DNA from: a virus
IMG/VR virus record: IMGVR_UViG_3300021964_004972
Span: 1 to 45,225 of that record
DNA length: 45,225 bases
Strand: one strand, 5' to 3'
Below are positions 1 through 45,225 of this stretch, piece by piece (within the stretch, counting starts at the first letter, position 1; every line of letters starts with the position of its first letter). Made by a program: the position numbers and the translations under genes. The notes beneath the pieces are model-generated. The model had not been told where the DNA came from, ran no database searches, and saw only the letters and a program-made list of their open reading frames with translations.

Positions 1-45
1 ATTAAGCTAACAAACATTAAGCTAACAAACATTAGGCAAACACAT
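1..45. repeat. Tandem 15-bp direct repeats upstream of uvsE
   Basis: The window opens with two identical adjacent copies of ATTAAGCTAACAAAC (1-15 and 16-30), followed by a diverged third copy (ATTAGGCAAACACAT, 31-45) that runs into the uvsE start codon at 44. The array may continue to the left of the window. Its role is unknown; it could be a leader or regulatory repeat, or a slippage product. Confidence 0.8.
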
Positions 46-1153
46 GACACAACGCATAGGCTTCGCATGTAAATACATGCACCCAGACCAAGCACAAAAG
101 AAAAAACTACTAGAAGAAATACAACGACCACTAAATACTCGTAGCACTACAGTTCAGTGGCTCAACAGACAGACACGTGATGTTGCAGAACAACGACTGT
201 GGGATATTATGGTTCATAACATTGAATCATATTACAAGCTAATAGAATACGTAGGGAGTCTACCACATGAGTTACGAATGGTTCGACTTGGCAGTGATGT
301 CCTTCCTGTATACACTCAGCCTGACTGGAGCTATTTTTGGAAACTACCTACTGTGGTCAGCTATTGTGAACAGTCTTTTGCACGGGTCGGCGAGCTTGCA
401 AGGTCGTTGGATGTACGGTTGTCTATGCATCCTGGTCAGTTTACTGTCCTTGCTAGTGACAACCCAGATATCGTTGAGCGTAGTATAGAGGAGTTTGAAT
501 ACCATGTGGATGTCATACGCTGGATGGGATACGGTACCCAGTTCCAAGATTTCAAGTGCAACGTACACATCAGCGGCCGCCAAGGTCCAGCCGGTATCAT
601 CGACGTCCTTCCCCGACTATCGCCAGAAGCGAGAAACACAATCACAATCGAAAACGATGAAATGTCACACGGCATTGAAGCGAGCCTCGAACTCCAAAAT
701 CATGTCGCACTCGTACTTGACATACACCATCACTGGGTCCGTACAGGAGAGTACATTCAGCCCACCGACGATAGATATCTACGCATAGTAGACTCGTGGC
801 GTGGTATGCGTCCTGCAATACATTACAGCTACAGCCGTGACGAAAACTTACCCGAAGGCTTTGATCATAACAGTTTGCCCGATATGAATCGTTTGCTAGA
901 AGCAGGACACAAAAAACAGAAACTACGAGCACACAGCGATTGGTATCCTAACCAAACTGCTAACGACTGGGCATTGTCATTCCTTGATACTGCTGATATC
1001 ATGTGCGAAAGCAAATGCAAAAACCTTGCGTCTATTGAACTATACAACTATGCCAATACCAGAGAAAGTAAACTTTCAACTAGAGTCAATGAACTATTAC
1101 ATGTTCAACAATCGCAGAGTAGAACAGAAGCAGAAGCTCTCGTTATTTCCTAG
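44..1153 (+). CDS. uvsE: UV damage endonuclease UvsE/UVDE
   Basis: This is a 369-residue UVDE-family endonuclease, a TIM-barrel metal enzyme that nicks DNA 5' of UV photoproducts and starts alternative excision repair. Family hallmarks are the N-terminal RIGFACKYMHP, the core RLSMHPGQFTVLAS around residues 124-137, the metal-ligand region TITIENDE near 200, and DIHHHWV near 226, all rich in His, Glu and Asp. The length fits bacterial and phage UvsE plus a short C-terminal extension. The start ATG follows tandem 15-bp repeats and has no strong Shine-Dalgarno. The 3' end overlaps the next small gene. In a sunlit marine phage it probably repairs phage DNA during infection. Family call firm; substrate range inferred. 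Confidence 0.93.
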   Translation: MTQRIGFACKYMHPDQAQKKKLLEEIQRPLNTRSTTVQWLNRQTRDVAEQRLWDIMVHNIESYYKLIEYVGSLPHELRMVRLGSDVLPVYTQPDWSYFWKLPTVVSYCEQSFARVGELARSLDVRLSMHPGQFTVLASDNPDIVERSIEEFEYHVDVIRWMGYGTQFQDFKCNVHISGRQGPAGIIDVLPRLSPEARNTITIENDEMSHGIEASLELQNHVALVLDIHHHWVRTGEYIQPTDDRYLRIVDSWRGMRPAIHYSYSRDENLPEGFDHNSLPDMNRLLEAGHKKQKLRAHSDWYPNQTANDWALSFLDTADIMCESKCKNLASIELYNYANTRESKLSTRVNELLHVQQSQSRTEAEALVIS

Positions 1154-1295
1154 ACGTTGTTATCTGTCTGGAAAACGTATTTGGTTTAAACGTTGCGAAG
1201 TTGTTGTTTGCATGGTAACAGGTCCAGGTGAACCAGTTTGGGAAACATTTTGGTGTGATCCAAAAGAGTTTTTACTGCACGAACTAAGACGGTAA
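1101..1295 (+). CDS. Small conserved hypothetical protein
   Basis: This 64-residue protein overlaps the end of uvsE by 53 nt. It begins MFNNRRVEQKQ and has a basic, aromatic core (PRRCYLSGKRIWFKR) followed by a GPGEPVWET segment and an acidic/Leu tail. From memory it resembles small proteins of T4-like cyanophages with an RRCW-x-SGK-x-W-x-KR core, but no function is known. A longer version could start at ATG 1089, four codons upstream; neither start has a clear ribosome binding site. It may be translated by coupling to uvsE. No signal peptide or membrane segment is visible. Confidence 0.65.
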   Translation: MFNNRRVEQKQKLSLFPRRCYLSGKRIWFKRCEVVVCMVTGPGEPVWETFWCDPKEFLLHELRR

Positions 1296-1316
1296 ATATT
1301 ATAAAGGAGAAACACA

Positions 1317-1484
1317 ATGGTTAAAAAATGGATCACAGAAAGACTTAGCGAGCGCACAACACTTGACGGAGCAATCCTTGTTGCAGCCGGCGTAGCATTT
1401 CTAATCTTTAAGCCAATCGCAAGCCTAGTAGCATACGGTGCTATTGCTTACGGTGCTTGGACTATTTGGAAAAAAGAAAACTAG
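1317..1484 (+). CDS. Small membrane protein
   Basis: This 55-codon gene encodes a protein with a charged N-terminus (MVKKWITERLSERTTLDG) and a long hydrophobic stretch from about residue 18 to 50 (AILVAAGVAFLIFKPIASL followed by VAYGAIAYGAW), ending in WKKEN. The pattern fits one or two membrane helices with a positive tail. A strong Shine-Dalgarno, AAAGGAGA, sits just upstream and decides the start. The gene lies between the small protein that overlaps uvsE and the SGNH-like gene. Function unknown. Confidence 0.75.
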   Translation: MVKKWITERLSERTTLDGAILVAAGVAFLIFKPIASLVAYGAIAYGAWTIWKKEN

Positions 1485-1487
1485 TAT

Positions 1488-2273
1488 ATGCATCTTTATA
1501 TAGACGGGTGTTCATACAGTTCATATTACTGGGCAACTTGGGCAGATATTCTTTGTGAAAGCAATCCTGACTCGTATAACATTGCAGAGTCAGGATCAGG
1601 TAATGAACGAATATTCTTTAATCTTATGCACAACTTTCATAAGTTTACACCAGGGTCAACTAAAGTAGTATTGCAGTGGTCGAGTTATCCAAGATTTGAT
1701 CACTGGGATCCTAGAAAACCGTTAAAGTGGTTTTCCGCTGGTAATAGATACTTTACTGGAAACTTTGTTGAAGATAACAGCAAGTGGTGGTCAGATGATT
1801 GGTGTAAGTTTAAAAGCTATCATTATGTTAAGGCTGCGGCTGATCTTTTAGATAAAGCAAATATTGAATATTATTTTTTGACAATGGATGATTGGTACTC
1901 TAATCAAGATAGCACAGCAGCCCGTTTGGGAATAAACTGGCAAAGTATTATATTTCATCCAAGAATGATAATGCACAATATAGACGAGTTCATTGAAAAA
2001 GATCAAAAGTATGAGTACTCTGCTGAATGGACTAACGGAGTTTGCCAAGACGGACATCCTGCTATTGAAAGTCATATACGCATAGCTGAAGTTGTTAATC
2101 AATCTCTTAATATGAATATAAGTTCTGAAGTAGTTCAACATTACAGAACAATGGATCGCGAAATAAAACAGCGAGACAAGTTAGACGAGATACATGCAGC
2201 ATGCAAACCGTATTGGCATAAAGAAAGATATTTAAAGACTAGATCTTTAATGCCGCATCTTTGTAACGCTTAA
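1488..2273 (+). CDS. SGNH/GDSL hydrolase-like protein
   Basis: This 261-residue protein has a weak but ordered SGNH-hydrolase pattern. A G-C-S-Y-S block near residues 7-11 stands where GDS would be, AESGSGNERI near 33-42 corresponds to the block III Asn, and DGHPAIESH near 193-201 resembles the terminal D-x-x-H catalytic pair (DGHP). Phage SGNH-like proteins of this type are common in marine myoviruses and may act on glycan acyl groups, but the substrate here is unknown. It is rich in Trp and Tyr and has no signal peptide. The gene starts four bases after the previous stop. Its stop overlaps that of the convergent zinc-ribbon gene by four bases. Fold call moderate; activity unproven. Confidence 0.55.
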   Translation: MHLYIDGCSYSSYYWATWADILCESNPDSYNIAESGSGNERIFFNLMHNFHKFTPGSTKVVLQWSSYPRFDHWDPRKPLKWFSAGNRYFTGNFVEDNSKWWSDDWCKFKSYHYVKAAADLLDKANIEYYFLTMDDWYSNQDSTAARLGINWQSIIFHPRMIMHNIDEFIEKDQKYEYSAEWTNGVCQDGHPAIESHIRIAEVVNQSLNMNISSEVVQHYRTMDREIKQRDKLDEIHAACKPYWHKERYLKTRSLMPHLCNA

Positions 2274-2557
2274 AGAAGGCTGATGTCGATTAAACTGTCG
2301 GCCTTCATATTCCAAATATTACGCTTTTCAACACCCTTTTCCTGAGCAAACTTCTTAGCATCACAGTTACTACACACATGATAATAACTGTTGCTAAGAC
2401 GCTTAGGATCCATAGATCCTTTAGGTCTTGAAAACTCAGTCATACAACAATCACATCTTAACTGTAAAAACGTTTTATTCCTAAAGTAGGGGTGTTTGTG
2501 TCCGTTCTTTGACACACGCTCGTACCGGAATCTTTCTCTATATTCACCTAAAAACAT
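2270..2557 (-). CDS. Zinc-ribbon hypothetical protein
   Basis: This is one of only two leftward genes in the window. The 95-residue product starts MFLGEYRERFRYERVSKNG and carries two CxxC knuckles, CDCC near residue 33 and CSNC near residue 60, which suggests a four-Cys zinc ribbon. I chose ATG 2557 rather than an upstream start because the upstream extension is AT-rich, hydrophobic and covers the promoter region. A sigma-70-like promoter (TTGTAT, 18 nt, TATAAT on the minus strand) lies upstream, so it may be expressed early. Nucleic-acid binding is plausible but not shown. It ends against the convergent SGNH-like gene. Confidence 0.65.
   Translation of the reverse strand: MFLGEYRERFRYERVSKNGHKHPYFRNKTFLQLRCDCCMTEFSRPKGSMDPKRLSNSYYHVCSNCDAKKFAQEKGVEKRNIWNMKADSLIDISLL
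2275..2306. terminator. Hairpin at the convergent gene junction
   Basis: Left arm GAAGGCTGA (2275-2283) pairs with right arm TCGGCCTTC (2298-2306) over nine positions with one G-T wobble, leaving a 14-nt loop. It lies where the rightward SGNH-like gene and the leftward zinc-ribbon gene collide, inside the last codons of the latter. The U-run is weak on both sides, so bidirectional termination is possible but not certain. Confidence 0.45.
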
Positions 2558-2575
2558 AACTATATTTACATTAAG

Positions 2576-2605
2576 ATTATAAAAAATAATCATAAATACA
2601 TACAA
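2576..2605 (-). promoter_or_regulatory. Sigma-70-like promoter for the leftward zinc-ribbon gene
   Basis: Read on the minus strand, TTGTAT (2605-2600) is followed by an 18-nt spacer and TATAAT (2581-2576). The predicted start would be about 10-15 nt before ATG 2557. The -10 is perfect and the -35 is partial. The site overlaps the late-promoter motif that faces the opposite way. Confidence 0.45.
2592..2598 (+). promoter_or_regulatory. Late promoter motif ATAAATA before the Fe-S carrier gene
   Basis: The sequence CATAAATAC matches the T4-type late promoter core TATAAATA at seven of eight positions. It lies 22 nt before the start codon at 2620, with an AAGGAAGG Shine-Dalgarno between. It faces away from the sigma-70-like promoter of the leftward gene, so this intergenic region may act as an early/late divider. 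Confidence 0.6.
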
Positions 2606-2619
2606 GGAAGGTAAAAAAC

Positions 2620-2988
2620 ATGACTCCTATCACTTTAACACCAGCAGCAAACCATCAGATTAGCAAACTTTGTCAAGAAAATGACTGTTATGCTATCACT
2701 CTTAATATAAAAGGTGGCGGTTGTGCTGGTTTTGAATACGAATGGGGAACTGCACAAGTAGAAGATATCGAAGCAAATGACACAGTAGTAGCATGCGACT
2801 TAGGTAGTTTTGTAGTTGGGGCACACAGTTTAATGTTTTTACTAGGATCTGAAATAGATTATGTTAAATCTATCATTGGATCAACATTTGAGATTAGAAA
2901 TCCTAATGCACAATCGTCATGTGGTTGTGGTGTTAGCGTAAACTTTAATATGGATAAGCTAGACGATCTAGCAAGTCCTGCTATATAA
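2620..2988 (+). CDS. iscA: A-type iron-sulfur carrier (HesB/IscA-like)
   Basis: This 122-residue protein belongs to the HesB/IscA/ErpA family, which carries Fe-S clusters or iron to apoproteins. The three conserved cysteines are all present: C35 in GGGCAGFEY and C101/C103 in the C-terminal SSCGCGVSV. The intervening beta-rich core and the length (usual 105-120) fit a full, active protein. A late promoter and a strong Shine-Dalgarno precede it. The gene is followed after 16 nt by the giant fibre gene. Similar genes are known in marine T4-like phages. It could mature host or phage Fe-S proteins, including the 7Fe ferredoxin encoded at 25015-25362; that link is inference. Confidence 0.9.
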   Translation: MTPITLTPAANHQISKLCQENDCYAITLNIKGGGCAGFEYEWGTAQVEDIEANDTVVACDLGSFVVGAHSLMFLLGSEIDYVKSIIGSTFEIRNPNAQSSCGCGVSVNFNMDKLDDLASPAI

Positions 2989-3001
2989 ACGGAGCAAATA
3001 A

Positions 3002-11161
<8,160 letters not shown>

Positions 11162-11168
11162 GGTACTG

Positions 11169-11175
11169 ATAAATA
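11169..11175 (+). promoter_or_regulatory. Late promoter motif before the 244-aa structural gene
   Basis: GATAAATAC lies 16 nt before ATG 11192 in the short gap after the giant fibre gene, with a GAGGAG Shine-Dalgarno between. It matches the T4-like late core at seven of eight positions. Confidence 0.6.
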
Positions 11176-11191
11176 CTAATGAGGAGCAAAA

Positions 11192-11926
11192 ATGGCTATT
11201 AGACAAATAAACATTGGTAATATTGCCAACGACGGAACAGGCGATAATATCAGGACTGCATTTGCAAAAATAAATGATAACTTCACTTTCCTAGAGCAAA
11301 ACTTAGGGCTGGATAACACAGCCCTAAACATAGGGTCAAACGGTGAAGGACTTTTTAAACAAAAAGTAGACGGAGTTTTACAGTTTAAAAAGATTGAAGC
11401 AGGCAGCGGCATTTCATTAGACGGTACAGGAGATACTCTTTTAGTTACTGCTATAAGTGCAGGAGACCTTACAGTATCCGACGGCACAAATACTGATACT
11501 GTACAAGTAGGCTTAGACACACTAACAGTAGCAGGCGGAAATAACATTACGGTAACTGTAACAGATAATACTGTAACTATCGATAGTGATGCTACAGCAT
11601 TGTCGCAAGACCCTGCGCCAAGTTTAGGAGCAAACTTAGACCTAAACGGAAACAGTATTACAGGAACTGGAAACATAAACATAACTGGAGATGTTACAGC
11701 AACAGATATCTTTGCTGACTTAACTGGTAATGTTACTGGAAACGTTACAGGATTAGTTCACGGTATTGATGTTAGAGACTTAGAGTCTGCACTAACTAGC
11801 TTTGACTTTGGTCCAATAAACGGACAGTTTAATACGGTTATACCGTACTTACTTGCTCGGATTAATCTAGATCAAGGTGCGATTAACCAACCAGATGTGT
11901 TAGGTCCAGACTTTGGAACGTTTTAA
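11192..11926 (+). CDS. Virion structural protein with shared fibre N-terminus
   Basis: This 244-residue protein opens with RQINIGNIANDGTGDNIR and FAKINDNFTFLEQ, the same module seen at the start of the 2718-aa and 75-aa proteins. The middle is a run of Thr/Val/Asp beta-strand repeats (for example TVTDNTVTIDSDA) and LDLNGNSITGTGNI, a motif repeated in the next fibre gene. The C-terminal 50 residues (VRDLESALTSFDFG and following) are not repetitive. It is probably a short fibre or fibre connector. It has its own late promoter and Shine-Dalgarno. No catalytic motif is visible. Confidence 0.75.
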   Translation: MAIRQINIGNIANDGTGDNIRTAFAKINDNFTFLEQNLGLDNTALNIGSNGEGLFKQKVDGVLQFKKIEAGSGISLDGTGDTLLVTAISAGDLTVSDGTNTDTVQVGLDTLTVAGGNNITVTVTDNTVTIDSDATALSQDPAPSLGANLDLNGNSITGTGNINITGDVTATDIFADLTGNVTGNVTGLVHGIDVRDLESALTSFDFGPINGQFNTVIPYLLARINLDQGAINQPDVLGPDFGTF

Positions 11927-11949
11927 AATACACTGGACACGCGGATTTA

Positions 11950-11956
11950 ATAAATA
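11950..11956 (+). promoter_or_regulatory. Late promoter motif before the 761-aa fibre gene
   Basis: AATAAATAC in the 67-nt gap lies 37 nt before ATG 11994. A GGAGAAG ribosome binding site follows. It matches the T4-like late core at seven of eight positions. Confidence 0.6.
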
Positions 11957-11993
11957 CTATAGTTGATATTACCAGATACGGAGAAGAAACAAA

Positions 11994-14279
11994 ATGGCAC
12001 TACTATTAAAAAGGGGGCAAGACAATGATAGACTTACTTATACCCCACAAGAAGGTGAACTAATATACACCACTGACAATAAACAAATATTTGTCGGTGA
12101 CGGTATAACCCCAGGCGGTAACCCTGCTTCAGGTGGCGGCGTAGTTGCAGGACTAAGTGTTCCGGCAACTGATCCGTACTATACAGAAGCACAAGCAGCA
12201 CCAAACGATCCTTTCTTAGATGGTGACTTGCACCTTAGAGGACATAACATTGTAGGTACTGGTGATATAAATATCGACGGTACTATTACTGCAACTGGTA
12301 ATATTAACATTGGTGACGGTAGCGGAGACACAGTTAACTTTGCTGCTGGAATAGCAAGTGACATTAATCCTGCTACTACGTTGACACACAATCTAGGGTC
12401 AGCTTCTCTTGCTTGGAATAATGCTTATTTAGGTAGATTAGAAGTAGGTAATGTTGTAGCTGCATTAGATATTACAACAGCTGGATCTTTCAAAGGTAAT
12501 GTTACAGGTGCCGATACAACATTACTAGTAGATTATGATAACAGTGAGATTCCAGGAAGTGCTATTTCTGGAACAGTAACAGCTAACTTAAATGGTAATG
12601 TAACAGGTAATGTAACAGGCAACTTAACGGGTAACGTAACTCTAGACACAATGTATGCCCTAGACGGAACAACAGTTATTATTGACGGTGACGCTGCAAA
12701 TAATCCAGACGGAGTTGCAGTATTTACTGGTGAGTTTAATGGCTTGCTAGTTGGTGCTTCAGAAGGACTACATAGCGGGCCTCTTGGTAATCTTGCAGGA
12801 ACTACTGTAGTAATAGATCCGGACGGAAGTAGTCTTGTTCCTGGCGGTAGTCTAGCTATTATCGACGAAGCTTTAGTTGGATTACTATTAGCAGGCGATA
12901 TTGTTAAAAATGGTCCAGGTAGCATGAATATTCAGAGCGACGATGGTCTTAATATTGCATCTCGTGCAGGTGATTTACTGATAGAAGGCATGAGTTCAAT
13001 AATAACAGATCCAGGTGGCGCCCTTTTAATCCAAACTAAAAATCCAACTGATGCAATAGAGTTTAGCGGCATTGTTAATCTTTCAAATGCAGACCTAACA
13101 ACAACAGCAGTTACATTTGGTGCTGTTACAACTGGTGACTTAACAATCGGTGGTAACTTAACTGCAACTGGTAATATTGCTGCAACTACAGCAGACACCC
13201 TAGCAACTCCAAGAACTATTAACGGTGTTGCATTTAATGGTAGTGCAAACATTGTTGTTGAAGATAATACAAAACTTCCAACAAGTGGCGCGATTCCAAT
13301 GCTTGGTGATTTAACCCTTGCAAACAGTACACCAACAACATCGTTGCATGCTGTTTCTAAAGGTTATGTAGACGCTAAGTTTTTTGATCCAACAGTTAAT
13401 ACAACTGTTAGTGCTACACAAACTACATTCACTGGTGCTATTTTAACATCTGAAATACAAGAAGAAACAACAGGTGGCGGCCTTGCAGTTAGCTCTGTTA
13501 ACGGTAACATTAACATCAACGCAGGTACTGGCATAGTCGGAATACAAAGCATTGCAGGTGGTACAGTTACAGTTAGTGGACTTGATATTGTCGGAACTAG
13601 CATTGCTACTTCAGATAGTTCGGGTATTACAGTTGATAATATTACTACATTCTTAAGCGATGTAACAGTTGACGGCAGACTATCAGTTGCTGAACTAGAT
13701 GCAACTACTGTTAATACTTCAGGTGCAGGAGTTCCAAGACTAGAATCTGATACTGATTTAGAAATATCTGTAGCTAACAAAGTTAATATTGTTGACGGAC
13801 TGTTTAACTTAGGTGCGTACACACTAGCAGGGCTAGGTACAGACTTTACTCCAGACGCAGGCGACATTGCATACGTTGAAGATTCGTCTTTACCGCAGCC
13901 GCATATGTATGCCGGCGGCATGTGGATGCCTATGATGAGTCCAACTATTGGATGGGTACTAGGTGCTAATGGAACAACAGACTTTACATTTACTGGACCA
14001 GGGTTTACTGGAACTGTGAATGATCCGGCATTTACAGTATATCGCGGACACACATATGTATTTGACAATACAGCAAATGGTGCAACACACCCATTCAACT
14101 TACAAACAACTGATCCGGGTGTAGCAGGATACTCAGCAGGAGATCTATACACAACAGGCACAAGTGGTGACAACCAAGGTGTGTATGTTTGGACTGTTCC
14201 AATGGACGCTCCGAGCACACTTTACTATGTATGTACTAACCACGGTGGTGCAATGTACGGAACAATAACAGTAGCATAA
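11994..14279 (+). CDS. Tail fibre with C-terminal plastocyanin-like domain
   Basis: This is a 761-residue fibre. Residues 1-40 (LLLKRGQDNDRLTYTPQEGE, then FVGDGITPGG) resemble the N-terminal domain of the major tropism determinant and other phage receptor-binding proteins. The body is built of beta repeats (LNGNVTGNVTGNLTGNVT near 200), a fibre signature RTINGVAFNGSANI near 405, and SKGYVDAKF near 455. The last ~110 residues look like a cupredoxin: TVYRGHTYVFDN, then H699 in THPFN and C747, H750 and M754 in YYVCTNHGGAMYG. That is the His-Cys-His-Met set of type-1 copper proteins with the plastocyanin-like C-x2-H spacing. Copper binding is inferred. It lies between two other virion genes and has its own late promoter. 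Confidence 0.8.
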   Translation: MALLLKRGQDNDRLTYTPQEGELIYTTDNKQIFVGDGITPGGNPASGGGVVAGLSVPATDPYYTEAQAAPNDPFLDGDLHLRGHNIVGTGDINIDGTITATGNINIGDGSGDTVNFAAGIASDINPATTLTHNLGSASLAWNNAYLGRLEVGNVVAALDITTAGSFKGNVTGADTTLLVDYDNSEIPGSAISGTVTANLNGNVTGNVTGNLTGNVTLDTMYALDGTTVIIDGDAANNPDGVAVFTGEFNGLLVGASEGLHSGPLGNLAGTTVVIDPDGSSLVPGGSLAIIDEALVGLLLAGDIVKNGPGSMNIQSDDGLNIASRAGDLLIEGMSSIITDPGGALLIQTKNPTDAIEFSGIVNLSNADLTTTAVTFGAVTTGDLTIGGNLTATGNIAATTADTLATPRTINGVAFNGSANIVVEDNTKLPTSGAIPMLGDLTLANSTPTTSLHAVSKGYVDAKFFDPTVNTTVSATQTTFTGAILTSEIQEETTGGGLAVSSVNGNININAGTGIVGIQSIAGGTVTVSGLDIVGTSIATSDSSGITVDNITTFLSDVTVDGRLSVAELDATTVNTSGAGVPRLESDTDLEISVANKVNIVDGLFNLGAYTLAGLGTDFTPDAGDIAYVEDSSLPQPHMYAGGMWMPMMSPTIGWVLGANGTTDFTFTGPGFTGTVNDPAFTVYRGHTYVFDNTANGATHPFNLQTTDPGVAGYSAGDLYTTGTSGDNQGVYVWTVPMDAPSTLYYVCTNHGGAMYGTITVA

Positions 14280-14294
14280 TGAGGTAAAAAGATA

Positions 14295-15947
14295 ATGGCA
14301 ATATGGCAACCACCAGAAGCAGCACCGGCACCAGAAGCAGCACCCGTTGAAAGAGAATATATCGTAACGCTTAAAAAAGGTGTCGACTATGATGCTTTTA
14401 ATACAGAGATGATTGCAACAACAGGGGCAGGAGATATTCCGCAGCGTTCAGTTGATGTTGCAAACGCTCGTATAGGGTCATTACGTAACACACACTATAT
14501 GCTTACCCCCGAAGAAGCAACTGCACTAAACAGTGATTCTAGAGTTGAAGCATGTGAACTTAGACCAGATTTGCGTGACGATATTGAAATCGGAGCCCAT
14601 GTTATTCAAGATGGGCAGTACATGGATAGAACAGGATCAACATCTAATCCTATTCGTGTAAACTGGGGATTGGGTAGATGTGATCTTACGGAAAATCCGT
14701 ATACTACTACAGCACCACCTGCAGGGTTTACACATACATATAGTTTAGATGGAAGCGGCGTTGATATTGTAATACAAGATAGTGGAATAGAATATTCTCA
14801 TCCTGAGTTTAATGATGTTAACGGAAACAGTCGTGTACAACTTATTGATTGGTATCAAGCTAGTGGATTACCCGGTGTACAAAATGCTAACCACTATAGA
14901 GATTATGACGGGCATGGTACTCACTGTGCAGGTATTGCTGCAGGTAAAAACTATGGCTGGGCCAAAAACGCTCGTGTATACTCGGTTAAAGTTAATGGAC
15001 TAGAAGGTTCCGGCGATAGCGGAACTGGCATTCCTGTATCTGATTGTTTTGATGTTATTAAGTTATGGCATCGTAATAAGCCAGAGGATCCTGTAACAGG
15101 TAAGAAAAGACCAACTATAGTTAATATGAGTTGGGGATACGGTCGTAACTTTAGTAATATCACAGGCGGTAACTATAGAGGTACTCCTTGGACTGCTACA
15201 TCTAGACAAACACAATACGGTATGGTCGGAGTATTTACTGGCGTTGGTTACAGACACGTTGTACGTGTTGCATCGGTTGATGCAGACGTTGAAGAAATGA
15301 TCGATGAAGGTATCATTGTATGTATTGCTGCTGGCAACTCATATCAGAAGATTGATGTTGTAGGCGGTAATGACTACGATAACTTTTATACAGATAGCAC
15401 AGTTGGCAACATATACTATCACAGAGGCGGATCACCATTTAGCGATCGTGCAATGGTAGTTGGTAATATTGATGACAATGTTACAGGTGGAGAAATACGT
15501 GCAACATCAAGCGAACACGGTCCAGGTGTAAACATACTAGCACCAGGAACAGGTATCATGAGTACATGTTCTAACATTAATGCTTTTAGTAGTGTTGTTT
15601 TACCTTATCCATTGAACGGTTCGTTTAACTGCATGAGCATTAGTGGTACAAGTATGGCAAGTCCACAAGTTGCAGGATTAGCAGCATTATACTTACAAGC
15701 ATATCCGCAACGAACACCAGCCCAGGTTCAAGATTGGTTGATTAATAATGCACAAACTGGAAAGTTAAATGACACTGGTTTAGACGATGATTATACCAAT
15801 ACATTTAGTTTACTAGGCGGTCCTAATAGATATATGTACAACCCATTTAATAAGGGAATATCTAAAGTTGCAAGTGACGGACTACGTATTAAAAATGGTG
15901 CATTTACTTTAAGAAACGAAGCTCAGAACTTACCAGACACTGCTTAG
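14295..15947 (+). CDS. Subtilisin-like serine protease (S8) in the virion gene cluster
   Basis: This 550-residue protein carries the complete subtilase triad: D162 in DIVIQDSGIEYSHPEF, H207 in YDGHGTHCAG and S452 in SISGTSMASPQVAG, with the oxyanion-hole Asn N347 in IAAGNS. Residues 20-95 (REYIVTLKKGVDYDAF onward) resemble an I9-type propeptide, preceded by a Pro/Ala/Glu linker. No signal peptide is visible, so it is probably assembled into the particle or acts inside the cell. It sits between fibre genes with a Shine-Dalgarno (TGAGGT), 15 nt after the previous stop. Possible roles are processing fibres or digesting host surface proteins. Active protease likely; target unknown. Confidence 0.9.
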   Translation: MAIWQPPEAAPAPEAAPVEREYIVTLKKGVDYDAFNTEMIATTGAGDIPQRSVDVANARIGSLRNTHYMLTPEEATALNSDSRVEACELRPDLRDDIEIGAHVIQDGQYMDRTGSTSNPIRVNWGLGRCDLTENPYTTTAPPAGFTHTYSLDGSGVDIVIQDSGIEYSHPEFNDVNGNSRVQLIDWYQASGLPGVQNANHYRDYDGHGTHCAGIAAGKNYGWAKNARVYSVKVNGLEGSGDSGTGIPVSDCFDVIKLWHRNKPEDPVTGKKRPTIVNMSWGYGRNFSNITGGNYRGTPWTATSRQTQYGMVGVFTGVGYRHVVRVASVDADVEEMIDEGIIVCIAAGNSYQKIDVVGGNDYDNFYTDSTVGNIYYHRGGSPFSDRAMVVGNIDDNVTGGEIRATSSEHGPGVNILAPGTGIMSTCSNINAFSSVVLPYPLNGSFNCMSISGTSMASPQVAGLAALYLQAYPQRTPAQVQDWLINNAQTGKLNDTGLDDDYTNTFSLLGGPNRYMYNPFNKGISKVASDGLRIKNGAFTLRNEAQNLPDTA

Positions 15948-15960
15948 TATTCCATTTAAC

Positions 15961-15967
15961 ATAAATA
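15961..15967 (+). promoter_or_regulatory. Late promoter motif before the YHYH giant protein
   Basis: CATAAATAC lies 19 nt before ATG 15987 in the gap after the subtilase gene. It matches the T4-like late core at seven of eight positions. Confidence 0.6.
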
Positions 15968-15986
15968 CTACAAAGGGTAGGATTTC

Positions 15987-18900
15987 ATGGCTACGAGTAT
16001 TTGGAAACAAAGATCAGATTACAATCTGGGAACATTGCTATTAGGCTCTGATTATGATATAACCAGAGCTTATTCTATAGGCGATGTTGTTACATTTAAT
16101 GGTAAAACATTTAAAGCAATAAAAGACAATCCGTTGATTGACGGAATAAGCATTCTTCCGAGAAACTTAACATACTGGGAAACTTTTGATCCAGAAATCA
16201 GCGAAGGTGATACATTTGATTTACAACTTCCAGTTACATTAGGTTCTGAAGTAACAGTGACACAAACTTCTCCGTTTATTGGAGAAGCAACATTCACAGA
16301 CTTTGACAGCGATTATTTTTATATTTCATCTACTGGTATTCCAGAACATGCATTTGGTCCGTATCCTAACCCTCAAAACAGTTTTCCAGCAACTCCGCAG
16401 GACTGGCTATTTACAATACCATTGGTTCCTGAAAATCCTAGTGTTAAAGTAGACTTACCAACAGGTGCAATAGGTGTTGCTACTAATGGTGTTGCTATAT
16501 ACAATCATGCAAGTACTGTTATAGATAACATCGAAGGTGAAGTATTAACTAGAAATGTTGTTCAAAGCATAGCAAACGGATCACAAGTTTCAGACGGATC
16601 TGGTCCTCCAACAGTAAATGGTGACTATCATTATGTGAGTGATCCGCAACTACTTTACTTTAAACCTTCTACTTACAAAGAACTTTACGATGATTCACGA
16701 CAGTATAACATAGATGAGATTGTAGCATACAATAATCTTTTTTGGATTGCTAACTTAGAGTTTCCTGGCAGTATTGTTCTTAATAATAATAGACTTGTAA
16801 CGTATGGAAGAGATTCTAAATACGGATATATTGTATCGGGATCTACAATCCCGCTTGAAACTAGAAGCGGTACTATTAATGTTGACGTAATAGATGGTAA
16901 CAGTATTCAAGTAGAAAACCGCTTAGGTGATTTAGTTAATAATCCTTTTGAAAGAGATTGGGTACAATATGTAACCGGAGTTCAACATAGTCCTATAATA
17001 GGATTTGCTTTTGACGGTAATCCTATATACGGAAGTGTTGGATACAGCGATCCTTTAGATCCAACTAGCTATCCTGCATTTATGACATCGAGTTATATTT
17101 TACGAGATGATAAAAGACAAAACGGCGATACTAGAGACGGATACTACGAAGAAGATTGGGCATATGTTGCAAATACAGGAACGCTAGATCAATATAACGG
17201 ACGCTTCTGTATTACTCCTGAATATCCAAATGGCACATACGCTTATTTTGCAAGTTGTGAAAAAGAATCTCCAACAACAAGCACGTACCCGTACTTGCTA
17301 GGAAAACAATATTACAGTACGCCTGTACTACCAAACGGCTCAGGAATAAAAGAAGGTCTTAATGATGTAAACTTTAGCATTATTAGCGGTCAGCTGCCTG
17401 CAGGGCTTCGTATTGAAAGACAACGTTTGCGAGGAACTCCTTTAGAAGTACCTAACACTCTTGAATACGATTTTGTTATTAGAGCGCAGTATGGTTCAAA
17501 CAGCACTGTTGAAGATAGAACATTCAGATTAATCGTAGAGGGTCCAGACGATCCTGTGTGGTTAACCCCAGAAGGTAATCTGCCTGTAGGTCCTAATAAT
17601 ACATATTATGTATTAGACGGTGAGTTTGTTGATATTAATCTACTTGCAACTGACGACGATATTGCAGCAGGACAAGAGTTAGAGTTTTTCATTGGTGATA
17701 ACAGCGGAGAACTTCCTCCAGGTTTAACATTAACATCTGAAGGACGTATTTTTGGATTTACTGATCCTGTTGTACCTTTAGATTTTAACGCAATAACAAG
17801 CGGTGGTTATGACAACGATCGATATGACTTTAACCCGTATGACTATGCAATACGCTCACAAAGCGGCTATGACAGCTTTTTATATGATAATGTAGGATAT
17901 GACGAATATGATCCTACACGCTCTCCTAAGAAAGCAAGTAGATACTACGAGTTTATTGTAAGTGTAAATGACGGCGACAGTATTGCAAAACGTCAGTTTA
18001 AAATATATGTTGTAGGTGATGACGCAGCAAGAGCAGATAACGTAAGTACTAAAGCGTCACAAGACTTGTTTACAGCAGACATGACATTTGTACGTAAGCC
18101 TATATTTACTACACCAAGTAACTTAGGTGTGAAACGTGCTGGTAGCTTCATTACTCTTGTTATTGACGTATTTGATCCTAATACTATTATTGGTCCTATT
18201 GATTATCAACTAGAACCAGTTAACTTAGACGGAACTCCAAGTATACTGCCAACAGGTCTTTCACTTGATTATATTACTGGCGAAGTAGCAGGTGTTTATC
18301 CTTATCAGCCTGAAGTTACCAAAGAGTTTAACTTTACTGTTAGAGCAACACGTTACAATCCAAGTGTAGCAGACGTTGAAGTTGTTTACGGATACGTTAG
18401 ACGTCCGTTTGCAATAGGCGATAATCAAGTATTCTTTGATACAAGTACTAGAGATCAACTATTAACTATTGTAGGATCAACTACTTACGATCCTATAAAA
18501 ATGAAAAACTTAAAAGTTATTGCTGTAGACGAAGTTACTGTTAGTAACGAACAATATATTAGAGTAACATTTGATCAAACACTTGGATTTGGTAACACTA
18601 ACATAACACAGGATCCAGTAGCATTTGCGTTTACTACAACGATTGTAGAACTTGACGACGATGAATATATTTCAGAACGCAAACAGTTTACAGTAAGAGT
18701 ACAAGGTGAGGCAGATGGTGCTATTACTTGGTTAACACCGAGCGATCTTGGCGACATTCCGTCAAACAGCGTAAGCACATTAAAGATAGAAGCAGAAAGT
18801 ACGTTCCCTGGCACTACTGTTGTTTACAAACTTATTAGTGGCAAACTGCCTAATGGTATTACATTGATCGAAGACGGCGAACTTATTGGTAAAGTAAGAC

Positions 18901-19952
18901 AGTTTGCTACAGAAGACAAGTTAGGTATTACTATTTTTGATAACGGCTTCTTAAGTTTTGACGGTGCAGATACTACGTTTGACAGAAGTTACACGTTTAC
19001 TGTAGAAGCAAAAGACAAGTTTACAATCAATGCTGTACAAAGAACCTTTACTGTTAACATTACTCCGTTGGCAGATAGAGCATATAGTAACCTTTATGTT
19101 AAACCATTATTATCAGCAGAGAAGAAAAAAGACTGGAACACATTTATGTCTGATTCGAATGTATTCAGTACAGACATTATATACAGACCTTATGATGAAA
19201 ACTTTGGCATACAACGTTCGTTAACAAGTCTAATATATGCTGGTATTGAATCTAAGTCGTATGGTGAGTTTGCAGCAGTAACATCAGTAGGGCATAACCC
19301 AAGAAGTCTGCGCATAGGTGATTTGAAAATAGCAGAAGCAAAAGAAGTATTAGCAAGCGATGCAACATATGAAGTTGTATATTTAGAACTACTCGATCCT
19401 TATGAAAAATACGGTAATGATTCAGAAGACATAATATCAGCAGCTGAAAAAATATCATTAAGAGATTTGCAACATCCTATAACAGCAGATATGACAAATG
19501 CTGATATTTTGAAAGGTACTATTGATCCTAACGACCCGTTATACAACTTAGACGATCCAATGTTCTTTAGACACTTTAGCGATCAAATGATAACAGTAGA
19601 CAGCGACATGTCTGCTAACTCGCCTAACGAAAGATACATTAGTACAATAACTAACATGCGTAAAAGAATACAAGCATTGGGTATAACTGATAACAGATTC
19701 TTACCATTGTGGATGAAGACTAGACAATCGTCTACAGGAAAGCAACCTGGTTATGTTAGAGCAATACCTATTGCATATTGTAAACCAGGTAAGGCAGCTG
19801 AGTTATTACTAAAAATAAGAAACTACCAGAAGGAAAATGACTTCGACTTTACCAAGTTTGATTTCTTTGTAGATAGATACATTATTGATGCTACATTAGG
19901 CAACAGTAATACACAGTTCATAGTTTGGCCTCGAAACGACAGGTCAATATAA
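15987..19952 (+). CDS. Giant virion protein with YHYH and Ig-like domains
   Basis: This 1321-residue protein looks like a virion adhesin. Residues ~160-400 resemble a YHYH domain: VAIYNHAS, GDYHYVSDP near 211, and the signature HSPIIGFAFDGNPIYG near 333. After this come about four putative Ig-fold repeats of the He_PIG type, recognised by L-P-x-G-L/I and a following G-x-I/L-x-G: QLPAGLRIERQRLRGTP (~465), ELPPGLTLTSEGRIFGF (~572), ILPTGLSLDYITGEVAG (~752) and KLPNGITLIEDGELIG (~950). A Tyr/Asp-rich spacer (YDNDRYDFNPYDYAIRS) separates two of them. The C-terminal ~250 residues are non-repetitive. No signal peptide. Late promoter upstream. Probably binds surface carbohydrate or protein; unproven. 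Confidence 0.75.
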   Translation: MATSIWKQRSDYNLGTLLLGSDYDITRAYSIGDVVTFNGKTFKAIKDNPLIDGISILPRNLTYWETFDPEISEGDTFDLQLPVTLGSEVTVTQTSPFIGEATFTDFDSDYFYISSTGIPEHAFGPYPNPQNSFPATPQDWLFTIPLVPENPSVKVDLPTGAIGVATNGVAIYNHASTVIDNIEGEVLTRNVVQSIANGSQVSDGSGPPTVNGDYHYVSDPQLLYFKPSTYKELYDDSRQYNIDEIVAYNNLFWIANLEFPGSIVLNNNRLVTYGRDSKYGYIVSGSTIPLETRSGTINVDVIDGNSIQVENRLGDLVNNPFERDWVQYVTGVQHSPIIGFAFDGNPIYGSVGYSDPLDPTSYPAFMTSSYILRDDKRQNGDTRDGYYEEDWAYVANTGTLDQYNGRFCITPEYPNGTYAYFASCEKESPTTSTYPYLLGKQYYSTPVLPNGSGIKEGLNDVNFSIISGQLPAGLRIERQRLRGTPLEVPNTLEYDFVIRAQYGSNSTVEDRTFRLIVEGPDDPVWLTPEGNLPVGPNNTYYVLDGEFVDINLLATDDDIAAGQELEFFIGDNSGELPPGLTLTSEGRIFGFTDPVVPLDFNAITSGGYDNDRYDFNPYDYAIRSQSGYDSFLYDNVGYDEYDPTRSPKKASRYYEFIVSVNDGDSIAKRQFKIYVVGDDAARADNVSTKASQDLFTADMTFVRKPIFTTPSNLGVKRAGSFITLVIDVFDPNTIIGPIDYQLEPVNLDGTPSILPTGLSLDYITGEVAGVYPYQPEVTKEFNFTVRATRYNPSVADVEVVYGYVRRPFAIGDNQVFFDTSTRDQLLTIVGSTTYDPIKMKNLKVIAVDEVTVSNEQYIRVTFDQTLGFGNTNITQDPVAFAFTTTIVELDDDEYISERKQFTVRVQGEADGAITWLTPSDLGDIPSNSVSTLKIEAESTFPGTTVVYKLISGKLPNGITLIEDGELIGKVRQFATEDKLGITIFDNGFLSFDGADTTFDRSYTFTVEAKDKFTINAVQRTFTVNITPLADRAYSNLYVKPLLSAEKKKDWNTFMSDSNVFSTDIIYRPYDENFGIQRSLTSLIYAGIESKSYGEFAAVTSVGHNPRSLRIGDLKIAEAKEVLASDATYEVVYLELLDPYEKYGNDSEDIISAAEKISLRDLQHPITADMTNADILKGTIDPNDPLYNLDDPMFFRHFSDQMITVDSDMSANSPNERYISTITNMRKRIQALGITDNRFLPLWMKTRQSSTGKQPGYVRAIPIAYCKPGKAAELLLKIRNYQKENDFDFTKFDFFVDRYIIDATLGNSNTQFIVWPRNDRSI

Positions 19953-19955
19953 ATA
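19948..19955 (+). promoter_or_regulatory. Consensus late promoter TATAAATA
   Basis: A perfect T4-type late octamer, TATAAATA, overlaps the stop codon of the 1321-aa gene and lies 19 nt before ATG 19975. A GGAGAT ribosome binding site follows. It is the best late-promoter match on the plus strand. Confidence 0.75.
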
Positions 19956-19974
19956 CATTTGGAGATATTAAAAC

Positions 19975-20568
19975 ATGGCAAGTAACATTAACTATCAAGA
20001 TATTAACGAATCATTTCCTGTTGCAGGTGTAGACAACGACTCGCAGGGATTTCGTGATAACTTTGGAACTATTAAAAATAGTTTACAAGAAGCAAAAACA
20101 GAAGTAGAAGTACTACAAAATACCTCTGTTAAAAATAATGCTGATAACTTATTAAACTTTAATAAGATTCAGCAAGTAGAACTAGTGCAAGCACAGTTTG
20201 GATTTAATAGCATCGGTACTATTCAAGCTAACACTACTATTGAGTATAACAGAGGACATTATCAGGCATTTGCGCTTACATATGATACTGCTACTCTTAA
20301 CAATGTTGTATTACAGTTAGTTAACTGGCCTTCAGATGGCTACGGAAAGATTGTGTTGCAAGTTACGTCAAATGCAGATGAAGCTAGAACTGTTGTTTGG
20401 GACACTGAAGATTCAGGCGTTTTTAAATATTCAGCAGCATACAATGCATTCTTAACTAACGGCGACTTTGTCGTTGATAGTGCAACAACTGAAACACTAG
20501 TAGAGTTTTGGACTTACGACGGTGGTCGTAATGTTTACGTAGATTACAAAGGACAGTTTAGTATCTAA
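19975..20568 (+). CDS. Virion structural protein
   Basis: This 197-residue protein begins MASNINYQDINESFPVAG and then GFRDNFGTIKNSL, a diverged form of the N-terminal module of the other structural genes (D-x-x-R-x-x-F-x-x-N-F). A short helical stretch (LQEAKTEVEVLQNTSV) follows, then a beta-rich C-terminal region with aromatic strands ending in YVDYKGQFSI. It has a perfect late promoter. Probably a fibre-associated or neck/tail component; exact role unknown. Its stop overlaps the next start (TAATG). Confidence 0.7.
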   Translation: MASNINYQDINESFPVAGVDNDSQGFRDNFGTIKNSLQEAKTEVEVLQNTSVKNNADNLLNFNKIQQVELVQAQFGFNSIGTIQANTTIEYNRGHYQAFALTYDTATLNNVVLQLVNWPSDGYGKIVLQVTSNADEARTVVWDTEDSGVFKYSAAYNAFLTNGDFVVDSATTETLVEFWTYDGGRNVYVDYKGQFSI

Positions 20569-20798
20569 TGGATGATCCATTTGCAAAAATATATGGTCTA
20601 TCTGATGCGGAGTTAGAAAGCCGCATCGGAGACCTTACACGTAAATACTGGAAAACACACAACCCTGCCTTACAGCAGCAAATCGCTGTACAACTTGAAG
20701 CACATCAAATCGAACGCAGAGATCGAGAAGCCAAGAAATGGCAAGATGCGCAAAATAATCTTGATTCTGATCTTGACAATCTGATCAATATCAACTAA
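20568..20798 (+). CDS. Small helical conserved hypothetical
   Basis: This 76-residue acidic protein starts MDDPFAKIYGLSDAELESRI and is predicted almost wholly helical, with heptad-like Leu/Ile and many Glu, Arg and Gln residues (QIERRDREAKKWQDAQ). It may form a coiled coil. It is translationally coupled to the previous gene by a TAATG overlap. I recall similar small proteins in T4-like marine phages, but no function is known. Confidence 0.7.
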   Translation: MDDPFAKIYGLSDAELESRIGDLTRKYWKTHNPALQQQIAVQLEAHQIERRDREAKKWQDAQNNLDSDLDNLININ

Positions 20799-20807
20799 AA
20801 TATACAA

Positions 20808-21365
20808 ATGCTTATGAAAACAGATGAACTAGGAATACCACGATTTTCTAATCGTGATCTTATCGACATGATTTATAGTGGCAATATTGATAGCTGTCAC
20901 GTAGTTCTTTGCGAACAGTCAGACGATGTAGATATGTTTAACAGTTACGCAAAAGAAAATGGTCTTCCTGAACTTACAAAGTATATTCCACTAGATGTAG
21001 ATCAAAAGACTTTTGACGGTGTATGTCAAAGTGAATGGTTTATGCCTCAAGAATATAAAGACTTAGAGCTTGAAATGCACCTATTCGTAAAAGTACAGGA
21101 ACAACTACAACATGCATCAAGTGATTTTGTATTCAACAGTGCTCAGTGGATTAGAGTAGAAGAAGAACTCAAAGCATTTGAGGAGCGTGGTATGGAAGAT
21201 CTACTACGCTATATGATCTATCTTGTAGACTTTATGCGTGAGAATGATATTGTATGGGGTGTAGGACGTGGATCAAGTGTAGCAAGTTATGTGCTGTATT
21301 TGATAGGTGTACATCGCATTGACTCAATCCAGTTTGACCTGGACTGGCGAGAGTTCCTGAGATAA
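20808..21365 (+). CDS. DNA polymerase III alpha-like fragment, non-catalytic
   Basis: This is a 185-residue free-standing protein. Its C-terminal third (LLRYMIYLVDFMRENDIVWG, then VGRGSSVASYVLYLIGVHRIDSIQFD) closely follows the stretch of bacterial C-family polymerase III alpha between the PHP domain and the palm, with the family VGxGRGS-type motif. It stops at DLDWREFL, before the catalytic PDxDxDF aspartates would begin. It therefore cannot polymerise alone. Upstream residues (SNRDLIDMIYSGNIDSCHVV) resemble the entry to the same region. It could bind dNTP or template, or mimic host polymerase surfaces. ATG 20814 is an alternative start. No clear ribosome binding site. Confidence 0.65.
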   Translation: MLMKTDELGIPRFSNRDLIDMIYSGNIDSCHVVLCEQSDDVDMFNSYAKENGLPELTKYIPLDVDQKTFDGVCQSEWFMPQEYKDLELEMHLFVKVQEQLQHASSDFVFNSAQWIRVEEELKAFEERGMEDLLRYMIYLVDFMRENDIVWGVGRGSSVASYVLYLIGVHRIDSIQFDLDWREFLR

Positions 21366-21390
21366 GTATAACTATAATAGGAGAAAAACT

Positions 21391-21762
21391 ATGGCGATGA
21401 AACAACCAGCAAAAAAAGTTTATAGATCTGCTAATGGCAAGATTGTAGACATGGATATGCTACGTCAGCGCAACGAACTAACACCGGCAGTAGGTAATGC
21501 TCGTGTAAACGCTCGAGGTGATGAACTAGGCAAAGGCGGACAGATTGTTCGTAAACGCGAAGAAGTATTGCGCGACTATTACGAATCTTCTCAAGCATCA
21601 GTACAAGATGAAGTGATTGCTCGTAAAGAGCCAGTACAAGAAGAAGTAAAAAAGTCTACTGCTAAAAAAGCAACTAAAAAGGCAGAAGTAGCAGAAGCAC
21701 AAGATGCTCAAGATGATTGGGTAGAAGACGAAGACGGTAACTTTGTAAAAAAGGGTAGCTAA
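21391..21762 (+). CDS. Conserved hypothetical, Lys/Glu-rich
   Basis: This 123-residue protein has a basic N-terminal half with RSANGKIVDMDMLRQRNE and AVGNARVNARGDELGKGG, a pattern I recall from conserved proteins beside the GroES-like gene in marine T4-like phages. A low-complexity Lys/Ala/Glu tail (STAKKATKKAEVAEAQDAQ) follows, ending in DDWVEDEDGNFVKKGS. The tail is probably disordered. A strong AGGAGA Shine-Dalgarno precedes the start. The stop overlaps the next start (TAATG). Function unknown. Confidence 0.7.
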   Translation: MAMKQPAKKVYRSANGKIVDMDMLRQRNELTPAVGNARVNARGDELGKGGQIVRKREEVLRDYYESSQASVQDEVIARKEPVQEEVKKSTAKKATKKAEVAEAQDAQDDWVEDEDGNFVKKGS

Positions 21763-22157
21763 TGTCAAGTATACACGTTTCAAAAGGAAATGTAACTCCA
21801 GTTGGTAATAGAGTTATAGTATCAGATATGCACTTTGGTGAAATGCAAACCAAAGGTGGTATTTTGCTTACAAGCGATGATGGCAAAGATAGAGGTATTA
21901 AACCTCGCTGGGCTAAAGTTGTTGCCAAAGGACCTAAGAATAACGATCCGTATGAAATAGGTCATTGGATCCTTATCGAACACGGGCGTTGGACTCGAGG
22001 GTTTGACGTAGAAGACGAAAACGGTGAAGTAAAAACTTTACGAACAGTAGAATCAGAAAGTGTAATGATGTGGAACGAAGAACGTCCAGAAGATACACTA
22101 TTTGGTCAATACGATGGTGCATCAGCAGACATGCATCGACCTGAAGACTTTATGTAA
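21762..22157 (+). CDS. GroES-like co-chaperonin (gp31-type)
   Basis: This 131-residue protein has the GroES beta-barrel pattern: VTPVGNRVIVSD at residues 11-22, a mobile-loop region FGEMQTKGGILLTSDDGK near 26-43, then KVVAKGP and IGHWILIEHGRWTRGF. T4 gp31 replaces host GroES so that GroEL can fold the large capsid protein; this gene probably does the same. It is longer than host GroES (about 95) and than gp31 (111), with an added acidic C-terminus ending in ADMHRPEDFM. It is coupled to the previous gene by TAATG. With DnaJ and ClpA (32-36 kb) it makes three protein-quality-control proteins in this window. Confidence 0.85.
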   Translation: MSSIHVSKGNVTPVGNRVIVSDMHFGEMQTKGGILLTSDDGKDRGIKPRWAKVVAKGPKNNDPYEIGHWILIEHGRWTRGFDVEDENGEVKTLRTVESESVMMWNEERPEDTLFGQYDGASADMHRPEDFM

Positions 22158-22166
22158 GAGGACTTA

Positions 22167-22529
22167 ATGACAAATCCATTTAAAGACATTGACACATTTC
22201 AAGAAGCGTGTGATCAAGAAGTAAACTGTGCAAACTATACTATGTATCTCGGTTTAATCGAAGAAGAATACAATGAACTTCAGGAAGCAGTAGAAGCAGG
22301 AGACAAAGTAGAACAACTCGACGCCTTAGTAGACATCCTAGTCGTTACTATGGGTGCTATTCGAACAGGCGGCTTTGACGGAGAAGGTGCGTGGAAAGAA
22401 GTAATGGACACGAACTTTGCAAAGATCGATCCAGAGACAGGCAAAGTGCGCAAAAGAGAAGACGGCAAAGTATTGAAGCCAGAAGGCTGGAAGGCTCCAG
22501 AGCTTACTCCTTTTATTGGCCAGAACTAA
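22167..22529 (+). CDS. mazG: MazG-like nucleotide pyrophosphohydrolase
   Basis: This 120-residue all-alpha NTP pyrophosphatase has the metal-binding EEEYNE at 32-37 and the second-helix LDALVDILV at 51-59, which together form the MazG/dUTPase-like active site. The C-terminus carries DTNFAKIDPETGKVRKREDG, a segment typical of phage MazG-like proteins. Such enzymes hydrolyse (d)NTPs or alarmone-like nucleotides; the substrate here is unknown. An AGAGGA Shine-Dalgarno precedes the start. It opens the nucleotide-metabolism block. Confidence 0.85.
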   Translation: MTNPFKDIDTFQEACDQEVNCANYTMYLGLIEEEYNELQEAVEAGDKVEQLDALVDILVVTMGAIRTGGFDGEGAWKEVMDTNFAKIDPETGKVRKREDGKVLKPEGWKAPELTPFIGQN

Positions 22530-22548
22530 ACTTACCTCCGATTAACTT

Positions 22549-23241
22549 GTGGAATGCTCCAAGATGGTAAATCTATTATTACCAAAAGATTGCTTCTACG
22601 AAGATCAAAATAAGACATTAGGCATTTGGCTTTCAGGTGGCGCAGACAGTAGTATTCTGTGTTACCTGTTAGCAAAGCACATAATCGATAACAAGCTAGA
22701 TTTTAAAATACAGCCTGTTACTATACCAAAAAGAAAAACAGATACCTATCACATTCAAGTACTTGACTTTATTAAGAAAGAACTAGAGTGTGATAGTTTA
22801 TTTCTTGAACCTATTGTCGAGTATTATCCAGAAAACGAGTATGTTACTGGAGATGCATTTTTTGATTTACATATTAAATGTGTTAAAGACAAAAAATACA
22901 AATACATTTACAGCGGCATAACTAGATCTCCAGACGCAAGCAATCATAATAAGCACTGGAAAGACATCCCAGAAATAAGCAACATGCGAGCAGAAAATGC
23001 AAGTCGTTTAACTGTAATAAATGTTGTTTTTGAAATAGACGGTGAACTACATGAGTTTGGGGATATTCGTCCGCTATTTCGACACGATAAAAAAGACATA
23101 GCATCACTGTATACACAATACGGTTTACTTGATACACTCTTTACTCTTACAAATAGTTGTAACGACATGACGATTACAAAAGGACACTGTGGAGAATGTT
23201 GGTTCTGTAATGAAAGAAAATGGGCATTTGGAAAGATTTAG
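22549..23241 (+). CDS. PP-loop ATPase, QueC-like
   Basis: This 230-residue protein has an N-type ATP-pyrophosphatase P-loop, WLSGGADSS, at residues 28-35. Its C-terminus has a Cys cluster (NSCND, then HCGECWFCNERKWAFG) that resembles the zinc site of QueC, which makes 7-cyano-7-deazaguanine. PLFRHDKKDI near 190 matches the PP-loop family substrate region. QueC-like enzymes in phages feed 7-deazaguanine DNA modification, but no QueD or QueE partner is seen here, so another adenylating role is possible. The start is GTG 22549, or ATG 22564; neither has a good ribosome binding site. Confidence 0.6.
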   Translation: MECSKMVNLLLPKDCFYEDQNKTLGIWLSGGADSSILCYLLAKHIIDNKLDFKIQPVTIPKRKTDTYHIQVLDFIKKELECDSLFLEPIVEYYPENEYVTGDAFFDLHIKCVKDKKYKYIYSGITRSPDASNHNKHWKDIPEISNMRAENASRLTVINVVFEIDGELHEFGDIRPLFRHDKKDIASLYTQYGLLDTLFTLTNSCNDMTITKGHCGECWFCNERKWAFGKI

Positions 23242-23244
23242 TAC

Positions 23245-23273
23245 TTGACTACTAGCAGTTTATGCGTTATAAT
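23245..23273 (+). promoter_or_regulatory. Consensus sigma-70 promoter before dexA
   Basis: TTGACT (23245-23250), a 17-nt spacer and TATAAT (23268-23273) give a near-perfect host sigma-70 promoter in the 57-nt gap before ATG 23299. A TAGGAG ribosome binding site lies between. It is probably an early promoter that drives dexA and the coupled replication and nucleotide genes downstream. Confidence 0.8.
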
Positions 23274-23298
23274 ATGTTTAAAATGTTAGGAGTAATAT

Positions 23299-23835
23299 AT
23301 GGCTATCCATGCAAGCATTGACTTAGAAACTATTGACACTCGTCCTCAAGCAACCGTACTGAGCTTAGGTGCTGTTAAGTTTAATCCGTTTGATTCAAGC
23401 GAACCACATTCAGAAATGTATTTTAAGATCAGCATTGACGATCAAGATGCATTAGGACGTACTACTAGTGATGACACCATTGCGTGGTGGGGCAAACAAG
23501 ATCCAAAGATTATGGAAGAAGCGTTTGACCAGGAAGGTGCTATCACAGTAGAAGAAGCACTTAAACAGATCAGCAAGTTTGTAGTAGGTGTTGACGTACT
23601 ATGGGGTCAAGGTTATGGCTTCGATTACACTATTATGGAAGATATGTTCCGCTCAAAAGGCATGCCTATTCCTTACAACTTTTGGCAAGTGCGTGACAGC
23701 CGTACACTGTTTAGTGTATGCAAAGAAGATCCTCGCAAGAAGATTCAAAACGATCTACACAATGCACTAGCCGACGCATACTATCAATCAAAAGCAATCC
23801 AAATGGCATATGCTGAACTTGGAGTAACACGCTAA
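23299..23835 (+). CDS. dexA: DexA-like 3'-5' exonuclease
   Basis: This is a 178-residue DEDD-superfamily exonuclease. Residues 4-12 (HASIDLETI) hold the metal-binding D8 and E10, DTRPQATVLSLGAVKF follows, and the C-terminal HNALADAYYQ holds H154 and D159 of motif III. The overall shape matches T4 exonuclease A (DexA), which degrades DNA from 3' ends and helps break down host DNA. A central Trp-rich block (TIAWWGKQDP) is common in this subfamily. The gene follows a strong sigma-70 promoter and Shine-Dalgarno. Its stop overlaps the next start. Nuclease call firm; DNA versus RNA substrate inferred. Confidence 0.85.
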   Translation: MAIHASIDLETIDTRPQATVLSLGAVKFNPFDSSEPHSEMYFKISIDDQDALGRTTSDDTIAWWGKQDPKIMEEAFDQEGAITVEEALKQISKFVVGVDVLWGQGYGFDYTIMEDMFRSKGMPIPYNFWQVRDSRTLFSVCKEDPRKKIQNDLHNALADAYYQSKAIQMAYAELGVTR

Positions 23836-24110
23836 TGCCAGGTACGCTTAACAAACTACAAGAGCTTATGGTAATCACTATGGAAGAGTGCGGTGAACTT
23901 GCACAACGATGTAGTAAGATTATCCGTAAGTTTGAAACGCTAGAAGAAGTAACAGAAGACCAACGTGTTAAACTTCTTGAAGAAGTTGGCGATGTACAGT
24001 GTTTGTTAGACTTAATGGTAGAGTGTGGACTATTGACAAAAGCAGAGATTGATGCTAGAATAGAAACTAAACGTGATAAACTCGAAAAGTGGAGTAAACT
24101 GATTAAATGA
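23835..24110 (+). CDS. Second small MazG-like protein
   Basis: This 91-residue helical protein has EECGELAQ at 17-24 and LEEVGDVQCLLDLM near 48-61. These are the E-E-x-x-E and E-V-G-D motifs of the MazG/all-alpha NTP-PPase superfamily. It is unlike the 120-aa MazG-like protein upstream, so the operon has two such enzymes. Start and stop overlap both neighbours (TAATG with dexA, ATGA with the clamp loader). A promoter-like sequence lies inside its 3' half. Probable house-cleaning or dNTP-control enzyme; substrate unknown. Confidence 0.65.
   Translation: MPGTLNKLQELMVITMEECGELAQRCSKIIRKFETLEEVTEDQRVKLLEEVGDVQCLLDLMVECGLLTKAEIDARIETKRDKLEKWSKLIK
24033..24061 (+). promoter_or_regulatory. Internal sigma-70-like promoter before the clamp loader gene
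   Basis: TTGACA (24033-24038), a 17-nt spacer and TAGAAT (24056-24061) lie inside the small MazG-like gene. The likely start is about 40 nt before ATG 24107. The -35 is perfect and the -10 matches five of six. It could boost gp44 and downstream genes, but it may be fortuitous coding sequence. Confidence 0.4.
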
Positions 24111-25015
24111 AAGAACTATGGGTAGAAAAGTACCGTCCTAAAACTGTAGACGGTTACGTGTTTCGTGATGAAGCACAACGAGCACAAGTAAACACTTGGA
24201 TTAAAGATCAAACTATTCCGCATTTGTTGTTTAGTGGCAATGCAGGTATTGGTAAAACTACTCTTGCTAAACTGTTATTCAACGAACTAGATATTAATCC
24301 ATTAGATATACTAGAGATTAACGCATCGCGAACAAACTCAGTAGATGATGTTCGTGACAAGATTGTTAACTTTGTACAGATGATTCCATTTGGTGACTTT
24401 AAGGTTGTACTGTTAGACGAGGCTGATTACTTGTCGCCTAACGCACAGGCAGCACTACGTGGTGTTATGGAAGAATATCACAGCACAGCAAGATTTATAT
24501 TAACTTGTAACTATCCTAACCGTATTATTCCTGCGCTACACAGTCGTTGTCAAGGCTTTCATATTGCAACAATCGATCAAACTGAGTTTACTGCTCGTGT
24601 TGCAGAGATTCTTATTACAGAAGGTGTTACTCCGGACTTAGACACACTTGATACATATGTAAAAGCAACTTACCCAGACTTGCGTAAGTGTATTAACATG
24701 GTACAAATGAATAGTGTTGACGGTGTACTAGTTGCTCCACAGCAAGGCGATACAGGTGAAGCAGACTATAAACTGCAAATGGTCGAACTGTTTAAAGCAG
24801 GTAAGATTACAGAAGCACGTAAACTAGTTTGTGCGCAAGCAAGGCCAGAAGAGATGGAAGAGATCTATCGCTGGCTGTATGACAACATTGACTTGTTTGG
24901 CGAAAAAGACGAAGAAGCGATTATTATTATTAAAAATGGTCTAGTTAATCATACACTAGTTAGTGATCCAGAGATTAACTTGGCTGCAACACTTATTTCA
25001 CTAGCGAGGTTATAA
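24107..25015 (+). CDS. 44: Sliding clamp loader large subunit (gp44-like)
   Basis: This 302-residue AAA+ ATPase loads the sliding clamp for the phage polymerase. It begins [16 protein letters not shown], typical of gp44/RFC small subunits. Walker A is GNAGIGKT at 44-51, Walker B is [10 protein letters not shown] near 100-109, and the arginine-finger SRC motif is at 146-148 (ALHSRCQGF). The C-terminal ~100 residues form the helical collar. In T4 the next gene is 62, the small loader subunit; here the next gene is a ferredoxin, so gp62 must be elsewhere, replaced or absent. It is coupled to both neighbours. Confidence 0.93.
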
Positions 25016-25362
25016 TGACATATCTAGTTACTGAAAACTGCGTTAAATGTAAACATACAACTTGTGTAGCTGTATGTCCTGTAGATTGTTTTTACGAAGG
25101 TGAAAACTTTCTTGTAATCAATCCAGACGAATGTATCGACTGTGGTGTTTGTGAGCCAGAGTGTCCTGTAGATGCTATCGTAGCAGATACAGATATTGCT
25201 GAACCTGATCGTTCTAAGTGGATTGATATTAACACCATCTATAGTGCAAAGTGGCCAAACATTACACAAGAAAAAGACCCGTTACCAGATCACGAAGATT
25301 GGGACGGTGTACCTAATAAGTACGAAGAACACTTCTCAGAGGAGCCAGGAGATGGCGATTAA
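25015..25362 (+). CDS. fdxA: FdxA-type 7Fe ferredoxin
   Basis: This 115-residue electron carrier matches the Azotobacter ferredoxin I family. Its nine cysteines are C9, C12, C17, C21, C25, C40, C43, C46 and C50. The pattern [18 protein letters not shown] and [13 protein letters not shown] supplies ligands for one [3Fe-4S] and one [4Fe-4S] cluster. The family tail [19 protein letters not shown] is present, so it is full length. It sits between gp44 and DHFR, coupled by a start/stop overlap and an 11-nt overlap. It is a low-potential electron donor; the partner enzyme is not in the window. Soluble, with no signal peptide. Confidence 0.93.
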
Positions 25363-25840
25363 AGCAATCTTAGCCTGTGATGATACAGGCGGTGTTAGCA
25401 AAGACGGTACACTACCGTGGCCTAACAATAGCACAGACTTAAAATGGTTTAAAGAAAATACAGCAGGACATATTGTTATCATGGGGTCTACTACATGGGA
25501 CGATCCTCATATGCCTCGTCCTTTACCTAAACGTAAAAACATTTTAGTAACCACACGCAAAGACGACTATCCAGGTGCTGACGGTTATATCAAAGGCGAG
25601 CTTACTAGTAGCATTGCTAAAGTTGCAGAAGATCATCCGGGCATTATTACTTGGGTAATAGGTGGCCCAAATATTATTGAGCAAACACTGGGGGTTATTG
25701 ACGAGTTTTACCTAAGTCGTATTCCAGGCGATTATGACTGTGATACACATTTGCCTTTGAAGAAGATCGAAACACTATTTAAAGTAAAATGGGAAGAGGA
25801 ACACCCAGAAGTTAAGTTCCAAATATTGGAGAAACGATGA
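25352..25840 (+). CDS. frd: Dihydrofolate reductase
   Basis: This 162-residue DHFR reduces dihydrofolate and supports thymidylate synthesis by the adjacent ThyA. Visible family marks are [19 protein letters not shown], the loop TLPWPN near 20-25, acidic D29 in the folate site, [11 protein letters not shown] near 41-51, and [11 protein letters not shown] near 108. I chose ATG 25352, which overlaps the ferredoxin gene by 11 nt, because it gives the usual DHFR N-terminus; a longer in-frame extension upstream is ferredoxin-overlapping noise. GGAGCCAGGAG just upstream supplies the ribosome binding site. Coupled to thyA by ATGA. Confidence 0.92.
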
Positions 25841-26697
25841 AGCAATATCTTGATGCATTAGATTACATTATGAAGAAAGGTGAGTACGTAGAAGACCGTA
25901 CTGGCACAGGCACTAAAACAGTGTTTGGCTATCAAATGCGTTTTGATTTACAAAAAGGATTTCCAGCAGTAACTACAAAGAAACTTGCTTGGCGTAGTGT
26001 AGTAGGCGAACTATTATGGTTTCTTGAAGGCAGCACAGACGAGCGTAGGCTTGCTGAACGTACTTTTGAAAAGCATCGCAGTGAACTTGTAGACAAGAAA
26101 ACTATTTGGACTGCTAATGCTGATGCACAAGGTGTTGCATTAGGTTATCGTAATGACGACGAAGTTAAAGAACTAGGCCCGGTTTACGGAAGCCAGTGGC
26201 GCAACTTTAATGGCCAAGGTGTAGACCAGATTGCTAACATTGTACAGCAGATCAATCGCGAACCTGACAGTCGTCGTATTCTATTAAGTGCGTGGAATCC
26301 AACTGAACTTGAAGCTATGGCACTTCCACCGTGTCATACACTTGCACAGTTTAAAGTTATTAACAGCAAACTAAGTTGCCAACTGTATCAGCGTAGTGCA
26401 GACATGTTCTTAGGTGTGCCGTTTAACATTGCATCGTACAGTTTGCTTACACATATGCTTGCACAGATTTGCAAACTAGAAGTAGGTGACTTTATTTGGA
26501 CAGGCGGCGATTGTCATGTATATAAAAATCATCAAGTACAAGTACGACAGCAGATGGCTAGATCACCACGTAAGTTGCCTAAACTAGAAATGCCAGCATT
26601 TGAAAATATTGCAGAGCTATTAGAAACTACAACTAGTGATTATAAACTGTTAGATTACGATCCTATGGACTCAATCAAGGCGCCGATGGCTGTATGA
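25837..26697 (+). CDS. td: Thymidylate synthase (ThyA type)
   Basis: This 286-residue enzyme methylates dUMP to dTMP with methylene-tetrahydrofolate. The catalytic Cys is C166 in ALPPCHTLAQF. Other marks are the phosphate-binding DRTGTGT near 20-26, WRNFNGQGVDQ near 121, SRRILLSAWNP at 145-154, and QRSADMFLGVPFNIASY at 185-201. The length matches bacterial and T4 td (286). No intron is seen, unlike T4 td. It overlaps DHFR by four bases (ATGA) and the next gene by ATGATG. With DHFR and dCMP deaminase it builds dTTP for phage DNA. Confidence 0.96.
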   Translation: MKQYLDALDYIMKKGEYVEDRTGTGTKTVFGYQMRFDLQKGFPAVTTKKLAWRSVVGELLWFLEGSTDERRLAERTFEKHRSELVDKKTIWTANADAQGVALGYRNDDEVKELGPVYGSQWRNFNGQGVDQIANIVQQINREPDSRRILLSAWNPTELEAMALPPCHTLAQFKVINSKLSCQLYQRSADMFLGVPFNIASYSLLTHMLAQICKLEVGDFIWTGGDCHVYKNHQVQVRQQMARSPRKLPKLEMPAFENIAELLETTTSDYKLLDYDPMDSIKAPMAV

Positions 26698-26975
26698 TGG
26701 GTCACAGTTACTACGGTAGTAAACTTTCGGATCAACACAGATTTGAAAAAAAGTTTGCTTGGCTACCTGTAGTAACTAATAGTAAAAAGCGTGTGTGGCT
26801 AACTGATTATTATGTTAGGCACACATTCTACGACAACAATGGAAAGCCTCCTATACACGGACTTAGTTGGACGTATATCTATACAAAAAATGAATACTTA
26901 TTAGAAATGATTAAAAATCCTTCTAAGTCACCAGCGCCGCTTCCTAAAACACGTGGTCCAAGACCTGGATACTAA
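26694..26975 (+). CDS. Hypothetical protein between td and cd
   Basis: This 93-residue basic protein begins MMGHSYYGSKLSDQHRFEKK and is rich in Tyr, Trp, His and Lys, ending in a Pro-rich PAPLPKTRGPRPGY tail. I do not recognise the family. It overlaps the thyA stop; either ATG 26694 or ATG 26697 may be used. No membrane segment or catalytic motif is apparent. Its place in the nucleotide operon suggests co-expression only. Confidence 0.65.
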   Translation: MMGHSYYGSKLSDQHRFEKKFAWLPVVTNSKKRVWLTDYYVRHTFYDNNGKPPIHGLSWTYIYTKNEYLLEMIKNPSKSPAPLPKTRGPRPGY

Positions 26976-26976
26976 A

Positions 26977-27141
26977 ATGAAACATTTAAAACGCAAATGG
27001 AATAGTTTAACAGATTTTAAAGCATATATCGAAAAGCACACTAAGGAAAAAGTAGAATACTTTGACGGCGGTATATTGCGTACAAACAAAGGCGAGTATG
27101 GTCTTGCGTTTGGAGAACTTATTTTTAGGAAGAAAAAGTGA
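26977..27141 (+). CDS. Small basic hypothetical protein
   Basis: This 54-residue protein starts MKHLKRKWNSLTDFKAYIEK and ends GELIFRKKK. The start ATG 26977 lies one base after the previous stop (TAAAATG), which is more likely than an upstream start inside the previous gene. It has a mixed helix/strand look with no known motif. It overlaps the next gene at GTGA. Function unknown. Confidence 0.6.
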   Translation: MKHLKRKWNSLTDFKAYIEKHTKEKVEYFDGGILRTNKGEYGLAFGELIFRKKK

Positions 27142-27572
27142 AAGAAAAGTTTATCGAAGCATACATGGACGTTGCAGAACGTTTTGCGCAACTAAGTTCA
27201 GCAACACGTTTACAAGTAGGTGCGATTGTTGTAAAGGATGATCGTATTATCAGTATTGGCTACAATGGCATGCCTGCAGGTTGGGATAATGTGTGTGAAG
27301 AAAAAGTATACGATACGTCTGCAGAATCAACATATCAGCTAAAAACCAAGCCAGAAGTTTTACACGCTGAAAGCAATGCTATTGCTAAACTAGCAAAGTC
27401 TCCTGAAAGTGGAGAAGGTGCAAGTATCTTTATTACACACTCGCCTTGTATCGATTGTGCTAAGTTGATTTATCAATCAGGAATAGCCGCTGTGTACTAC
27501 AAAAATGATTATCGTAGTACACAGGGCCTTGATTTTTTAAATAAATCTAGTATTAAAGTAGTTAAAGTTTAA
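27138..27572 (+). CDS. cd: dCMP deaminase
   Basis: This 144-residue zinc deaminase converts dCMP to dUMP for thymidylate synthase. The zinc site is H76 with catalytic E78 (VLHAESNAI) and C104/C107 (THSPCIDCAK). GYNGMPAGWDN near 41-51 is the substrate-binding segment typical of phage and eukaryotic dCMP deaminases. The start is GTG, overlapping the previous stop as GTGA. The C-terminus converges on phoH with a four-base overlap. It completes the frd-td-cd set; T4 carries the same three functions. Confidence 0.93.
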   Translation: MKEKFIEAYMDVAERFAQLSSATRLQVGAIVVKDDRIISIGYNGMPAGWDNVCEEKVYDTSAESTYQLKTKPEVLHAESNAIAKLAKSPESGEGASIFITHSPCIDCAKLIYQSGIAAVYYKNDYRSTQGLDFLNKSSIKVVKV

Positions 27573-27594
27573 CTTACATCTTTATATACTTTAA
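27562..27594. terminator. Weak inverted repeat at the cd/phoH convergence
   Basis: TTAAAGT (27562-27568) and ACTTTAA (27588-27594) form a 7-bp AT-rich inverted repeat across the overlapping stops of cd and phoH. The stem is weak, so it is only a possible terminator. Confidence 0.25.
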
Positions 27595-28294
27595 GGACTT
27601 CACCAACTGCTTGGTGTCTTTCAATATCTCCTGTATGAAACTTGACTATGTCTAATCTATCGCTTGGGGTTTCTTCTAGTCTGTTTGTGAAATCAACTAG
27701 CCCGTTATCTTTAAGTCTGTCAGCTTGAGCTAAATCTCCAGTGACGACCATCTTAGATCCTTCGCCTAGACGTGTTAACAACATTTTCATTTGGTTCTGA
27801 GTTGCATTTTGCATTTCGTCAGCAATGATATAAGATTGTTTAAAAGTTCTGCCTCGCATATACGCTAGAGGTGAAATCTCAATAACGCCTTCAGCAATCA
27901 TTGATTCGATTTCACTTGCAAAAAAGTATTCGCGTAATACGTCAAAAATAGGTCTTGTCCAGGGTGCCATCTTTTCTTCAAGCGTTCCTGGTAAAAACCC
28001 AAGATCTTCGTCAACTGACACTGCTGGTCTTGTGACAATGATTTTTTCAACTTTGCCTTCTTTGAAATCTTTTACCGCGCTCTGCACTGCTAATAGTGTC
28101 TTACCAGTTCCTGCTGGTCCTATTGCGAAAACTATGTCTTTCTGAGGATCCAGAAGTTTTAACAGATACTGTTCTTGGCTTCTATTTCTTGGAAGTATTT
28201 TTACTTGGTCTTTTTTGTTAGGGAGGTGTTCTTTAAACGAAATAATATTCGCTGTGTTTTTGCTGTTACGCACTTTAGCTCTTTTCGAACCCAT
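27569..28294 (-). CDS. phoH: PhoH-like ATPase
   Basis: This 241-residue leftward gene encodes a PhoH-family P-loop ATPase. Walker A is GPAGTGKT at 59-66, followed by KIIVTRPAVSVDEDLGFLPG, a family hallmark; YIIADEMQN is Walker B, and MVVTGDLAQ is the following sensor segment. PhoH is widespread in marine phages; an RNA helicase/nuclease-related role is suggested for cellular homologues, but its phage role is unknown. An AAAGGAG Shine-Dalgarno precedes the start. It is transcribed from the divergent region at 28295-28449 and converges with dCMP deaminase. Confidence 0.93.
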   Translation of the reverse strand: MGSKRAKVRNSKNTANIISFKEHLPNKKDQVKILPRNRSQEQYLLKLLDPQKDIVFAIGPAGTGKTLLAVQSAVKDFKEGKVEKIIVTRPAVSVDEDLGFLPGTLEEKMAPWTRPIFDVLREYFFASEIESMIAEGVIEISPLAYMRGRTFKQSYIIADEMQNATQNQMKMLLTRLGEGSKMVVTGDLAQADRLKDNGLVDFTNRLEETPSDRLDIVKFHTGDIERHQAVGEVLKVYKDVS

Positions 28295-28449
28295 GTAGTA
28301 GTCTCCTTTGTAGCGTAGGAAACACTGTCCTTGTTAGTAAGAACTCATGTCCTACAAAAATATTTAGTCGATTATGTCGAGAGAAAAAACTTCTTGTTAT
28401 GATTGTTAAGCGATAAATAAGTATACAAGAGAATCTGGAAAGCAATCAC
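28295..28449. promoter_or_regulatory. Divergent intergenic region, late motifs both ways
   Basis: This 155-bp gap separates leftward phoH from a rightward structural-type gene. Rightward, GATAAATAA (core 28413-28419) lies 30 nt before ATG 28450. Leftward, CTAAATA (minus strand, 28367-28361) lies about 67 nt before the phoH start. A 6-bp inverted repeat (28315-28320 with 28350-28355) lies in the phoH leader and leaves its AAAGGAG site free. No clear sigma-70 pair is visible for phoH. Confidence 0.5.
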
Positions 28450-28986
28450 ATGATCGACACTATAGATATTATTAAAAACATTAACACAATATATGAAAGC
28501 AATACTGCACTAACTGTTCTTAAAGACTTTGAGCGTGTGCTTGACGAGCTTGATATGTATGTTTACAAAAACTGGAGAACAGGAGAACTTGTTGAAGGAC
28601 CTGTTATTGATAGACATTGGGTTAAGTGTTCCTTTATGTGGGACAAAGAAGCTATGCCCGATCCAAATGGAGCGAAGCGTTTATTAGATTATGATTGTCG
28701 TGTTAAGATGGGTCGCAGTAGTATTGTTGAAGCTCGTCCGATTAGAACACCGGATGACATGCGTCCTGGTACTAAAAAAGGTAAGTTAGACAAGCGTCCA
28801 ATATGGGTTGTAGAGATCATGATGCCTAAGAAACTAATAATGGATATGTATACTGGATATAAAACACAACTAGATGCTAAACTACAAGCAGCAAGTTCTG
28901 TATCAGCACCAGAGCTTGAAACTCCAGAAGCAGAACAAGCAGTAGCAGATGCACCGGGTGCAGCACCTGAAGGAGGTATTGCATAA
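28450..28986 (+). CDS. Conserved phage protein, possible virion component
   Basis: This 178-residue protein starts MIDTIDIIKNINTIYESN and LKDFERVLDELDMYVYKNW, then has RHWVKCSFMW, RPGTKKGKLDKRPIWVVEIMMPKKL and an Ala/Glu/Pro-rich disordered tail (about 150-178). I recall this arrangement as a conserved, probably virion, protein of T4-like marine phages, but cannot name a T4 homologue. A late promoter motif lies 30 nt upstream. It overlaps the next start (TAATG). Confidence 0.7.
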   Translation: MIDTIDIIKNINTIYESNTALTVLKDFERVLDELDMYVYKNWRTGELVEGPVIDRHWVKCSFMWDKEAMPDPNGAKRLLDYDCRVKMGRSSIVEARPIRTPDDMRPGTKKGKLDKRPIWVVEIMMPKKLIMDMYTGYKTQLDAKLQAASSVSAPELETPEAEQAVADAPGAAPEGGIA

Positions 28987-29696
28987 TGGGATTACAAGCC
29001 GGAGACCTAAGACATTTAGTTTATGATATTTTTGAAGTAGATTCCTATCAAAGCAAAATGGGCGACGACAAGGATATTGTAGTTTGTAGCTTTGTGGTAC
29101 AAGATAAAGAACCTGCAAAAGATTTAGTAAACTTCATTGAAAAAGGTTATTCATTTGTACTAGATGCAGATGTTAGTGCAGGTGAAATGTCAGATGGCAT
29201 GTACCGTGTATTTGTTGAAATGGAACGTAATAAAGATGTTCCAAACAATATTATGGAAATGCTATATGGTGTTAAAAATCTAACAGAGATTGATGCGTTT
29301 AAGTTTAGATATTACAAAAACTTTAGAAGTACAGATGCTAATGAACAAACACTAGAAGAAACTATTCCACTAGATTCTGAATCGTATTATAATGTAGTTA
29401 ATGAAGGTAATCTAAGTAACTATAAAAACTTCTTTAGTCAAAGTTACATGGATGATGTAACTTTGCTAGGCGAAAGTTTAAAACTAATGAAAGTTTATGC
29501 AGAGCCAGTAACACTAAAGATTGTAGACTTTGGTCAAGATTTAAAACCCGAAGGGACTATACAACTAACACCACAAGCGATCTCCGAGTGCTTATATCTA
29601 ACAAAGTACGCAGGCGATTATAATATTACAAAGTATGGCGATAAGTTTGTATTTGAAAATGCCGGAAATACTCTTATTGTTGAACACATAAAATAA
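28986..29696 (+). CDS. Conserved phage protein, possible virion component
   Basis: This 236-residue acidic protein begins MGLQAGDLRHLVYDIFEVDSY and has a long run of beta strands and aromatic residues (FKFRYYKNFRS near 110; VTLKIVDFGQDLKPEG near 178), ending in FVFENAGNTLIVEHIK. No catalytic motif, membrane segment or known domain is visible. It is coupled to the previous gene (TAATG) and shares its late promoter. Together they look like a two-gene structural or assembly unit, but this is inferred from position only. Confidence 0.65.
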   Translation: MGLQAGDLRHLVYDIFEVDSYQSKMGDDKDIVVCSFVVQDKEPAKDLVNFIEKGYSFVLDADVSAGEMSDGMYRVFVEMERNKDVPNNIMEMLYGVKNLTEIDAFKFRYYKNFRSTDANEQTLEETIPLDSESYYNVVNEGNLSNYKNFFSQSYMDDVTLLGESLKLMKVYAEPVTLKIVDFGQDLKPEGTIQLTPQAISECLYLTKYAGDYNITKYGDKFVFENAGNTLIVEHIK

Positions 29697-29699
29697 ATA
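29693..29699 (+). promoter_or_regulatory. Late promoter motif before the lysis cassette
   Basis: AATAAATAT overlaps the stop of the preceding gene. With T4-like spacing, transcription would start near 29705, at the ATG of the small zinc-finger gene. The endolysin start at 29856 is then well inside the transcript, so this promoter may mainly serve the lysis genes. Confidence 0.45.
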
Positions 29700-29704
29700 T
29701 TATC

Positions 29705-29866
29705 ATGCATACGTATTGTCAAAACTGTGGAAGAGACTCGCATTGTGGTACAACTACTACGATGAAAGTTAATGCACACGATGTTGGCATATACGAAGTC
29801 GAAGTCTGTAAGCATTGCAGATGCGAAAAATGTACACAAAAAAAGGATCCTAATAATGAGTTTTGA
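29705..29866 (+). CDS. Small Cys-rich zinc-finger-like protein
   Basis: This 53-residue protein starts MHTYCQNCGRDSHCG and has CKHCRCEKC near residues 35-43, giving three Cys in the first part (C5, C8, C14) and four in the second. The paired CxxC knuckles suggest a zinc ribbon with one or two metal ions. It overlaps the endolysin start by 11 nt, so translation may be coupled. The late promoter lies so close that a leaderless message is possible. Function unknown. Confidence 0.6.
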   Translation: MHTYCQNCGRDSHCGTTTTMKVNAHDVGIYEVEVCKHCRCEKCTQKKDPNNEF

Positions 29867-30731
29867 TTTTGATTTCACCAAAGAACATCTAGCAGAAATC
29901 ATCAGCGATGATGCTGACAACTGGTATGATGCACTATGTGAACTACTACCAAAATACGGTATTACTACAGAACGCCGTGTAGCACACTTTCTAAGCCAGT
30001 GCGCCCACGAGTCGGCAGGCTTTAAACGCCTAGAAGAAAACCTAAACTATTCAGCAAAAGCACTTCGTGCAGTGTTTGGTCGTTACTTTGGTGATGCTCC
30101 AAAAGCAGATGCTGATGAATATGCTCGCAATCCAGAGATGATTGCTAACCGTGTTTACAACGATGAGTTCCGTAAATACAAAATGGGCAACGTTGAAGAA
30201 GGTGACGGTTGGAGATTCCGCGGACGTGGACTAAAGCAGTTAACTGGACGTGATAACTACACACGCTTTGGTGCTAGTGTTGACATGACAGCAGAAGAAG
30301 CAGCAGAATACGTAGCAACTCCAGCAGGTGCTATTGAATCAGCTTGTTGGTTCTGGGACGCAAACAACCTAAACGATATTGCTGACACTGATGATGTTGT
30401 AAAGATGACTAAAAAGATTAACGGCGGTAACATTGGACTAGAAGATCGTCAGAAGCGTTATAAACATGCTATGCAAGTACTAGGCATGGATGCAGATGAT
30501 TTAGGCTCAGATGATGATAGCGTTGAAGATATCTTAGATGACATTGGCGTACTACGCAAAGGCTGTAAAGGCGACGGTGTTAAACTAATGCAGGAAGCAC
30601 TAGGTATTGGCGCAGATGGCGACTTTGGTCCAGGTACTGAACGTGCGCTAAAAGCGTGGCAGGCAGCAAACGGTCTAACAGCAGACGGTATTGCAGGCCC
30701 TGCAACATTTGCTAAACTACTAGAGGATTGA
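29856..30731 (+). CDS. Endolysin: GH19 chitinase-like muramidase plus PG-binding domain
   Basis: This 291-residue endolysin degrades host peptidoglycan. Residues ~30-215 match glycoside hydrolase family 19: FLSQCAHESAGFKRLEENLNY with the likely catalytic E52, NRVYNDEFRKY, and RFRGRGLKQLTGRDNYTRFG. The C-terminal ~60 residues (LRKGCKGDGVKLMQEALGI, then DGDFGPGTERALKAWQ and DGIAGPATFAKL) form a PG_binding_1 domain. No signal peptide, so a holin is needed for export. ATG 29856 is used because it gives the normal N-terminus and lies after AAAAGGATC; a longer in-frame form would run through the zinc-finger gene. Spanin genes follow directly. Confidence 0.92.
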   Translation: MSFDFDFTKEHLAEIISDDADNWYDALCELLPKYGITTERRVAHFLSQCAHESAGFKRLEENLNYSAKALRAVFGRYFGDAPKADADEYARNPEMIANRVYNDEFRKYKMGNVEEGDGWRFRGRGLKQLTGRDNYTRFGASVDMTAEEAAEYVATPAGAIESACWFWDANNLNDIADTDDVVKMTKKINGGNIGLEDRQKRYKHAMQVLGMDADDLGSDDDSVEDILDDIGVLRKGCKGDGVKLMQEALGIGADGDFGPGTERALKAWQAANGLTADGIAGPATFAKLLED

Positions 30732-30735
30732 TAAG

Positions 30736-31206
30736 ATGGGGATGAAAATAGCAGCAGCAACTACACTTATGATGCTAATGTTATGCGGAGCGTTTTGGGT
30801 GTACTATCAAGACACACAGGAACGTATGGCCATCCTCAACGAAAATAATGCTAAACTAGAAACGGCAGTCGCTACAAGCGAAGCGGCTGTCGCTAGTCTA
30901 CAAGCAGACTTTAAACGAGCAAATGAAGAACTAAGTCGTGTTAATACAGAGTTTGCTGCTATACGTGCGCAAAACAACGTACTAGCAGACAAGCTAGCAA
31001 AACATGATTTAGCAGTACTTGGAAGCAGCAAACCAGCACTAGTTGAAAAACTAGTTAATCGTGGCACAATAAATGCAGGTAGATGTTTTGAACTACTTGC
31101 TGGTGCAGAACTAACTGATAAAGAAAAGGAGGCAACAAGTGGTACAGCGTTCAATAAAGAATGTCCTTGGCTATGGCCTGGTCCTGTCGCTACTCCTAGT
31201 AACTAG
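30736..31206 (+). CDS. Inner-membrane spanin (Rz-like)
   Basis: This 156-residue protein has a single N-terminal membrane anchor (residues ~4-22, MKIAAATTLMMLMLCGAFW) and a long periplasmic coiled coil (residues ~30-95, ENNAKLETAVATSEAAV onward) with Ala/Leu/Glu heptads. This is the standard i-spanin plan. Two Cys lie in the C-terminal region (GRCFELL; KECPW). It follows the endolysin by 4 nt and its last 68 nt overlap the lipoprotein gene in another frame, as in Rz/Rz1. ATG 30742 is an alternative start. It should span the periplasm with the lipoprotein to fuse membranes at lysis. Confidence 0.82.
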   Translation: MGMKIAAATTLMMLMLCGAFWVYYQDTQERMAILNENNAKLETAVATSEAAVASLQADFKRANEELSRVNTEFAAIRAQNNVLADKLAKHDLAVLGSSKPALVEKLVNRGTINAGRCFELLAGAELTDKEKEATSGTAFNKECPWLWPGPVATPSN

Positions 31207-31609
31207 TGGTTGTACTAGCATGCCTCAAAAGATTGAGGTTAGTGCAAAGCCTATCGAAAAGCCTGAACTAGTTCTACCGAATCCAGAAGCACTTAATATG
31301 AAAGAAGTTAAGTGGGTACTTCTAACTCCAGAAAACTTTGAAGAAAAACTAAAAGACTTTGAAACGTCTGGACGTCCTATTGTATTCTTTGCACTTACCG
31401 ACCAAGGATACGAAAACCTTTCACTAAACTTTAGCTCTATTAGAGCATACATTCAACAGCAACAAGCAATCATTGCTGCATATGAAAACTACTACAAGAA
31501 CGCAAACGAAGCACTTGACGCTGCAAACTCTGAAATAGACGGAGCAAAAGCACAAGTAGATGCACAACAAAAAGAGACACCAAAAGACCCTTTTTGGAAA
31601 GTATTCTAA
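31139..31609 (+). CDS. Outer-membrane spanin lipoprotein (Rz1-like)
   Basis: This 156-residue protein has a signal peptide with a lipobox, LVLSLLLVTSGC, with the lipid Cys at C25, followed by a periplasmic domain rich in Glu/Lys and a helical C-terminal part (YIQQQQAIIAAYENYYKNANEA). It starts at GTG 31139 inside the i-spanin gene; a strong AAAGGAGG Shine-Dalgarno 6-7 nt upstream supports this start despite the 68-nt overlap. It is larger than classic Rz1. A Gram-negative host is implied by this pair. Partner of the i-spanin in outer-membrane disruption. Confidence 0.82.
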   Translation: MVQRSIKNVLGYGLVLSLLLVTSGCTSMPQKIEVSAKPIEKPELVLPNPEALNMKEVKWVLLTPENFEEKLKDFETSGRPIVFFALTDQGYENLSLNFSSIRAYIQQQQAIIAAYENYYKNANEALDAANSEIDGAKAQVDAQQKETPKDPFWKVF

Positions 31610-31622
31610 ACTTCCTACTACT

Positions 31623-31684
31623 CTGCCCCTGTTCCTTATTACTAGCATTATAGCATAAATACTCATAGTAACAATGAGGGGCAG
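31623..31684 (+). promoter_or_regulatory. Inverted repeat masking a Shine-Dalgarno around a late promoter
   Basis: CTGCCCCT (31623-31630) is the exact complement of AGGGGCAG (31677-31684). The right arm contains the GAGGGG Shine-Dalgarno of the membrane-protein gene at 31690. The late motif CATAAATAC (core 31655-31661) lies in the loop. Read-through transcripts would carry both arms and hide the ribosome site; transcripts starting near 31667 would lack the left arm and be translatable. T4 controls lysozyme gene e and some other genes in this way. Confidence 0.6.
31655..31661 (+). promoter_or_regulatory. Late promoter motif before the holin-candidate genes
   Basis: CATAAATAC matches the late core at seven of eight positions, 28 nt before ATG 31690. 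It lies inside the loop of the 8-bp inverted repeat described at 31623-31684. Confidence 0.6.
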
Positions 31685-31689
31685 TTATT

Positions 31690-31971
31690 ATGTGGGATAT
31701 GATACAACAAATGGCAGGCGACCGTCTGTGGATTTATACTAGCATTGGAGGATCGTTGCTTGGCGCTGCGTTCCTGTTTTGGTTTAAAGACACAAGGATG
31801 GCAACATGGGGCGTAACTAAGTTTGATAGTACTCTAGAGTACCTTGCAATCCGTTGGGGATGGACTTGGTTGCAAAATGATCCTAATGCTTGGCGTGTAA
31901 AGTACCCTAAAATAACTTCTAAGATTGACGAGCTAGAAGCACGTCTTGCTAAACTAGAGGGGAAAGACTAA
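31690..31971 (+). CDS. Single-span membrane protein, holin-family candidate
   Basis: This 93-residue protein has one clear membrane helix (~12-32, RLWIYTSIGGSLLGAAFLFWF), a Trp-rich middle (IRWGWTWLQNDPNAW) and a charged C-terminal helix (KIDELEARLAKLEGKD). Its place after endolysin and spanins, and its hairpin-controlled Shine-Dalgarno, fit a lysis-timing role such as holin or antiholin. The sequence alone does not prove this. Its stop overlaps the next start (TAATG). Confidence 0.6.
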   Translation: MWDMIQQMAGDRLWIYTSIGGSLLGAAFLFWFKDTRMATWGVTKFDSTLEYLAIRWGWTWLQNDPNAWRVKYPKITSKIDELEARLAKLEGKD

Positions 31972-32303
31972 TGGCAGATAAAAAAACAATCGACGCTGAT
32001 GCAGTCGAGGGCATGGACGCAAACGGTGACGGACACATTTCTAAAGAAGAACTGGATATGCACCTTGAGTTCAAACGTAAAGCACTAGAAGATGCAGACG
32101 CACAGCGTGATGCAATGCGTAAAATGACTTGGTTCGCACTATTTGGTATGCTACTATATCCATTTACTATTGTAGCAACTAGCCTACTTGGTGCAGATAC
32201 TGCGGCAAATATTATTGGTGATATTGCACCTACATATTTTGTTGCTATCTCTGCTTTGGTTGCAGCATTCTTTGGTGCTGACGCTGTTAAAAGCAAGCAG
32301 TAA
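31971..32303 (+). CDS. EF-hand membrane protein, holin candidate
   Basis: This 110-residue protein has a canonical EF-hand calcium loop at residues 16-27 (DANGDGHISKEE, with ligands at D16, N18, D20, H22, S24 and E27) in a soluble N-terminus, then a charged helix and two hydrophobic spans (~47-70 MTWFALFGMLLYPFTIVATS; ~76-104 NIIGDIAPTYFVAISALVAA). Two spans, small size and the lysis-cassette position fit a class II holin-like protein; the calcium site is unusual. It is coupled to the previous gene. Ca binding and pore formation are inferred. Confidence 0.6.
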   Translation: MADKKTIDADAVEGMDANGDGHISKEELDMHLEFKRKALEDADAQRDAMRKMTWFALFGMLLYPFTIVATSLLGADTAANIIGDIAPTYFVAISALVAAFFGADAVKSKQ

Positions 32304-32319
32304 TCACTACTGTTAATAC

Positions 32320-32358
32320 ATAATAGTCCATGCGATAAGTAAATGTATGGACTATTAT
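32320..32358 (+). promoter_or_regulatory. 12-bp hairpin burying the dnaJ start codon
   Basis: ATAATAGTCCAT (32320-32331) pairs perfectly with ATGGACTATTAT (32347-32358). The right arm is the first four codons of dnaJ, so the start codon is inside the stem. The 15-nt loop allows one further C-G pair and two G-T wobbles. The stem has only four G-C pairs. There is no good Shine-Dalgarno. Candidate for temperature- or factor-dependent control of a chaperone; a terminator is a weaker alternative as no U-run follows. Confidence 0.6.
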
Positions 32359-33153
32359 TCTACACTAGGCGTTAACAAAAACGCTACTCAAGATGATATA
32401 CGTAAAGCATACAAAAAACAAAGTATGCAGCATCACCCTGATCGCGGCGGTAATGAAGAAGTCTTTAAAAAAATAAACGAAGCGTATAGCACATTAAAAG
32501 ATCCAGCTAAAAGACAAGAATACGATAATCCACAACCTCAATGGGATCAAAGAAACTATGCTGATCCGTTTGAGCAGATGTTTGGACAAATGCGAGGTAG
32601 ACGTCAGCGCAATAAGGATATATTATGTACAGCACAAGTAGAGTTAGTTGACATAATCAAAGGCAAAAAGTTAGATATAGAATATCAACTTCCTTCGGGC
32701 ATCAAGCAAACAGCAACAGTACATATTCCAGCAGGCATTGATAACAATGTAACTATGCGTTATCAAGGCTTAGGGGACAATATGTTTAAGCAGTTGCCTC
32801 GAGGAGACTTGTTAATAAAAGTAATAATAAGAACTCCGCGAGGTTGGGATAGACAAGGCGAAAACTTGTTAACATTTACTGAAGTAAATGTTTTTGAAGC
32901 AATGTTAGGAACTAAAAAAGTAATACGAACATTAGAGAACAAGACACTTCAACTAACAATACCTCCAGGAACACAACCTGATCAAGTTTTTAGTATCAGC
33001 GACCATGGACTTGTGAGTCAACGTACAGGAAAACGAGGAAGTATTTACGTTAAAGTGAAAGTAAAAGTGCCAAAAGTAGATGACAACGTCGGCCAAGATA
33101 TGTTACAATATATAAAGGAAGCACAAAATGAATATAGTAAAGTATCCAGATGA
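32347..33153 (+). CDS. dnaJ: DnaJ/CbpA-type J-domain co-chaperone
   Basis: This 268-residue Hsp40 has a J domain at residues 1-62 with the catalytic H30-P31-D32 (HHPDRGGNEEVFKKINEAY), then a short linker and C-terminal substrate-binding domains (~85-268) with VHIPAGIDNNVTMRYQGLG and LTIPPGTQPDQVFSISDHGL. It lacks the Cys-rich zinc finger of full DnaJ, so it is a class II (CbpA-like) form. It should stimulate host DnaK. Translation starts at the DYY of the J domain, in a hairpin and without a clear ribosome binding site. It overlaps the peptide deformylase by 26 nt. Confidence 0.9.
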   Translation: MDYYSTLGVNKNATQDDIRKAYKKQSMQHHPDRGGNEEVFKKINEAYSTLKDPAKRQEYDNPQPQWDQRNYADPFEQMFGQMRGRRQRNKDILCTAQVELVDIIKGKKLDIEYQLPSGIKQTATVHIPAGIDNNVTMRYQGLGDNMFKQLPRGDLLIKVIIRTPRGWDRQGENLLTFTEVNVFEAMLGTKKVIRTLENKTLQLTIPPGTQPDQVFSISDHGLVSQRTGKRGSIYVKVKVKVPKVDDNVGQDMLQYIKEAQNEYSKVSR

Positions 33154-33634
33154 ATGGTTGAATACAGTATGCGAGCCCTACGACTTTGAAAAGGACGGAG
33201 ATCCTCAAGAACTTGTTAGGGGTATGATCGAAACTATGCTCGAAAATGACGGCATTGGGTTAGCAGCACCTCAAGTACAATGCAATAAGGCTGTATTTGT
33301 GTTTAGACCTTTTAACATTGAAGGACACACAGACCCTATTGCTGTGTTTAATCCTTCTATTATTAATGTTGGATCTGGGTTAGATACTGCTGACGAAGGA
33401 TGTTTAAGCCATCCTGGATTAGTACTTTCGATAAAACGACCAGACAGCGTGACAACCGAATATCTTGACATTTATGGTCAAAAGCGTGTATTATTTTTAC
33501 AAGGCATCGATGCAAGATGTTTTTTGCATGAGTTTGATCATTTATGCGGAACAGATTTTACACACAGAGTAAGCAAACTAAAAAGAGAAATGGCTCTAAA
33601 AAAACTTAATAAGAGGAAAAAAGTTCATGGTTGA
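33128..33634 (+). CDS. def: Peptide deformylase
   Basis: This 168-residue metalloenzyme removes the formyl group from new proteins. All three motifs are present: GIGLAAPQ at 42-49, EGCLS at 90-94 (metal ligand C92) and HEFDH at 134-138 (ligands H134 and H138, catalytic E135). The length is normal (about 165-190). The tail is basic (KLKREMALKKLNKRKK). The gene overlaps dnaJ by 26 nt and clpA by 8 nt, with AAAGGAAG as ribosome site. Marine phages often carry deformylases; placing it between DnaJ and ClpA is notable. Confidence 0.95.
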   Translation: MNIVKYPDEWLNTVCEPYDFEKDGDPQELVRGMIETMLENDGIGLAAPQVQCNKAVFVFRPFNIEGHTDPIAVFNPSIINVGSGLDTADEGCLSHPGLVLSIKRPDSVTTEYLDIYGQKRVLFLQGIDARCFLHEFDHLCGTDFTHRVSKLKREMALKKLNKRKKVHG

Positions 33635-35861
33635 ACCAAGTGAAGCACTACAAATCGTATTTGACAAAGCAGTTGAAGATGCTTTGAAACTACGTCATGA
33701 ATATGTTACTTTGGAGCATCTGCTGTTTGCAATGATGTGCGAAGAAACATTTTGTACACTAGTTGAAGAATACGGTGCAAATGTTGAATACATTAAAAGC
33801 AACTTAGAGCAGTATTTAAAAAACGAAATCGAACGCTTGCCTGGCGCAGACAAGTATAAGCCACAGAAAACACAAGGTGTTGAACGTGTTCTTAATCGTG
33901 CGTTTACACAGACACTGTTTAATGGTCGTCAAGAAATAACTATTGTTGACGTATTCCTAAGTTTGTTACATGAAAAGAAAAGCTACGGTACATATTTCTT
34001 AGAAAAGTCTGGTGTTGAAAAAGACAAGTTCCAGGCATATGTGAATCATTCAGTAACTGAAGAGATTGACGAAGAAGTTGATAGTATTCTACAAAAAGCA
34101 CTTGATGCGTTTACTACAGATCTTAACTCTGAAGTAGTTAAAGGAAAGATTGATCCTGTTATTGGCCGCTCAGAAGAACTAGAAAGTATTGCACTTGCAC
34201 TAGGACGTCGAAACAAAAACAACGTATTGCTTGTTGGTGAGCCAGGTGTTGGTAAGACTGCTATTGCTGAAGGTCTTGCATACAACATTGAAAATAAAAC
34301 TGTGCCTAGCTTCTTGCAAGAGTACAATGTTTATAATCTAGACATTGGCAGCATGCTTGCTGGATCAAAGTACCGCGGTGACTTTGAAGAACGTTTTAAA
34401 ATGGTTGTAAAAGCATTACAGAAAAAAGGCAAGACTGTAATGTTCATCGACGAAGCACACATGATTAGTGGTGCAGGCGCAGGTGGCGGCAACAGTGCAA
34501 ACGATCTTGCTAACATGCTCAAGCCAGCACTAAGCAAAGGTGACATTAAAGTTGTTGCTTCAACCACGTGGGAAGAATACCGCAAGCACTTTGAAAAGGA
34601 TCGTGCTCTAATGCGTCGATTCCAGCGTGTAACTGTAGACGAACCGACTGCAGAAGTAACTAAGGATATTTTGCGTGGTATTAAGAAATATTACGAAGAC
34701 TTCCACAAAGTTACTATTACAGATGCAGCTATTGACTCGTCTATTAAACTTAGTGTCAAGTACCAATACGATAAGAAACTGCCTGACAAGGCTATTGACT
34801 TAATCGATGTTGCGTGTAGTCGCTTTAAACTTAAAGAGTCTGACGAAGAAAAAGTAGTAGACGTTGATCAGATCCAGTATGAACTGTCGAGAATCGTTAA
34901 CATTCCAGAAGAGACTGTTAAAGAAGCAGAAAGCGAAAGCCTAGCTAACCTTGACAAAAACATGAAAGCAGAAGTGTTTGGTCAAGACAAAGCGATTGAT
35001 CAGATTGTTGACAAGATTCATATTGCACAAGCAGGACTTAAATCAGAAAACCGTCCAGTTGGTAGCTTTGTATTCATGGGTCCAACAGGTTGTGGTAAAA
35101 CTGAAACTGCTAAACAGTTGAGCAAGCACTTGGGTATTCCGCTAGTACGCTTTGACATGTCAGAGTTTATGGAGAAACACTCAGTTGCTAAGTTTATTGG
35201 TTCACCTCCGGGCTACGTAGGTCACGAAGAAAACGCAGGCCTGTTGATTACTAAACTACAAGAAACACCTAACTGTGTACTATTGCTTGATGAGATCGAA
35301 AAAGCACACCCGGATGTATCACAAATCTTGCTACAAGTAATGGATAACGGTTTTGTAACTGGTTCTAATGGTAAGGTTGCGGATGCACGTAACTGTGTAC
35401 TAATCTTAACTACAAACTTGGGTGCAGCCGCAAGCGAAAAGAATACTATCGGTTTTGGTAGTGACAACAAAGACTATGAAGACACAGAACTTAAACAGTT
35501 CTTTGCTCCAGAGTTCCGCAATCGCTTAGACGGAGTCATTACGTTTGGTAAACTAGAAAAGAATACAATGATGAAGATTGTTGGTAAGTTCTTGCTAGAG
35601 CTAAAAGAACAAGTAGTAGACAAAAATGTTGCTATTAGTGTTACTGATTCAGCTCTTGATTACTTAGTTGACACTGGCTTTGATCCTAAAATGGGAGCAA
35701 GACCATTGCAGCGTATTATTGATCAAGACATTAAGAGACCGCTTTCTAAACTGCTATTGTTTGGAGATCTAAAGAATGGCGGGAAAGTAGAAGTTGATGT
35801 TGCAGACGACACAATCATTCTACATACTGAGGTAATGGAAACGGAAGTTGTCACCGAGTAA
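33627..35861 (+). CDS. clpA: ClpA-like AAA+ protein unfoldase
   Basis: This 744-residue protein has the full ClpA plan: an N-domain (~1-145, DALKLRHEYVTLEHLLFAMM), AAA+ module 1 with Walker A GEPGVGKT (204-211) and Walker B MFIDEAH (272-278), and module 2 with Walker A GPTGCGKT (485-492), LLLDEIEKAHPDV and FAPEFRNRLDG. The tripeptide IGF (608-610) lies where ClpA/ClpX proteins carry the IG[FL] loop that docks on ClpP, so it probably partners with host or phage ClpP. It lacks the long ClpB middle domain. Near-full length and apparently intact. It closes the dnaJ-def-clpA operon. Confidence 0.95.
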   Translation: MVEPSEALQIVFDKAVEDALKLRHEYVTLEHLLFAMMCEETFCTLVEEYGANVEYIKSNLEQYLKNEIERLPGADKYKPQKTQGVERVLNRAFTQTLFNGRQEITIVDVFLSLLHEKKSYGTYFLEKSGVEKDKFQAYVNHSVTEEIDEEVDSILQKALDAFTTDLNSEVVKGKIDPVIGRSEELESIALALGRRNKNNVLLVGEPGVGKTAIAEGLAYNIENKTVPSFLQEYNVYNLDIGSMLAGSKYRGDFEERFKMVVKALQKKGKTVMFIDEAHMISGAGAGGGNSANDLANMLKPALSKGDIKVVASTTWEEYRKHFEKDRALMRRFQRVTVDEPTAEVTKDILRGIKKYYEDFHKVTITDAAIDSSIKLSVKYQYDKKLPDKAIDLIDVACSRFKLKESDEEKVVDVDQIQYELSRIVNIPEETVKEAESESLANLDKNMKAEVFGQDKAIDQIVDKIHIAQAGLKSENRPVGSFVFMGPTGCGKTETAKQLSKHLGIPLVRFDMSEFMEKHSVAKFIGSPPGYVGHEENAGLLITKLQETPNCVLLLDEIEKAHPDVSQILLQVMDNGFVTGSNGKVADARNCVLILTTNLGAAASEKNTIGFGSDNKDYEDTELKQFFAPEFRNRLDGVITFGKLEKNTMMKIVGKFLLELKEQVVDKNVAISVTDSALDYLVDTGFDPKMGARPLQRIIDQDIKRPLSKLLLFGDLKNGGKVEVDVADDTIILHTEVMETEVVTE

Positions 35862-36528
35862 TACTACACGCTTGTACTACGGCAAGTATGCATATCGTTT
35901 GAGTGTGTACTGTGCCGTAGCAGGCATATTTAGAAATAAAGACTTTAACTATGCAAGGTATCGATTAGATTTATGGAATCAAGACATTGCAGACGGTGTG
36001 CAACCTCGCCTTGGTCTTTATAGAGGTGGTGACTTAATAGCAGTATCGGACATACATTTTGGCCTAACACTGCTTAACATTTTTAAAAGGGCGCCTAACG
36101 AGTTTTTGCTACGTATTGAAAATCGTACAATAAACATTTTTAGCAATGATTCTAAATGGTTAGAACATTTAGACCAACTATTAGGAAGCGAAGCATATGA
36201 GCTAGTGCGTCCTGAAAATGAAAATGTTGCAAAATACTTGTTAGCAAACCCTAAACATCAGATAACTCCCCATAACGGATTTGAATACAAGATAACAACT
36301 AAGTTTGTGCGAAAAGGATTTGCTTCTTTTGGTACTTGGTGTAGCAATACTGATAAAGTTAAAATAAGCAAAAAGTTTAAAGAAGAACTGTTAGACGATT
36401 CTATTTTGCATGATGGAAGAATAATCTATGTAAAAGACGAAAAAACTTTAAATATAGTTACACTGTTTATAAGTGAAGGGATTAGAAGTATAATATACCT
36501 CATAGATCCTAAAGAGATAGATATTTAA
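35848..36528 (+). CDS. Hypothetical protein after clpA
   Basis: This 226-residue basic protein begins TRLYYGKYAYRLSVYCAVAG and contains RIENRTINIFSNDSKWLEHL near 93-112 and KVKISKKFKEELLDDSILHDG near 172-192. I do not recognise the family. The only usable start is TTG 35848, within the clpA 3' end. A rare TTG start and the 14-nt overlap suggest coupled, low translation. No membrane segment or catalytic motif is seen. It is followed by a late motif and structural genes, so it closes the proteostasis block. Confidence 0.6.
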   Translation: MSPSNTTRLYYGKYAYRLSVYCAVAGIFRNKDFNYARYRLDLWNQDIADGVQPRLGLYRGGDLIAVSDIHFGLTLLNIFKRAPNEFLLRIENRTINIFSNDSKWLEHLDQLLGSEAYELVRPENENVAKYLLANPKHQITPHNGFEYKITTKFVRKGFASFGTWCSNTDKVKISKKFKEELLDDSILHDGRIIYVKDEKTLNIVTLFISEGIRSIIYLIDPKEIDI

Positions 36529-36535
36529 AGTAAGG

Positions 36536-36542
36536 ATAAATA
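36536..36542 (+). promoter_or_regulatory. Late promoter motif almost touching a start codon
   Basis: GATAAATAC ends 4 nt before ATG 36547. With usual T4 late spacing the transcript would start at or just after the ATG, so this gene may be translated from a leaderless or very short leader, or mainly from read-through. Confidence 0.5.
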
Positions 36543-36546
36543 CAGT

Positions 36547-36972
36547 ATGTCCAGTAGAAGCACAACATTACAACCATCAATATCGTACGATATTACAAGA
36601 GTATTACCGTATGTAACGTCAAATATAGCCGGAGACGGCTATTTCGGGAGCGGAGACGGAAACCACACAGCACAGTTTAGTCTAGACGGCTTTACTGGAA
36701 AGTTTCATGTTGAAGCAAGCATTGCTAACAGTCCAACAGATGCAGATTGGATTACTATTAAGTTAGCAGAACCAACTGTTAGTACAACACAACTAACAGT
36801 ATTAGCATCAGGAGCAGTTTCGCAAAGCGGAAATCTCGTTAGTGATATTGAATACACTGTGCCTGAAACAAGTACAAAGATCTACAACTTTGTAGGTAAC
36901 TTTACTTGGGTTAGGGTTGTTGTTGAAAACTGGACAGCAGGAACAATAAACAGTATATTGTTGAATCACTAA
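36547..36972 (+). CDS. Small beta-rich virion protein
   Basis: This 141-residue protein begins MSSRSTTLQPSISYDITRVL and has a beta-sandwich-like pattern (YFGSGDGNHTAQFSLDGF, FHVEASIANSPTDADWITIK, NFTWVRVVVENWTAGTI). The motif order, binding-module look and position before fibre genes suggest a small head-decoration or fibre-associated protein. No catalytic motif. It precedes the 75-aa fibre-module gene by 10 nt. Confidence 0.65.
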   Translation: MSSRSTTLQPSISYDITRVLPYVTSNIAGDGYFGSGDGNHTAQFSLDGFTGKFHVEASIANSPTDADWITIKLAEPTVSTTQLTVLASGAVSQSGNLVSDIEYTVPETSTKIYNFVGNFTWVRVVVENWTAGTINSILLNH

Positions 36973-36982
36973 GAGATGAGTA

Positions 36983-37210
36983 ATGGCAAAACAGACGATA
37001 AACATAGGTGCTTATGAGTTTGATCTAAATGCAGACACATTGCGTGAAGCATTTGACAAAACAAATCAAAACTTTAACGAGCTGTACTCAGCAGCATATA
37101 CTCCTTTAGATCCATTAGACTGGAACGGAACTCCTCCGACTACCGTAGGCGAAGCACTTGATCGTCTAGCTGTTGTGGTTAAAACTTTAAATGGTGGCAC
37201 AGGAGCGTAA
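36983..37210 (+). CDS. Small protein made of the shared fibre N-terminal module
   Basis: This 75-residue protein begins MAKQTINIGAYEFDLNADTL and FDKTNQNFNELYS, the same module as at the start of the 2718-aa and 244-aa structural proteins. It then ends in a short helical segment (TTVGEALDRLAVVVKTLN). It may be a free attachment adaptor or a plug for fibres. An AGAGATGAG-type ribosome site precedes it. Whether it is made as a stand-alone virion part is inference. Confidence 0.7.
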   Translation: MAKQTINIGAYEFDLNADTLREAFDKTNQNFNELYSAAYTPLDPLDWNGTPPTTVGEALDRLAVVVKTLNGGTGA

Positions 37211-37212
37211 CG

Positions 37213-37219
37213 ATAAATA
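37213..37219 (+). promoter_or_regulatory. Late promoter motif before the 925-aa fibre gene
   Basis: GATAAATAC lies 27 nt before ATG 37247 in the gap after the 75-aa gene. It matches the late core at seven of eight positions. Confidence 0.6.
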
Positions 37220-37246
37220 CATGAGTATATTATAGGAATACAAGAG

Positions 37247-40024
37247 ATGGCAGATAGAGTACCCTTAATCGTTGATGTAAGCGATAATAATAAAATAAAA
37301 GAACTTCCAATCGGCGACAACTTAGATTTAAGTGGAAGTGATATTTCGCAAGTTGCAAATATTACTGCTACTGGTATTATTAGACAAGCAGGATTGCCTG
37401 TAAGTACGTTTAGTGGCAACTACGCTGATTTGAACGGACTTCCGCCAATACCTATAAACACTAGTGACTTAGTAAACGACGGTGATGGAGACCCTGGTCT
37501 AACATTTATTACGTCTGCTGATATTCCTCCATTTACCGATACACTTAATGACGTTGTTCAAAGAGGACAAACTTCATTAAAAGGACTTATTATTGCTGCC
37601 GCAAGTCAAGACGTTGGTATTAGTGTTAGTACTCAAAATAACAACGTAGCAAACTATACCTTTAATAACGTAGACGATCAACAAAACACTGCCGCACTAT
37701 TCACTATAAAACATTCAGATCAGGCTATTGGTAAACTTGCAAACCTACAATATGACGGGCGAGATAACGCTGGTAACTCTGTTACATACGGACAGTTTGA
37801 AATGTCTGTTTCAAACAACACACAACTTGGACTAGAATCACGATACGAACTTTATGTTAGAGAAGCAGGTAACTTAGTCCTTCCGCTACGTGTAGACGGA
37901 GAAGGTATTACTGTTGGTGGTGTTATCACGGGTAACATACAGTCATCAGGAACTAGTACATTTAATAATGTACAAGTTGCAACGGCAGATATTACTAGCA
38001 CATTAACAATGGGTGATATAACATTTAATGCTGCTACTACAACTATACAGTCAGGTACAACACGACTAAACATTGGTGCAAACAATACCAATATAACTTT
38101 AGGTGGTACAGGTAATACTGGTATTGATATCGAAACTGCAAAACTTAATGTTAGTAACGTACTAGAAGTAGACGGCGAACTAAAAGCACAAGCGTTTCCT
38201 TTAAGTGCTACATTTACAGGTGGTATGGTAGTATCAGGTAACGAGCCCAACTTTAAAGTACAATCTGCAGATGCATTTGCTAACTATGGTTCTACTGCAA
38301 CTATTAGATTACAAAGTGATAGAAAAAATCCTCCTATTAACAATGATATGGGAGAGATTGAGTTTATCGGTCTTTCTGCACAGGATGCATGGTCAAGTTA
38401 TAGAACAGTTGCTAAGATTAGAGTTGGCACAGAAGACGACGAAGCAGTACTAAGTGCTAACCAAAGTTCATACTTCTACAAGTTTGAAGTATTTGACAAT
38501 ACACACACTCCAGTTAACACAGGCGATTATACTAGTGTTCCGTTTGTTATTGGGTATAACAGTGAACCATCGGGCGCAAGTGGTGATGCATATAAAGCAA
38601 CTATTGTAAACTTTTATAACTCAAAAGACGATTTTATTGTACTAGGTGGATCTACAGACGGAAGCGGATTTCCAGTTAAAATACTACATGCTGATTATGA
38701 TAATGAAAGTGTAAGTACTAGCGGTGACTTAACTGTTGGTGGTCAACTAACTGTTAGCGGAACAAGTACAAGTACCTTTGATGGTAATGTAACTATTACC
38801 GGAAACTTACAGATTGACGGTACAACTACTACAGTTAACTCAACTGATTTAGTAGTTACAGACAAACTTATTACTGTTGCAGACGGTTCTTCAAACGCAG
38901 CCGCAGCAAATGGTGCAGGTATTGAAGTAGACTTAGGCGTAGACGGAACTGCTGATCTTATATATGTAAATGGAACAGACAGTTGGACATTTGATAGATC
39001 AGTTGTAGTGTCAGGTGTTAATAGTGTTACTGCTAGTACATTCTCAGGAGCATTATCAGGCAACGCTACAACAGCAACAACACTGGAAACTGCTCGTAAC
39101 ATTAACGGTGTTAGCTTTAACGGCAGTGCTGCTATTACTATTACAGCACAAACTCCAAACTCAATACAACCTGGCACAGGCATTAGCTTTGGCGCTAGTG
39201 TAACTGACTGGACTGGTGATGCTACAAGAACTATTACTAACACTGATTTAGGCAGCAGTCAAGATATTGTTAAAACTATCTCAGTTGTAGATGCTATTGG
39301 ATCGTTTACATTTGCTGAAACTGGAAGTTATAGCGTAAGCGGCAACACAGATACATTTACATTCTTTGGCAACACAGGTATTAATGTTAACATTGATGCA
39401 ACTAATGGTGCTATTGAAATAGTTAATGACGGTGTTGTAGATATTACAACAGGCACCGGACTAAGCACAAACACAAGTGCTACTGGTTCTGTTAGCGTAA
39501 CTAACACTGACAGAGGTAGCGATCAAAACATCTTTAAAACAGTTACACCTACAGGATCAACTAATATTACAGCAGGCAGTAACAACGCAACACTAAATGT
39601 TACAGGTGGTGACGGTATCACAGTTGCAGGTGACAACACCAGCAAAACGCTAACTATTACTAACAGTGGTGCGCTAAGTGTTGTTGCAGGTACAGCTATT
39701 AGTGTTACAGAAAGTGCAGGCAACTATACTGTTAATAACACTGGTCTTGATACTGTAACTGGTACTGCAAACGAGATTGAAGTTGGTACTAAGAGCGGAA
39801 ACAGTCAACAGATTGGTTTACCTGCTTCTGTTACAATCGCAACGTTGACTACATCAACTGCATTTAACAGTTCAGGATCAACTAGAATAGGTAATGCTGT
39901 AACTGACACATTGCGTATTGATGCTGGTGTAGGACAAGGTACACCAACTAACGGTACAACACCTGCAGGTTGGATAGAGATTAGCGTAAACGGTACTACT
40001 GGATACTTGCCGTATTATCAATAA
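37247..40024 (+). CDS. Tail fibre protein, 925 aa
   Basis: This 925-residue fibre starts with an acidic head (RVPLIVDVSDNNKIKELPIG) and continues as Gly/Thr/Asn/Ser beta repeats. A non-repetitive island near 340-480 (SAQDAWSSYRTVAKIRVG) may be a globular insert. The fibre signature TARNINGVSFNGSAAI near 617 and the segment GTTTTVNST near 525 are shared with the 761-aa and 2718-aa fibres respectively, the latter at identical DNA over 27 bp. The tail is a repeat-rich shaft ending in GWIEISVNGTTGYLPYYQ. No chaperone or depolymerase motif is evident. Probably a long or side tail fibre. Confidence 0.8.
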   Translation: MADRVPLIVDVSDNNKIKELPIGDNLDLSGSDISQVANITATGIIRQAGLPVSTFSGNYADLNGLPPIPINTSDLVNDGDGDPGLTFITSADIPPFTDTLNDVVQRGQTSLKGLIIAAASQDVGISVSTQNNNVANYTFNNVDDQQNTAALFTIKHSDQAIGKLANLQYDGRDNAGNSVTYGQFEMSVSNNTQLGLESRYELYVREAGNLVLPLRVDGEGITVGGVITGNIQSSGTSTFNNVQVATADITSTLTMGDITFNAATTTIQSGTTRLNIGANNTNITLGGTGNTGIDIETAKLNVSNVLEVDGELKAQAFPLSATFTGGMVVSGNEPNFKVQSADAFANYGSTATIRLQSDRKNPPINNDMGEIEFIGLSAQDAWSSYRTVAKIRVGTEDDEAVLSANQSSYFYKFEVFDNTHTPVNTGDYTSVPFVIGYNSEPSGASGDAYKATIVNFYNSKDDFIVLGGSTDGSGFPVKILHADYDNESVSTSGDLTVGGQLTVSGTSTSTFDGNVTITGNLQIDGTTTTVNSTDLVVTDKLITVADGSSNAAAANGAGIEVDLGVDGTADLIYVNGTDSWTFDRSVVVSGVNSVTASTFSGALSGNATTATTLETARNINGVSFNGSAAITITAQTPNSIQPGTGISFGASVTDWTGDATRTITNTDLGSSQDIVKTISVVDAIGSFTFAETGSYSVSGNTDTFTFFGNTGINVNIDATNGAIEIVNDGVVDITTGTGLSTNTSATGSVSVTNTDRGSDQNIFKTVTPTGSTNITAGSNNATLNVTGGDGITVAGDNTSKTLTITNSGALSVVAGTAISVTESAGNYTVNNTGLDTVTGTANEIEVGTKSGNSQQIGLPASVTIATLTTSTAFNSSGSTRIGNAVTDTLRIDAGVGQGTPTNGTTPAGWIEISVNGTTGYLPYYQ
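38819..38845 (+). repeat. 27-bp direct repeat, copy 2 (fibre gene)
   Basis: Identical to 10250-10276 in the giant fibre gene. Both copies encode the same Thr-rich peptide in the same frame, 28.6 kb apart in the window. Confidence 0.85.
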
Positions 40025-40031
40025 GGAATAA

Positions 40032-40937
40032 ATGATGGATAACTTTATTAGTATAGTATTTGATGACAAACCGGATAGTAACTTTAGTAGAACATTTCTT
40101 GCATGTTTTGAAAACGTTAATGAGTCACTTTTAGAAAGTGAAACAGAATATCTAGTGTTTGAAGCAAAAGGTGGTAAAACTGTATACCGTATTGGTATTA
40201 GTGAATCACCAAACGATGCGGAAGCAGACAAACTAGCAGATCATTTGTACACACACTTGTATACACAAGGATACGATAACTTTGATATTGAGATTACAGC
40301 AGACGATCTAGCTGAAGATGCGAATCAAAATCTTGACATTGTTAAAAGTTTAGTTGATCCAGCAGCACAGCAGCGTATGGCACAGACTCAACTAGCAAAA
40401 CGTGACGGTGCAAAAGAACGTAGACTAAACGATCTTAAAAATCTTAAACTGTTTGACGATCCTCTTAGCATGATTAAAACTGCTCTTAATATGGGTGCTA
40501 CTCCAGAAGAAGTAATAGCAGCTATGCCAGACGACATAGATTTAACTACAGCACCTACAAAAGACCAAATAGCACAACAACGTGCAAATGACCCATTCTT
40601 GCAAAGCGGTCCTGATGTTAGAGAAGAAACATATGACGGAGATGACTTTTACGAAGCATACGGTGATTTATGGTTCAATGAAGATGAAGTAATCGACGAA
40701 GCAGAATATCAAGGACGTAAAGTTAAACTTGGTAAGCCAATGCGCGGCGATGTTAAAAAGTTTAAAGTATATGTAAAGAATCCCAAGGGTAACGTAGTTA
40801 AAGTTAACTTTGGTGATCCTGATATGAAGATTAAAAAGTCTAACCCGGCAAGACGTAGAAGTTTCCGTGCTAGACATAACTGTGATAATCCAGGGCCGCG
40901 TCACAAGGCACGTTACTGGTCATGTAGGAAATGGTAA
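40032..40937 (+). CDS. Conserved phage protein with Cys/Arg-rich C-terminus
   Basis: This 301-residue protein has an acidic, helical first two-thirds (LESETEYLVFEAKGG; QQRMAQTQLAKRDGAKERRL) and a distinct basic C-terminal domain of ~75 residues: EYQGRKVKLGKPMRGDVKKF, VVKVNFGDPDMKIKK, then RRRSFRARHNCDNPGP and ARYWSCRKW. I recall this C-terminal block from several T4-like marine phage proteins, with the paired C-x-n-W-x-C pattern suggesting a metal- or DNA-binding fold. ATG 40032 is used, or ATG 40035. It lies before a series of genes with capsid-targeting-like starts. Function unknown. Confidence 0.7.
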   Translation: MMDNFISIVFDDKPDSNFSRTFLACFENVNESLLESETEYLVFEAKGGKTVYRIGISESPNDAEADKLADHLYTHLYTQGYDNFDIEITADDLAEDANQNLDIVKSLVDPAAQQRMAQTQLAKRDGAKERRLNDLKNLKLFDDPLSMIKTALNMGATPEEVIAAMPDDIDLTTAPTKDQIAQQRANDPFLQSGPDVREETYDGDDFYEAYGDLWFNEDEVIDEAEYQGRKVKLGKPMRGDVKKFKVYVKNPKGNVVKVNFGDPDMKIKKSNPARRRSFRARHNCDNPGPRHKARYWSCRKW

Positions 40938-40938
40938 T

Positions 40939-41268
40939 ATGTTATTAAGAGAGTTTTTCAACAGCGAACAAGAGTCCGAAAAGGCACGTTTTGATTTTGA
41001 TGTAGCAGATGACGTTCATCAATATATGGTTAACGATCCTGTGTTCTACCGTAGAGAATACTTTCCTACTGTTGACCGCATGTGTTCTAAGCACAAAAAA
41101 GGTCAAGAGCTTAATCCTAGTGCAGAGTTAAAAGCTATTATTTTAAATGCATGTAAACAATATGTAGAAACATTTTCCATTAATGCTGATCCTGATACAT
41201 TACTCGACGAAACAGAAATAGAAAGCATTGCACAGAAGATCTTTAGCACAGAAACAGGTGGGCAATAA
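40939..41268 (+). CDS. Small protein with capsid-targeting-like N-terminus
   Basis: This 109-residue helical, acidic protein begins MLLREFFNSEQESEKARF, a pattern close to the starts of the next two gene products (MKLREL, MLLREL). The rest (VNDPVFYRREYFPTVDRMC, LKAIILNACKQYVETF) is conserved-looking but unfamiliar. ATG 40939 is one base after the previous stop. The stop overlaps the next start (TAATG). Possible internal head protein; weak evidence. Confidence 0.65.
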   Translation: MLLREFFNSEQESEKARFDFDVADDVHQYMVNDPVFYRREYFPTVDRMCSKHKKGQELNPSAELKAIILNACKQYVETFSINADPDTLLDETEIESIAQKIFSTETGGQ

Positions 41269-41951
41269 TGAAGTTAAGAGAGTTATACAGCAATACTAGT
41301 AGCGCATTGTACGAAGCAGAAACTCCGCAAGGAGTTGTTGTTATATATGCAGGACGTTTTCATCCTTTCCATAAAGGACATAAAGCAGTTTTTGATTCTG
41401 CTGTAAAAGTATACGGTATTGAAAAGTGCTTTATTGCTACAAGTGCTAAAGTTGAACCTCCAAAAAGTCCTTTCACGTTTGACGAAAAGTTAAAAATGAT
41501 TTCACTAACAGGCATTGATCCTAGTAAAGTAGTGCAATGTAGAGTTCCGTATAAGCCTGACGAAATACTCAGTAAGTACGATGCAACAACTACAGTTGCT
41601 AAGTTTTTAGTAGGTGCAAAGGATATGGATACTGATCCTAGATTTAGTTTTGCACCTAAAAAGGATGGATCTGCAAGTTACTTACAAGATGCTGATGCAA
41701 ACAGAGGAAACTTTGAAACCTTCGATAAACATGCATACGTTGTAACTGCGCCTACACTAAACTTTACAGTGCTAGGTCAACCCGCTACAAGTGCAACAGA
41801 ACTTCGTGCGCAATATGCAACACTAGATGATGATACTGCACGTAAGTTTATAGTAGACCTATTTGGCAACTTTAGTGAAGAAGTAATGACCATTCTTGAT
41901 ACTAAGTTGAATAGACAAAACAAGATGGGAGATGACGATGCTACTTCGTGA
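41268..41951 (+). CDS. Nucleotidylyltransferase (NMNAT/cytidylyltransferase-like)
   Basis: This 227-residue enzyme has the HxGH nucleotidyltransferase signature in YAGRFHPFHKGH (~28-39) and SATELR near 182-187, the counterpart of the family ISSTxxR motif. These enzymes transfer AMP or CMP, as in NAD, CoA or FAD synthesis; the substrate here cannot be told. A leader of ~20 residues (MKLRELYSNTSSALYEAE) precedes the domain and resembles a T4 capsid-targeting sequence with an L-x-E cleavage site. If it is packaged, the enzyme would be injected with DNA. The gene is coupled at TAATG and overlaps the next by 20 nt. Confidence 0.8.
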   Translation: MKLRELYSNTSSALYEAETPQGVVVIYAGRFHPFHKGHKAVFDSAVKVYGIEKCFIATSAKVEPPKSPFTFDEKLKMISLTGIDPSKVVQCRVPYKPDEILSKYDATTTVAKFLVGAKDMDTDPRFSFAPKKDGSASYLQDADANRGNFETFDKHAYVVTAPTLNFTVLGQPATSATELRAQYATLDDDTARKFIVDLFGNFSEEVMTILDTKLNRQNKMGDDDATS

Positions 41952-43746
41952 ACTTTTTTATAAAACATTAAACGAAGCAGAAGCTCCTGAATATGCTGAT
42001 GCACTAAAAGCAATCGATACTACAGACAGTTTGTGGAAACGTAGCAAACGCGGTAGTGTAAAGTCAGACGAAGTTAAAGCTCTTCAACAAGCACTAAACG
42101 ATTTAGGGTATGATGTTGGTACAGCAGACGGATGGTTTGGTAAAAAGACGGCAACCGCAGTTCGCAAGTTCCAAGGCGACAATGATCTAACTGTAGACGG
42201 TGATCCTGGTGCAAACACTATTTCTAAAATGAATAGTGTAGTTGCAGACAAGTATCCTGAAGAACCAGAAACTGGCGGCAGAGGCGACGGTGATGCAGAA
42301 GCAGATCGTAGAGCTGCTGACAACAATGGGCAACCTCGTGGTACAGAAGATGACGTAATGAGTCAGCAAGTTGTAGAACCGGACAACGGTTGGCAAGATG
42401 TTGACCCACAGTTTGCACAAGGTCTTCCAGACGGTTATGAAATAAAGCGTGGTCGTGTAGACGGTGAAGACATGTTCTTACTTGTACGTCCAAACGGTAC
42501 AGAAGAAACAAGTAATGATCTACAAGGACTAATACGTGTTGCACAAGCAGATATTGAAGCAGATCAAGAACGTGCAGCCGGTGCAGGCATAGACGGTCAA
42601 GATGCACAACGAGCTCAAGGCATGGGTGTAGAACGTCCTGCAGATCCTGCAAGCACAATGCGTGACAATGAAATAGAAGGCACTGGGCAATGGCGTATTA
42701 CTCCGTCACCAAACAATCCTACTACTTTTGTTGTTAGACGTCCGGACGGTAGTATTGACACAAGTTTTAACAGTGGTAATCCGTTTACAAGATCTAAAGC
42801 AGACGGAGAAGGTCAGGACTATATTGACAGATTAAACAGAGAGCAAGGACTAACAGATGAACCAGAAGTTACTGGATCAGGTCGTGGTGATGGTAATGCA
42901 GAAGTTGCAGCAAGACGTGAAGAAGCAGCAAAGCAAGCAACTGAAGAGTTTGTTAGAGCGCAAGTTGCTGAACTAACTCGTATACGTAGAAACTATCCTG
43001 AAGATCAGTTAATACGAAAAATAACAGCAGACGCAGTTGAACAAGGGTTAAATGATGATTGGGCAGAAAATGGTGCTATGGCTGAATACATTGCAGAGCT
43101 AGTACCAACAGTTGATAGAACTACACCTACTCCAACTGCAAGCACAGATGCTCCTACTATGTCACAACCTGATGCAGGTGGCGATTCTGGTGCTGATCAA
43201 CTAGCTAGACAAGCTACAGATGACGAAAGAGCATTCCAATCAGCACAAGGCATAACTGCTCCAGACGCAGATGCAGCACCAAGCGTAGACAGCACTACAG
43301 CAACAGCGCAGCAAATATCAAGATTCCAGCAAGCATACGGCAATGGTACTGATGGACAACTTCCAACACAGTTCCGTGATGCTATTTTAAATCCTGCACT
43401 AAACTATCAACAAAACACACCAGCACAAGAAACACAAAGTTTAAATGCTATGAAGAAACTTCAAGCAGAAGTTGCAGGCGAAATACCGCAAGCAGTTGCT
43501 AGGGTTACTATTGAAAGAATGTTACAATCCGACTTTGGTAGAGAAGTAAGAGGTGTAGATACTTTTCCAGGACTTATTAATGAACTAAAAGGAATGGTTC
43601 AAGAACTTCAAGGCGACCCTGCTCTTAGAACACAAGCAGAATACTATCAAACAAAAATAGCAGTTATTGAAAAACTAATGCAAGATATGGCAAGACCAAA
43701 CGAAAGTGTTGAGCTAGATAGAATCAAAATGTTAGCAGGTGTGTAA
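41932..43746 (+). CDS. Large acidic protein with PG-binding-1 domain
   Basis: This 604-residue protein starts MLLRELFYKTLNEAEAPEY, capsid-targeting-like with LNEAE as a possible gp21-type cleavage site. Residues ~40-100 (DEVKALQQALNDLGYDVGT, then DGWFGKKTATAVRKFQ) are a PG_binding_1 domain like the endolysin C-terminus. The rest is low-complexity, Gln/Asp/Ala/Gly-rich and probably disordered, with a repeated GRGDGxAE element near 116 and 318. It ends in ELDRIKMLAGV, echoed by the start of the next gene product. Possible roles are internal head protein or baseplate/cell-wall contact; both are inferred. Confidence 0.7.
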   Translation: MTMLLRELFYKTLNEAEAPEYADALKAIDTTDSLWKRSKRGSVKSDEVKALQQALNDLGYDVGTADGWFGKKTATAVRKFQGDNDLTVDGDPGANTISKMNSVVADKYPEEPETGGRGDGDAEADRRAADNNGQPRGTEDDVMSQQVVEPDNGWQDVDPQFAQGLPDGYEIKRGRVDGEDMFLLVRPNGTEETSNDLQGLIRVAQADIEADQERAAGAGIDGQDAQRAQGMGVERPADPASTMRDNEIEGTGQWRITPSPNNPTTFVVRRPDGSIDTSFNSGNPFTRSKADGEGQDYIDRLNREQGLTDEPEVTGSGRGDGNAEVAARREEAAKQATEEFVRAQVAELTRIRRNYPEDQLIRKITADAVEQGLNDDWAENGAMAEYIAELVPTVDRTTPTPTASTDAPTMSQPDAGGDSGADQLARQATDDERAFQSAQGITAPDADAAPSVDSTTATAQQISRFQQAYGNGTDGQLPTQFRDAILNPALNYQQNTPAQETQSLNAMKKLQAEVAGEIPQAVARVTIERMLQSDFGREVRGVDTFPGLINELKGMVQELQGDPALRTQAEYYQTKIAVIEKLMQDMARPNESVELDRIKMLAGV

Positions 43747-43961
43747 TGGACTTAGAAGAACTCAAGAGACTAGCAGGTGTAAACGAGCCACAACCTTGGC
43801 AAAACACTGTATCTCTTGAGAATATATCACACACTGCAAATGAACTAAAACAAAAAGAACGTGAGCTAGGATTAAAGCCGGGAGATCCAGATTGGTTTAA
43901 ACTATGGTTTAGTTTACCGTACATGACTGGACAACCTAGTTTTAGAGGACGTAAGAAATGA
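43746..43961 (+). CDS. Small protein with LAGV motif
   Basis: This 71-residue protein begins MDLEELKRLAGVNEPQPWQN, nearly repeating the end of the previous protein (ELDRIKMLAGV). It continues as a helix and ends DWFKLWFSLPYMTGQPSFRG with a basic tail. It is coupled to the previous gene by TAATG and overlaps the next by ATGA. Function unknown; likely a scaffold, head or adaptor peptide. Confidence 0.6.
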   Translation: MDLEELKRLAGVNEPQPWQNTVSLENISHTANELKQKERELGLKPGDPDWFKLWFSLPYMTGQPSFRGRKK

Positions 43962-44662
43962 AAATAGATCAGCTAGACGAAGGCGTTGGACGCATTGTAA
44001 AAGGTGTTAACACTACCCCTGATGTTGGCGTAGATCAAGTTTCTAAAGAAGCAGCAAAGTTTGGCTTTAACGTAGACAAGGATGGACGTCCTCCTGTTAT
44101 ATCTAAAAAATCTAAAAACAGTCCTAATACACTGTTTAATCTAGGACTAACCGAAAGCGTAAAACTACAGTTTCAACGTGGTGAAGATTTTGACACCCTG
44201 CACATTAAACCTAAAAATAAAAACCGTCTAGAACTACGTGGCAAGCCTGGGTATGAACGTGGTAATCACGATCCTCAAGACAAACTACATCAAGTGTTAG
44301 ACCGTTTAGGCAAAGCAGCAAACTTTGCAGAACTAATGAATGGCGAAGTTGTAACTATTAATCCTAAGCATCCAGATGGCGAACGTGCAAAAAATACTGT
44401 AGATGATGTGTTGTCTACAGAAAATACAGGCGACTTGTTTAATGCACTAGAAGAAGCATGGAGTGCAATAGAAGAAAACTTTGCCGACGGTAAAAAAAAG
44501 GGTAAAAGTAGACCAGGGCGTGTAAAACGTGCTGGTGCTAGTTGTAAAGGTTCAGTAACAAGCCTACGCAAACGTGCTAAAAAAGCAAGCGGCGAACGTG
44601 CTAAGATGCTGAACTGGTGTGCGAACATGAAAAGCGGAAGACAGAAGAAAAAAGGTAAATAA
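43958..44662 (+). CDS. Conserved phage protein with basic Cys-rich C-terminus
   Basis: This 234-residue protein starts MKIDQLDEGVGRIVKGV and has a central helical part (DKLHQVLDRLGKAANFAELM). The C-terminal ~65 residues (FADGKKKGKSRPGRVKRAG, SCKGSVTSLRKRAKKAS, KMLNWCANMKSG) form a strongly basic block with two Cys that I recall from other T4-like marine phage proteins, likely nucleic-acid-binding. ATGA overlap with the previous gene. Its stop is the edge of the hairpin region before the HNH gene. Function unknown. Confidence 0.65.
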   Translation: MKIDQLDEGVGRIVKGVNTTPDVGVDQVSKEAAKFGFNVDKDGRPPVISKKSKNSPNTLFNLGLTESVKLQFQRGEDFDTLHIKPKNKNRLELRGKPGYERGNHDPQDKLHQVLDRLGKAANFAELMNGEVVTINPKHPDGERAKNTVDDVLSTENTGDLFNALEEAWSAIEENFADGKKKGKSRPGRVKRAGASCKGSVTSLRKRAKKASGERAKMLNWCANMKSGRQKKKGK

Positions 44663-44731
44663 CATTGTAAGGTGCAGTTCGCGAGTTGCCGCTCCAACTG
44701 CTCTATTGTATTGGAGTACAACAGCAATGTT
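44661..44731 (+). promoter_or_regulatory. Nested inverted repeats over the HNH gene start
   Basis: Three collinear pairs nest: AACATTG (44661-44667) with CAATGTT (44725-44731), GTTG (44685-44688) with CAAC (44719-44722), and CTCCAA (44692-44697) with TTGGAG (44711-44716). The outer pair includes the HNH start codon, and the inner right arm includes its GGAG ribosome site. An alternative pair, GCAGTT (44674-44679) with AACTGC (44696-44701), could compete. Likely translational repression or switching of the endonuclease. Confidence 0.55.
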
Positions 44732-45225
44732 ATTTATAGACAACAAATATACTCGTATCTATAATACGATAATAGAACGAGCAAAGTCAAGAACTATTTT
44801 TAGTTACACAGAAAATCATCACATTATTCCTAAAAGTTTAGGCGGAGATAATAGCAAGGATAACCTTGTAGCACTAACTGCCCGCGAACACTTTGTCTGT
44901 CACTTACTATTAACTAAAATGACAGAAGGCGAAGCACGTAATAAAATGCTTAGTGCTATATTTTATCTTACAGGACGTGGAAAAGCAAAAGAACGTAACA
45001 ACGTTATTAAACGTTCTCGGTTATATGAAAACTTGCGTAAAAAACACGCAAAAAATGTAAGCAAACAAAAGAAAGGCTGTAAGCAACCTCCTCGTACAGC
45101 AGAAACACGACATCGTCTAACAGCAAGTAAAACAGGAAAGTTAAATCCTAACTTTAAATGCGAATGGGTAACACCTTGGGGAGTTTATGAAAGTAGTCGT
45201 TTAGCAGCAAAAGCGTGTCCTGAAT
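44727..45225 (+). CDS. HNH homing endonuclease, truncated by window edge
   Basis: The 166 codons visible encode a homing endonuclease. ENHHIIPKSLGGDNSKDNL near 31-49 and the following REHFVCHLLL are the HNH motif, and KKGCKQPPRTAETRHR and KTGKLNPNFKC further on look like NUMOD3 DNA-binding repeats. The reading frame is open at the window end, so the C-terminus is missing. No intron splice sites are recognised, so it seems to be free-standing. Its start codon and GGAG ribosome site lie in a hairpin. It is a mobile element inserted next to structural genes. Confidence 0.9.
   Translation, partial: MLFIDNKYTRIYNTIIERAKSRTIFSYTENHHIIPKSLGGDNSKDNLVALTAREHFVCHLLLTKMTEGEARNKMLSAIFYLTGRGKAKERNNVIKRSRLYENLRKKHAKNVSKQKKGCKQPPRTAETRHRLTASKTGKLNPNFKCEWVTPWGVYESSRLAAKACPE

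Follow-up and report, generated by a model that had tools for sequence, protein, structure and literature searches.

Organization of the late lysis cassette

The window (W) analysed here is the whole of the 45,225-base virus record IMGVR_UViG_3300021964_004972, which contains T4-type genes such as those for a clamp loader and a baseplate wedge / tail-fibre connector. Around position 31690, genes on the same strand encode two structural proteins of the virion, an endolysin that combines a GH19-like region with a peptidoglycan-binding domain, an i-spanin and an o-spanin. This stretch forms a late lysis cassette, in which the following positions were established:

30736..31206, + strand: i-spanin (Rz-like), 156 aa; matches phrog_739, Rz-like spanin, E 3e-9
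31139..31609, + strand: o-spanin gene (Rz1-like lipoprotein); matches phrog_812, Rz-like spanin, E 4e-10
31588..31594, + strand: -1 slippery heptamer C_CCU_UUU, in phase with the o-spanin, read from the sequence; it ends 15 nt before the end of the stop codon
31594..31653, + strand: -1 frame tail LESILNFLLLCPCSLLLAL with its TAG stop, recognized by amino-acid conservation and purifying selection; contains the left arm
31623..31630, + strand: left arm CTGCCCCT of an inverted repeat, inside the tail codons CTC TGC CCC TGT
31655..31661, + strand: T4-type late promoter box ATAAATA(C); NTAAATA in 54 of 60 distinct relatives
31677..31684, + strand: right arm AGGGGCAG, overlapping the Shine-Dalgarno (SD) sequence of the 93-aa gene
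31690..31971, + strand: 93-aa gene, conserved, with one hydrophobic segment by hydropathy (the 'holin candidate' of the first-pass annotation)
31971..32303, + strand: 110-aa protein, EF-hand-like at its N-terminus, containing two hydrophobic segments; in 20 of 53 long relatives only

The i-spanin has a hydrophobic segment at its N-terminus, and its gene overlaps that of the o-spanin downstream. The latter starts with GTG, encodes a lipobox (...VTSGC25, within LLLVTSGC near the N-terminus), and ends in the zero frame with the residues PKDPFWKVF before its stop. An i-spanin gene adjoining a lipoprotein o-spanin gene is the arrangement of a two-component spanin, and in their adjacency, their overlap and their PHROG matches to Rz-like spanins the two W genes resemble the Rz/Rz1 pairs of lambda and P2 (LysB/LysC). 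Homologues of the o-spanin are found at 51 of the 53 long loci of relatives. Among isolated phages there was no DNA match to window positions 30000-34000, and among genome contigs the W-clade junction had no match. About 10 kb from the cassette lies a 604-aa ORF (window 41932-43746) whose N-terminal peptidoglycan-binding domain resembles endolysins.

The ATAAATA word before the 93-aa gene had been proposed in the first-pass annotation to be a late promoter, a reading that is borne out by its conservation. In 80 IMG/VR relatives of the 93-aa gene, AATAAATACACATAGTAA is a frequent form of the promoter; of 60 distinct upstream regions, 54 contain NTAAATA, mostly at -25 to -36 from the start codon. 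On the + strand of the window, all eight ATAAATAC boxes are positioned 11-44 nt upstream of an ORF start, and 11 of the 12 ATAAATA words lie on this strand, their total number being not above chance. Boxes of the NATAAATA type, reported to act as late promoters in T4-like cyanophages (PMC2984593), are found in W where T4-type late promoters are expected, just upstream of late genes and on the gene strand. With its conservation established, the box at 31655 is well supported as a genuine late promoter that serves the 93-aa gene.

IMG/VR contains 233 relatives of the 93-aa protein, the best 80 of which are 79-96% identical to it, and the protein represents a marine phage family that is widespread and unnamed; searches returned no Pfam or PHROG match and no relative among isolated phage records. 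Its earlier designation as a holin is unproven, as the protein has a single hydrophobic segment and no family match, and nothing marks it as a holin. The layout of the 110-aa protein is more holin-like than that of its neighbour, yet only the 20 of 53 long relatives possess it. In addition, L010, L013, L059 and L067 have unrelated short hydrophobic reading frames just upstream of the 93-aa gene, at the place of the W tail, which may encode small membrane or lysis proteins. In L022, L039, L050, L053 and L056, the interval from the o-spanin to the late promoter contains a second small ORF (...AKPDPKVTID...NIEVTPGATVACEF) that bears cysteine and resembles a lipoprotein.

An inverted repeat across the promoter and ribosome site

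The arms CTGCCCCT and AGGGGCAG flank the ATAAATA box, the ATG follows at 31690, and the ribosome site of this gene falls within the right arm, all of which had been noted in the first-pass annotation and was verified in the sequence. Across the 45-kb window, no other GC-rich 8-bp inverted repeat has its arms separated by 20-60 nt. First-order Markov controls yield a mean of 0.43 and a maximum of 3 such repeats per window, and the occurrence of one is thus unremarkable, whereas its placement across the SD sequence and the promoter is remarkable and suggestive. In the predicted fold of the RNA from 31600 to 31720, the helix has a pair probability of about 0.9-0.98 and the MFE is -27.9 kcal/mol, which is a modest stability relative to shuffled sequences (z = -1.35). 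The AGGGG core of the SD sequence (31677-31681) is predicted to be unpaired only 0-3% of the time in long RNAs; in RNA starting at 31667, it is predicted to be mostly open with a short 3' context and variable with a longer one.

The first-pass annotation interpreted this arrangement as a timing switch of the T4 gene e type, in which read-through RNA would close the SD sequence of the gene at 31690, while RNA initiated at the late promoter would lack the left arm and be open. The arrangement shares several features with the leader of T4 gene e (lysozyme): in both, a late promoter sits between the arms, the right arm covers the ribosome site, and the long RNA is predicted to be closed (PMC3014915). 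The T4 hairpin, however, is kept in the related leaders of close T4 relatives (PMC3014915), and the hairpin in W is not conserved. A lack of conserved pairing in related phages had been specified beforehand as a result that would refute the switch, and among the other tail-bearing relatives with an SD sequence at the corresponding place the longest complements are 5, 4, 4 and 5 nt, as compared to 8 in W; even L017, the nearest of these, retains only 5 nt. In relatives other than the tail-bearing ones, the sequence at the place of the left arm is unrelated to that of W. While the closure of the long RNA is predicted for W, the description of this RNA as early is unsupported, since the upstream genes, which encode the endolysin, the spanins and virion proteins, are of late types and leave early read-through without evidence. 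The left arm, moreover, is constrained as part of a protein-coding -1 frame, which accounts for its sequence, and the 31690 gene is a lysis gene only by its candidate label, in a further difference from gene e. Taken with the modest z-score, these observations make the timing switch quite unlikely.

A conserved SD-masking hairpin was therefore rejected, given the relatives that lack the pairing, and a terminator reading of the repeat was dropped on account of its 46-nt loop and the absence of a U-run. The hairpin in W is most likely incidental: the tail codons CTC TGC CCC TGT would by chance complement the SD sequence of the 93-aa gene and so create the inverted repeat. The repeat may reduce read-through translation of the 93-aa gene in W, though not as a conserved device.

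A hidden -1 frame tail and a slippery heptamer

The tail that contains the left arm ends with its stop at 31653, one base short of the ATAAATA box. Its counterparts, likewise in the -1 frame of the o-spanin, are LEGVVKFLVLCPCSLLLTL in L017/L082, LESVLNFLLICPCSLILAL in L083, FQDILNFLLLCPCSVLLAL in L038/L086 and FKSFLILCPCGLLLAL in L018. A sixth and more distant tail, KAKVLVMFPWSMLLGI in L154, is less well conserved and contains no cysteines; as it was picked by heptamer and hydrophobicity jointly, it is not an independent test and is weaker than the five CPC tails. The tail is thus present in six of the 147 distinct o-spanin homologues, in at least four lineages, and all six cases are environmental contigs, with no cultured phage among them. 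Its C-terminus comprises 13-17 uncharged residues with a mean 13-residue hydropathy of 2.1-2.7, which is short for a transmembrane span.

Selection on the tail was established from its substitution pattern. Among the four closest sequences, codon position 2 exhibits 0-1 changes per pair, as compared to 6-11 at position 3, and the number of amino-acid changes falls below expectation in every one of the six pairs, which are not independent of each other (simulated p <5e-5 to 0.044). The -1 frame beyond the o-spanin stop is therefore under protein-coding selection, as would be expected of a frameshift extension.

On the o-spanin tree, a minimum of four gains or losses is required to account for the tail, and tail-less genes neighbour tail-bearing ones (L001 by L038, L005 by L018); the tail thus moves or is lost as a unit. 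L213 has nearly the same C-terminal end as L017 (PIWKVW), yet it has neither heptamer nor tail. No such tail was found in the distant o-spanin relatives of HTVC008M, Vibrio phage Va1 and RDJL Phi 1. A search of viral contigs with a degenerate DNA pattern gave additional matches, which were discarded as unrelated genes outside an o-spanin context. The C-terminal cysteine of the i-spanin is kept with or without the tail, leaving cysteine covariation between the two uninformative.

In the sample of 147 distinct o-spanin genes, all six that bear the tail carry an in-phase X_XXY_YYZ heptamer 9-15 nt upstream of the stop codon, as compared to 1 of the 141 others. The association between heptamer and tail is thereby established (Fisher p 5.5e-10, or 2.8e-7 with the tails counted as four lineages). 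Such a heptamer occurs in 5.1% of 1,322 long ORFs, and its combination with a hydrophobic -1 extension was found in seven of these ORFs, six of which are the tail-bearing o-spanins. The heptamer is C_CCU_UUU in W, L017 and L083, U_UUU_UUC in L038, U_UUU_UUA in L018 and G_GGA_AAG in L154; its sequence thus differs between lineages (CCCUUUU, UUUUUUC, UUUUUUA, GGGAAAG) with the slippery property kept.

A stimulatory structure downstream or an SD-like element upstream is common in -1 frameshifts, albeit not obligatory. Downstream of the heptamer, no conserved or unusually stable fold was found; a simple stem, GGAA...UUCC, of W and L083 was set aside, being absent in L086 and L018, with z-scores near zero. 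The upstream region is purine-rich, with no consistent SD-like element seen.

The best explanation for the locus is a programmed -1 frameshift in the o-spanin gene, which probably gives rise to a minor form whose C-terminus seeks the membrane. Translation would mostly stop at 31609, producing the normal lipoprotein o-spanin, while some ribosomes would slip back by one base at C_CCU_UUU (31588-31594) and add the hydrophobic C-terminus LESILNFLLLCPCSLLLAL. That frameshifting takes place is probable from the sequence evidence; on the other side, the CCCUUUU heptamer may slip only weakly, few homologues have the tail (6/147), an i-spanin is also present, and the uncharged run is short for a membrane span. 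Alternatively, the tail could be a small membrane protein in its own right, initiated independently, for example at TTG 31594 (MESILNFLLLCPCSLLLAL, 19 aa), with its translation coupled to that of the o-spanin. W, L017 and L083 do share a TTG, a possible initiation codon, at this same position where the tail begins, but L086 and L018 retain the tail with no ATG, GTG or TTG in its frame before the last few codons, and slippery heptamers of different sequence in six of six cases would be left unexplained. A separate protein is accordingly considered unlikely. That the tail is a relic or a chance open frame devoid of function, and the heptamers a coincidence, would suit its shortness, its rarity and its absence from many close relatives (L001, L005 and L011 among them); this is very improbable in light of the selection on its amino acids and of a heptamer association of 6/6 against 1/141.

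A probable recoded o-spanin and its possible role

The predicted frameshift resembles those of the lambda G/GT tail-chaperone genes and T7 gene 10 in having a short -1 extension and, shortly ahead of the stop, an in-phase X_XXY_YYZ heptamer, but differs in the nature of the gene, which in W encodes an outer-membrane spanin, and of the extension, here a hydrophobic tail. GGGAAAG, the heptamer of L154, is the signal reported for the T7-10A/10B-like capsid frameshift of phage Privateer (PMC7881722), and nearly all annotated frameshifts in the phage set of PRFect are reported as tail chaperones (PMC10885494). Frameshifting in the service of a lysis protein has a parallel in RNA phages, in which a frameshift in the coat gene releases ribosomes, which can then initiate on the overlapping lysis gene (PMC10885494); in W, by contrast, the frameshift would extend the protein itself.

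A unimolecular spanin (u-spanin) is defined by an N-terminal lipoprotein signal and a C-terminal transmembrane domain (PMC6139136). The predicted frameshift product of W, with its N-terminal lipoprotein signal and hydrophobic C-terminus, is similar to such a protein, of which gp11 of phage T1 is an example. However, it has a short C-terminal segment and would arise via frameshifting only, and W has a separate i-spanin (30736-31206) where a u-spanin acts as a single protein. W is not a u-spanin phage, because the i-spanin is still present. In comparison with lysis families, the -1 product matched Rz-like spanins alone and no known u-spanin family.

The extended isoform would be an outer-membrane lipoprotein composed of a lipid anchor, a periplasmic part and a hydrophobic C-terminal end, which is the u-spanin layout, and might link or fuse membranes beside the normal i-spanin/o-spanin pair. 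Our best guess, which is speculative, is that the minor isoform touches the inner membrane and helps the spanin pair to draw the membranes together. Alternatively, the tail could provide a C-terminal disulphide or a degradation signal, although a general disulphide role is argued against by the tail of L154, which has no cysteines. A tentative and more specific possibility is that one gene supplies two outer-membrane spanins by -1 frameshifting, namely the normal o-spanin and, as a minor product, a u-spanin-like form whose hydrophobic C-terminus has a CPC or PW motif. The slippery site would determine their ratio, which would be preserved across lineages that exchanged heptamers.

In phages, frameshifting is known chiefly for genes of tail chaperones and capsids. 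To our knowledge, no recoded hydrophobic extension has been reported for an o-spanin, and in the literature searched, which covers few subscription journals, there was no report of a frameshift in a spanin gene. Short conserved hydrophobic tails such as this one escape gene callers and can pass for regulatory hairpins. If the proposed frameshift is true, one gene would supply both the two-component and the single-protein routes to outer-membrane disruption, and the recoded spanin could suggest how unimolecular spanins originated.
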